Positions 1 to 37,522 of a DNA stretch of 37,522 bases are shown here, piece after piece. The DNA lies in the IMG/VR virus record IMGVR_UViG_3300005288_000098, positions 1 to 37,522 of that record. One strand, 5' to 3'. A program made the translations under genes and the position numbers. Below the pieces are notes generated by a model. That model saw nothing but the letters and a program-made list of their open reading frames with translations. It did not search any database and was not told the DNA's origin. Positions within the stretch are counted from its first letter, which is position 1, and every line of letters starts with the position of its first letter. This DNA comes from a virus.

Positions 1-7
1 GAGCTTT

Positions 8-35
8 GCGCCCGCCACTGTGCGGGCGCTCTTTT
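8..35 (+). terminator. Intrinsic terminator downstream of the coat gene (across the end junction)
   Basis: GCGCCCGC (8-15) and GCGGGCGC (22-29) form a perfect 8-bp stem with a CACTGT loop, followed by TCTTTT. If the window is circular, this lies about 40 bases after the coat stop codon and just before the next virion gene. It would reduce, but probably not abolish, transcription from the coat gene into the tail genes. Confidence 0.75.
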
Positions 36-52
36 ACCCTTTCGGAGCCGAT

Positions 53-352
53 ATGAAGAACGCAACCATGTTGTACAAGGCCCCAGGCCCGCACGAAATC
101 CACGGCGGCAAGTTCGACACCTTGATTGTCGATGCCGACGAGGTGGAGCAGGCGCAGGCGGACGGCTGGTTTTTGACCACGCCCGAGGCGAAGGCTGCGC
201 ATACCGAGTCCATGCAACCCACCACCGCCGACAACGCACCGCCGACCCGCGCCGAACTCGAAACCAAGGCCGCCGAGCTGGGCATCGCGTTCGACAAGCG
301 CACCGCCGACAAGACGCTGGCCGGCAAGATTGCTGACGTGCTGAAGGCTTGA
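53..352 (+). CDS. Small head-associated protein with HeH/LEM-like C-terminus
   Basis: 99 residues. The ATG at 53 has CGGAG at 43-47; an upstream GTG at position 20 lies inside the terminator hairpin and was rejected. The N-terminal half (MLYKAPGPHEIHGGKFDTL) resembles small proteins often found next to coat genes in phages. The C-terminal 35 residues (RAELETKAAELGI...KTLAGKIADVL) resemble a HeH/LEM helix-extended-loop-helix motif. On a circular map the gene directly follows coat and precedes a HExxH protein and a gp4-like protein, which suggests a head completion or decoration role. The function is inferred from position; no catalytic residues are visible. Confidence 0.75.
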   Translation: MKNATMLYKAPGPHEIHGGKFDTLIVDADEVEQAQADGWFLTTPEAKAAHTESMQPTTADNAPPTRAELETKAAELGIAFDKRTADKTLAGKIADVLKA

Positions 353-353
353 T

Positions 354-755
354 GTGAAAACCTTTCGCGCCTATGCCGATGACTGGCGTGGCAAGCGTCA
401 CTTCCATGTTCATGTGCGCGTGTTTGATTCACGGCAAGCCATGCAGGAAAACATCGAGCAGGAGCATTTTGGGCCAGCACAGGATTGCCATGGTCAATGC
501 TCTGGCGTCTCGCATTACAACGCTTCAGGCAAGCTGACGGGGCGCTTTGCGGTCATGTGGCTCAACGCGCAAGACCTCAAAGCGCGCCCGGCAGAGCTTG
601 TTTCGCATGAGTGCATCCATGCGGCCATGCGCCACATGAAAAACCATGACGTTGACCTGTCTGAGATGGCCGGTGAAGAAGCCTTGTGCTACACGGCCGG
701 CAGTCTCACAAGCCAGATAAACGACCGCCTTCACAACATGGGGGTGTTTTCATGA
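354..755 (+). CDS. HExxH zincin-like putative metallopeptidase in the head-tail module
   Basis: 133 residues from a GTG start, with AAGG at 344-347. Residues 85-89 are HECIH, the HExxH zinc-binding and catalytic motif of zincin metallopeptidases. The acidic pair E108/E109 (GEEALCY) could supply a third ligand, as in gluzincin-like or SprT/ImmA-like families. The stop overlaps the ATG of the gp4-like gene (ATGA at 752-755), so it is translationally coupled to virion assembly genes. Possible roles are virion protein maturation, cell-wall or protein cleavage during entry, or an unrelated accessory protease. The motif is clear, but the substrate is unknown and no closer family is recognised. Confidence 0.8.
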   Translation: MKTFRAYADDWRGKRHFHVHVRVFDSRQAMQENIEQEHFGPAQDCHGQCSGVSHYNASGKLTGRFAVMWLNAQDLKARPAELVSHECIHAAMRHMKNHDVDLSEMAGEEALCYTAGSLTSQINDRLHNMGVFS

Positions 756-1246
756 GTTGGACCAAGCGCGAACTCGTCTGCCAGGCCTTCGAAGAGGCTG
801 GCATGGCCTCCTACGTCTTTGACCTGACCGCCGAGCAGCTGCAAAGCGCCATGCGCCGCATGGATTCGATGATGGCGACCTGGGCAGCCAAGGGCATCCA
901 ACTGGGCTATGCGATGGCGAGCGGCCCGGCGACCGGCGACCTTGACCAGCCCTCCGGCCTGCAAGCCACGGCGAACGAAGCGGTCTATCTCAACCTCGCG
1001 CTGCGCATCGCCCCGGCCTTCGGCAAGACCACCCCGCAGGGCACGGCGATTGCCGCCAAGGATGCCTATGACAGCTTGATGCTGGCCGCAGCGCAACCCC
1101 AGCCCGTGCAGATGCCGTCCAACATGCCCATCGGCGCCGGTGCGAAGTCCTGGCGCAACACCTGGCGCGGCCCATTCGCCACGCCACCCAACACCGCGCC
1201 CGTGCGAAACGACGCGGCCGGCAACCTCGATTTTCTGGAGCCTTGA
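752..1246 (+). CDS. P22 gp4-like tail accessory factor (head completion)
   Basis: 164 residues, close to the 166 of P22 gp4. The N-terminus (SWTKRELVCQAFEEAG) and the helical segment LQSAMRRMDSMMATWAAKGI match the gp4/packaged-DNA-stabilization family. That family binds the portal ring after packaging and forms the platform for the gp10-like protein. The start is the ATG in the ATGA overlap with the HExxH gene. In P22, gp4 also has weak muramidase activity, but I see nothing here that proves this. A gp10-like protein follows at 3071, as in P22, but three extra structural genes lie between the two. Confidence 0.85.
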   Translation: MSWTKRELVCQAFEEAGMASYVFDLTAEQLQSAMRRMDSMMATWAAKGIQLGYAMASGPATGDLDQPSGLQATANEAVYLNLALRIAPAFGKTTPQGTAIAAKDAYDSLMLAAAQPQPVQMPSNMPIGAGAKSWRNTWRGPFATPPNTAPVRNDAAGNLDFLEP

Positions 1247-1248
1247 GC

Positions 1249-1713
1249 ATGGCGATTCAAAATTTACCTTCCGCCGATGCCGTCAACGCCACCGACAAGC
1301 TGGCGCTGTATTCCGCATCGCTGGGCATGGACGCCGGCGTGACGCTCGCCATCCTGTTGTCCTGGCTGCGCACCGAGCTGGCTTCGGCCGGCGCGCTGGT
1401 GACGCAGTACGGCGCACCGAATGCGACCGGCTTCAGTGTGCAGGTGCTGGCCGCTGGCGATGGCCTGGGGCAAAGCGTGTGGCTGCTGCTCACGCCGCTA
1501 GCTGGTTACGCGGCCGGAACGATTGTCCTGCCCGCTGCGGCCATCTGTCAGGACCGGCAGGAGGTGCTTGTCTCCACCACGCAGGCCGTCACCACGCTGA
1601 CCATCAGCGGCAACGGCGCCACGGTCAACGGCGCGCCAACCACGCTTGCGGCCAATGCCACGTTCCGCCTCAAGTTCGATGCGGTCAATCAGTCGTGGTA
1701 CCGGGTGGGCTGA
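1249..1713 (+). CDS. Phage structural protein, unknown role
   Basis: 154 residues from the ATG at 1249, preceded by GGAG about nine bases upstream. It overlaps nothing but is only two bases from the gp4-like stop. The N-terminus (MAIQNLPSADAVNATDKLAL) begins with a helical segment. The rest is rich in Gly, Ala, Thr and Val, with alternating hydrophobic strands typical of beta-rich virion proteins, and ends NQSWYRVG. I do not recognise a characterised family. Its position between the gp4-like and gp10-like genes suggests a head decoration, collar or appendage component. Confidence 0.7.
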   Translation: MAIQNLPSADAVNATDKLALYSASLGMDAGVTLAILLSWLRTELASAGALVTQYGAPNATGFSVQVLAAGDGLGQSVWLLLTPLAGYAAGTIVLPAAAICQDRQEVLVSTTQAVTTLTISGNGATVNGAPTTLAANATFRLKFDAVNQSWYRVG

Positions 1714-1741
1714 CCGCCGAATCAAAACAACAGGATCAATC

Positions 1742-2719
1742 ATGGACATCATTGCAGTCAACAACGCCACCGGCATTGCCATGCGCTGGCGCGACAACGG
1801 CGACGGCACCTACTCGCCGGTTATCGCGGCGAATACCGGAGCCACGGCAAATCAAATCCAGGGCACGGCCGCCGATGGATCGCCAGCAGTCGGGAGCCCT
1901 GTCCAGGTGGGCGGCAAGGATGGCGCGGGCAATGCCCAGACCCTGGCTACCGACACATCGGGCAATGTGGGTGTTGGCACCGGCACGGCCGGAACCGCAG
2001 CGACCAACGTCGCGACGGTGCAGGGCATTGTTGGCGCGACGCCGGTCATCGTGGGTGGTGCGGTTGCATCCGGCGCCGCGGATTCCGGCAACCCCTTGAA
2101 GGTGGGCGGCGTTTACAACAGCACGGCGCCGACTCTTGCAACCGGCCAGCGCGGCGATGCCCAGCTGGGTACGCGCGGCAGCATGAACGTCACATTGTTC
2201 AGCCAGGACACCAATGTCTCCATTGGCGCCACATCGAACCATGTCGATGGGCTGTCGGTATCGCCGATACTCAACAAACTCTCCGTCGTCAGTGCCGGCT
2301 ATGCTTTCAACGGCACATCGCTGGACCGCCTCCGCACAGTTGGCGGCGCCGCCAACACGACGGGCGTAGGCATCGCCGCCGTGGGCATGGCGCTGCTGTC
2401 CACCAGCGACTTGACGCGCCTCGTCATCACCAACGCGGCGGCCAGCGGCAACACCACCTTGGTTGCGGCAGTAGCTGCACAGACAACCCGCGTCCACCGC
2501 CTGCGCCTGAGCGTGGCCGGGGCGTGCATCGTCAAGATCACCGATGGCGCGGGCGGCACGGTGCTGGAAACCTTCAACTTCGCCGGCAATGGCGGCGGCG
2601 TGGTTTTGGACTTGAGCGACCGCCCGTACTACAAGACGACCGCAAACACAGCCCTGGTACTCAATGTCTCGGCCGCCGTGCAGGTCGATGGCGTCCTTGA
2701 ATACGTGACGGCGGCATAA
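1742..2719 (+). CDS. Repeat-containing virion structural protein
   Basis: 325 residues; ATG at 1742 with AGGA seven bases upstream. The N-terminal third carries a recurring motif of the type G-x-P-[VL]-x-V-G-G (GSPVQVGG near residue 60, GNPLKVGG near 120) with Gly/Ala/Thr-rich strands. This is common in phage proteins that build extended beta-structured appendages or decorate capsids. The C-terminal half (TSDLTRLVITNAA...VLEYVTAA) looks like a compact beta-sandwich. It ends immediately before the next gene (TAA then ATG). A role in a head fibre or surface attachment is possible, but that is inference from composition. Confidence 0.7.
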   Translation: MDIIAVNNATGIAMRWRDNGDGTYSPVIAANTGATANQIQGTAADGSPAVGSPVQVGGKDGAGNAQTLATDTSGNVGVGTGTAGTAATNVATVQGIVGATPVIVGGAVASGAADSGNPLKVGGVYNSTAPTLATGQRGDAQLGTRGSMNVTLFSQDTNVSIGATSNHVDGLSVSPILNKLSVVSAGYAFNGTSLDRLRTVGGAANTTGVGIAAVGMALLSTSDLTRLVITNAAASGNTTLVAAVAAQTTRVHRLRLSVAGACIVKITDGAGGTVLETFNFAGNGGGVVLDLSDRPYYKTTANTALVLNVSAAVQVDGVLEYVTAA

Positions 2720-3061
2720 ATGAGCGCCATCAATGGCGGCATGGCCGTCCCCGTCGAAATGCGCCGGCTCACGGGCATCACATCGGCCAGCACGCTGACG
2801 CTGCCCGCTGGCTACATGCTGCGCTCGATTGCGGCCAGGGCCAACAACGCCAACGCCGTGACGGGTGGCCTCAAGGTCGGCACCACGCTGGGCGGGGTTG
2901 ACGTGCTGGCCGCGCTGGCGCTGGCTGGCAGTGCGCTATCCACCGGCACCGCCCTGATCGGCGCCGTTTCCGCTGCCGACCGCACGATTTATGTTGATGC
3001 GGTCGTCGCCTGGAATTCGGCGAATGTCGATCTGGCGTTTGTGATGGTCAAGGTTTTCTGA
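2720..3061 (+). CDS. Small virion structural protein
   Basis: 113 residues, starting at the base after the previous stop codon. It is Ala/Gly/Val-rich and beta-strand-like (STLTLPAGYMLRSIAARANN, VDVLAALALAG, VDLAFVMVKVF), with no signal peptide or convincing membrane segment. In general character it resembles the small beta-rich protein at 4850-5206, so both may be structural decoration proteins. No family is recognised. The tight coupling to the repeat-rich protein upstream suggests that the two act together, perhaps as the fibre and cap of one appendage. Confidence 0.65.
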   Translation: MSAINGGMAVPVEMRRLTGITSASTLTLPAGYMLRSIAARANNANAVTGGLKVGTTLGGVDVLAALALAGSALSTGTALIGAVSAADRTIYVDAVVAWNSANVDLAFVMVKVF

Positions 3062-3070
3062 CGGCGACAC

Positions 3071-4474
3071 ATGCAAATACCAATAATTTCAGGGGTTTTT
3101 GCTGACGGCTCGGCCGACTTCCGCACTATCTACCCGAGAAATCTGATTCCCTTGCCGAAAGAGCAGGGGATTTCCAAGGGCTACCTGCGCCCCGGCGAGG
3201 GCTTGGTCGAGTTCGCCACCGGCGCGCCCGGCATTGACCGGGGCGGTATCGCGTGGAACGGGCAATGCTACCGCGTCATGGGCTCCAAGCTGTGCCGCAT
3301 CAGCGAAGCCGGAACCATCACGGAGCTCGGCGATGTGGGCGCCGGTGGGCTGGTCACGATGGATTATTCGTTTGACCGGCTGGGCATTGCATCGAATGGC
3401 AATCTCTATTACTGGAATGGCGCGACGCTGGCGCAGGTGACCGATGTGGATCTGGGTGTCTGCCTGGATATTCAGTGGGCCGATGGCTACTGGATATCCA
3501 CCGATGGCACCAGCCTCGTCGTGACCGAGCTGAACGACCCGTTTGCCGTCAATCCGCTCAAATACGGCTCCAGCGAGGCCGACCCGGACCCGGTCAAGGC
3601 ATTGCTCAAGCTGCGCAACGAGATTTATGCCGTCAACAGGTACACCACGGAGGTGTTCGACAACATCGGCGGCAGCGGCTTTCCGTTCCAGCGCATTCCT
3701 GGCGCGCTGGTGGAGGTGGGTGCAGTCGGCACGCACATGGCCTGCCTCTACGGCGGTGCGGTTGTGGTGGTGGGCTCGGCGCGAAACAGCCCGCCCGGCG
3801 TGCACCTGGTGGGCGGCGGCGAGGCTCTGCCCATTTCCACCGCCGAAATCGACCAGCTGCTCGAAAGCTACACCGAGGCCGAGTTGTCGGCCTGTTTGCT
3901 GGAGACGCGCACCTTTCGCAAGCGCCAGCAGCTCTACCTGCACCTTCCCGACCGCACGATGGTCTACGACCTTGCTGTCAGCAAGGAAGTCGGGCAGCAG
4001 GTGTGGGTCGAGCTGGGCAGCTCCGTGCTGGACCATGTGCAGTACCGTGCGCAGAACTGGGTCTGGTGCTACAACCAGTGGATTTTCGGCGACCCGCAGG
4101 CCGCGCGCCTGGGTACGCCCTCCGACACGCTGGGCAGCCACTACGGCGAGCTGATAGGCTGGGAATTCTCGACGGCCATGCTCTACAACGCAGGCATGGG
4201 CGCCATCATCCACGAGCTGGAGCTTGTCTGCCTGCCGGGCCGCGTGCAGTTTGCCGATGATCCGGTGATCTGGACCAGCTACAGCGTGGACGGCGAGACC
4301 TGGAGCCAGGAAAAGCCGATCAGCGCAGGCAAGCAGGGCGAGCGCACCAAGCGCCTGCGCTGGCTGCAGCAGGGGCCGTGGGCCAACTACCGGATGCAGA
4401 AATTCCGGGGCAACAGCGATGCGCACCTGTCCTTCGCGCGCCTCGAGGCGCAGGTGGAGCCGCTCAGTGTCTGA
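3071..4474 (+). CDS. P22 gp10-like packaged DNA stabilization / tail hub protein
   Basis: 467 residues; P22 gp10 has 472. The N-terminus (YPRNLIPLPKEQGISKGYLRPGEGL) and repeated blades containing RVMGSKL, DRLGIASNGNLYYW and ISTDGTSLVV follow the beta-propeller-like plan of gp10. The middle contains TAEIDQLLESYTEAEL and LYLHLPDRTMVYD, which correspond to similar stretches in gp10 (IRSYTAEEM, IIHLPRHVLVYD). In P22, gp10 joins the gp4 ring and the needle, plugs the portal and holds DNA in the filled head. No strong ribosome site is seen before the ATG at 3071; translation may depend on coupling with upstream genes. Confidence 0.88.
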   Translation: MQIPIISGVFADGSADFRTIYPRNLIPLPKEQGISKGYLRPGEGLVEFATGAPGIDRGGIAWNGQCYRVMGSKLCRISEAGTITELGDVGAGGLVTMDYSFDRLGIASNGNLYYWNGATLAQVTDVDLGVCLDIQWADGYWISTDGTSLVVTELNDPFAVNPLKYGSSEADPDPVKALLKLRNEIYAVNRYTTEVFDNIGGSGFPFQRIPGALVEVGAVGTHMACLYGGAVVVVGSARNSPPGVHLVGGGEALPISTAEIDQLLESYTEAELSACLLETRTFRKRQQLYLHLPDRTMVYDLAVSKEVGQQVWVELGSSVLDHVQYRAQNWVWCYNQWIFGDPQAARLGTPSDTLGSHYGELIGWEFSTAMLYNAGMGAIIHELELVCLPGRVQFADDPVIWTSYSVDGETWSQEKPISAGKQGERTKRLRWLQQGPWANYRMQKFRGNSDAHLSFARLEAQVEPLSV

Positions 4475-4853
4475 GGTCGTCACGCGGCGCGTCACGCGCG
4501 ACAAGCTGGCCGCCGTCTTCAAGTCGCATGAACTGGTCAAGCTGGTCGAAAGCCTGACGCAGGATGTGACGCAGACGCTTCCCGATCGCAGCGATGCCGC
4601 GCAGGCCGCCGCAGACGCTGCTCAAGATGCCGCCAATGCCGCCAGGGATGACGCCGCCGCCGCGCAGGCCGATGCAGACGCCGCGCAAAATGCCGCCGAT
4701 ACCGCCCAGGCCACGGCCACCGCAGCGATGGAGCGCGCCGATGCCTTGTCGCTGGGCATCTTTTTACGGCCTGCGCCGCCAGCGCCGCCAGCCATCCCGG
4801 CCAATGACGCCCAAGCCATCCTGGCCAACCGTGTTTTCAGGAGCCTCGCATGA
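4467..4853 (+). CDS. Ala-rich coiled-coil protein, candidate tail needle
   Basis: 128 residues from GTG 4467, overlapping the gp10-like stop by eight bases, with GGAG upstream. Residues about 35-90 are an uninterrupted Ala/Asp/Gln heptad-like stretch (DAAQAAADAAQDAANAARD) typical of a trimeric coiled coil. A Pro/Ala linker (PAPPAPPAIPA) and a short C-terminal helix follow. In P22 the gene after gp10 is the needle gp26, a 233-residue trimeric coiled-coil plug. This protein is much shorter but has the right position and architecture. Assignment as a needle analogue is inference; a chaperone or tail-shaft adaptor is the alternative. Confidence 0.7.
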   Translation: MSEVVTRRVTRDKLAAVFKSHELVKLVESLTQDVTQTLPDRSDAAQAAADAAQDAANAARDDAAAAQADADAAQNAADTAQATATAAMERADALSLGIFLRPAPPAPPAIPANDAQAILANRVFRSLA

Positions 4854-5206
4854 CCACTTTTTCACGCCTTTTGCTGTCCGGCAGCACCAGCGGCAAGCCC
4901 ATCCCGGTGGCCGCCACCGCCACGCCCGGCACGCTGCTGCATACCGCCGTCGCGGGCGCCGATGCCTTTGACGAGGTGTATCTGTACGCCGCAAATGTTA
5001 CCGGCGCGGCCGTCGCGCTGACCGTGGAATGGGGTGGCGTGACCGACCCCGGCGACCTGCTGGTCAAGCAGTACAGCATCCCGGCCAATTCCGGCCCGGT
5101 GGCGATTGCCGTAGGCCAGTCGGTCAATGGCGGGTTGGTGGTGCGCGCCTTTGCGGCAGCGGCCAATGCCATTACGGCCACGGGCTGGGTGAATCGCATC
5201 GGTTGA
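4850..5206 (+). CDS. Small beta-rich structural protein
   Basis: 118 residues; its ATG overlaps the preceding stop (ATGA at 4850-4853). Sequence such as VYLYAANVTGAAVALTVEWG and NGGLVVRAFAAAANAITATG suggests an all-beta fold. It contains no cysteines and no catalytic motif. It may be a decoration or tip protein working with the coiled-coil gene upstream. It is the last gene of a tightly overlapping run; an AT-rich intergenic region with a promoter-like sequence follows. Confidence 0.68.
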   Translation: MTTFSRLLLSGSTSGKPIPVAATATPGTLLHTAVAGADAFDEVYLYAANVTGAAVALTVEWGGVTDPGDLLVKQYSIPANSGPVAIAVGQSVNGGLVVRAFAAAANAITATGWVNRIG

Positions 5207-5216
5207 ATATATTGAA

Positions 5217-5264
5217 TTGATTTTCGATAACTTCTAATTATAATTGGTTACCCCGAAATAGGGG
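5217..5264 (+). promoter_or_regulatory. Sigma-70-like promoter and 5' hairpin before the cupin/ejection genes
   Basis: TTGATT (5217-5222), a 16-bp spacer and a perfect TATAAT (5239-5244) sit in an AT-rich island between otherwise tightly packed virion genes. The predicted leader of about 65 bases begins with CCCC-GAAATA-GGGG (5251-5264), a small hairpin, and ends with GGAAGGGAG before the ATG at 5316. This suggests independent expression of the cupin and ejection genes. It has not been tested. Confidence 0.6.
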
Positions 5265-5315
5265 CAGCTGAGCAACGCGCAGCCAGCGGCGCATCCAACC
5301 CCGGAAGGGAGATGC

Positions 5316-5741
5316 ATGACCGCCATTGCCACCGCTCGCGACAAGATCAATCACTTCGAGGCGCTCAACCTTGAGCGCCCGCAGATTGACCTGCAGACCA
5401 CGCATCACCTCGTCAACGGCATCTATGCACGGACCATCTTTGTCCCCAAGGGTGCGGCGCTGACGGGTGCGGCCAACAAACACGAACACCTCAACATCTA
5501 CGACGGCGACATCACCGTCTGGACCGAAGCGGGCGAGCAGCGCATCACCGGGCGCGGCCTGCTGGTCGGGCACCCCGGCAGCAAGCGAGCCGGCTTTGCG
5601 CACGCCGATACCTGGTGGACCACGATCCACGCCACCAGCGAAACCGACATTCAAAAAATCGAAGACGAGATGACCGACGAGGCCGAGCAGCTTCAGACCC
5701 GTCAGGCGCTCGGCTTCGAGCAAACCACACTGGAGGCCTGA
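5316..5741 (+). CDS. Cupin-like phage protein
   Basis: 141 residues; ATG 5316 follows the strong ribosome site GGAAGGGAG. The segment FVPKGAALTGAANKHEHLNI, followed by GDITVWTEAGEQRITG and GLLVGHPGSKRAGFAHADTW, has the two-motif pattern of a small cupin barrel with HEH and a later His as possible metal ligands. It heads its own promoter unit and runs into the ejection protein genes through a TGATG overlap. In related phages cupin-like proteins appear near tail genes without a defined function. A structural scaffold, metal-binding or sugar-related role is possible. The C-terminal 30 residues form an acidic helix (ETDIQKIEDEMTDEAEQLQ). Confidence 0.72.
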   Translation: MTAIATARDKINHFEALNLERPQIDLQTTHHLVNGIYARTIFVPKGAALTGAANKHEHLNIYDGDITVWTEAGEQRITGRGLLVGHPGSKRAGFAHADTWWTTIHATSETDIQKIEDEMTDEAEQLQTRQALGFEQTTLEA

Positions 5742-6457
5742 TGGCACTTGGAATCAGCGCGGCCACCTGGGCCGGAATCGGGGCCATCGGCAGTGTCGGC
5801 GTCGGCCTCTACGGCGCCAGCCAGGCGGGCGATGCGGCAGCAGGGGCGAATGCGGCCACGCAAGCGGGCAACCAAGCCGCAATGGCCGAGCAACAGCGCC
5901 AGTTTGACGCAATTCAAAAGCTGCTCTCGCCCTACGTCAATGCAGGCACGGGCGCGCTGGCCGGCCAGCAGAACTTGCTTGGCTTGAACGGCAATGGCGC
6001 GCAGCAAGGCGCCATCAACGGCATCAAGGGATCGCCGGCCTACACGTCGGCCCTGAGGGCTGGCGAAAACTCCATCCTGCAAAACGCCAGCGCCACGGGT
6101 GGCCTGCGCGGCGGCAACGTGCAATCAGCCTTGAGTCAGTTCAGCCCGCAATTGCTGACGCAGCTGATCCAGCAGCAGTACAGCAACCTGGGCGGCCTGT
6201 CGAGCATGGGCCAGAACGCGGCGGCTGGCGTCGGCAATGCCGGAATGAGCGCCGGCAACAACATCAGCAACCTGCTGTCTGCCAATGGACAGAGTGGTGC
6301 GGCAAGCATCCTGGCGCAGGGTCAGGCGTCGGCAGGCGGCCTGAATTCGCTGCTGGGCGGCATCGGCGCCATGGGCGGGCTTGCCCGGTACAACGGCGGC
6401 GGCGCAGCCAACTCGGGCGGCCTGATGGGTGATCTGGCTTCCTACGGAGTTTTCTGA
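5741..6457 (+). CDS. Ejection (DNA transfer) protein, gp7-like position
   Basis: 238 residues; ATG 5741 shares a base with the upstream stop (TGATG), with GGAGG upstream. The N-terminus is a glycine-zipper-like hydrophobic stretch (WAGIGAIGSVGVGLYGASQAG) followed by Ala/Gln-rich helix and Gly/Asn/Ser-rich sequence. This is the usual character of P22-type internal proteins that leave the virion and form a channel across the envelope. It is the first of three consecutive genes in the position of P22 genes 7, 20 and 16. Sequence identity to P22 gp7 cannot be judged by eye; the call rests on composition, order and coupling. Confidence 0.75.
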   Translation: MALGISAATWAGIGAIGSVGVGLYGASQAGDAAAGANAATQAGNQAAMAEQQRQFDAIQKLLSPYVNAGTGALAGQQNLLGLNGNGAQQGAINGIKGSPAYTSALRAGENSILQNASATGGLRGGNVQSALSQFSPQLLTQLIQQQYSNLGGLSSMGQNAAAGVGNAGMSAGNNISNLLSANGQSGAASILAQGQASAGGLNSLLGGIGAMGGLARYNGGGAANSGGLMGDLASYGVF

Positions 6458-7749
6458 TGGCACTTCCTAACTATTCCATTGACGTGGGCAACCCGTTTCA
6501 GTCGCTGGCCTCGGGCTACACGCTGGGCGCGGGCATCCGCGACGACCAGGCCAAGCAGCAGCAATTGGCGCTTGCGCAGCAGCAGCAGCAGCAGATGCGG
6601 CAGGACTTCATGCGCGTGTCCATGAGTCCCGCATCCACGCCGGCCGACTATGCCCGCCTGACGCTGCAGTACCCGGCCTTCAAGGATCAGCTCAAGCAGG
6701 CGAGCGAGATGCACACGGAGGACCAGAAGACCAACAACGTGCAGTACGGCACGCAGGTCTATGCGGCCCTCACGAACGGCTCGCCCGACATCGCCAAGCA
6801 GCTGATCGAGCGGCGCATCACGGCCCTGAAAAACAGCGGAGACGAAAAAGGCGCGCAGCAGGCGTCCATCTGGAGCCAGATCATCGACCAGAATCCGGTA
6901 CTGGCGCGCAACATGATCGGCACATCGCTGGTGGCGCATGACGAGAAGCTGGCCGGCAGCCTGGCGGCGCTCGGCGGCGAGCAGCGCAACGAAGCGAAGG
7001 CGCCCGGCGAACTCGCAAAAACCAACGCCGAGGCCGGCATCAAGACCGTGGAGGCGGCTAATGCCCCGACCAAGACCGCGCTTGAGAATCAGGCCGCCGC
7101 CAACAAGGCGCGAATCGACGACCTCAATGTCCAGATCAGCCAGGCCAACAGCGAGACGCAGCGCGGGCAGTTGATCCTGGAGCGCGACAAGCTGACGGCT
7201 GCGCAGACCGAAAAGAGCCGTGATGCAGGCGCATCCGCTCAGGACGCAATGGATTCGGCCAATGCACTGATTGCGCAGATCAAGGGCGTGCAGAACCATC
7301 CCGGCCTGGATGCCGGTACTGGCACCATGAGCGGTATCCGCTCCTACTTCAACAGCACCGATGCCAACGATTTCCGCAAGGCAGTCGAGGGCCTGAAGTC
7401 CCCGGTGTTCCTGAACGAGCTGGGCAAACTCAAGGCGGCCGGCATCACGCTCGGGCAAGTCACCGAGGTTGAAGGTAAAAAGCTGGAGCAGCGGATTGCC
7501 AATCTCGACCCCGACCAGTCAACCCCGGCATTCAAAAACCAGGTTGGCGTGCTGCTCAAGGATACGGAGCAGTTCATCAAGAAAATCACGGCATCGGGCA
7601 AGCTGCCCACGACAGGCGGTGCGTTCGTGGCGAATCACCCCAAGTTCGGGCAGGTCAAGGAAAGCGATATCAATCGCTTGCTGACGCAGTTCCCCGGCGC
7701 CACCCGTGAGCAGGTGCTGCAGTACCTGAGCCAGACGGGCGGCAAGTGA
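6457..7749 (+). CDS. Ejection (DNA transfer) protein, gp20-like position
   Basis: 430 residues (P22 gp20 has 471). ATG 6457 overlaps the previous stop as TGATG. It is mostly alpha-helical, with a Gln tract near residues 30-47 encoded by repeated CAG codons, and long helices rich in Ala, Gln, Lys and Glu. The C-terminal part (ANDFRKAVEGLKSPVFLNEL...LSQTGGK) resembles helical internal virion proteins. Position between the gp7-like and gp16-like genes supports a role in the trans-envelope DNA conduit. Confidence 0.78.
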   Translation: MALPNYSIDVGNPFQSLASGYTLGAGIRDDQAKQQQLALAQQQQQQMRQDFMRVSMSPASTPADYARLTLQYPAFKDQLKQASEMHTEDQKTNNVQYGTQVYAALTNGSPDIAKQLIERRITALKNSGDEKGAQQASIWSQIIDQNPVLARNMIGTSLVAHDEKLAGSLAALGGEQRNEAKAPGELAKTNAEAGIKTVEAANAPTKTALENQAAANKARIDDLNVQISQANSETQRGQLILERDKLTAAQTEKSRDAGASAQDAMDSANALIAQIKGVQNHPGLDAGTGTMSGIRSYFNSTDANDFRKAVEGLKSPVFLNELGKLKAAGITLGQVTEVEGKKLEQRIANLDPDQSTPAFKNQVGVLLKDTEQFIKKITASGKLPTTGGAFVANHPKFGQVKESDINRLLTQFPGATREQVLQYLSQTGGK

Positions 7750-10139
7750 TGGCGAGCGAATTCCCGACCAAATACACCGATCCGCTGTATGCCTCGCTCG
7801 ATGCCAAGACCGAGCAGAAATTGGGCCTGCCCGTGGGCCTGCTGGCGAGCGTGCGCACCAATGGCGAGCGCAGCAACCACGACCAGACCAACAATCTCGG
7901 CACGTTCGGCGTGTACCAGTTCATCCCCGCCACGCGCCAGGCCATCCTGAAGAAATATGGGCTGGACGTGACCCTGAGCCCGGAAAACGCCGCCGAGGGC
8001 GCCGGCCTGCTGCTCAAGGAGGGCATGGACCGCAACAAGGGCGATGCGGCGGCCAGCGTCGGCGAATACATCGGCGGCCTGGACCGCAGCAACTGGGGCA
8101 AGACCACCAACGCCTACATCAACCGCGTGATGGTCGGGCAGACGGCCGCCAAGACCGGCGCCCTGGACAACGGCTTTGCAAAGTGGATGGCCGACAACCC
8201 GGCCAAGCCCACGGCACCAGCGCAGCCGGCCGCAACCACCGAATCCCCGCTGTCCGCAGGCTTTGGGCAATGGCTGCAGGCGCAGCAGGCACCACAGGGC
8301 GCGGCCGCCATCCCGACCGAGCCCGGCGCCAACCTCACGCCCACGCCACAGGCCGACCCATCGCTGGTCGAGCGCATCATCGGCGCGGGCGAGGCAGGCC
8401 TGTCCACCGCCACCAGCCTGACAGGCGGCGCGCTGGGCATGGCGGGCGGCACGGTCAAGGGCTTGGCCGGCGCCGTCATGGATGGCACCTACGGAACCCC
8501 GCAGGGCGCGCAGCAGGTCGAGCAGGCCGCATCCGATGGCGCGAGCGCACTGACCTACCAGCCGCGCACGCCGCAGGGCCAGGCGCAGACCGAGGCCGTG
8601 GGCAGCGCGCTGGCGTCGGCAATCCCCGTTATGCCGTTGACCGGCGAGCTGCAGTTGCTGGGCCGCGCAGGCGCCAATGCCGCGCCGGCCGCCATCGGTG
8701 CCGCACGCTCGGCCGGCAATGCCGTCGCCACCGGCGCGCGCGAAGCCGGGCAAGCCATCGGCGCCAAGGCCCAATCCCTGCGCCAGTCCGTGACCGGCGC
8801 CGAGCCGCGCACCGCTGGCGGCAACATGAGCGCCGCCGCCACCGACATGACCACCTTGCGCGATGTGCAGGCCGCCAGCCTGCCCGTTCCGGTGGAGTTG
8901 ACGCGCGGCGCCGCCTCCCGCGATGCGGCGCAGTTGGGCTTTGAGAAAGAACAGATGAAGTCGGCCGAGATGGGCGGCCCCTTGCGCGACCGGGCCGAGC
9001 AGAACTCGCACCAGATCATGCAGAACTTCGATGCGTTCGTTGACCAGACCGGCGCGGTTGCCCCGGACATTCACGCCGCATCGAAATCAGTCGTCAACGC
9101 CATCGCGCAGCAGGCCGCGCGCGACAAGACCGAGATCCGCACGGCCTATGCCAAGGCCGAGAAGGCAGGCGAGATGGCTACGCCCGTGTCGCTGGGCAAA
9201 CTGGTCGATTACCTGAACGAAAGCGCGCCCGATGCGGCCACGGCGCCACTGCTGACCACCGCCAGGGCGCAGGCTGTCAAGCTGGGCATTGCCGAGGACG
9301 TCGGCGGGCGGCTGGTGGCGACACGCGGCCCGGGTGCGGGTGGCTCGTCCATCATGAACAACCAGCCGGTCAACGCCGTCACCCTCAAGACCGCCGAGAC
9401 GTTTCGCCAGGCCATCAACCGCAACACCGATTTCGAGCCGACCAACATCCGCCAGGCGACCATCATCAAGAAGCTGATCGACGAGGCGACCGAAGGCCAG
9501 GGCGGCGACATTTACCGCCAGGCGCGCGTGCTGCGCACCAACTACGCGCGCAAGTATGAAAACCGCGCCGCCGTGGCCGACCTGATCACGAACCGCAAGG
9601 GCATGGATGACCCCAAGGTGGCGATTGACAAGGTGTTCGACCGCTCGGTCATGCAGGGTTCGGCCGACGAGCTGCGCTTTTTGCGCCGCGTGCTGCAAAC
9701 CAGCGGCGAGGATGGCCGGCAGGCGTGGAAGGAGCTGCAGGGCGCGACCATCAACCACATCCGCGAAGCCTCGACCGCGCTGGCGAAAGACAGCCTGGAC
9801 CGGGACATGGTGTCAACCGCCAAGCTCAACGCCGTCATCAAGCGACTGGACAAGGATGGCAAGCTCGAAATCATGTTTGGCAAGAAGGGCGCCGAGACCA
9901 TGCGCACGCTGAACGAGGTTGTCGCCTACGTCAACACCGTCCCGCCCGGAACCCTGATCAACAGCAGCGGCACGGCCGGCACGCTGATGGCTGCCATGGC
10001 CGAGATGGGTGTGAGCGGAACACTCATCGGCCTGCCGCTGCCCGTCATGACCGGCCTGCGCCAGATCGCCCGGTCCATCAAGGATGTGAAGCTAAAAAAC
10101 CGCATCAACGCCGCTCTGGCCGCCCCGAAAAACCAATAG
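7749..10139 (+). CDS. Large ejection protein with lytic transglycosylase domain (gp16-like position)
   Basis: 796 residues from ATG 7749 (TGATG overlap); a GTG one codon earlier is possible. Residues about 25-130 look like an SLT-type domain: E40 in TNGERSN is the probable catalytic acid, followed by NNLGTFGVYQFIPATR at 49-64, which corresponds to the SxxGAxGLMQxxPxT block. After a Pro/Ala-rich linker the rest is long and helical (Ala/Gln/Glu-rich, about 230-790), as in P22 gp16 (609 residues). It would degrade peptidoglycan locally while the channel is assembled. Glycine-zipper stretches such as GGALGMAGGTVKGLAGAVM may contact membrane. Confidence 0.85.
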   Translation: MASEFPTKYTDPLYASLDAKTEQKLGLPVGLLASVRTNGERSNHDQTNNLGTFGVYQFIPATRQAILKKYGLDVTLSPENAAEGAGLLLKEGMDRNKGDAAASVGEYIGGLDRSNWGKTTNAYINRVMVGQTAAKTGALDNGFAKWMADNPAKPTAPAQPAATTESPLSAGFGQWLQAQQAPQGAAAIPTEPGANLTPTPQADPSLVERIIGAGEAGLSTATSLTGGALGMAGGTVKGLAGAVMDGTYGTPQGAQQVEQAASDGASALTYQPRTPQGQAQTEAVGSALASAIPVMPLTGELQLLGRAGANAAPAAIGAARSAGNAVATGAREAGQAIGAKAQSLRQSVTGAEPRTAGGNMSAAATDMTTLRDVQAASLPVPVELTRGAASRDAAQLGFEKEQMKSAEMGGPLRDRAEQNSHQIMQNFDAFVDQTGAVAPDIHAASKSVVNAIAQQAARDKTEIRTAYAKAEKAGEMATPVSLGKLVDYLNESAPDAATAPLLTTARAQAVKLGIAEDVGGRLVATRGPGAGGSSIMNNQPVNAVTLKTAETFRQAINRNTDFEPTNIRQATIIKKLIDEATEGQGGDIYRQARVLRTNYARKYENRAAVADLITNRKGMDDPKVAIDKVFDRSVMQGSADELRFLRRVLQTSGEDGRQAWKELQGATINHIREASTALAKDSLDRDMVSTAKLNAVIKRLDKDGKLEIMFGKKGAETMRTLNEVVAYVNTVPPGTLINSSGTAGTLMAAMAEMGVSGTLIGLPLPVMTGLRQIARSIKDVKLKNRINAALAAPKNQ

Positions 10140-10147
10140 GACCCACC

Positions 10148-11902
10148 ATGCAATCCATCGATTCCGTTTTCCCACAATTCTTCGATCTGGACGGATCGCC
10201 CCTTGATGCCGGGAGCGTCTGGTTCGGCGTCGTCGGCCTGAACCCGGTCACGTCGCCCGCCGTGGTGTACTGGGATGAAGCGGGCACCCAGCCTGCCGCG
10301 CAGCCCGTGCGCACGCTGGGCGGCTACCTGTCGCGCAGCGGCGCGCCTGCGCAGCTTTACACCGCGTCCCCTTATTCGATGTTGATCAGAAACCGGGTCG
10401 GCGCCCTGGTGGGCTCTGGCAGCCGCCAGCTGCCGGACAGCCTTGACGCGACATTCCTGCAGGGCGGGACCGGCGCCGTCCTGCAGTCGGTTCGGACAAA
10501 GCTGCGCGAGCGCGCCACGCCCGAGGACTTCGGCGGCTCGACCGATGGCGTCACGGATGCCACATCGAGCATCACCAAGCTGCTCGCCTATGCGAGAAAC
10601 TGGCTGCCGACGGCGCTGGGCGCCTACCTGGCTTCATCGATCACCCTGAAAAGCAACCTGCTGATCGCCGGCGTTCCGTTTCTCGGCAAGCTGGCGAACA
10701 CCGAGAACTTCCGCACGGTTGCCGATACATCCAACATCAAGCTGATCGGCGTTGACCTGGACGCCCTGGGCGGGACGGGCTACAACTGCAACACGGCCAA
10801 CGTCAGGGATGTGATCATTTCGGCAAGCCGGATCAAGACGCCCGGCTATGGCGTGCTGACAAACCTCAATGCGATTGGCGCCGATGGCCTGATCGTCTCG
10901 TCCAACTTCATCAACTCGGACAAGGCGGACGGGATCGAGTTGAACAACCCCGTGGGCACGACTTACAACGCCGCACTGGTGGGCAATATCATCGATGGCG
11001 GCCCCAACCACACGTCAACATCTGCCGGATTCGGCGTTGGTGTTGCCGGCACCGACGGGCACATCACCCTCGGCAACCACGTGCGCGCATCCAAGAATGA
11101 AAGCTATCACTTCGAGGACAAGCAAAAGCGCGGGATCATGGGCTTCAATACCGCCCAGGCATCGGGGGGGAACGGCGTTCAGATTCTGTACAAGGTCGGC
11201 GCGCTGCCGATGGTGGTGGTTGGGAACTGGCTGAAGCGCGGCGGCGCGGCAGGGGGTGTCGGCATCAATTTCGTGTCGGATGCCAACGGCGTATCTCCGT
11301 TCAACGTCGTCGCACACAACATCGTCAGCGGCTTCTCGTCGGGAATCGTCTCCGATGGCTCGGGCGTCATCCAGGCGGCGGGCATCAACCTGGTGCTGGA
11401 TGCTGCCATTGCGATAGAAGCGCGGGATAACGTATGGCTCGGGATGACCTATGCCAGGGGCTGCACGGACCTGGCCAAGGGCGGCGGCCTGGCCATCATC
11501 GGCAAGGTGGTCTCGCTGACGCAGGTGATGACCCCGCTCATTCGCGCCGGCACCACTGGCCACGGCCCGTACATGAAGGGCTTGCTGATGAATTTTCCGG
11601 TGGCGCACACCGGAGGCGCCGGGCTGGAGAACTTCGACATCCTGACCCTGCCGACGCGCATGGCCGGGCGCATCACCGTCACCTGCTCGAACGGCACCAA
11701 CGGGCTTTTCTACTCTGCCGAGCTTGTGTGGGATGGCGCCACGCTGACGCTGAGCAATGCCGTTACCCGCGCGGTGGGCGTCATCAGCACGGTATCGCTG
11801 ATCAACAACGCCGGCAATCTGGCGCTGAGGTTCTTTGCCGCCGCGCCCGTGAACTCGACGGGCGCAAAAGTCGATTTTGACGGCGTGTTTCATATTGCAT
11901 GA
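10148..11902 (+). CDS. Tailspike with P22-type head-binding domain and beta-helix
   Basis: 584 residues; AGGA six bases before ATG 10148. Residues 1 to about 110 resemble the P22 tailspike N-terminal particle-binding domain (FPQFFDLDGSPLDAGSVWFG, YLSRSGAPAQLYT, YSMLIRNRVGALV). At 126-139 EDFGGSTDGVTDAT is the entry motif of pectate-lyase-like right-handed beta-helices. The middle has coil repeats such as SNFINSDKADGIELNNP and VGNIIDGG. The C-terminal about 130 residues form a separate beta-sandwich-like unit. It likely binds and cleaves host O-antigen or capsule. Active-site residues cannot be assigned, so receptor binding without cleavage remains possible. Confidence 0.88.
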   Translation: MQSIDSVFPQFFDLDGSPLDAGSVWFGVVGLNPVTSPAVVYWDEAGTQPAAQPVRTLGGYLSRSGAPAQLYTASPYSMLIRNRVGALVGSGSRQLPDSLDATFLQGGTGAVLQSVRTKLRERATPEDFGGSTDGVTDATSSITKLLAYARNWLPTALGAYLASSITLKSNLLIAGVPFLGKLANTENFRTVADTSNIKLIGVDLDALGGTGYNCNTANVRDVIISASRIKTPGYGVLTNLNAIGADGLIVSSNFINSDKADGIELNNPVGTTYNAALVGNIIDGGPNHTSTSAGFGVGVAGTDGHITLGNHVRASKNESYHFEDKQKRGIMGFNTAQASGGNGVQILYKVGALPMVVVGNWLKRGGAAGGVGINFVSDANGVSPFNVVAHNIVSGFSSGIVSDGSGVIQAAGINLVLDAAIAIEARDNVWLGMTYARGCTDLAKGGGLAIIGKVVSLTQVMTPLIRAGTTGHGPYMKGLLMNFPVAHTGGAGLENFDILTLPTRMAGRITVTCSNGTNGLFYSAELVWDGATLTLSNAVTRAVGVISTVSLINNAGNLALRFFAAAPVNSTGAKVDFDGVFHIA

Positions 11903-12138
11903 CCATGAAAATTCCGCAAGACAAACAACTCCACTTTTTCAGCGGCATGGCGCTGGCCGGGCTGGCCTCGCCCTTTGGCGTGGCAACTGCAATCCTCGTG
12001 CTACTGGTTGCGGCCATTGGCAAGGAACTGCGCGACAGCATGGGCTACGGCACGCCGGACGTATGGGACGCGGGCGCTACGGTGCTGGGTGGCGTGCTGC
12101 TGCTGGGCTGGCTTGAGATGGTGTGGAGGCTCCTGTGA
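11899..12138 (+). CDS. Small integral membrane protein of the lysis region
   Basis: 79 residues; ATGA overlap with the tailspike stop. Two hydrophobic segments (about 16-38 and 60-79) flank a conserved-looking polar core (KELRDSMGYGTPDVWDAGAT), preceded by DKQLHFFSGM. The pattern KQLHF...G...KELxD...D..AT..G occurs in small phage and bacterial membrane proteins of unknown function. Its position at the head of the lysis cassette makes an accessory holin or lysis regulator possible, but a superinfection or membrane-protection role cannot be excluded. Confidence 0.72.
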   Translation: MTMKIPQDKQLHFFSGMALAGLASPFGVATAILVLLVAAIGKELRDSMGYGTPDVWDAGATVLGGVLLLGWLEMVWRLL

Positions 12139-12440
12139 CGCCACCAACACCAAAAGCCACACCCGACGCCGGCGCCCGAGTCACCGTTGACATGAAGGTC
12201 CCACTCTGGGGTCTGATTTCCGCAGCCGGCGCGGGCTTCGTCCTGTTTGCCGGCCTCTACTTCAACGTCCAATCACTGACCGAAGCCGTCCGCGAGCTGC
12301 AAATCACGGTCAAGAGCGGCAACACCTCTGTTTCCGTGCTGACCTCGGAAATGGCGCTGCTGAAATTCCGAACCGGCACGCTGGAGGCGGATGTGGCGCG
12401 GATCAATGAAATTCAACGCAACTCAAGAGGTGGCAAATGA
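12135..12440 (+). CDS. Membrane-anchored coiled-coil protein, possible spanin-like lysis factor
   Basis: 101 residues from GTG 12135 (GTGA overlap), chosen because GGAGG lies at 12125-12129. A polar N-terminus is followed by one transmembrane segment (LWGLISAAGAGFVLFAGLYF, about 24-43) and then a helical region (SLTEAVRELQI, SEMALLKFRTGTLEADVARI). One N-terminal anchor plus a coiled coil fits an inner-membrane spanin topology, and it lies beside the holin and endolysin. No embedded lipoprotein (Rz1) was found, so spanin identity is unproven. Confidence 0.68.
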   Translation: MTPPTPKATPDAGARVTVDMKVPLWGLISAAGAGFVLFAGLYFNVQSLTEAVRELQITVKSGNTSVSVLTSEMALLKFRTGTLEADVARINEIQRNSRGGK

Positions 12441-12658
12441 AGCTGATCAAAAACACCCGCGCGGTGTTGCACCACTACAGCACCATCGCCCTGGGTATGG
12501 CCGGCAGCCTGCAGGGGGGCTGGGCCAGCCTCCCCATCGATCTCAAAAACAACCTGCCGGCATCCGTGGGGCAGGCTGTGGCATGGATCACGTTTGCCGT
12601 CGCCGTCGCAGGCCTGGGGGGTAAGTTTGTGGATCAAACGCCGAAGGATGCACCGTGA
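12437..12658 (+). CDS. Holin
   Basis: 73 residues; ATGA overlap with the upstream gene. The sequence has an amphipathic start (KLIKNTRAVLHHYSTIALGM), a central segment LPIDLKNNLPASVGQAVAWI and a C-terminal hydrophobic segment ending GGKFVDQTP. It resembles a family of short phage holins that end with a G[KR][FL][VI]DQ motif. It would form inner-membrane lesions to release the endolysin. It is directly followed by the endolysin (GTGA overlap), the classic holin-endolysin order. Confidence 0.78.
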   Translation: MKLIKNTRAVLHHYSTIALGMAGSLQGGWASLPIDLKNNLPASVGQAVAWITFAVAVAGLGGKFVDQTPKDAP

Positions 12659-13206
12659 CCCTGACCGCCTCGCAGCTACAGGCTGGCACGGGCTGCACAA
12701 CCGCGCGCGCCACCGCCTGGCTGTCGCACATCCAACGCGCCTGCGCCATATTCGCCATCGACACGCCGGCCCGGCTGGCTGCCTTCCTTGCTCAAGTCGG
12801 GCATGAAAGCGGCCGGCTGGCCTACGTGCGGGAAATCTGGGGGCCAACGGATGCGCAGCGCCGGTACGAGGGCCGTACCGACCTGGGCAACACGCAGCCC
12901 GGCGACGGAAAGCGATTCATGGGACGCGGCCTGATCCAGACGACCGGCCGGGCGAACGCGCGCGCGACGCGGGACGGCCTGCGCGAGTTCCTGCAAGTCG
13001 TACCAGATTTTGAGGCTGAGCCGGAGCAGTTGGAACAGCCCGACATGGCCGCAATGTCGGCGGCTTGGTACTGGCACAGCCGGGGATTGAATAAGCTGGC
13101 CGACCGGGGCGACTTCAAGGGATTGACCATGAAAATCAATGGCGGCCTGAATGGCTACGCTGACCGATTGGCATTGTATGAAGCTGCGCAGCGGGTGCTG
13201 GCATGA
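12655..13206 (+). CDS. GH19 chitinase-type endolysin
   Basis: 183 residues from GTG 12655, overlapping the holin stop. Glycoside hydrolase family 19 features are clear: FLAQVGHESGRL (about 44-55, with E51 as likely catalytic acid), WGPTDAQRRYEGR, and FMGRGLIQTTGRAN (88-101). AAWYWHSRGLNKLAD and TMKINGGLNGYADRL follow. These enzymes cut the glycan strands of peptidoglycan at lysis. There is no signal peptide or SAR segment, so export depends on the holin. Confidence 0.92.
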   Translation: MTLTASQLQAGTGCTTARATAWLSHIQRACAIFAIDTPARLAAFLAQVGHESGRLAYVREIWGPTDAQRRYEGRTDLGNTQPGDGKRFMGRGLIQTTGRANARATRDGLREFLQVVPDFEAEPEQLEQPDMAAMSAAWYWHSRGLNKLADRGDFKGLTMKINGGLNGYADRLALYEAAQRVLA

Positions 13207-13280
13207 GCCCGCTCGCCGTGTGGCTCCTGATCTACGGCCGCTGGCTGCCCAAGCCGCCAAGCAAGCCCGATAGTCACTAG
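13203..13280 (+). CDS. 25-residue hydrophobic peptide at the end of the lysis cassette
   Basis: Short ORF whose ATG overlaps the endolysin stop (ATGA). The peptide begins MSPLAVWLLIYGRWLPK and ends with a Pro/Lys tail. A short hydrophobic N-terminus followed by a Pro-rich tail recalls small membrane or outer-membrane lysis proteins, but there is no lipobox cysteine. Its TAG stop overlaps, in CTAG, the stop of the gene on the opposite strand. Coding status rests only on coupling and position. Confidence 0.4.
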   Translation: MSPLAVWLLIYGRWLPKPPSKPDSH

Positions 13281-13287
13281 CGACTAT
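13270..13287. terminator. Weak bidirectional hairpin at the convergence of late and early operons
   Basis: ATAGTC (13270-13275) and GACTAT (13282-13287) are inverted around the loop ACTAGC, which contains both converging stop codons. The stem is short and there is no long T-run, so termination would be weak or factor-dependent. The position between converging transcripts is what makes it notable. Confidence 0.35.
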
Positions 13288-13477
13288 TCGCCTCTTTCTC
13301 GCGCAGCTTGAGATTGAGGTAGCCCTGCAGCCAGGGTGAGCCGCCAAGCTCTTTGAACATTCGGCTCTGGCTTTCCGTTAGCCGGATGACATGGCGTTTT
13401 GTCGGGTCATCGAGCGGCTTGCGGCCGGCGCCCGGCTGAGCGCCGCCGAAGCCTTTGCGGGGGCCGCCTCTACTCAT
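13277..13477 (-). CDS. Small basic protein, possible DNA-binding regulator
   Basis: 66 residues; its ATG overlaps the stop of the upstream gene (ATGA at 13474-13477). The N-terminus is Gly/Arg/Lys-rich (SRGGPRKGFGGAQPGAGRKP), a typical basic tail. It is followed by KRHVIRLTESQSRMFKELGG, a strand then helices compatible with a ribbon-helix-helix fold, as in Arc-type repressors. It is the last gene of the leftward unit driven by the promoter near 14035-14062. Regulatory function is inferred only from this pattern. Confidence 0.65.
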   Translation of the reverse strand: MSRGGPRKGFGGAQPGAGRKPLDDPTKRHVIRLTESQSRMFKELGGSPWLQGYLNLKLREKEANSR

Positions 13478-14010
13478 TTCGCAGCATGGTCGATGGCCGG
13501 GCCTGCGGGCTCGGGCTTCCAGTGTGTCGGCGCTTCATCGCCATCGTGGCGGTCGCACGCTGAAAACCATGCCGGCTCGTCTTCCTCATCGAGTGATTCA
13601 TCGAGATCATGGGCATAGGTGAGTTGCGCAAACCATACGCCACCATCTTCTCGCCAGACCATCACGCGCTTGTGCAGCGGTGCTGTTTCAATGGGTTGCC
13701 AACCCTCGTGGTGTGCGTCCTGCGCTGCCTGCCAGATCATCCGTCCATGGGTAAATCCGGCTGGACTGAGCCTGACCGATGCGGCCCACGACTCAAACGC
13801 CTCAAAGCTCGCGGTGTTCTTGGTGGCGCGGGCCGCCTGCCAGCCATCCCATTTGCCATTGAGCATATGGCGCTCGTCCCCGTAGCCGTCACCTTCGCGG
13901 ATGCTGGCCATGTAGTCCGCCGTCATGTTGGGAAAGCCTTGCGCCTGGGCGTCAGCGACGTACCACGCCTCGAAAGCTCCGCGCTCTTTATCCATTAATT
14001 CATTCTTCAT
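13474..14010 (-). CDS. DUF551-like phage accessory protein
   Basis: 178 residues. The N-terminal part has two copies of an aromatic helix motif (AFEAWYVADA...KWDGWQAARA and FEAFESWAAS...MIWQAAQDA). The C-terminal 75 residues (GWQPIETAPLHKRVMVWREDG... ending APTHWKPEP) match the DUF551 pattern of a WxPIxxAP start and hW.P.P end. Such proteins are common in accessory regions of temperate phages and have no known function. The ribosome site AAGGAG precedes the ATG, and a promoter lies about 25 bases upstream. Related modules occur at 14406-14885 and 16831-17658. Confidence 0.78.
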   Translation of the reverse strand: MKNELMDKERGAFEAWYVADAQAQGFPNMTADYMASIREGDGYGDERHMLNGKWDGWQAARATKNTASFEAFESWAASVRLSPAGFTHGRMIWQAAQDAHHEGWQPIETAPLHKRVMVWREDGGVWFAQLTYAHDLDESLDEEDEPAWFSACDRHDGDEAPTHWKPEPAGPAIDHAAK

Positions 14011-14034
14011 TTTATTCTCCTTGATTGAGATTTC

Positions 14035-14062
14035 AGTGTACCAAAATCCTCAAAACAAGCAA
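14035..14062 (-). promoter_or_regulatory. Promoter for the two leftmost leftward genes
   Basis: On the minus strand: TTGCTT (14062-14057), a 16-bp spacer, then TACACT (14040-14035) preceded by TGG, an extended -10. The 108-base gap between genes here is otherwise empty. It would drive the DUF551-like gene and the RHH-like gene separately from the long leftward operon, perhaps in a lysogen. Confidence 0.5.
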
Positions 14063-14118
14063 GGTTTTTGATGTTTCAGCGAAAATCAAGGCTCCTGCGC
14101 TTTGCACGGTGCACAGCC

Positions 14119-14409
14119 TCACCCCAGCAGCCGGCGCAGCGCCGCGCGGCAGTCAGCCAGTGCTTTGATCTCGCGGCCTTGCGGCTTCCGGCCCTCCTGC
14201 AGAAACTCCAGCCAGCGGTCGGCATCCTCGGCGGCTGCGGCCAGGTTGGCCGGCTCGCCGTCAACCCATGCTGCCGGGATATTGCGGCTCGGAACAGGCG
14301 CTGCTGCCGGGATGTCGCAGCGCGGGACAGGCGTTGCTGCCGGCTTGAGGCCGCCCGGCCACTTGCCGGCGTCGTAAAGCGCCTCGCGCTGGTCGTAGTA
14401 GTCGCTCAT
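14119..14409 (-). CDS. Hypothetical phage protein
   Basis: 96 residues. Start is the ATG at 14409 that overlaps the upstream stop (ATGA); a longer reading frame upstream was rejected. The sequence begins SDYYDQREALYDAGKWPGGL, has a Pro/Ala-rich middle with an imperfect repeat (VPRCDIPAAAPVPSRNIPAA), and ends with two helices (ADRWLEFLQEGR and LADCRAALRRLLG). No family is recognised. It belongs to the leftward early accessory block. Confidence 0.65.
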   Translation of the reverse strand: MSDYYDQREALYDAGKWPGGLKPAATPVPRCDIPAAAPVPSRNIPAAWVDGEPANLAAAAEDADRWLEFLQEGRKPQGREIKALADCRAALRRLLG

Positions 14410-14885
14410 GATGGCTCTCCGGTGATGCCCTGGGCATTGAGCCGTGCGCACAGCTTGTCAGCCGCGCTCCATCCATCGACCTTGAAAATGTCAAACCGCG
14501 TCGGGCTGCGCTCGGCCAGGCTGTCCAGGACGTAGGCGTAGCGTGAGCCTGATGCTTTGGCGACGCTGTAGCGCGGTGAAGGCTTGTCGGCTGGCGCTTC
14601 CGGTGCGCCTCCATTAGGCTCCGCGCCGCAGTTCGAGCACTGGCCCGTGGCCGACATGACTCCAGCCTCAAACGAGTCGGCCGGGTAGCCGTCGCCGCAG
14701 CCGCACCAGACGAGTTCAGGCTGCAGCGCACCGGACTGGGCAGCAAGAGCGGCGCGGGCGGCGCGGGCCTTCCAGCCCTCCCACGCCATCGCGTCGCTCT
14801 CCGGGCAGAACGCAAATGGAAACCACGCATCGAACGCCTCGCGCTCGGTGTGCTCGCCCGGTGCCGGGCTGGGTGTTTTATTCAT
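14406..14885 (-). CDS. Hypothetical protein with two CxxC/CxC clusters
   Basis: 159 residues from ATG 14885, chosen because AGGA lies about eight bases upstream; an in-frame ATG at 14912 has no good ribosome site. The N-terminus (EAFDAWFPF...MAWEGWKARAARAALAAQ) shares the aromatic helix motif of the DUF551-like protein at 13474-14010. Cysteines in CGCGDGYP and CSNCGAEP could form a zinc ribbon. The C-terminal half is a possible small alpha/beta domain (YAYVLDSLAERSPTRFDIFK). Function unknown. Confidence 0.68.
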   Translation of the reverse strand: MNKTPSPAPGEHTEREAFDAWFPFAFCPESDAMAWEGWKARAARAALAAQSGALQPELVWCGCGDGYPADSFEAGVMSATGQCSNCGAEPNGGAPEAPADKPSPRYSVAKASGSRYAYVLDSLAERSPTRFDIFKVDGWSAADKLCARLNAQGITGEPS

Positions 14886-14957
14886 TTCGGTTCCTGTGGG
14901 TGGTTTTGACATCGATTTATTGCCCTGAGATATTGCGAGTTATCTTAGGGCAGTGCG

Positions 14958-15197
14958 TTATCGCGGGCGGTAGTCCACCGATAACCCGATGCCGGCTGCC
15001 ATCGCAATAAACGCCTGCATCTCATAGCGCTCTTGCTTTTCAATTACGGCCTGAACAGGGTTCTCCCGGCGCCACTCATTGAGCGCAAAGCGTTCCTCGG
15101 CCACGCGCTTGCGCTGGGCCGCATCCTCGGCAGCGTGGCGGACGATGGCCGCTTGCTTTCGCTCGGCAAAGCTACCGCGTAGTTTGGCCTGCCCCAT
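14958..15197 (-). CDS. Hypothetical charged helical protein
   Basis: 79 residues from ATG 15197, which overlaps the upstream stop; a GTG one codon earlier is equally possible. Rich in Arg, Ala and Glu (SFAERKQAAIVRHAAEDAAQ) and predicted mostly helical, ending with a hydrophobic helix MQAFIAMAAGIGLSVDYR. No family is recognised. Part of the leftward early block. Confidence 0.6.
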   Translation of the reverse strand: MGQAKLRGSFAERKQAAIVRHAAEDAAQRKRVAEERFALNEWRRENPVQAVIEKQERYEMQAFIAMAAGIGLSVDYRPR

Positions 15198-15580
15198 CAC
15201 TGCACCGCCTGGGCGATGGCCTTGCCGATGCTTTCCCAGCGCTTGTCCATGACCCGCTGGCGCAGCGCATCCAGGGCGCGGTGGCGGCTGACCTCCTGGG
15301 CGGTGTGCTGGTGCGGGCTGTCAGCGTGGCAGATCGGGCAGGAAAAGGTGCTCTTGGGTGAGCCGTAGCGCCACGCCATCTCGTCGTGGCGGGCCAAGAT
15401 GCCCCAGCCCAGGCCCGTCAGGTGAACGTCCTCGCCGTTGCCCGCGTGGAGCTGCCAAGCGGCTGCCGCTTCGGCCAGTGTGTCCCCGCGCCAAAGTACC
15501 TCGGCGCTGCCGCAGCCGTCGCTCCACAGCCCGAGCCGGCACGCCTCTGGCGGCTTTTTAAATGTCAAATCATGTTTCAT
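15197..15580 (-). CDS. Hypothetical protein with CPIC...H zinc-like motif
   Basis: 127 residues; AGGA precedes ATG 15580. A strand-rich N-terminal half (EACRLGLWSDGCGSAEVLWR) is followed by FSCPICHADSPHQH (about residues 78-91), a compact CxxC plus His cluster that may bind zinc, and a C-terminal helix. The fold and function are not recognised. It is coupled to the downstream 79-residue gene. Confidence 0.65.
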   Translation of the reverse strand: MKHDLTFKKPPEACRLGLWSDGCGSAEVLWRGDTLAEAAAAWQLHAGNGEDVHLTGLGWGILARHDEMAWRYGSPKSTFSCPICHADSPHQHTAQEVSRHRALDALRQRVMDKRWESIGKAIAQAVQ

Positions 15581-15633
15581 CTGGTTCCTTTGTTTTCAGT
15601 TAATTGACGCCCATAAGGCCCGGTTTTCGGGGG

Positions 15634-16134
15634 CTATTCCGAGATGCCCTTGTGGCGCACGCTGCTGACGGGTGCGTTGCGGTCCTGGCCGAACACGAAC
15701 CAGGGGCCAGCGCGCTTGTCGAGCTCGTGGCGCGCCCGGATGGCCTGCTCGGGCAGCATCGCGTACACGTCCACCACCAGCGCCTTGGCGTTGGCAACCT
15801 CCTTGCGCAGCCGCCCAATCTCGGCGTCCTGCTCTGCGATGCGCTCGCCCCGGCGCTGGAGCGTTTTCTCGTTGAGCGTGTGGGCGACATGCAGTTTTTT
15901 GATTCTGTGCAGCGCCTCGACCAGCGTTTCGATGGGCTCAGGCAGGTCCGGGCGCACTTCGTTGGCCAGCGAGATGACGAGCTGCTCGATGTCCTCGGGC
16001 GGGGTGGACCGGCCAGCGGCGAAGACCGTCAGCGCCCGCTGCATTTCTTTCACGCCGATGGTGTCGCCGCAGGTCACGGCAACGGCCAGCGCCGTTTCGG
16101 CTTCCGCCCAGGTGGCACGCTCTTTGGGTGTCAT
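15634..16134 (-). CDS. Hypothetical coiled-coil protein
   Basis: 166 residues from ATG 16134 (AGGA seven bases upstream; the upstream TTG was rejected). The sequence starts TPKERATWAEAETALAVAVT and is helical throughout. A probable coiled coil lies at about residues 80-130 (LNEKTLQRRGERIAEQDAEI). The C-terminus (GPWFVFGQDRNAPVSSVRHK) is short and polar. No family is recognised. A GC-rich hairpin without a T-run follows the stop codon. Confidence 0.65.
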   Translation of the reverse strand: MTPKERATWAEAETALAVAVTCGDTIGVKEMQRALTVFAAGRSTPPEDIEQLVISLANEVRPDLPEPIETLVEALHRIKKLHVAHTLNEKTLQRRGERIAEQDAEIGRLRKEVANAKALVVDVYAMLPEQAIRARHELDKRAGPWFVFGQDRNAPVSSVRHKGISE

Positions 16135-16180
16135 GTCATTTTCCTTGTTGTTGTTCAAAATAGGTCACGAAAAAAGTGGG

Positions 16181-16786
16181 TTATGGCGAGGGATCGGGGG
16201 CGGCGGCGAGCATGGCGCGGTAAGCCTCGGCGCGCGCAGAAACTTTGTCGCCATCGCGCATGTGCTGGTAGTGCGCAAGCCACGGCTTTGCAGCGGTCAC
16301 CATCGCCCGCGTCGGCTCAATCGGAACGAGTCGGTAGCCCTCGGGCACCGCAGGCGGGGGCGCGGCGGCACGCGTCCAAACTACCGCTGCGTTTAACTCA
16401 TCGCCGGCACCAATCCATCGCTCGTCTTTCACCCTTTCACGGCTCAATGTCGGGTGCACGGCTATCGCGCAACGCCCCCTGGTTGGGTGATCTATGTACT
16501 GCGCACCATAAATTGGCAGTGTTTGATCCATCGTCAGCAGGTTGTTCGCCAGATCGGCCACGGTTCGCACGGGGGTGATGTAAGCCGGCTCCTGCCCCGC
16601 TTGACGCTGGGCGCGGTCCTTGGCAACATTGTGCGCAATCAGGCGGCGAATCCATTGACCCGCTTCAAGCGGCGCAAGGTCGCCATCGAGCAGACCGGAA
16701 ATCACGCCAGCGGGTGACACAGGGCACTCGTCCACCGACATGCTGCATTCGGCATCGGTGGGCAGGGTTTCGTCTTTTTCATTCAT
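16181..16786 (-). CDS. Hypothetical phage accessory protein
   Basis: 201 residues; AAGGA eight bases before ATG 16786. Residues about 40-125 form an unrecognised domain (WIRRLIAHNVAKDRAQR...LPIYGAQYIDHPTRGRCAI). The C-terminus has VPEGYRLVPIEPTRAMVTAA ... YRAMLAAAP, a segment shared by many small phage proteins, where it appears as a mobile C-terminal module. Function unknown. Confidence 0.68.
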   Translation of the reverse strand: MNEKDETLPTDAECSMSVDECPVSPAGVISGLLDGDLAPLEAGQWIRRLIAHNVAKDRAQRQAGQEPAYITPVRTVADLANNLLTMDQTLPIYGAQYIDHPTRGRCAIAVHPTLSRERVKDERWIGAGDELNAAVVWTRAAAPPPAVPEGYRLVPIEPTRAMVTAAKPWLAHYQHMRDGDKVSARAEAYRAMLAAAPDPSP

Positions 16787-16830
16787 TTTGCTATCCTTTT
16801 TGTAGTAAACATAATCGAAGTCGATGCTTG

Positions 16831-17658
16831 TCAGGCCACGGGGTCCAGCGGCAAGGGCATCCAGCGGGTCGGCTTCTCGCTGCCCTCTTGCCAGCCGTAG
16901 CCGTCAGACCACCATTCTTCGAAGTCTTCGGGGAATTCGATGTTGTCGCGCTCTATCTCCTGATCGGTCATTGCTCCATCGGGAGTCGTCAGCTTTGCGA
17001 TGAATGGCCCGGAGTCCTCGCGCCACACCAGGACTTCCGTATGCTTTGGCGCGCTCTCGATGGGTTGCCAATCCGGCTGAACCTGGCGCAGCGCCGCCAG
17101 CTCAGCCTCCGCTTTCTCGGCCCGCGCTCGCTCATGCGCCACTGTCTGCGTGAGGGCGTCGATCTCGGTTCGGAGGCCGGCAAGCGCTGCCTGTGCGTCG
17201 GACTCAAGCACCACGGAAACGGCGCGATCACGATCACTGCCGACGATGGCCTCGCGCGAACCCTCTACTCTCGCCCATCCGCCAGGGCCGCCCAGCAGAA
17301 TCAATCCGAGTGGGCGCAGCCACCCAACGACAGGAACTCCCGCATCCCCGGCCACCTGCACCGGGGCCGCATCACCCTGGCGCAAGACCCGGTCGGCTGC
17401 GATGACTGCGCGGGCGAATACGACTGCGATGTTTTGGTCTGGGCGGCAGATGTCAATTGCAGTGCGCCATGCGCGCAGGGCGTCCTCGTCCGTCAACTCG
17501 CCCGTCGTTGCTGCGTTCCGGCTTGCAAAGTGCAAGGCGAGTGCAAGTTCAGAAGGCTTCGTCGCAATGCAGCGCGAGCATTTCCCGCAGGCGCTACCCA
17601 GTTCCCATGCGCCTTTGCAGACGGCTTCGCCCGCAGGCGTTTCAGTTTTCTTGTTCAT
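16831..17658 (-). CDS. DUF551-like accessory protein with N-terminal Cys cluster
   Basis: 275 residues from ATG 17658 (AGGA eight bases upstream; a longer frame to 17781 lacks a start signal). The N-terminal region has CGKCSRC, a possible metal site. Then follow a helical domain (ELALALHFASRNAA...), a Gly-rich segment (GLILLGGPGGWARVEGSR), a coiled coil (LRTEIDALTQTVAHERARAE) and a C-terminal DUF551-type module (DWQPIESAPKHTEVLVWRED ... PTRWMPLP). That module is closely similar to the one at 13474-14010, which points to shuffling or duplication within this operon. Confidence 0.72.
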   Translation of the reverse strand: MNKKTETPAGEAVCKGAWELGSACGKCSRCIATKPSELALALHFASRNAATTGELTDEDALRAWRTAIDICRPDQNIAVVFARAVIAADRVLRQGDAAPVQVAGDAGVPVVGWLRPLGLILLGGPGGWARVEGSREAIVGSDRDRAVSVVLESDAQAALAGLRTEIDALTQTVAHERARAEKAEAELAALRQVQPDWQPIESAPKHTEVLVWREDSGPFIAKLTTPDGAMTDQEIERDNIEFPEDFEEWWSDGYGWQEGSEKPTRWMPLPLDPVA

Positions 17659-17675
17659 CTTGTTTTCCTTTTTTG

Positions 17676-17918
17676 TCAGTGCAGTTCTTCCAGCTTTTTC
17701 GGAAACTGTGGCCCGTTGATGCGTATGAATGCAGCCGTTCCCTCCAGGCGCTGCGCTGCGATTTCCCGGCCTTCCGTGCAAGCCATCAGGACGCCGGTCA
17801 CGCTGACCAGCTTCATCAGGGCGTTGCCAATATCGTCCCGGCTCTGCATGGCGCAGGCGTTGAGGTAGTCCTGTACGGCTTTTTTGGCCAATGCTTCGGC
17901 CTGTGCTGGTGTTGTCAT
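17676..17918 (-). CDS. Small hypothetical helical protein
   Basis: 80 residues; AAGGA six bases before ATG 17918. A helical N-terminus (AQAEALAKKAVQDYLNACAM) is followed by DDIGNALMKLVSVTGVLMAC and a charged end (AAFIRINGPQFPKKLEEL). No motif is recognised. Lies in the leftward accessory operon with a 17-base gap to the DUF551-like gene. Confidence 0.62.
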   Translation of the reverse strand: MTTPAQAEALAKKAVQDYLNACAMQSRDDIGNALMKLVSVTGVLMACTEGREIAAQRLEGTAAFIRINGPQFPKKLEELH

Positions 17919-17989
17919 TTCAATCCTTCACTATGGTTTTGATAGCTGCCTGTGCCCATGGTCATTGCGCAAACGTGGTTTTGTTGATT

Positions 17990-18841
17990 TCAAGCCATTG
18001 CCCCGACCGTCATCGAAAAGCCCGGCTGACCGATCCGACGCACTGGCATGTCGGGCACCTCATAGCGCCCCAATCCCATCATCCGGCTGCTGTAGCGCGT
18101 CTGCGCCGTATGGACAATCTCGGCATTGGCATGGGGCGCCGGCTGCACCTTGGGCTTGCCAGCAGCGCTGCGCAAAAAGTGAATCTCGGCATAGCTCAGC
18201 CTTTCGGGCTTGGCCAACCGGGGTTTCGAAGCCTTCAGCATCTTGACGGCCTTGGGCGCAGCCACCTTGGGCGCCTTGGTGCGCTTCGGCTTGACCGCCC
18301 TGGGCTTGTGCGGCGCGACATGGGGTGGAGTGGCCGACTTCCATGCCGCGGCATCGGCCTGGCGCGCAAAGAATCGGGGTTCGTGCCCCTGGACCTTTGC
18401 GCGAAACAAGTCGCCGGCCGCCTGCAGGCGCTGCACGCATTTCGAGAATGCACCATCGCAGGCTTCCAAGTGCGCGCAGTCCGTGCGCGTGGCGCCGGAC
18501 GGTGCGGCAGCCAGAGCCACGACCAGCCGGCGCAGCGGGCCGGATCGCGGGACGGGCGGGCTGCCTTTAGCTTTATCCGGCTTTCGGATGCGCTTTCCCT
18601 TGAGTGCGGTCAGCCTGGCCTTCAGTGTGTCGGCCTGCGCCTGCGTGCGGACAAACCGCAGAAAGTGGCCGGGCACCTTGACGCGCACCAGCTCGCCCGT
18701 CTGGATCATGCGGGTGGTCTGCTGCGACGAGTAGTCGGCGCCTGGCAGGCCGTGGGAGTCGGCCACGCTGTAACCGTCGGGCGTGTTTGAAAGCTTGCGT
18801 ATCAGCTGGCGTATGGCGATGTGGTTGGGGCTTGGGGCCAT
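17990..18841 (-). CDS. Protein with two winged-helix-like repeats, possible DNA-binding factor
   Basis: 283 residues; GAGGA precedes ATG 18841. Two related units are visible: about 37-80 (TGELVRVKVPGHFLRFV at 48-64) and about 131-172 (AGDLFRAKVQGHEPRFF at 142-158). Each is preceded by a helix, as in a winged helix with its beta wing. A Lys/Ala/Pro-rich basic linker (about 175-210) could contact nucleic acid. The C-terminus (YSSRMMGLGRYEVPDMPVRR) is a separate motif. No family is recognised; a DNA-binding role is inferred from architecture. Confidence 0.68.
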   Translation of the reverse strand: MAPSPNHIAIRQLIRKLSNTPDGYSVADSHGLPGADYSSQQTTRMIQTGELVRVKVPGHFLRFVRTQAQADTLKARLTALKGKRIRKPDKAKGSPPVPRSGPLRRLVVALAAAPSGATRTDCAHLEACDGAFSKCVQRLQAAGDLFRAKVQGHEPRFFARQADAAAWKSATPPHVAPHKPRAVKPKRTKAPKVAAPKAVKMLKASKPRLAKPERLSYAEIHFLRSAAGKPKVQPAPHANAEIVHTAQTRYSSRMMGLGRYEVPDMPVRRIGQPGFSMTVGAMA

Positions 18842-18856
18842 GATTTCCTCGAAATG

Positions 18857-18879
18857 TAAAAAGCGCCTTGTGGGCGCTT
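18857..18879 (-). terminator. Leftward intrinsic terminator
   Basis: Minus-strand stem AAGCGCC/GGCGCTT with loop CACAA, followed by TTTAC. It lies between the DEDDy exonuclease stop and the next leftward gene, inside the operon. Confidence 0.65.
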
Positions 18880-18883
18880 GGGG

Positions 18884-19684
18884 TTAGAAGTCCAGATCGG
18901 CAAGCTCTGGCTGAGCCGCTGGCGCCGTTTGAAATGTCAGCCGGCGATGCGCGGCACGGGTGGCTTCAACGTCCCGCGCGCAGTAGGCGGCAACATCGGC
19001 GATGCGGCCGGCCTTGACCTCATCCCATACCTGGGCGCCAGTGATGCCGGTCTTTGGTGTTGGGATGGATAACGCCTTGCAGAGCTTGTCCAGGGTGATG
19101 CGGCTCCCGATTCCCGACCACTGAACCATCGTGTCAAACACCTTTTCGCCCTCCCATGGTTTGGCCTGGGCTGCGCTGGCAATGATGGGGTGCGGGCGAA
19201 GGCCGTTGACAATCGAGCGCTGCACCATGAAGCGCAGGTCAAAGTTGGCGACGTTGTGGCCGATTACGGTGATGCCGCGTTCTTGATTTGCAGGAATCAT
19301 GGCGGCCAAGTCGCAGTAAAAAGCTGCCAGCAACCCTCGTTCGGTAGCGGGCAAGTCCCATTCGGTAGCCCAGACCGTGCGCGGCGCGCCGCCATCCAGC
19401 GCGAAGCCAATAACGGCGATTTGCCCGAATGCGCCATCAAGCCCGGTCTTTCGGTAACTCGCCTCCACATCGGCGGCATACGCATCAGTTATCGCTCTGG
19501 CCTGCTTTGGGCCTTCAGTTGCAAGCCACTCGGCAATGGTTTCCTCTTTTTTGTAGTTGCCTGGCGGCTTGATGGCGGCCATTGCATCATCAAGGGCGGC
19601 TTGTTTGCTTTCGCGGATTTCTTCCAGCACATCAGGGCGCTGCGCAGGGATCGTTTCGATATCAAGATAGAGGTAGCGGTTCAT
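18884..19684 (-). CDS. DEDDy 3'-5' exonuclease (PolB-related family)
   Basis: 266 residues from ATG 19684 (GGAAG upstream; a longer frame to 19993 runs into the neighbouring gene and was rejected). All exonuclease motifs are present: Exo I DIET with D8 and E10, Exo II GHNVANFD with D149, and Exo III YCARD with Y234 and D238, which places it in the DEDDy group of predicted 3'-5' exonucleases related to PolB. It adjoins the RecA-fold ATPase gene and may process DNA ends for recombination or repair. A proofreading role is unlikely because no phage polymerase is seen. Confidence 0.88.
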   Translation of the reverse strand: MNRYLYLDIETIPAQRPDVLEEIRESKQAALDDAMAAIKPPGNYKKEETIAEWLATEGPKQARAITDAYAADVEASYRKTGLDGAFGQIAVIGFALDGGAPRTVWATEWDLPATERGLLAAFYCDLAAMIPANQERGITVIGHNVANFDLRFMVQRSIVNGLRPHPIIASAAQAKPWEGEKVFDTMVQWSGIGSRITLDKLCKALSIPTPKTGITGAQVWDEVKAGRIADVAAYCARDVEATRAAHRRLTFQTAPAAQPELADLDF

Positions 19685-19697
19685 TTCGTTCTTCCAT

Positions 19698-19720
19698 GAA
19701 AAAACCCGCGCTCGGCGGGC
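19698..19720 (-). terminator. Leftward intrinsic terminator
   Basis: Minus-strand stem CCCGC/GCGGG (19719-19715 with 19709-19705) with loop CGAGC, followed by six T residues. It separates the ATPase gene from the exonuclease gene. Confidence 0.7.
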
Positions 19721-19727
19721 TTGGGGT

Positions 19728-20600
19728 TTATTGGTCGGCGTTTGTTTGCTCGGGCTCGGGGGCCGGCGTAAGCTCCGCCAGCTTTGCGTTGTATGCAGCC
19801 TTGACCAGCGGCCTCTCATTCTCTGCCGCCATCTTCCATCCGGCCGCGAAGTGGTTGCGCAAGTCCTCCAGCGTGGCGGCCGCGTCAATGGCTGCAATGA
19901 AGGTCTTGTACGTTGGCACCTCGATGCCTGTATCCAGCCACTTATAGAGCTCGTCGCCGGTTTGCTCGCTGATCTTGAAGAACCGACCATCAAACAAGCT
20001 GGTCCGGTCCTTGCTGGCGCTGGCGATGTGGTTCATGTCCACGTCCAGCATGACCGTGAATTCGTATTCCATGCCTTCGCGCTGCACCGGGGCCATGCCG
20101 ACCTTCTTGGGTTGCTGCTTGCCCTTGTCATTCGTTTCGAGCACGTATTCCTGCTTGGCGCGCATCGTGGCGATGATGTGGCAGCGGCTTTTCAGCATCG
20201 AGTCAACCAATGCGTTGTGCTCTGGCGTGATGGTCCGCCAGGCCGCGAAGCTGTTGGTGCCACGGTCCGCCATCTTGCCTTGTTTGTCCAGCAAGCCCCC
20301 ATCACCTGACCACGCATGAGACAGCGAATCAATGATGATGGTCGTGTAGCCCGCATCCTCGAATGCCTTGATGGCCTGCGTGTATTTGGTCACCGTGTAG
20401 GGCGCCTCGATGCCGATGATGTCGTAATCGCCCAGGTGGGCATAAAGGTCTCCGGAGCCGTGCTCCGTGTCGATCAGCCCAACCTTGCCGCCCAGCCCAA
20501 AGGCCAGCAGGAGGGCGCTGTAGGTCTTGCCGGCGCCGCTGGGTGCTGCGATGCCAAGACGCAGCTTGGCTTTTTTGCGTTCTGCTTTTCTGATTTGCAT
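19728..20600 (-). CDS. RecA-fold AAA ATPase, Sak4-like recombination protein
   Basis: 290 residues; GGAG precedes ATG 20600. Walker A is GIAAPSGAGKT (16-26) and Walker B is TTIIIDSLSHAW (86-97), with LIDTEHGSGDLYAH between them. This matches the phage AAA ATPase family that includes Sak4-type single-strand annealing/recombination proteins. The C-terminal acidic tail (LAELTPAPEPEQTN) is of the type that contacts partners such as SSB. With the neighbouring exonuclease it may form a phage recombination pair. The ATPase assignment is firm; Sak4 function is inference. Confidence 0.85.
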   Translation of the reverse strand: MQIRKAERKKAKLRLGIAAPSGAGKTYSALLLAFGLGGKVGLIDTEHGSGDLYAHLGDYDIIGIEAPYTVTKYTQAIKAFEDAGYTTIIIDSLSHAWSGDGGLLDKQGKMADRGTNSFAAWRTITPEHNALVDSMLKSRCHIIATMRAKQEYVLETNDKGKQQPKKVGMAPVQREGMEYEFTVMLDVDMNHIASASKDRTSLFDGRFFKISEQTGDELYKWLDTGIEVPTYKTFIAAIDAAATLEDLRNHFAAGWKMAAENERPLVKAAYNAKLAELTPAPEPEQTNADQ

Positions 20601-20617
20601 GACGATCTCCGGTGAAG

Positions 20618-20734
20618 TTAAAAGGGTTGTGGCTCGCGCGCATAAGCCAGCGCACCCAGGCGAGCCAGGCGAAGCGACAGGCCGGCACGCAGGCCGCGCG
20701 CGAACTCGAAGCGGAAAAGTTGGTAGCGAAACAT
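20618..20734 (-). CDS. 38-residue Arg/Leu-rich mini-protein
   Basis: ATG 20734 is preceded by a near-perfect ribosome site, AAAGGAG with six bases spacing. The peptide starts MFRYQLFRFEFARGLRAG and continues with an amphipathic helix rich in Arg and Leu (LSLRLARLGALAYARE), ending QPF. It fills the gap between the ATPase gene and an upstream terminator. No family is recognised. A basic amphipathic helix could bind membrane, RNA or a host protein. Confidence 0.62.
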   Translation of the reverse strand: MFRYQLFRFEFARGLRAGLSLRLARLGALAYAREPQPF

Positions 20735-20762
20735 CGTTTCTCCTTTGGGTTGGTCTAAAAAA

Positions 20763-20786
20763 TCAAAAAAGCCGAATAACCGGCTT
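20763..20786 (-). terminator. Leftward intrinsic terminator
   Basis: Minus-strand stem AAGCCG/CGGCTT with loop GTTATT, followed by TTTTGATT. It lies between the 72-residue gene and the mini-protein gene. Confidence 0.7.
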
Positions 20787-20800
20787 GCTTCATTTCTCAG

Positions 20801-21019
20801 TTATGTCTCAAACAGGCGCCGCAATTCATCGCTTGCCGTCTTGCTGTTGTTCAGTGGGTGGTCATCACTCCATTCGCCAATGTCTCGCACATCAACCGCC
20901 ATCACATTCGGCGAAATACAGCGGTTCGGGTATCGGGCGTGTTCAATCGCATCCCTCACGCCGCCAGCCCCCAGCTCATCGAAATCAATTACCGTTACTA
21001 CCAGCCTCATTACTTGCAT
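20801..21019 (-). CDS. Small hypothetical protein
   Basis: 72 residues from ATG 21019 with GAGGA upstream; a second ATG three codons later is possible. The sequence MQVMRLVVTVIDFDELGAGG, then DAIEHARYPNRCISPNVMAV and DVRDIGEWSDDHPL, suggests a small alpha/beta fold with a leading strand. Similar short proteins occur in many phage early regions without known function. Confidence 0.65.
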   Translation of the reverse strand: MQVMRLVVTVIDFDELGAGGVRDAIEHARYPNRCISPNVMAVDVRDIGEWSDDHPLNNSKTASDELRRLFET

Positions 21020-21033
21020 AGATTCCTCTTTTG

Positions 21034-21264
21034 TTAAAACCAGCGCGGCGCGTAAAGCACGATGGCCCGCGCCGCAAGAATCGCTAGGGCCGTGATGCCG
21101 ATGGCAGTGACGCCGATGAACAGGTGGTCGCGCCAGTCCAGCGGCTTGCACTCGTCGTCAATCACCGGCAGCGCAGGCCGGGGCAGGGCTTTGACACTCT
21201 CGCCGGTCTGGTGCGGGAAAACCGGTTCCGTCTCGGTGTAGAAGGTGGTCATGGGGCAGTTCAT
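21034..21264 (-). CDS. Small single-pass membrane protein
   Basis: 76 residues from ATG 21264 (ATGA overlap; AAAGG upstream). A polar N-terminal half (NCPMTTFYTETEPVFPHQTG) is followed by one transmembrane helix (LFIGVTAIGITALAILAARA) near the C-terminus. It belongs to a coupled set of three tiny membrane proteins (21034-21520), which could act at the envelope, for example in superinfection exclusion. That role is speculative. Confidence 0.65.
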   Translation of the reverse strand: MNCPMTTFYTETEPVFPHQTGESVKALPRPALPVIDDECKPLDWRDHLFIGVTAIGITALAILAARAIVLYAPRWF

Positions 21265-21440
21265 GGCTGGCCTTTCGATAGCAGGATTCCGGCCCAGGCA
21301 GCAAAGCCAAGCCACAGAATGAGGTTGATGACGATTCCTGATTTGGTCCGCGCTGGCCATACGCCAGTCAGCAGATAGCCGACCGATCCACCGGCCTCAA
21401 AAACCCCAAGGATTAGCATGACCCACAGAAAGATGCTCAT
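21261..21440 (-). CDS. Small two-pass membrane protein
   Basis: 59 residues from ATG 21440, which overlaps the upstream stop (ATGA); a GTG three codons earlier would give 62. Two hydrophobic segments (SIFLWVMLILGVFEAGGSVG and IVINLILWLGFAAWAGILL) flank a short loop (TGVWPARTKSG). No family is recognised. Its stop overlaps the next membrane protein gene. Confidence 0.65.
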   Translation of the reverse strand: MSIFLWVMLILGVFEAGGSVGYLLTGVWPARTKSGIVINLILWLGFAAWAGILLSKGQP

Positions 21441-21520
21441 GACAGCCACCAGCTAAACAGCGATGCGGTCATGCCCAGGCCGATGGCGACGGCCAGGGCG
21501 GTGTCTTTGAGGGTGTTCAT
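21437..21520 (-). CDS. 27-residue membrane peptide
   Basis: ATG 21520 has AAGGA six bases upstream and overlaps the upstream stop (ATGA); its own stop overlaps the downstream start (ATGA). The peptide is MNTLKDTALAVAIGLGMTAS followed by LFSWWLS, a single hydrophobic helix with a Lys near the N-terminus. Double coupling and a good ribosome site support translation despite its size. Confidence 0.6.
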   Translation of the reverse strand: MNTLKDTALAVAIGLGMTASLFSWWLS

Positions 21521-21714
21521 GCGATTTCCTTTTGGTTAACTTCCGTGACGCCATCGCCAATCACCCGGCTGACGCAATCCTTGTGAACGCGGTGTTCGGT
21601 GCCGCCGCCGTCGCGCACCAGGGAGAAACAAAAACCGCCTCCTTTTTTGTAAGTGAGGCGGTTCAGGCAGTGCCAGCAACGCGGGTTGCCGTTTGCAATG
21701 GCTTTAGGCGTCAT
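21517..21714 (-). CDS. Small putative zinc-binding protein
   Basis: 65 residues from ATG 21714 with AAGGAG upstream, overlapping stops on both sides. CWHCLNRL near residue 13 and HRVHKDC near residue 45 give a CxxC...HxxxxxC-type arrangement likely to bind zinc. The core YKKGGGFCFSLVRDGGG is strand-rich. Small zinc ribbons of this kind are common in phage early operons; partner unknown. Confidence 0.68.
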   Translation of the reverse strand: MTPKAIANGNPRCWHCLNRLTYKKGGGFCFSLVRDGGGTEHRVHKDCVSRVIGDGVTEVNQKEIA

Positions 21715-22013
21715 GTGGTCGCTCCTTGTTTTGCGAGTGCTGAGCGGCATTGCCGGATTACTCTGTCGTAATCAATGCGCTCCTCATCGAGGCTTCGCGT
21801 CTGGTTTTGATATTCCTCATCACACTTAATAACTTCTTTCAGCGCCGCCACCAGCTCAGCATTCAGTGCATGAAGGCGGCGCAGCTCGTCGGCAGTAGTG
21901 CGCGGGCACTCGCCGCACGTTGCAGGGTGCGAGCCGATACCGCCGTGGGCTTTGCAACACTCATTGCTGTCCAACAGCATCGCAATCCGCAGGGCTTTTG
22001 GCTGCGCGCTCAC
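21711..22013 (-). CDS. Hypothetical Cys-containing helical protein
   Basis: 100 residues from GTG 22013 (GTGA overlap with the upstream stop). An N-terminal region with several cysteines and histidines (CCKAHGGIGSHPATCGEC) may bind metal. A long helix follows (TADELRRLHALNAELVAALK) and a charged C-terminus. No family is recognised. Coupled on both sides. Confidence 0.62.
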   Translation of the reverse strand: MSAQPKALRIAMLLDSNECCKAHGGIGSHPATCGECPRTTADELRRLHALNAELVAALKEVIKCDEEYQNQTRSLDEERIDYDRVIRQCRSALAKQGATT

Positions 22014-22387
22014 GATGCCCACCCGCCAAACTGCGCAGCCACATCGTTCTGCTGCAGCTGCAGCGCCCGGCGCTCATGCACCCGGTGCGCCTTGCCCACC
22101 TTGTCGTTCGCATTGCGCAGGTCGGCGGCGTTCGCTTCAGCCGCCGTCATTTCGCTGGCCAGCAAGGCATTCGCAGCCAGGTAAACCGGCCGGGCCTTGC
22201 TTTGGCTTTGCTCGTCCAGGTAGCGGTAAACCGCTGCGAAGTTGATCAGGGCCGTGATCAGGTCGGGCGCTGCCGGGGCGGGCGTCGCGGCTTGCATCTG
22301 GCTCGGCTTCTTGCCCAGCACGGCCGCCCAGCGGTCGCGCTCGTCTGCTGTGGCGGCAAGCGCCTGGTGTGCGGAAAAATCGCTCAT
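22010..22387 (-). CDS. Hypothetical helical protein
   Basis: 125 residues; AAGGAG precedes ATG 22387. Ala/Gln/Asp-rich and probably all-helical (DERDRWAAVLGKKPSQMQAA, PDLITALINFAAVYRYLDEQ, LASEMTAAEANAADLRNAND). No motif is recognised. It follows a GC hairpin at 22421-22439 and is coupled to the downstream gene by GTGA. Confidence 0.65.
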   Translation of the reverse strand: MSDFSAHQALAATADERDRWAAVLGKKPSQMQAATPAPAAPDLITALINFAAVYRYLDEQSQSKARPVYLAANALLASEMTAAEANAADLRNANDKVGKAHRVHERRALQLQQNDVAAQFGGWAS

Positions 22388-22420
22388 GATTTGCTCCTTT
22401 TGTTGATCTGAAAATGAATC

Positions 22421-22439
22421 AGCCGCTGGTCAGGCGGCT
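22421..22439 (-). terminator. Intercistronic hairpin (T-poor)
   Basis: Minus-strand stem AGCCGC/GCGGCT with a 7-base loop, followed by GATTCATTTTC rather than a T-run. It resembles the other intercistronic hairpins in shape but would terminate poorly. Confidence 0.35.
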
Positions 22440-22445
22440 GGGGGG

Positions 22446-22808
22446 TTAGGTGGCGACAATGTCTGCCGCTCGTTCGCTGGTCATCGCAAGCGCCTGGCAG
22501 TAATTCAGAGACCACTTCTCGGGGTGCGAAAGGCTCTCAACCAAAGGGGCTAGCTTGGCGCTTTTGATAGTCGTTTGACTGGCCTTGTTTTTGACAATTG
22601 CCATCATCCTTATGTATGCACGAGTGCGAGTGACGCCCCAGGCCTGGAACTCTGGTGGCATCTTTTTGCACAGCGCCTCGGCCCGCTCCTTCAGATCAGC
22701 CAGCTTGAGTGATTCGCGGGTCTTGGCATCAATGCGCGCCTGCCTCCTTGCGGCTCGTTCGGCTTTGAGTGCTGCGGTCTTGCTGATAACAGGGGGGGGT
22801 GCGGTCAT
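22446..22808 (-). CDS. Hypothetical basic helical protein
   Basis: 120 residues; GGAG seven bases before ATG 22808. The N-terminal half is Arg/Lys/Ala-rich (KTAALKAERAARRQARIDAK) and likely a long basic helix. The C-terminal half (QAWGVTRTRAYIRMMAIVKN ... WSLNYCQALAMTSERAADIV) looks like a helical bundle. Possibly nucleic-acid binding; no family is recognised. A strong terminator lies just upstream, so expression may need read-through. Confidence 0.65.
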   Translation of the reverse strand: MTAPPPVISKTAALKAERAARRQARIDAKTRESLKLADLKERAEALCKKMPPEFQAWGVTRTRAYIRMMAIVKNKASQTTIKSAKLAPLVESLSHPEKWSLNYCQALAMTSERAADIVAT

Positions 22809-22821
22809 CGCCTACTCCAAT

Positions 22822-22844
22822 AAAAAAGCCGCAACGAATGCGGC
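22822..22844 (-). terminator. Leftward intrinsic terminator
   Basis: Minus-strand stem GCCGCA/TGCGGC with loop TTCGT, followed by six T residues. It lies inside the leftward operon, just before the ribosome site of the 120-residue gene. Confidence 0.75.
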
Positions 22845-22883
22845 GGTGGTTGATCTACTTGATGAAGCGCACTTGCCTCTCAA

Positions 22884-22984
22884 TCACCTCTCAGCAGGGC
22901 TATTTACTGGCGGTGCGCTTGACGAAGCAGCCCGGCGATCAGACCGGGCGGTGGTTGCAGGGGTGGTGGTTATTTCATGCGGGC
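22884..22984 (-). pseudogene. Strong ribosome site followed by a two-codon ORF; possible frameshifted small gene
   Basis: On the minus strand AAAAGGAG is followed five bases later by ATG AAA TAA (22978-22970). Another frame is open from 22976 to 22884 for about 30 codons (TTTPATTARSDRRAASSSAP...). One inserted base after the second codon would join the good start to this frame. Either a small gene has been broken by an indel, or the site is a leftover or regulatory start-stop element. The remaining bases to the terminator hold no convincing gene. Confidence 0.35.
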
Positions 22985-22990
22985 TCCTTT

Positions 22991-23665
22991 TCAAAACTCA
23001 AATAAAAAAGCCGCTTGTTCGGCGGCTCGTTTGTCGATCTTGGTGATGGGTTGCATTCCCCACTGTTCGGCCATCGCGGCGGCAATGCCCGCGTAGGTGG
23101 TGCTTCGCAGCTTCCACCTGTCCGCGCTGGGCGGCAGCTTGTTCTGCCCGCTGTCGGTCTGGTTGCTCCAGCGCTCGACCAGCTTGCCGTTGTGCTGCAC
23201 CCATCGGCCGGGAAACCGGTTTGTCGGGGTCAGCGGCTTCAATCCCTTGAGCCAGAGGCAGGTAGCCTTGCTGGCGTCGTTGCCGAAGTCATACGGCTGG
23301 ATCGTCTGGTCGGGCTTGCGAATCTGAGAACTGATGCAGCCAACCGGGTTCTCCAGTGCGATCATGGGAACGGGCAGGGCAAGCAGCAGCCGGATGAAGT
23401 CCAGCGCGTCGGCCGTCATCTGCGCACGCTCCGGCCGGCGCTTGTTCCAGTGCAGGCCCGCGCTTGTCAGGTAGGTGCATGGCGGGTGGGCAATCATCAA
23501 ATCCCAGCCCTCGCCCATCACATCGCGCACATCGCCCTGATAGTGCGGGCCGGGCGAGTCCGTGGGCAACAGGTCGCAGCTCATGGCGTCATGGCCGAGG
23601 GCTGCAAAGGCGTTGCGCACGGTGCCGCTGTATTCGCAGGCCACCAAAATTCTGAGCTTTTTCAC
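22991..23665 (-). CDS. Dcm-like DNA cytosine methyltransferase family protein
   Basis: 224 residues; its ATG overlaps the upstream stop (ATGA). The N-terminus ILVACEYSGTVRNAFAALGH is the SAM-binding motif I. PPCTYLTSAG at 61-70 contains the PC nucleophile loop (C63), and IALENPVG (103-109) is the ENV-like motif VI with Pro instead of Val. The later target-recognition region is short. No cognate restriction enzyme is present, so self-protection against host restriction is the likely job. The last codons (RAAEQAAFLFE) double as an intrinsic terminator. Confidence 0.82.
   Translation of the reverse strand: MKKLRILVACEYSGTVRNAFAALGHDAMSCDLLPTDSPGPHYQGDVRDVMGEGWDLMIAHPPCTYLTSAGLHWNKRRPERAQMTADALDFIRLLLALPVPMIALENPVGCISSQIRKPDQTIQPYDFGNDASKATCLWLKGLKPLTPTNRFPGRWVQHNGKLVERWSNQTDSGQNKLPPSADRWKLRSTTYAGIAAAMAEQWGMQPITKIDKRAAEQAAFLFEF
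23003..23027 (-). terminator. Leftward intrinsic terminator embedded in the methyltransferase 3' end
   Basis: Minus-strand stem AGCCGC/GCGGCT with loop CGAACAA, followed by TTTTTATT. The hairpin and T-run are codons of the methyltransferase C-terminus, with its stop codon just after. Confidence 0.7.
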
Positions 23666-23856
23666 TTTGCAGCAGCCAGCTTCTCGAGCTTTTCAGCCGC
23701 CGCTGCATGTTCAGCAGCGGTGTAGCCGCGCACCTTCTTGCCGGTCTTTTCAGCCTTCTCGGCCAGCTTGCGGAGGTCGGCGGCGTTGCGGGCGTACTGT
23801 GCGGACAGCTGCTCGGGCGTGCATTTGAAGCGCGCTGCGATTTCTGTTTTTGTCAT
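23662..23856 (-). CDS. Small Lys/Ala-rich coiled-coil protein
   Basis: 64 residues; CGGAG precedes ATG 23856. The N-terminus TKTEIAARFKCTPEQLSAQY looks like a short helix-turn-helix-like pair. The rest is highly charged helix (NAADLRKLAEKAEKTGKKVR ... AAEHAAAAEKLEKLAAAK). It is the first conventional gene of the leftward operon after the leader, and its stop overlaps the methyltransferase start. Function unknown. Confidence 0.65.
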   Translation of the reverse strand: MTKTEIAARFKCTPEQLSAQYARNAADLRKLAEKAEKTGKKVRGYTAAEHAAAAEKLEKLAAAK

Positions 23857-23879
23857 CTCAATCTCCGGTTGTTAAAAGC

Positions 23880-23900
23880 AAAAAGCTCTCGTTAGAAAGC
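23880..23900 (-). terminator. Leader terminator in the left operon
   Basis: Minus-strand hairpin GCTTTC-TAAC-GAGAGC (one G-T wobble), followed by TTTTTGCTTTT. It sits between the candidate N-like peptide and the first conventional gene, the position of an early terminator in lambdoid left operons. Confidence 0.6.
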
Positions 23901-24003
23901 GCTTTGCTTTGCCGACATTGCCGCTGTCGGTGGGCGAAGCTGTTCAGTCCGGGAAGCATCCCGTCGCTGCCAGTTGTTGCTGGACGCGCGTCACCTTTCT
24001 TGT

Positions 24004-24126
24004 TCAGCCGGTGGACAGTGGAGCTGGGCGTCTTCCTTGCGGTGCGCCTGGGGTATCCGGTAGTTTGTTAAAAATCCTGTCGGCTACACGTCGATCCGCT
24101 TTGCCCTTGCTCCGTTTCCGGTGCAT
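24004..24126 (-). CDS. 40-residue Arg/Lys-rich peptide, first ORF from P_L, probably leaderless
   Basis: ATG 24126 begins six bases after the TATAAT of the left promoter, so transcription is expected to start at or within a base or two of the start codon. The peptide begins MHRKRSKGKADRRVADRIFN, an arginine-rich segment, and continues with a Pro-rich tail (PDTPGAPQGRRPAPLSTG). No ribosome site exists. Its position as first gene of the left operon, its basic composition and the terminators downstream recall N-type antiterminators, which use an Arg-rich helix to bind boxB RNA. It is shorter than lambda N (about 107), and no sequence identity is claimed. Confidence 0.45.
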   Translation of the reverse strand: MHRKRSKGKADRRVADRIFNKLPDTPGAPQGRRPAPLSTG

Positions 24127-24132
24127 GGCTAG

Positions 24133-24161
24133 ATTATAAGCAGACTTATAACTATGCGCAA
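24133..24161 (-). promoter_or_regulatory. Left early promoter P_L
   Basis: Minus strand: TTGCGC (24161-24156), exactly 17-bp spacer, TATAAT (24138-24133). Six bases then precede ATG 24126. An 18-bp palindrome covers the -10 and spacer, and an operator overlaps the -35. It drives the whole leftward accessory operon. Confidence 0.75.
24134..24151. promoter_or_regulatory. 18-bp perfect palindrome in P_L
   Basis: TTATAAGCAGACTTATAA: two 7-bp inverted arms around CAGA, covering most of the -10 and part of the spacer. It differs from the AACAR-N5-YTGTT operators and may bind another protein, such as the Cro-like protein, or simply reflect AT-rich promoter sequence. Confidence 0.45.
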
Positions 24162-24174
24162 CAAATCGGCTGTT
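24160..24174. promoter_or_regulatory. Operator O_L1
   Basis: AACAA-ATCGG-CTGTT, the same as the O_R2 site in all ten arm positions. It overlaps the -35 of P_L, so a bound repressor would block RNA polymerase. Confidence 0.6.
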
Positions 24175-24191
24175 ATTTTTTGATAAATCTT

Positions 24192-24206
24192 TACAGAAAG
24201 AATGTT
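24192..24206. promoter_or_regulatory. Operator O_L2 (weaker match)
   Basis: TACAG-AAAGA-ATGTT matches the AACAR-N5-YTGTT consensus at eight of ten arm positions. Its centre is 32 bp, about three helical turns, from O_L1. It could support cooperative binding. Confidence 0.35.
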
Positions 24207-24233
24207 TCAAGCCGTTTCCCGTTGGGCTGGGAC

Positions 24234-24261
24234 GGAAAAAAGCCGCCTCTGATGGGCGGCT
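24234..24261 (-). terminator. Terminator after the repressor gene
   Basis: Minus-strand stem AGCCGCC/GGCGGCT with loop CATCAGA, followed by TTTTTCC. It ends the repressor transcript before P_L, isolating repressor expression from the left operon. Confidence 0.78.
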
Positions 24262-24296
24262 ATCGAGTGGGCGGGCAGCCCTTCTTCTTTTGTCTC

Positions 24297-24761
24297 TTAT
24301 TGGAAGAGAAAGGGTTGCCTTTGGCGCGGCTCGGGCAGGCGCATGAGATAGCTGATGTCGGGCAGGATTGAATCCGCCTGATCGGGGTCGTCAATCAGGC
24401 TTTGCAGTAGCGACCCGACCGCCTTGCGCTTCGATGGATTCAGCGGCGCCAGCAGTTCGGCCAGCATGTGTATCACGCTTGGCGGACTGGCATCTTCCGT
24501 GCATGGCCGCTCAGTGATGGCCGGCGCACCTTCCACATTCTTGAACATGTCGCCTTTTCCGCTGCTGAGCCAGTCCGGGTCCACGCCGGTTGCCCTGGCG
24601 ATTTTCACCGTCAGCATCGAAGCGCCAGCCTCGCGCTCGGCCTCGGAGATATTGGCCTGGGTGCAGCCGACAGCCGCCGCCAGCGCTGCTTGTGTCATGT
24701 TCGCAGACTTCCGGGCGCGCAAGACTCGCAAGCCGAAAGCGGTTCTGGGTGTTTTGGTCAT
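24297..24761 (-). CDS. cI: CI-like XRE-family repressor without peptidase domain
   Basis: 154 residues. Residues about 8-62 are a Xre/Cro-type HTH domain (LRVLRARKSANMTQAALAAA, VGCTQANISEAEREAGASML). The C-terminal half (IHMLAELLAPLNPSKRKAVG...) is helical and lacks the LexA/S24 Ala-Gly site and Ser-Lys dyad, so RecA-dependent self-cleavage is not expected. Induction would need another route. It is divergent from the Cro-like gene, with three operator-like sites between. No ribosome site is visible before the ATG, and a weak TAATAC lies about nine bases upstream, so the message may be leaderless or nearly so. Confidence 0.85.
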   Translation of the reverse strand: MTKTPRTAFGLRVLRARKSANMTQAALAAAVGCTQANISEAEREAGASMLTVKIARATGVDPDWLSSGKGDMFKNVEGAPAITERPCTEDASPPSVIHMLAELLAPLNPSKRKAVGSLLQSLIDDPDQADSILPDISYLMRLPEPRQRQPFLFQ

Positions 24762-24766
24762 GGCGT

Positions 24767-24821
24767 CACAGTATTATTTTTAAGAACAAGTTGACTGTTT
24801 TTTTTGAACAAGCCCGCTGAT
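24767..24821. promoter_or_regulatory. Right operator region: O_R3, O_R2, O_R1
   Basis: Three sites fit AACAR-N5-YTGTT or its reverse. O_R3 at 24767-24781 is CACAG-TATTA-TTTTT (8/10, next to the cI start). O_R2 at 24785-24799 is AACAA-GTTGA-CTGTT (10/10). O_R1 at 24807-24821 is AACAA-GCCCG-CTGAT (9/10, overlapping the P_R -10). Spacing between O_R2 and O_R1 is 22 bp, about two helical turns. Confidence 0.6.
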
Positions 24822-24826
24822 ATAAT
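24818..24826 (+). promoter_or_regulatory. Right early promoter P_R (extended -10)
   Basis: TGATATAAT is a perfect TATAAT with the TGN extension. No good -35 lies at 17 bp (a T-run instead); TTGACT at 24791 is too far at 24 bp. The ATG of the Cro-like gene begins six bases after the hexamer. Confidence 0.7.
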
Positions 24827-24832
24827 GCGGCC

Positions 24833-25051
24833 ATGACCCACAAGATCAACTGGCAAACCACTGTTTTGGACCTCAAATCCAGCGGCTGGACTGAAACCAA
24901 ACTCGCCGCGCTCTGCGGCTGCACGCAAGCCAATATCAACCTCATGGCCCAGGGGCTGAGTAAAAACCCCCGGTACAGCATCGGCGCGCCGCTCGTCGAG
25001 TTGCACAAATCCATGCTGGCTGTGCGCAGACGCACAAGCCAGGCCGCCTAG
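24833..25051 (+). CDS. cro: Cro-like HTH protein, predicted leaderless
   Basis: 72 residues. A short HTH lies at about 20-41 (TETKLAALCGCTQANINLMA), sharing CGCTQANI with VGCTQANI in the repressor, so the two may recognise related DNA. The gene is divergent from cI, first in the right operon, and its ATG is six bases after TATAAT with no ribosome site, hence probably translated from a leaderless message. By analogy it represses cI and later dampens early promoters. Confidence 0.78.
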   Translation: MTHKINWQTTVLDLKSSGWTETKLAALCGCTQANINLMAQGLSKNPRYSIGAPLVELHKSMLAVRRRTSQAA

Positions 25052-25085
25052 CACCGCATCCCCCACTGAAACCCAAGGATTTTTC

Positions 25086-25298
25086 ATGCCTTCATCTTGC
25101 CAGCCTGACACAGAAACACAACAAGCGTTAACAGAAAGTGACGAGTGTATCGGCGAGCCAGTTACCCACCTCAAGCTATCCACGGCCGAAATGTGCCGCC
25201 GCGCCCCGGACCTGTTCCGCAACTGCGAGCCGCCCGCCAAGCCATCGTTCACGCTGGACGATTGGGCTGCCCGGAATCCGGTAGCTGCAGCAGCATGA
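25086..25298 (+). CDS. Small hypothetical early protein
   Basis: 70 residues; AAGGA precedes ATG 25086. It starts PSSCQPDTETQQALTESDEC and has a central LSTAEMCRRAPDLFRNCEPP. The C-terminus is FTLDDWAARNPVAAA. Second gene of the right operon, where lambda has cII, but no HTH or cII-like feature is seen. The stop overlaps the next start. Confidence 0.6.
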   Translation: MPSSCQPDTETQQALTESDECIGEPVTHLKLSTAEMCRRAPDLFRNCEPPAKPSFTLDDWAARNPVAAAA

Positions 25299-25465
25299 CC
25301 GCCGCCCGCCACCCCCTCACAGCCGCCCAGCGCACGGCCCTGGTACTGCGCGACAACTCCCGCTCGCCCTTCTGCGTCGCCTTCAGCCGCAACACGCCCG
25401 GCATCAACACCGAGCCCAGGGCCGACAAGGACAAGACCCACGCGCTGAAGCGGGGAACGATTTAA
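25295..25465 (+). CDS. Small basic early protein
   Basis: 56 residues from the ATG overlapping the upstream stop (ATGA). Basic and Thr/Arg-rich (TAARHPLTAAQRTALVLRDN ... SPFCVAFSRNTPGINTEP). No family is recognised. Coupling and position in the right operon are the main support. Confidence 0.55.
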   Translation: MTAARHPLTAAQRTALVLRDNSRSPFCVAFSRNTPGINTEPRADKDKTHALKRGTI

Positions 25466-25479
25466 CCCAAAGGACTGAC

Positions 25480-25647
25480 ATGACCACTGTTTACACCCGC
25501 ATCAACGGAAAGCTGGCCGTTTTCCAAGCCGGTACGCATGACCACGCCCTCGCAATTCGGCGGGTACGCAAAGAGCTTGGCGATGTAGCGCTGAGCATGC
25601 AAGGCCGATGGAAGAACGGGCCGGTGCTGGCGCTGATCTCGAATTAA
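25480..25647 (+). CDS. Small hypothetical protein, 55 residues
   Basis: ATG 25480 is preceded by AAAGGA with six bases spacing. The peptide starts MTTVYTRINGKLAVFQAGTH and has DHALAIRRVRKELGD and LSMQGRWKNGPVLALIS: strand-helix-strand, basic overall. No family is recognised. A strong ribosome site supports real expression. Confidence 0.6.
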   Translation: MTTVYTRINGKLAVFQAGTHDHALAIRRVRKELGDVALSMQGRWKNGPVLALISN

Positions 25648-25683
25648 AGCGAATGGGCGGCGCTTTTTATCCGCCCAGACATG

Positions 25684-25708
25684 AAAAAGCCCAGTAACGA
25701 GCTGGGCT
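25684..25708 (-). terminator. Minus-oriented intrinsic terminator inside the rightward operon
   Basis: AGCCCAG (25688-25694) and CTGGGCT (25702-25708) form a 7-bp stem with a 7-base loop. The T-run (TTTTCA) is on the minus strand, so it would stop leftward transcription, opposite to the genes around it. It may block antisense transcripts heading towards the switch. Confidence 0.55.
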
Positions 25709-25735
25709 GATTCGATTCTCAAGGAAACCTGAAAA

Positions 25736-26020
25736 ATGAACCTCGCAATTTTACCCGGCAACTCCCAAGTTGTCACCATGCCGAGTCCGCAAATTGCGGA
25801 ATTGACCCCGAAAAGCCTCCTTCTTCTCGCGGCATCTCATGAATCCCGAATCGAGCACATGGGGTTTTGCATGGCCGCCGCGCATGAGCGCTACGTGGCC
25901 ACCGGCTGCTTTGATGCGCGCGGCGAGGCCGACGGCCACCGGATGGCGATGGAGCGCGCCATTGCTGCGCGTAGCCCGGCCGTGGTGGCATTCATGGAAG
26001 CAGAGCGAGGTCTGTCATGA
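25736..26020 (+). CDS. Hypothetical helical early protein
   Basis: 94 residues; AAGGAAA lies about ten bases before ATG 25736. Residues 20-94 are helical (LTPKSLLLLAASHESRIEHM, MAAAHERYVATGCFDARGEA, AMERAIAARSPAVVAFMEAE). It directly precedes and overlaps the O-like initiator, so it may be part of the replication unit. No family is recognised. Confidence 0.65.
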   Translation: MNLAILPGNSQVVTMPSPQIAELTPKSLLLLAASHESRIEHMGFCMAAAHERYVATGCFDARGEADGHRMAMERAIAARSPAVVAFMEAERGLS

Positions 26021-26823
26021 GCAAGATGCCTTGGTTCCGTATGTACACGGATTTCCTCAACGATCCAAAGATGATCTCGCTGGCATTTGAGGACCAGCGC
26101 CACTTTATCGGCATCCTGGCGCTCAAGTCGGATGGTGCGATTGACGATGCGGCCGATGAAAACTTGCTGAATCGCATCGTGGCCCAACGTCTTTGGATTG
26201 ACCACGGCGTCATTCGTGACGTGAAAAAGCGGCTCAAGGATGCCGGTTTGATTGAGGCTGACTGGCAGCCTGTCGCATGGAATAAGCGCCAGTTTGTCTC
26301 TGATCGGGATGGCACCGCAGCAGAGCGCAAGCGCCGCGAAAGAGCGGCTAAGGCGGCGTCAGGCAATGTCACAGACCTGTCACGCGTGACGTACCGTGAC
26401 AGTCACAAACTTGTCACGCGGCTAGATACAGAAGCAGAGACAGATAAGAGAGAAGCTAAAGCTTCTGTCAGCAGGACAAGCCTGCCGACCTGCCCGACGC
26501 AGTTAATCGTTGATCTGTACCTGGAAATCCTGCCGGAACTTCCAGCCGTTCGGCTGTTGGGCGGCACTCGCCAGAAAGCAATCTCCGGGTTCTGGAGATT
26601 CGTGCTGACCTCCAAGCGCTCGGACGGCACTGCCCGCGCAACAGATGCGGAGTCGGCGCTTGTTTGGGTCCGTGGCTACTTCGAGCGCGCCCGTGGTAAC
26701 GATTTCCTCATGGGCCGGGGCGCCAAAGCTACAGGGCACGAAAACTGGACCTGTGACATTGATTTCCTCATGTCCGACAAGGGCCGCAAGCAAGTCATCG
26801 AAAAAACCAAGGACGCAGCATGA
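26017..26823 (+). CDS. Replication initiator, lambda O-like by position
   Basis: 268 residues; ATGA overlap on both sides. The N-terminal 95 residues (WFRMYTDFLNDPKMISLAFE, ILALKSDGAIDDAADENLLN, VKKRLKDAGLIEADWQPVAW) form a winged-helix-type domain of phage replication proteins. A charged linker (TAAERKRRERAAKAAS and onward to about residue 155) is encoded by the iteron-rich origin. The C-terminal domain (TRQKAISGFWRFVLTSKRSD ... ENWTCDIDFLMSDKGRKQVI) resembles those of replisome-organiser proteins that load DnaB. The next gene is a DnaB helicase, which supports the role. Confidence 0.82.
   Translation: MSKMPWFRMYTDFLNDPKMISLAFEDQRHFIGILALKSDGAIDDAADENLLNRIVAQRLWIDHGVIRDVKKRLKDAGLIEADWQPVAWNKRQFVSDRDGTAAERKRRERAAKAASGNVTDLSRVTYRDSHKLVTRLDTEAETDKREAKASVSRTSLPTCPTQLIVDLYLEILPELPAVRLLGGTRQKAISGFWRFVLTSKRSDGTARATDAESALVWVRGYFERARGNDFLMGRGAKATGHENWTCDIDFLMSDKGRKQVIEKTKDAA
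26367..26417. other. Putative replication origin: GTCAC iterons inside the initiator gene
   Basis: Six copies of GTCAC or its complement GTGAC occur within 50 bp (26368, 26379, 26386, 26396, 26402, 26413), many 10-11 bp apart. They include the palindromes GTCACGCGTGAC (26379-26390) and GTGACAGTCAC (26396-26406). A lower-GC stretch rich in A and G follows (26421-26465). The layout mirrors the lambda origin within gene O. Confidence 0.65.
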
Positions 26824-28184
26824 ACGCCCCACTTGACGGATTCACCCTGGACGCCTTCGCCAGCCTGGAGGCGGAATCGGCCCTGATCGGCGCCCTGCTG
26901 CTGGATAACTCGGTCCTCGACCGCATCAGCGACAAGCTCAAGTCCGAACACTTCTCGGGCGGCGGCTTGCGCGAAATCTTCACCGAAGTCTCGCGCCAGA
27001 TCGTCACCGGTCAGGGTTGCGACATCCTGACCGTGTTCACGGCCATGGGCGGCGCGGTGACGCTGGCTCAACTGCAGCGGCTGGCGCAGTACATCCCCAG
27101 CGCCGCCAACATCCGGCGCTATGCCGAAATCATCATCGAGCGCAGCAAGAGCCGCGCCCTGATGGCGGTCAGTGGCGAATTGCAGGAACTGAGCCAGGAC
27201 CACACGCGCAGCATTGACGACCGCGTAGAGGCTGCGCAGGGCCAACTGGCAAAGCTGATTGACGATGCCCCGCGTGATGAGTTCGTCAGCGCCTTCGAGG
27301 GCATGACGCAACACACGCAAATCCTTGAGGACCGCGCCGCCGGCAACATGAAGGTCTGGCCGACCCGCTTGACGGACCTGGACGAATACCTGGAAGGCGG
27401 CCTGCGGCCGGGCGAGCTGGTCATCCTGGCTGCACGGCCCTCGATGGGCAAGACCGCGCTGGGCATGACCATGGGCCTGTCGATGGCCGAGGACTACAGC
27501 GTAGCCATGCTGAGCATGGAGATGCCGCACAACGAGGTCAGGGACCGCATGACCGCCATGCTGGGCAATGTGAGCCTGTCCAGCGTCAAGCGCCCCAGCA
27601 AAGGTGATGGCCTGGCATGGGATCGCGTGCTGGACGGCGTGGAGAAGTCCAAGCGCCTGAATTTCTACGTGTCCGACCAAGGCGGCCTGAACATCAACCA
27701 GGTGCGCAGCAAGGCCCGCAACATCAAGCGCCTGCACGGCCTGAACGTGTTGATCCTGGACTACATCGGCCTGATGACCGGCTTGGACGCCAAGCAGCAG
27801 CGCGCCTACCAGCTGGAGGAAATCAGCCGGGGCTTAAAAACGCTGGCGAAAGAGTTGGACATTGCTGTGGTCTGTCTCGCGCAGGTCAATCGGAAGGTGG
27901 AAGAACGTGCCGATGCAACCCCTTCGCTGTCCGACATTCGGGACTCGGGCGCCATCGAGCAGGACGCCGATGTGGTCATGTTCGTGCACCGCCCTATTCA
28001 GGCCAAACCGGACTTGGGCGACGAGTGGAAGCTTTATGCCAAGGTCAGCATTGCCAAAAACAGGCAGGGCCGGTGCGGCATGGTCAATCTGGCCTATATC
28101 GGCGAGCAGACGCGGTTTTCAGGCTGGTCAGGCCCGGCGCCGTCCAAGTCGTCGTACAGCACAGGAAGCAGGGCCGGCATATGA
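26820..28184 (+). CDS. dnaB: Replicative DNA helicase, DnaB family
   Basis: 454 residues. The N-terminal helical domain (SLEAESALIGALLLDNSVLD) is typical of DnaB. The C-terminal RecA fold has Walker A AARPSMGKT (204-212), Walker B VLILDYIGLM (310-319), and the DnaB signatures SLSDIRDSGAIEQDADVVMF and VSIAKNRQGRCG. It forms the hexameric helicase at the fork and is probably loaded by the O-like protein just upstream, so the phage does not need host DnaB. Confidence 0.95.
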   Translation: MNAPLDGFTLDAFASLEAESALIGALLLDNSVLDRISDKLKSEHFSGGGLREIFTEVSRQIVTGQGCDILTVFTAMGGAVTLAQLQRLAQYIPSAANIRRYAEIIIERSKSRALMAVSGELQELSQDHTRSIDDRVEAAQGQLAKLIDDAPRDEFVSAFEGMTQHTQILEDRAAGNMKVWPTRLTDLDEYLEGGLRPGELVILAARPSMGKTALGMTMGLSMAEDYSVAMLSMEMPHNEVRDRMTAMLGNVSLSSVKRPSKGDGLAWDRVLDGVEKSKRLNFYVSDQGGLNINQVRSKARNIKRLHGLNVLILDYIGLMTGLDAKQQRAYQLEEISRGLKTLAKELDIAVVCLAQVNRKVEERADATPSLSDIRDSGAIEQDADVVMFVHRPIQAKPDLGDEWKLYAKVSIAKNRQGRCGMVNLAYIGEQTRFSGWSGPAPSKSSYSTGSRAGI

Positions 28185-28498
28185 CCCGCCCAATCGGCCA
28201 GCGAATCATCCAAGCATGCGAAATCGTCGAGCGCTTCGGCGTGTGCGGCTCGCCCGACGTACAGCCCATCCTGGGCGTCGTCAGCACCAACACGATCAAA
28301 TACCTGTCGCGCGCCGTGGGCTACCGCCTGCTGACCGTGGACCGCACCTGCCGGCCGCATCAGTACCGGGTAGTGCCAGGCTGGCGCGAGAAGGTCAAGC
28401 CGATTCAGCGGGTCCAGCCTTATGTGGTGCGACCGGCGAAAGCGGGGCAGGCGACGCGCACGGCGCATTTGCAGGCGGTGTGGGGAGCCTGCGCATGA
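28181..28498 (+). CDS. Hypothetical winged-helix-like protein
   Basis: 105 residues; ATGA overlap with dnaB. Sequence RIIQACEIVERFGVCGSPDV, then VSTNTIKYLSRAVGYRLLTV and CRPHQYRVVPGWREK, suggests helix-helix-wing. A basic Val/Arg/Pro tail follows. It may bind DNA, but no family is recognised. Part of a coupled run of six genes after dnaB. Confidence 0.65.
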   Translation: MTRPIGQRIIQACEIVERFGVCGSPDVQPILGVVSTNTIKYLSRAVGYRLLTVDRTCRPHQYRVVPGWREKVKPIQRVQPYVVRPAKAGQATRTAHLQAVWGACA

Positions 28499-28689
28499 GC
28501 GCCGACCTCGCAACCCTGCACGCCCTCGCAACAACCCGCCGCGCGTCAGGCCAGCCCTGCAACCCATACCGCGATGGGGTGGAGGACGCGGATTGGTGGA
28601 CTGAGCAGGAAATCCAAGAGGCGCACCTGCTTGGCTTGCAAGCTGCATTGGCTGAAAAGCTGGCGGCTGTTTGCTGGGAGCCGGCGTGA
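28495..28689 (+). CDS. Small hypothetical protein
   Basis: 64 residues; ATGA overlap with the upstream stop. N-terminus SADLATLHALATTRRASGQP, then CNPYRDGVEDADWWTEQEIQ and a C-terminal amphipathic helix (AHLLGLQAALAEKLAAVC). The short DWWTEQE segment is typical of small phage proteins of the nin-like region. Function unknown. Confidence 0.62.
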   Translation: MSADLATLHALATTRRASGQPCNPYRDGVEDADWWTEQEIQEAHLLGLQAALAEKLAAVCWEPA

Positions 28690-28892
28690 ACTGCGCAACC
28701 TGCACATCGTGGTCATTGAAAACTAGCCCACTGGCGCGTTCTGGCATGGCTAGCTGCGTTCATTTGCAGCGGTTCGAGTACTGGCCGCCAAGACACGCTT
28801 GCGGCCGTTATACGCCCGCTGCTGCCGAGGTGGCTTCCGCCCGGCTGGCCTGGCTGGGGAAGATTGACAAAAAACACAAGGGGATGAAATGA
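28686..28892 (+). CDS. Small Cys-rich putative zinc-finger protein
   Basis: 68 residues from GTG 28686 (GTGA overlap). NCATCTSW near the N-terminus, then MASCVHLQ and RHACGRYTP give four spaced cysteines (CxxC...C...C), a likely zinc site. It resembles small Cys-rich phage proteins found near NinG/NinB genes. The stop overlaps the next start (ATGA at 28889). Confidence 0.65.
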   Translation: MNCATCTSWSLKTSPLARSGMASCVHLQRFEYWPPRHACGRYTPAAAEVASARLAWLGKIDKKHKGMK

Positions 28893-29170
28893 AACTGAAT
28901 TGCAAAGTCGGTGATCTGGCCGTGGTCATCAATGGAGAAAACGCTGGCCGCATAGTCAAGGTTGTGCTTCCATCAAAAAGGCAGGCGAACTGGTGGCTGG
29001 TGGACGTCATTGGGTCGGAGGGGGTTGGGTTTGATCTCGATGGAAATCGCGCGAAATCGAACATCGGACATATCGCAGATAAGCGGCTGCGCCCGATCCG
29101 CGACCAGCCAGGCGATGACGAGACTTTGGCTTGGGCTGGCCTGCCGCACGATTGCGGGGTGGCAGCATGA
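28889..29170 (+). CDS. Small beta-barrel-like (KOW/SH3-like) protein
   Basis: 93 residues; AAGGGG precedes ATG 28889. The sequence LNCKVGDLAVVINGENAGRI, followed by VKVVLPSKRQANWWLVDVIG, resembles a KOW/SH3-like barrel (GDLAxVxxGxNxGxIVxV) that often binds RNA or proteins. The C-terminal end is acidic. Common in phage early regions; partner unknown. Confidence 0.68.
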   Translation: MKLNCKVGDLAVVINGENAGRIVKVVLPSKRQANWWLVDVIGSEGVGFDLDGNRAKSNIGHIADKRLRPIRDQPGDDETLAWAGLPHDCGVAA

Positions 29171-29595
29171 AAATCTGGATTGACTGTGAATTCAACGAGT
29201 TCAAGGGCGAACTAATCAGCATGGCGCTGATTGACGAGGACGGGCGCGAGTTTTACCTGTCCGTGGGCTGTGACAAGCCGGGCGCATGGGTTGCGCAGCA
29301 CGTCATGCCCATCATCGGCATCAAGCCGGTTGAGATGGACGTATTCCAAGCCACGCTTTTCCTGTGGTTGAGCCGCTACAAGGCTATTCATGTGATCGCG
29401 GACTGGCCCGAAGACATCGCGCATTTCTGCAGCGCGCTCATCATCGGCCCCGGCTACCGGCTGGACACGCCGCCGCTGACGATGGAGATTCGCCGCGACC
29501 TGGATGCGGTATCGGCCATCCCGCACAACGCGCTTGAGGATGTGCGGGCAATGCGTCTGGTGCACTTGGCGATGGCTCAGGGAGTGCCGGCATGA
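29167..29595 (+). CDS. DEDDh-type 3'-5' exo(ribo)nuclease
   Basis: 142 residues from ATG 29167 (ATGA overlap; an earlier ATG at 29131 was rejected). Exo I is IWIDCEF with D6 and E8. A middle acidic motif is IADWPEDI (D79). Exo III is HNALEDVRAM with H120 and D125, the DEDDh pattern. The short length and DCEFNE start resemble RNase AS-like 3'-5' exoribonucleases. It may trim RNA or DNA during phage replication. This is the second DEDD nuclease in the genome. Confidence 0.8.
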   Translation: MKIWIDCEFNEFKGELISMALIDEDGREFYLSVGCDKPGAWVAQHVMPIIGIKPVEMDVFQATLFLWLSRYKAIHVIADWPEDIAHFCSALIIGPGYRLDTPPLTMEIRRDLDAVSAIPHNALEDVRAMRLVHLAMAQGVPA

Positions 29596-30245
29596 CGCTA
29601 ATTCGAGCAGGCATCCGGCGCCGGCCCTCGCCGTTGGGCCAGTTCATCGCTGTCAAGGCCAAAAAGTGCAAGGTGTGCCCATCCCCGATTGGTCCCGATG
29701 CCCGGCCCGGCGCTGTCGTGTGCGGCGCTGAGTGCGCGGCATCGCTGGCCATGTCCGACCGGCTGAAGGCCGAGAAGCGCCAGGCGGTCAAGGCGGCGAA
29801 GTTGGCGGCGGCTGACCGGCGCGACACGCGCGCCAAGCTGGACAAGCTCAAGCGGCCATCGAAGCATGAAGCCGAATGCCGCGCGATTGTCCAAAAGCTC
29901 GCCCGTATCCGCGACCGCAACGACGGCTGTATCTCCTGCCACATGGACGCCGATTATTCGGGGATGTGGCACGGCTCACACTTCCGGCCGGCCGGCAACA
30001 ACGCCGCCGTTCAATTCCACCTCTGGAACATCCACAAGGCTTGTGCCCAGTGCAACCTATTCAAAGGCGGGAATCTTTCGGCCTATCGCCCGCGCCTGGT
30101 GGAGAAGATTGGCGCTGAACGGGTGGAGTGGCTGGAATCGCAGAACCAACCAGTGAAAACGAATGTGGCCTACCTGATCCGCTTCAAGGCGGTGATGGGC
30201 AAGCGGCTGCGCAGGATTGAAAAACGAATGAAAGCCCAAGCATGA
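29592..30245 (+). CDS. ninG: NinG (Rap-like) recombination protein
   Basis: 217 residues; ATGA overlaps on both sides. Lambda NinG/Rap features: N-terminal zinc cluster KKCKVCPS...VVCGAEC (C26, C29, C44, C48), a Lys/Ala-rich helix, then ISCHMDADYSGMWHGSHFRP and HLWNIHKACAQCNLFKGGNL, an HNH-like metal-binding core. Rap is a structure-specific nuclease that helps phage recombination and resolves branched DNA. Confidence 0.92.
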   Translation: MTLIRAGIRRRPSPLGQFIAVKAKKCKVCPSPIGPDARPGAVVCGAECAASLAMSDRLKAEKRQAVKAAKLAAADRRDTRAKLDKLKRPSKHEAECRAIVQKLARIRDRNDGCISCHMDADYSGMWHGSHFRPAGNNAAVQFHLWNIHKACAQCNLFKGGNLSAYRPRLVEKIGAERVEWLESQNQPVKTNVAYLIRFKAVMGKRLRRIEKRMKAQA

Positions 30246-30463
30246 CGCAATTCATCATGGCCCTGTTCGGACTCACATCAATCTACTGCGCCATGGGCAA
30301 CAACCCGTGTCTGCGCAAATGGGCGCCAGTCATCGGCTTGGCTGGGCAGCCCGCCTGGGGCTGGTTCGCCTGGCAGTCGCAGGCATGGGGTCTGGGCCTG
30401 CTGGTGCTGGCGTACACGCTGGTTTACATCCGGGGTGCTTGGGTGCAGTGGGGCGGGGCATGA
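30242..30463 (+). CDS. Small membrane protein between NinG and NinB
   Basis: 73 residues; ATGA overlaps at both ends. Two or three hydrophobic segments (TQFIMALFGLTSIYCAMGN, APVIGLAGQPAWGWFAW, GLGLLVLAYTLVYIRGAWV). No family is recognised. A membrane protein between two recombination genes is unusual; it may be a passenger accessory gene. Confidence 0.65.
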   Translation: MTQFIMALFGLTSIYCAMGNNPCLRKWAPVIGLAGQPAWGWFAWQSQAWGLGLLVLAYTLVYIRGAWVQWGGA

Positions 30464-30867
30464 GCGAAGGCAAGCAGTATTTCCGGCTCGTCCATGCCGA
30501 GGCGCGCCGCCGTGCTGCTCAGGCTTGTATGGACGCCCCGGACGGGCATATCACGACGATTGCAGAGCCAACCCGCACGCTTGACCAGAACGCGGCTCAG
30601 TGGCCGATCTTGCAAGCCTTTGCTGAGCAACTGGAATGGCCGGTGAATGGCCGCATGGAGCGCCTGACCGATACCGAGTGGAAGGACATCCTGACGTGCG
30701 CGTTTAAGCAGGAGGTCGCCAGGGTGTCGCCGGGGCTGGATGGCGGCATGGTGCTGCTGGGCGCCAGGACTTCCAAGTTCGGCAAGAAGCAGTTCAGCGA
30801 GTGGCTGGAATTCCTTTATGCAACGGCAGCAGACCGAAATGTCGTGGTGTACGACGATCAAAAATGA
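30460..30867 (+). CDS. ninB: NinB (Orf-like) recombination mediator
   Basis: 135 residues from ATG 30460 (ATGA overlap). LDQNAAQWPILQAFAEQLEW, NGRMERLTDTEWKDILTCAF and GGMVLLGARTSKFGKKQFSE match the lambda NinB/Orf family. That family binds SSB and single-stranded DNA and stands in for RecFOR in loading recombinases. It ends the rightward early operon. Confidence 0.9.
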   Translation: MSEGKQYFRLVHAEARRRAAQACMDAPDGHITTIAEPTRTLDQNAAQWPILQAFAEQLEWPVNGRMERLTDTEWKDILTCAFKQEVARVSPGLDGGMVLLGARTSKFGKKQFSEWLEFLYATAADRNVVVYDDQK

Positions 30868-31160
30868 TAGCTGATTTGCACCATCAAATATAGCTCAAAC
30901 CCACGCAAGATATGGGCAACATGCTACAAAATAAGGTGCAAATAGTTACCCGCACAAGCACATCCAAAGGTAAAATGAACACACGCTACGCTCGATTGTG
31001 AGTCCCGTCATTACCGGCAACTTGAGCCGGGTCACTCCGGGTAAAGAGTGGCAGCTTTCAGCGGGTGCGATCCGTTATCAAGCAACTCGCGAACGGGTAG
31101 GCTCTGCCGCAAGGTAAATTCCCCAAGAGCGCTTTTCGGATTAACCAGGGAGAAGAAAGA
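30868..31160 (+). other. Non-coding region before terminase: inverted repeat and tandem hairpins
   Basis: No convincing gene. TTTGCACC (30875-30882) and GGTGCAAA (30935-30942) are inverted 52 bases apart. A weak promoter-like TTACCC-19-TAAAAT lies at 30946-30976. GAGTCCCG...CGGGTCACTC (31000-31037, two-base bulge) and a nested hairpin ATCCGTT/AACGGGT (31070-31098) inside GGCAG/CTGCC (31050-31108) suggest a structured leader for the late transcript. This is where a late promoter, antitermination leader or pac-related signal would be expected. Confidence 0.45.
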
Positions 31161-31706
31161 ATGGCAGCGAAGAAACCAGTGAAGGCGGTTGCAGTGAAGA
31201 AGGTGGTGAAGAAGCCGGCGCCCGCCAAGGCGCCGACAACCGCCGAGCTGCTGGGCAAGGTGGGGATTGATGTGATTTGCGCCCGTGTGGCCGATTGCCA
31301 TTTCCTGGAAAACATCGCCAGCGACTGTGGCGTGTCTCGCGGCTCACTGGTGAAGTGGCTTTCCTCTGTGGAAAACGCTGCCTTGTACGCCTGCGCGCGC
31401 GAGGCTCAGGCTGACAAAATGGCCGAGGACATCCTGCGAATCGCCGACGATGGCGCAAATGACACATACCAGACGGAAAACGGAGAGGCGACGAATCACG
31501 ATGTGATTGCGCGCTCGCGCCTGAGGGTGGATGCGCGCAAATGGCTGGCTGCCAAGATGGCGCCCAAGAAGTACGGCGAGAAGCTGGCCGTGGTGGGTGA
31601 TCCGCTGAACCCGATTGAGACGAGATCGACCCTCAATGTCACAGGGCTGTCCACTGCAACCCTGGTCGAAATCATGGCGGCCAAAGATGCAACTGAGTCC
31701 CGATGA
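31161..31706 (+). CDS. terS: Terminase small subunit
   Basis: 181 residues; AGGGAG precedes ATG 31161. A Lys/Ala/Pro-rich basic N-terminus is followed by an HTH (LENIASDCGVSRGSLVKWLS) for recognising packaging DNA. A helical region contains ARSRLRVDARKWLAAKMAPK with KYGEKL, typical of this small-subunit family. It directly precedes terL (20-base overlap). It would choose the start site for headful packaging. Confidence 0.88.
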   Translation: MAAKKPVKAVAVKKVVKKPAPAKAPTTAELLGKVGIDVICARVADCHFLENIASDCGVSRGSLVKWLSSVENAALYACAREAQADKMAEDILRIADDGANDTYQTENGEATNHDVIARSRLRVDARKWLAAKMAPKKYGEKLAVVGDPLNPIETRSTLNVTGLSTATLVEIMAAKDATESR

Positions 31707-33144
31707 GCTTTTGAGTGTGGAGCGGGAGCTGTGCCGCCGCTCCCTGGCGCACTTCGCCCGGCGCGCGTGGCATGTGCTGGAGCCTGCTGCCGAACTGAAG
31801 TGGGGGTGGGCGCTCGATGCCATCTGCCTGCACCTTGAAGCGGTCACCGATGGCCGCATCACGCGCCTGCTGATGAACGTCCCGCCCGGCTCGATGAAAT
31901 CCCTGCTGACGGGCGTGATCTGGCCGGCCTGGGAGTGGGGTCCGCGCGACATGCCTGAAATGCGGTTCATCGGCACGGCGCACGAGGAAACCCTGGCCAT
32001 CCGGGATTCGCGCAAGTGCCGCGACCTGGTGAAATCCGAGTGGTATCAAAAGCTGTGGCCGGTCGAGCTGTCCCGCGACCTCGATGGAAAGCGCGAGTTT
32101 GGCAACAGCAAGAAGGGTACGCGGCAGGCCCGATCATTCACCTCAATGACCGGCGTTCGCGGCGACCGAGTAATCCTCGACGACCCGATCAGCGCCGATT
32201 CCGCCAACAGCGAACCGAAGCTGGAGGCGGCACGCATCGCCTTCACTGAAACCCTGCCCACGCGCGTCAACAACGACAAATCGGCCATCGTGGTGGTCAT
32301 GCAGCGGCTCAGTGAAAAGGACGTGTCGGGCGTTATCTTGAGCATGGGGCTGCCCTATGTGCATTTGTGCATTCCCATGCGCTTTGATCCCGCCAGGCGC
32401 TGCACGACCTCGATAGGCTGGTCGGACCCGCGCACCGAAGAGGGTGAATTGATGTTCCCCGAGCGGTTCGGGGAGCGGCAGGTGAAGGAACTGGAGACCA
32501 CGCTGGGCAGCTACGGCACGGCGGGCCAGTTGCAGCAACGTCCCGCGCCGCGCGGCGGCGGCATCCTGAAGGAGGAATGGTACAAATACTGGACGGTGCT
32601 GCCACAGCTTGAGTTCCGAACCATCCACGTTGATACGGCGCAGAAGACCGGGCAGGAAAACGATTATTCGGTCTTGCAATGCTGGGGCCGCTCGACCGTT
32701 GGCCAGGCCGTGCTGATTGACCAGTTGCGGGATAAATGGGAGGCGCCCGAGCTGCTGATCAACGCTCGGGCCTTCTGGTTCAAACACCTGAATGCCAATC
32801 AATCCACCTTGCGGGCCATGATGGTTGAAGACAAGGTATCAGGAACCGGGCTGATTCAGACGCTGCGCAGGGAGGGTGTTCCGATCATCCCGGTGCAGCG
32901 CGACAAGGACAAGATCACCCGCGCCCACGATATCGCGCCCTTCGTGGAGTCGGGCAATGTGCTGCTGCCGATTGATGCGCCGTGGCTGTCCGACTTCCTT
33001 GGCGAGTCGTCGGCGTTCCCAGGCGGCGCACACGATGACCAGATGGACCCGATGTTTGATGCGCTGCTGGTGGTTCAGCGTGCGCCGCCGCCCCAGCCGA
33101 CATCCGTCGTCCCGCTTCCTTCGGTATCTCACTTCCGACGATAG
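31687..33144 (+). CDS. terL: Terminase large subunit
   Basis: 485 residues from ATG 31687, inside the terS end. ATPase: Walker A-like NVPPGSMKS (64-72) and Walker B RVILDDP (161-167). Nuclease: D316 in HVDTAQKTG, a middle acidic VEDKVSG (380-386) and GAHDDQMD (447-454), the RNase H-like metal triad. It powers DNA translocation and makes headful cuts. The ribosome site is weak, fitting translational coupling to terS. Confidence 0.94.
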   Translation: MQLSPDELLSVERELCRRSLAHFARRAWHVLEPAAELKWGWALDAICLHLEAVTDGRITRLLMNVPPGSMKSLLTGVIWPAWEWGPRDMPEMRFIGTAHEETLAIRDSRKCRDLVKSEWYQKLWPVELSRDLDGKREFGNSKKGTRQARSFTSMTGVRGDRVILDDPISADSANSEPKLEAARIAFTETLPTRVNNDKSAIVVVMQRLSEKDVSGVILSMGLPYVHLCIPMRFDPARRCTTSIGWSDPRTEEGELMFPERFGERQVKELETTLGSYGTAGQLQQRPAPRGGGILKEEWYKYWTVLPQLEFRTIHVDTAQKTGQENDYSVLQCWGRSTVGQAVLIDQLRDKWEAPELLINARAFWFKHLNANQSTLRAMMVEDKVSGTGLIQTLRREGVPIIPVQRDKDKITRAHDIAPFVESGNVLLPIDAPWLSDFLGESSAFPGGAHDDQMDPMFDALLVVQRAPPPQPTSVVPLPSVSHFRR

Positions 33145-33149
33145 CTATA

Positions 33150-33178
33150 TTGCATCAGTAACCGCTTGTCAATAGAAT
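33150..33178 (+). promoter_or_regulatory. Promoter-like sequence before portal
   Basis: TTGCAT (33150-33155), 17-bp spacer, TAGAAT (33173-33178). It lies in the 71-base gap between terL and portal and starts with TTGCA like the scaffold promoter. Confidence 0.45.
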
Positions 33179-33213
33179 ATGCCTATTGCCCTTGATGGGG
33201 CGCAAGGGCATAT
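33177..33213 (+). promoter_or_regulatory. Hairpin that covers the portal ribosome-binding site
   Basis: GCCCTTG (33188-33194) pairs perfectly with CAAGGGC (33203-33209), whose AAGGG is the ribosome site for ATG 33216. A second possible stem, ATATGCC (33177-33183) with GGCATAT (33207-33213), competes for part of the same sequence. No T-run follows, so translational control is more likely than termination. Confidence 0.5.
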
Positions 33214-33215
33214 CT

Positions 33216-35234
33216 ATGACGACCAAGGCGGAAAAACACGCAGCAATCCACGCGGCCGCGCTGCTGGAATTCGACGCCATTCAATCGGCGCAGCGTGACG
33301 AGCGCATGCAATGCCTGCAGGACCGGCGCTTTTACTCGATCGCCGGCGCGCAATGGGAAGGGCCACTGTCCGACCAGTTCGAAAACAAACCGCGTTTTGA
33401 AGTTAACAAGGTGCACGCGGCGGTTATCCGCATCATCAACGAGTACCGTAACAACCGCATCAGCGTCGATTTCACGCCCAAGGACGGCGCCAGCAATAAA
33501 AAGCTGGCCGAGGTGTGCGATGGCCTGTACCGCGCCGACGAGCAGGACTCGGGGGCGCAGGAGGCCTATGACAACGCCTTCGAAGAAGGTGTGGGCGGCG
33601 GCATGGGTGCCTGGCGCCTGCGGGCCTGCTACGAGGACGAGGAGGACGACGAGAACGAGCAGCAGCGCATCATCATCGAGCCGATCTTTGATGCCGACGC
33701 CTGCGTGTTCTTCGACCTGGACGCCAAGCGCCAGGACAAGGCCGACGCCACGCGCTGCTTCGTGCTGAGCGCGATGACTCGCCCGGCCTTCGAGGACGCC
33801 TACGACGAAAGCCCGACGACCTGGCCCAAGGAGATCGAGAACATCGAGTTCGACTGGTGTGCGGGCGATGTGGTCTATATCGCCGAGTATTACAAGGTCG
33901 AGGAGAAGGCCGAGGTGATCCATGTATTCCGGGGTCTCGACGGCCAGGACATGATGGTCCCGGCGTCCGAACTCGAAGAAGACGAAAACAAGCTGGCCGA
34001 ACTGCAGGCCACGGGCTTTCAGGAAGTGCGCAGGAAGCGCGTCAAGCGCAAGGTGGTGCACAAATACATCCTGAGCGGCGGCGGCATCCTGGAGGACTGC
34101 GGGATCATCGCCGGGCAGTGCATTCCCATCGTTCCCTACTACGCCAAGCGCTGGTATGTGGACGGCAAGGAGCGCTGCATGGGGCATGTGCGGCTCGCGA
34201 AGGACGCGCAGCGCCTGGCGAACATGCTGCGCTCGTGGCTGGCTGTCATCAGCGTGCGCAGCGCCATCGAAAAGCCCATCTTCACGCCCGAACAGATGGC
34301 CGGGCACACGCACATGTGGTCCGATGACTCGGTGCAGGATTACCCCTACCTGCTGGTCAACCCGATCACCGACGCGAGCGGCCAAAAGATGCCATCCGGC
34401 CCGATTGGCTACACCAAGGCGCCCAGCATTCCGCCCGGCATGGCCGCGCTGCTGCAGATCACCGAGCAGGACCTGCAGGACATTCTCGGCAGCCAGCAGC
34501 AGGGCGACGAGATGCAGTCGAACATGAGCGGCAAGGCGGTCGAGCTGATCCAGACCCGGCTGGACTCGCAGGCCTTCATCTACATGTCCAACCTGTCCAA
34601 AGCCATGAAGCGCTCGGGCGAAATCTGGCTGTCGATGGCGAAAGAGCTGCTGATCGAGGACGGCCGCGCCATGAAGACCGTCGCCACCGACGGCAAGGTG
34701 GGCAGCGCCACGATACGCACGCCGGCCTACGACGACAAGACCGGCAAGGAGTTCCTCGAAAACGACCTGGGCGATGCGAAGTTCGACGTGTGGGTGGATG
34801 TGGGGCCAAGCTCCAACAGCCAGCGCTCGGCCACCGTGCGCGCCGTCACCGGCCTGGCGCAGATGACGCAAGACCCCGAGACGCTGCAAGTGCTCATCGG
34901 CACAGCACTGGCCAACATCGAGGGCGAAGGATTGAGCGATCTGCAGGACTGGAGCCGCCGCCGCCTGGTGCGCGCCGGCGTCATCAAGCCGACCGACGAG
35001 GAAAAAGCCGAACTGGAGCAGGCCGCAGCGAACCAGCCGCCCGACCCGAACGCCGAATTCCTCAAAGCCGAGGCCGAGAAATCGCAGGCACTGAGCCAGA
35101 AGGCCCAAGCCGACACCGGGCAGTCCGTTGCCAAGACCGCGCAGATCAAGGCCGACACGCTCAAGACGCTGAGCGAAATCGGCATCGAGCAGCCGCCCGA
35201 GCCGTTCGCCGGTCAGCCCGGCATGCCTTCTTAA
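33216..35234 (+). CDS. Portal protein, P22 gp1-like
   Basis: 672 residues (P22 gp1 has 725) from ATG 33216 with AAGGG upstream; an ATG ten codons earlier lies in the hairpin. The sequence FYSIAGAQWEGPLSDQFENK, PRFEVNKVHAAVIRIINEYR and NRISVDFTPKDGASNKKLAE, and the acidic loop (EDEEDDENEQQ), match P22-type portals. The C-terminal helical barrel region (EAEKSQALSQKAQADTGQSV) lies inside the capsid. It forms the 12-subunit DNA channel. Confidence 0.92.
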   Translation: MTTKAEKHAAIHAAALLEFDAIQSAQRDERMQCLQDRRFYSIAGAQWEGPLSDQFENKPRFEVNKVHAAVIRIINEYRNNRISVDFTPKDGASNKKLAEVCDGLYRADEQDSGAQEAYDNAFEEGVGGGMGAWRLRACYEDEEDDENEQQRIIIEPIFDADACVFFDLDAKRQDKADATRCFVLSAMTRPAFEDAYDESPTTWPKEIENIEFDWCAGDVVYIAEYYKVEEKAEVIHVFRGLDGQDMMVPASELEEDENKLAELQATGFQEVRRKRVKRKVVHKYILSGGGILEDCGIIAGQCIPIVPYYAKRWYVDGKERCMGHVRLAKDAQRLANMLRSWLAVISVRSAIEKPIFTPEQMAGHTHMWSDDSVQDYPYLLVNPITDASGQKMPSGPIGYTKAPSIPPGMAALLQITEQDLQDILGSQQQGDEMQSNMSGKAVELIQTRLDSQAFIYMSNLSKAMKRSGEIWLSMAKELLIEDGRAMKTVATDGKVGSATIRTPAYDDKTGKEFLENDLGDAKFDVWVDVGPSSNSQRSATVRAVTGLAQMTQDPETLQVLIGTALANIEGEGLSDLQDWSRRRLVRAGVIKPTDEEKAELEQAAANQPPDPNAEFLKAEAEKSQALSQKAQADTGQSVAKTAQIKADTLKTLSEIGIEQPPEPFAGQPGMPS

Positions 35235-35253
35235 TATCTCACGGCTATTAAGA

Positions 35254-35282
35254 TTGCAAACGTCATAGCTTTTCGTTATTAT
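35254..35282 (+). promoter_or_regulatory. Promoter-like sequence before scaffold and coat
   Basis: TTGCAA (35254-35259), 17-bp spacer, TATTAT (35277-35282). It lies in the 101-base gap after portal. A local promoter would raise scaffold and coat expression relative to portal. Confidence 0.55.
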
Positions 35283-35335
35283 CAAACCCAAGGATTCCGT
35301 GGCGCCTATATTGCCGCGAGTGATAAAGAGGGTCT

Positions 35336-36193
35336 ATGACACTACAGGCAGAAAACGACAGCACCACCGATGCATTGGTGGTTGACACGACCGCAGCAGA
35401 CCAGACCGCGTTGACGAAAGTCGATGCGGAAAAGCCTGCGGCTGGCGCGCCCACCGCCGATGAATTCGTTGAGGTGCTGATCGAGGGGGAATCGCCGCCC
35501 CCGCAAGAGGACGAGGAGCACGCACCCGAATGGGTTCGCGGGCTGCGTAAGAAGCAAAAGGAGTTGGTTCGCGAGAACCAGGAACTCAAGCAGAAGTTGC
35601 AAGGCAGCGCCCCGGTGATCCCGGAGCTGGGCCTGAAGCCGACGCTTGAATCGTGCGATTACGACGAGGACCGCTTTGAAACGTCTCTGGACGCCTGGAA
35701 AGAGCGCAAGCGAACTCTGGAAGCCAAGGATGCCGACAAGCGCAAGGCCGACGAAGTGGCGCAAGCAGACTGGCAAGGCCGGCTGACTGCCTACGGCGAG
35801 GCCAAGAAGGGCCTGAAGGTTTCCGACTTTGAAGATGCCGAGGCAGCCGCCACGGAGCTTTTCAGCCAGACCCAGCAGGCCATCCTTGTCAAAGGCGCTG
35901 AAAACTCCGCTGTACTGATCTACGCGCTCGGCAAGAACCCAAAGATGGCGCAAGAACTCGCCTCGCTCAAAGACCCTGTTGCCTTTGCTTTCGCAGCGGC
36001 ACGACTGGAGACGAAATTGAAAGTCACGCCCCGCAAAGCCGCGCCATTGCCCGAGACGACCGTCCGCGGTTCCGCCCCGGTCTCTGGTGCTGTCGATTCC
36101 ACACTCGCACGCCTTGAGGCCGAAGCTGACAAATCGGGAGACCGCACGAAAGTCATCTCCTACAAGCGCCAGCAACGCACCAAGGCGGCATAA
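35336..36193 (+). CDS. Scaffolding protein
   Basis: 285 residues (P22 gp8 has 303); AAAGAGGG precedes ATG 35336. Acidic N-terminus (VEVLIEGESPPPQEDEEHAP), coiled coil (RGLRKKQKELVRENQELKQK), helical middle (EERKRTL/EAKDADKRKADEVA region), and a basic C-terminus (DRTKVISYKRQQRTKAA) as used by P22 scaffold to bind coat. Position between portal and coat is diagnostic. Confidence 0.88.
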   Translation: MTLQAENDSTTDALVVDTTAADQTALTKVDAEKPAAGAPTADEFVEVLIEGESPPPQEDEEHAPEWVRGLRKKQKELVRENQELKQKLQGSAPVIPELGLKPTLESCDYDEDRFETSLDAWKERKRTLEAKDADKRKADEVAQADWQGRLTAYGEAKKGLKVSDFEDAEAAATELFSQTQQAILVKGAENSAVLIYALGKNPKMAQELASLKDPVAFAFAAARLETKLKVTPRKAAPLPETTVRGSAPVSGAVDSTLARLEAEADKSGDRTKVISYKRQQRTKAA

Positions 36194-36211
36194 AACTTTT
36201 TCAAGGTTCCC

Positions 36212-37486
36212 ATGGCCAATAATTTTTCCAAAGAAGAGAAGGTTGCCTTCGACCAAGCCCTCGAAGGCTTCGAAGATGCCCTCGTCGTCGGCAAGCAGTT
36301 CAAAAAGTACCAGCTTGACGACGTGTCGGCCGAGCGCACCGGTAACACCGTGTGGCGCCCGCAGCCCTACATTGCGCAGTCGTTCACCGGCATCGACCAG
36401 AGCGCCAACTTCGCGCGCAACTACACGCAGCTGTCGGTCCCAACCACGCTGGGCTACAGCCACTCCGTGCCGCTGACCCTGAGCGCGACCGAACTGCGCG
36501 ACATGCTGCAAGAGCAGCGCCTGGGCAAAGCCGCGATGCAGCGCCTGGCTTCCGACATCAACCTCGACGCGTCCAACCTGGCCGCCCTGACGGGTACTGT
36601 CGTGGTCAAGCGCACCACCGCCGCCTCCGGCTTCGATGACGTCGCTGCGATTGACAGCGCGTTCAACCGCATGGGCGTGCCGATGTTCGACCGCCGCGCG
36701 AACTACTCCAGCGGCGACTACAACAGCATGGCGGCCAACCTGGCATCACGCACGCTGGACAACAGCAAATCGCTGACCGCCTACGAGCGCGCCATGGTGG
36801 GCAACATCGCCGGCTTCGACACCTACAAGCTGGATTACGCCTACCGCCTGACCGCCGCCGCTGGCGTCACGGTCACGGTCAACGGTGCGAACCAGCGCTA
36901 TGTGCCCAAGGCCACCAGCACGGCCACGACCGGCGAAATCAGCAACGTGGACAACCGCTACCAGAACCTGACCATCGGCGTGTCCAGTGGTGCGGTCAAG
37001 GTCGGCGACGCGTTCACCATTGCCGGCGTCAACGAGGTGCACCACATCACCAAGCAAGACACCGGCAGCCTGAAGACCTTCCGCATCACCGGCATCGTGT
37101 CGGGCGCGGGCGGCGCGGGCGTGGTGACCATCAGCCCGCCGATCATCGCGGCCGATTCGAGCGCGACCGATCCGGAACTGCAGTACAAGAACGTGACCGC
37201 AACGCCTGCATCGGGCGCGGCCATCACCTTCCTGAACACGGTCTCGGCTGCTGCCAATCCGTTCTGGCAAGGCGACTGCTTCGAGATCATGCCCGGCCGT
37301 TACAAGCCAGCGGAGAACTCGGGCATGGACATCATGACCGGCACGACCGAGAACGGCATCACCGTGACCATGAGCCGCCAGGGCGCGATTGGCGATCTGT
37401 CCACGAAGTACCGCTGGGATGTATTTTTTGGACTTGCCAATCTTCAGCCCGAAATGAGCGGAATTTCGTTGTTCGCGCAAAGTTGA
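36212..37486 (+). CDS. Major coat protein, P22 gp5-like
   Basis: 424 residues (P22 gp5 has 430). It has HK97-fold segments such as KKYQLDDVSAERTGNTVWRP and GYSHSVPLTLSATELRD. A P22-type region reads ISNVDNRYQNLTIGVSSG followed by VKVGDAFTIAGVNEVHH, matching NVDNRF...GDKISFAGV in P22 coat. The C-terminus ends PEMSGISLFAQ. It assembles the procapsid on the scaffold. Two terminator hairpins follow across the window ends. Confidence 0.94.
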   Translation: MANNFSKEEKVAFDQALEGFEDALVVGKQFKKYQLDDVSAERTGNTVWRPQPYIAQSFTGIDQSANFARNYTQLSVPTTLGYSHSVPLTLSATELRDMLQEQRLGKAAMQRLASDINLDASNLAALTGTVVVKRTTAASGFDDVAAIDSAFNRMGVPMFDRRANYSSGDYNSMAANLASRTLDNSKSLTAYERAMVGNIAGFDTYKLDYAYRLTAAAGVTVTVNGANQRYVPKATSTATTGEISNVDNRYQNLTIGVSSGAVKVGDAFTIAGVNEVHHITKQDTGSLKTFRITGIVSGAGGAGVVTISPPIIAADSSATDPELQYKNVTATPASGAAITFLNTVSAAANPFWQGDCFEIMPGRYKPAENSGMDIMTGTTENGITVTMSRQGAIGDLSTKYRWDVFFGLANLQPEMSGISLFAQS

Positions 37487-37496
37487 TTGAGTCTCC

Positions 37497-37521
37497 GCTC
37501 CGGGCTCGCGCCTGGAGCTTT
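37497..37521 (+). terminator. Hairpin just after the coat gene
   Basis: GCTCCGGGC (37497-37505) pairs with GCCTGGAGC (37510-37518), with one G-T wobble and loop TCGC, followed by TTT. With the hairpin at 8-35 it makes a tandem terminator when the ends are joined. Confidence 0.65.
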
Positions 37522-37522
37522 G

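Follow-up and report, generated by a model that had tools for sequence, protein, structure and literature searches.

The cI gene of phage lambda is expressed from P_RM as a leaderless message, whereas lambda cro is leadered. In bacterial genes generally, a TANNNT signal typically lies about 12 bp before a leaderless start (PMC3160421), and in Burkholderia cenocepacia about 114 transcripts are leaderless or nearly so, with regulators over-represented among them (PMC4603805). In Yersinia phage PY54 both cI and cro are leaderless as judged by RACE, the cro mRNA beginning at the AUG (PMC4488713), and in the paaR2/ydaS region of the E. coli prophage CP-933P the repressor gene paaR2 is leaderless as judged by 5' RACE (PMC8630535). 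Among open-access papers we found none that treats the trait as general in a group of phages.

A divergent cI/cro switch and its promoters

The window analyzed here is the whole of a viral DNA 37,522 nucleotides in length (IMG/VR record IMGVR_UViG_3300005288_000098). In it, a gene for a 154-residue cI-like repressor (24297..24761, minus strand; HTH_3, E 1.5e-7; repressors of phrog_4/2328, E about 2e-13) is divergent from a gene for a 72-residue cro-like protein (24833..25051, plus strand; phrog_6831 transcriptional regulator, E 1.2e-11; coding signal +14.5 bits). An HTH repressor gene pointing away from the gene for a small Cro-type regulator is the arrangement of a lambda-type cI/cro switch, and 3' of cro are found small genes led by Shine-Dalgarno (SD) sequences, a gene for a replication protein and a gene for DnaB helicase. 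The ATG of cro, which has an in-frame TGA stop five codons 5' of it, is 72 bp from the ATG of cI, and nearly all of this interval would be taken up by promoter and operator sequences; the region probably serves a temperate phage as its immunity region. Both genes begin with GCCATGACC, so that a perfect inverted repeat of 9 bp brackets the switch (24759-24838), and the start of the open reading frame (ORF) that follows P_L likewise reads GCCATG. A terminator-like hairpin (24241..24261, minus strand), consisting of a 7-bp stem and then a run of T residues, lies 3' of cI, between that gene and P_L.

On the plus strand TATAAT (24821-24826) is separated by GCGGCC from the cro ATG at 24833, and on the minus strand a second copy of TATAAT (24138-24133) is separated by CTAGCC from an ATG at 24126. 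The same motif, TATAAT-N6-ATG, is thus present at both P_R (24821-24835) and P_L (24138-24124), just as an earlier note on this DNA had claimed. The note was also correct that a ribosome site is missing from both of these starts and from that of the repressor: we found no SD before cro, cI or the P_L ORF, and most of the other window genes examined carry one. TATAAT is found at only three places in the 37.5 kb (P_R, P_L and a palindrome at 5239-5247), and P_R and P_L are the sole cases in the window of TATAAT-N4-9-[AG]TG. We estimate from base composition that an ATG would be present at one given offset about 1% of the time; two at the same offset would be unlikely, but the motif was picked post hoc.

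The P_R -10 box, which is extended by TG at 24818-24819 and ends 6 nt 5' of the cro ATG, belongs to the promoter that scores highest in the DNA before cro (score 15.1, gap 6); its -35 is poor (TTTTTT), a weakness partly offset by the extended TGn -10. The P_L promoter has a score of 12.2, with a poor -35 (TTGCGC, 24161-24156) and a spacer of 17. A generic promoter scan of the window called neither of the two. On the cI side, the candidate for P_RM is a weak -10-like hexamer, TACTGT (24768..24773, minus strand), whose position 6 nt before the cI ATG fits that seen in the family and whose -10 matrix score of 3.6 falls under the cut of 4.2.

The sharing of predicted operators supports the view that P_R and P_L are real, co-regulated promoters. 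One such operator, O_R (AACAAGTTGACTGTT, 24785..24799), lies between cI and cro, and another, O_L (AACAAATCGGCTGTT, 24160..24174), adjoins the P_L -35. Each is an exact match to AACAA-N5-CTGTT, and these are the only two exact matches in the 37.5 kb, one for each promoter. An operator-like sequence with one mismatch (AACAAGCCCGCTGAT, 24807..24821) is located 22 bp from O_R and abuts the P_R -10. Separately, a perfect palindrome, TTATAAGcagaCTTATAA (24136-24153), overlaps the P_L -10 (24133..24138, minus strand); it is unlike the shared operator and could be the site for a second protein.

The cro and cI starts of relatives

Searches of phage and viral collections at the DNA and protein levels returned nothing close to the window's cI, cro or 64-codon ORF (see below), and relatives were instead found by way of the replication protein and by cro-family searches of genomes. 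The cro genes surveyed were members of PHROG 6831, mostly from Burkholderiales prophages; the window cro shares no more than 36% identity with any of the others, and so what the family tells us about it comes by remote homology. The first set comprised 22 cro genes, with start codons picked by eye. In 15 of them the -10 of the best promoter ended 5-7 nt short of the ATG; in the remaining seven the distance was 30-40 nt, and no gene fell in between. Dinucleotide shuffles of the upstream DNA reached the short gap in a mean of 0.9 genes (maximum 4 in 300 sets), as did 0 of 269 control ORFs. To remove the bias of choosing by eye, we took the starts of a held-out set of 27 further loci from the profile alignment. 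Twenty of these had a good promoter at gap 5-7, which was the best promoter in 18 (shuffles, mean 0.8 and maximum 4), and an SD was found at none of the 20 leaderless-type genes versus five of the seven others. The gaps of the promoter matches cluster at 5-8, and the -35 boxes stand at 17 bp.

As controls for the scoring, lambda cI and PY54 cro, each with a gap of 6, and lambda cro, with an SD and a gap of 24, were all correctly classed; PY54 cI, which is leaderless by RACE, was overlooked, and hence the method misses cases. When cro genes were grouped into clusters below 50% identity, 19 clusters were of the leaderless type, 10 were leadered and one was mixed, and therefore we are not counting one lineage repeatedly. 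The trait is not universal: about one third of the cro genes are leadered, and the related cro genes of Acinetobacter phages are leadered with an SD present. We conclude that the predicted leaderless geometry of P_R and cro is a recurrent trait of the family and that the leaderless reading for the window cro is well supported. The earlier note had placed the P_R transcription start at or next to the cro start codon and had proposed a comparison of promoter-to-ATG spacing in relatives; the geometry, the missing SD and the recurrence across the family are all consistent with that placement.

The repressor gene usually appears to share the geometry of cro. A -10-like hexamer was present at gap 5-7, often as TACGAT-N6-ATG, in 15 of 21 cI starts, whereas shuffles gave 2.8 (maximum 8) and control ORFs 6 of 269. 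Moreover, of 34 leaderless switches, 29 have their cI and cro ATGs 71-74 bp apart (first set, 12 of 14; held-out set, 17 of 20), the distance in leadered switches being mostly 98-112 bp. A near-fixed distance is what would be expected if each ATG were the transcription start of one of two back-to-back promoters.

The P_L transcript

The 40-codon ORF that opens at the P_L ATG (24004..24126, minus strand) is probably no real gene. It has no Pfam or PHROG match, its third-position GC is mixed, and its coding score of -8.9 bits is like that of non-coding frames (in-frame stretches of 40 codons average +17.6). By our estimate, about 30% of ATGs in random sequence of the same composition open a frame of this length. 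The inferred product is basic, and an identity as an N-like antiterminator was considered; with neither a family match nor a coding signal, this identity was not supported. The P_L transcript has its first credible gene in a 64-codon ORF (23662..23856, minus strand; coding score +30 bits) with GGAG as its SD, and directly before it is a terminator-like hairpin (23885..23900, minus strand) that is also stable in the fold of the leader. Within the leader is a weak boxA-like sequence, GGATTTTTAACAAA (24064..24077, minus strand), which has 4 mismatches to TGCTCTTTAACAAT; about 3% of 150-nt stretches taken at random from the window contain a match as good (p about 0.03). An Rfam search of the region gave no credible match.

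P_L was located in 16 relatives and in the Acidovorax phage Aval (17 in all) by looking in each phage for further copies of its intergenic operator; a single motif scan of 80 methyltransferase relatives yielded no P_L match. Here the comparison of promoter-to-ATG spacing went against the earlier note: in 15 of the 17, either an SD-led gene begins 28-38 nt past the P_L -10 or no start is close by. In only two, the related Caballeronia prophages L115 and L170, does ATGCAC lie 6-7 nt past the -10, as it does in the window, and the reading frame that follows is not conserved between them, stopping in L170 after six codons. A boxA-like sequence is found 20-44 nt after the P_L -10 in L109 (L109:385), L111 (L111:3448), L113 (L113:1460), L159 (an exact TGCTCTTTAACAAT), L168 and L169, and a GC-rich hairpin precedes some of these; the arrangement suggests that the P_L leaders of several relatives are antitermination leaders.

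P_L is most likely the start of an untranslated leader, because the ORF is without a coding signal, because P_L is leadered or untranslated in 15 of 17 relatives, because boxA-like sites are present in several of these leaders and a weak one in the window, and because a hairpin stands before the SD-led gene. Thus, of the paired leaderless first genes that had been proposed, the P_R half is well supported, with recurrence of the cro arrangement across the family behind it, and the P_L half is not. The robust pair in these predictions is cI and cro rather than P_L and P_R.

A proposed switch and its counterparts

We consider it quite probable that the locus as a whole is a leaderless cI/cro switch with shared operators, in which P_L gives rise to an untranslated leader. 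Transcription from P_R would begin at, or about 1 nt from, the cro ATG, and transcription from P_RM probably does likewise for cI; both messages would be leaderless, with ribosomes recognizing the AUG at the 5' end. CI, Cro or both may bind to the AACAA-N5-CTGTT sites, which overlap P_R and flank P_L, and with repressor sites at both early promoters the two would be shut together. The P_L transcript would begin with an untranslated leader, possibly containing antitermination signals, and would continue into the SD-led 64-codon gene, the ATG at its +1 being probably coincidental or the start of a minor leader peptide.

If, on the contrary, P_L and P_R both drove leaderless first genes, that of P_L being the basic 40-residue ORF, this would account for TATAAT-N6-ATG at the two promoters, for the operators they have in common, and for the ATG that L115 and L170 have 6-7 nt past the P_L -10. 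We regard this as unlikely in light of an ORF that has no coding signal or family, a frame that in L170 ends after six codons, the lack of the feature in 15 of 17 relatives, the ease with which random ATGs open such a frame (the 30% estimated above), and the case of Aval, in which P_L leads to an SD-led gene although cro is of the leaderless type. A little less probable again is that P_R transcription starts upstream and yields a short leader lacking an SD, with the distance from -10 to ATG set only by the packing of operators. Indeed, the gap varies from 5 to 7 among relatives, a difference of 1-2 nt that would permit leaders of 0-2 nt, and compact operators could conceivably account for the spacing by themselves. 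Leaders of 0-2 nt are, however, leaderless in practice, the SD is absent exactly in the gap 5-7 class, and PY54 cro, which also has a gap of 6, starts at its AUG by RACE (PMC4488713). Finally, AT-rich operators beside start codons might mimic -10 boxes by chance, and the P_L -10 does sit in an inverted repeat, but we hold this to be very improbable, as dinucleotide shuffles reached no more than 4 of 22 or 27 genes versus the 15 and 20 observed, and the matches are concentrated at gap 5-8 with a -35 at 17 bp.

Extending the leaderless cI/cro switch beyond the window, we suggest tentatively, as a possibility that the DNA of relatives raises, that many temperate phages of the Burkholderiales have a compact double-leaderless switch, whose two start codons double as transcription starts and lie a near-fixed 71-74 bp apart, and in which AUG-first (70S-type) initiation would cause the two proteins to respond jointly to ribosome state. 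If transcript mapping confirms this, then leaderless messages would be the usual means by which both decision proteins are expressed in these phages, and not an oddity of lambda cI. The relatives, among them the cultured Aval, also provide a tractable set for asking if leaderless translation alters the lysis-lysogeny decision under stress. The absence of a ribosome site would also explain how annotation can overlook such cro genes. The cro-like gene of Aval (65 residues; L207:2728-2922, minus strand) is absent from the public annotation, perhaps for this reason.

The window resembles lambda in having divergent cI and cro genes with operators between them and, as predicted, a cI start of the kind represented by the leaderless TAGATT-N6-ATG of lambda; it differs in that lambda cro has a leader with a full SD and a gap of 24. 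CP-933P differs in that leaderless transcription has been reported for the repressor side only. In Aval (OP131589), whose cI is 48.5% identical to the window cI in the HTH region, cI (TAGAGT-N6-ATG) and cro (TATTCT-N7-ATG) are 73 bp apart and without an SD; Aval differs in that an SD-led gene follows its P_L. The immB region of PY54 has divergent leaderless cI and cro genes, as we predict for the window. Where PY54 cro has CATAAT-N6-ATG, the window cro has TATAAT-N6-ATG and no SD, its +1 being read from the sequence, and the window cI has TACTGT-N6-ATG, with a weak -10 and no SD. PY54 differs in being a telomere phage of an enterobacterium and in having cI and cro starts that are 105 bp apart, not 71-74. 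Since RACE showed both genes of PY54 to be leaderless (PMC4488713), the suggestion in the earlier note that such an arrangement had not been described was too strong. Leaderless cI and cro were already known in that phage; what appear to be new are the prevalence of leaderless cI/cro switches and the near-fixed spacing of their starts.

Follow-up and report, generated by a model that had tools for sequence, protein, structure and literature searches.

A 40-codon frame with a leaderless layout opening the predicted P_L transcript in a P22-like phage: a tentative candidate for a minimal antiterminator

How does RNA polymerase reach the end of a left operon that is interrupted by a chain of terminators, in a phage with neither a recognisable N nor a recognisable put? 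The locus considered here lies in a virus record of 37,522 bases, which was analysed over its whole length (the window). The window encodes a P22-like head module (portal, scaffold, coat and terminase), a DnaB-like helicase and its O-like partner, NinB, NinG and a divergent cI/cro pair, which is best explained as a temperate, P22-like phage in which the region around 24126 is the start of the P_L transcript. In searches from which very near relatives were left out, no relatives were found through cI, cro, the leader DNA, the 64-residue protein encoded next on the left or a 68-codon extended frame; a single Bacteroidaceae match of cI among genome contigs was judged spurious. One contig (L082) matches the O-like and DnaB genes at 83% identity and ends just before the immunity region. 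Elsewhere in the window, about 300 nt between NinB and the terminase small subunit (30865-31165) are free of genes and contain a long stem (GCTGATTTGCACC / GGTGCAAATAGTT) along with other hairpins. No protein resembling Q was recognised that would account for late control. In the right early operon, 28889-29170 encodes a protein of 93 residues whose match to the KOW domain is weak (E 0.003) and does not reach the curated cut-off.

The features around the early promoters are as follows.

24833..25051, plus strand: cro-like gene, TATAAT-N6-ATG, leaderless layout
24821..24826, plus strand: P_R -10, TATAAT, extended (TGA before)
24807..24821, unstranded: second O_R operator, AACAAGCCCGCTGAT
24785..24799, unstranded: O_R operator, AACAAGTTGACTGTT
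24297..24761, minus strand: cI-like HTH repressor, 154 aa, TACTGT-N6-ATG, probably leaderless
24241..24261, minus strand: terminator 3' of cI, upstream of P_L
24160..24174, unstranded: O_L operator, AACAAATCGGCTGTT, overlapping the P_L -35 and recovered with a matrix from P_R only
24156..24161, minus strand: P_L -35, TTGCGC, 17-nt spacer
24134..24151, unstranded: 18-bp perfect inverted repeat over the P_L -10, TTATAAG-N4-CTTATAA, the only copy in the window
24133..24138, minus strand: P_L -10, TATAAT, 6 nt before the ATG of the 40-codon frame
24004..24126, minus strand (reads 24126 to 24004): 40-codon frame, product MHRKRSKGKADRRVADRIFNKLPDTPGAPQGRRPAPLSTG and stop, ATG at the predicted P_L +1

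Along 5.4 kb of the minus strand (24300-18860), a single sigma-70 match exceeds the threshold, TTGCGC-17-TATAAT at 24138, and the 40-codon frame is the earliest ATG frame after it. This agrees with a previous reading, made from the sequence only, that had named it the first gene of the left operon, a term that assumes translation. Exact matches to the operator AACARNNNRNCTGTT occur in the window solely at 24160-24174 and 24785-24799. When the matrix is trained on the two P_R sites alone, the P_L site ranks fourth among distinct sites in 37.5 kb, outscored only by the training pair and by one arm of a terminator at 23005. Given this shared operator sequence, P_L most likely serves as an early promoter under repressor control; the inverted repeat over its -10 is possibly a second operator or the target of another regulator.

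Over the whole window, TATAAT-N5-7-ATG is found at two places, as TATAATCTAGCCATG at the 40-codon frame and as TATAATGCGGCCATG at cro, where 0.06 occurrences are expected, and no shuffled sequence had two (all shuffle-based counts take dinucleotide composition as the null). The cI start reads TACTGT-GACGCC-ATG. A Shine-Dalgarno sequence is absent at the 40-codon frame, cro and cI, and the next gene to the left has GGAG. The 40-codon frame thus has the two marks of a leaderless mRNA, a -10 hexamer 5-7 nt before the start codon and no Shine-Dalgarno sequence; by this spacing the P_L transcript most likely begins at the A of the ATG, which would make the frame leaderless, in common with cro and probably cI. 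The mRNA of lambda cI made from P_RM is leaderless, and the distance of about 6 nt between -10 and ATG without a Shine-Dalgarno sequence matches known messages of this kind; unlike the known cases, the layout is present here at both divergent early promoters, P_L and P_R, and probably at the cI promoter as well. A -10 element adjacent to the reading frame is an established type of leaderless expression, as surveyed in Deinococcus-Thermus (PMC12340547). Four related phages (L083, L111, L192 and L193) have HTH regulators, cro and/or cI, with leaderless-looking starts, where a -10-like hexamer stands 5-7 nt before the ATG (the window counterpart is 24762-24832).

Downstream of the frame, the left operon contains the following features.

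23857..24003, minus strand: second part of the P_L leader, untranslated, with several stem-loops and a folding z of -2.3
23875..23910, minus strand: A/U-rich 16-bp terminator-like hairpin closing the leader
23662..23856, minus strand: next gene, 64 aa, with Shine-Dalgarno sequence, three predicted helices, orphan
23009..23027, minus strand: intrinsic terminator at the 3' end of the DNA methyltransferase gene
22828..22844, minus strand: intrinsic terminator in a gene gap
20770..20785, minus strand: intrinsic terminator in a gene gap
19704..19720, minus strand: intrinsic terminator after the AAA-ATPase gene

A strict terminator was defined as a stem of at least 6 pairs, at least 4 of them G-C, followed by 4 T in 5 positions. 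The several intrinsic terminators that had been supposed to lie downstream in this operon are indeed there: its sense strand holds four strict ones, all at gene ends or in gaps, against 0.25 expected, and none of 40 shuffles reaches four. The sense strand of the right early operon has none. In relatives sharing the AAA-ATPase gene, the corresponding stretch has 0-2 strict terminators, with the exception of the low-GC L212, which has four. As four terminators stand in series and no second promoter is recognisable, read-through of the left operon calls for an explanation. The P_L leader is the natural place for a determinant of read-through, and the start of the P_L RNA may carry such a feature, either as a tiny peptide or as the RNA itself; upstream of the first strict terminator are the 40-codon frame, the leader RNA, the 64-residue protein and the methyltransferase. 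The co-occurrence of the terminators with an unusual leader is suggestive, and concerns a single phage.

Is the 40-codon frame a gene? The reading frame exists as described, on the minus strand; on the plus strand of 24004-24126 the corresponding frame contains a stop. Its product does have the basic N-terminus ascribed to it, with 8 Arg/Lys in 17 residues, a density equalled by 2 of the 144 ATG frames of 25-60 aa in the window, and over all 40 residues its Arg/Lys content is in the top 5% of these frames. Modelled from its sequence alone, the peptide is predicted to contain a helix at residues 8-21, with high confidence at residues 11-20, and a basic tail, which would be compatible with an RNA-binding peptide and is not specific for one. 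The sequence-only reading of the frame as a gene was not confirmed. Forty open codons from the same position occur in 34% of dinucleotide-shuffled leaders, so that the length is within chance; in codon score the frame ranks at the 3rd percentile among true 40-codon coding windows and at the median among windows read out of frame, and GC3 is 0.51, against 0.65-0.87 in 16 training genes. The profile search proposed with that reading found no match to the peptide among phage proteins in PHROGs (E up to 1) or in Pfam (E up to 1), nor was there one in PDB (E up to 10) or by tblastn in phages (E up to 10). The same frame was not found in relatives by a TATAAT-N-ATG scan of 271 loci or by a scan of first genes. 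Two of the relatives that share the AAA-ATPase gene begin their left operon differently: L192 with a gene whose product I read from its sequence as Arc-like, and L193 with a frame of 204 codons that contains an internal start preceded by a Shine-Dalgarno sequence.

At the supposed terminator of 23880-23900 a hairpin is present (23875-23910, 16 bp), which is A/U-rich and falls short of the strict G-C requirement. The untranslated half of the leader folds better than shuffles, an excess driven by this terminal hairpin (z -3.3), and the half covered by the frame folds no better than shuffles (z -0.3). No element common to the P_L and P_R transcripts, or to the late leader, was found. Matches to boxA have 2 mismatches at best, which is the chance level, and the one GNRA hairpin of the left leader (+2 to +19) lies inside the frame and is missing from a longer fold of that region. 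A put-like RNA, the alternative originally offered to the peptide, was examined by asking whether the leader belongs to the HK022 put family, and found no support there: a covariance model (R1) built from 12 putL/putR RNAs scores HK022 putL at 96 bits and putR at 70 bits, both being in its training set, and gives no match to the leader even at E 10 without filters. Rfam returned nothing above the gathering score. When the leader is aligned to the HK022 P_L region, the sole good match is a U-rich hairpin downstream of putL, not put itself (score 28, against 17.5 with sd 2.4 for shuffles, of which 1 in 300 was as good). It pairs the 23875-23910 hairpin with positions 4185-4240 of L273, just downstream of putL, and is likely a matter of chance or of a common terminator type.

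These observations can be set beside the known systems. The arrangement is like that of lambda N, P22 gp24 and phi21 N in that the putative first gene of the left operon encodes an N-terminus of arginine-rich composition and terminators lie downstream in the operon. Unlike lambda N, the peptide has 40 residues instead of about 107 and no sequence match, there is no nut-like element shared by P_L and P_R, the right arm is without strict terminators and the start is leaderless. Beyond its RNA-binding part, lambda N has separate parts that bind NusA and RNA polymerase, and 40 residues in all are too short for these. Similarity to known N families is likewise absent (PHROGs, Pfam, PDB and phages by tblastn), as are nut sites in both early transcripts. 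The peptide could work in an N-like way by position and composition, and is not of the N family by sequence, size or sites. The HK022-type put RNA is about 70 nt long with two stem-loops, and similar putL and putR follow both early promoters (PMC9378689). The leader resembles it in following P_L directly in a phage where no N is recognisable, and differs in having no match to put in sequence or structure and no similar element after P_R; judged from its sequence, the leader is not a put RNA. A short 5' frame followed by hairpins also recalls the leader peptides of attenuated operons, from which it differs by the absence of control codons and by the long gap to the terminator-like hairpin.

My preferred reading, held tentatively, is that the small basic peptide acts as an antiterminator of the left arm only. 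RNA polymerase would start on the A of the ATG or beside it, making the 40-codon frame a leaderless mRNA as is proposed for cro at P_R, and the repressor would hold P_L through O_L. With one recognisable promoter and at least four terminators at gene boundaries, the polymerase would have to become terminator-resistant soon after P_L. The peptide, made at once, would bind the P_L leader RNA and/or the polymerase, in the manner of a much reduced lambda N and without relationship to it; a system confined to the left would not need an element shared by P_L and P_R, given that strict terminators are absent from the right arm. The TATAAT-N5-7-ATG pattern at this frame and cro alone, an O_L recovered from O_R sites, the sole strong promoter over 5.4 kb, the terminators that are numerous on the left, absent on the right and mostly few in relatives with the AAA gene, and the basic N-terminus with its predicted helix and tail all argue for this. 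Against it stand the absent homologues, the codon usage, the chance-range length, the missing P_R partner, boxA at chance, the GNRA hairpin confined to the frame and the other first genes of L192 and L193. Of the earlier idea of a minimal antiterminator, then, a frame with a basic product first on the P_L transcript and terminators downstream have stood, and the ATG at the predicted +1 fits with it; no property specific to N was recovered. That the peptide is a complete, processive left-arm antiterminator, unrelated to N and without nut sites shared by the arms, I consider doubtful.

The terminators may, however, merely grade expression. The region could be an ordinary 5' leader without processive antitermination, in which partial terminators set the level of the left operon and the frame is a by-product of an AUG at +1, a possibility that I hold about as tentatively as the peptide. 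The chance-range length, the codon usage resembling non-coding sequence and the relatives that do without such a frame are in its favour, but the exact coincidence of an ATG with the predicted +1, at P_L and again at P_R, goes far beyond chance, and four serial terminators without a second recognisable promoter would leave little distal expression. Rather unlikely is a cis-acting leader RNA (24126-23857) that works on RNA polymerase, put-like in effect and unrelated in sequence, with the frame incidental or shaping the folding. It would account for the folding of the untranslated half, for terminators confined to the left operon and for the codon usage, which argues against coding; the put model without a match, a P_R transcript without a partner element and an ordinary fold in the frame half weigh against it. 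More doubtful than a complete peptide antiterminator is attenuation, where translation of the leaderless frame would decide whether the 23875-23910 hairpin or rho stops transcription and the frame would serve as a sensor of the state of translation. In line with this, a short frame is followed by stem-loops and a terminator-like hairpin, all ahead of the first gene that has a Shine-Dalgarno sequence, yet there is no run of regulatory codons, the hairpin fails the strict definition, and about 93 nt separate it from the stop codon, too far for a direct touch by a ribosome at the stop. Least probable is an antiterminator role for the helical, basic 64-residue protein of the next gene (23662-23856). 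This rival candidate for an early regulator has phage-like codon usage, a Shine-Dalgarno sequence and a confident three-helix model from the single sequence, and it is encoded upstream of all four strict terminators; it has no homologue and no significant match in a fold search, and its gene sits behind the 23875-23910 hairpin. These gradings are judgements, and the evidence does not separate the peptide from the ordinary leader. Taken together, read-through brought about by the early left transcript, be it by peptide, RNA or 64-residue protein, has about an even chance of being correct.

Should the peptide or the leader RNA work as proposed, it would explain the passage through serial terminators in a phage where neither N nor put is recognisable, and antiterminators would be known at a smaller size than before; a complete peptide antiterminator would be among the smallest in phages. 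A terminator-rich left arm beside a terminator-free right arm offers a clean setting for reporter tests. Independent of antitermination, a leaderless layout at the early promoters on both sides is an unusual arrangement, and small first genes of this layout are easily missed when immunity regions are annotated.
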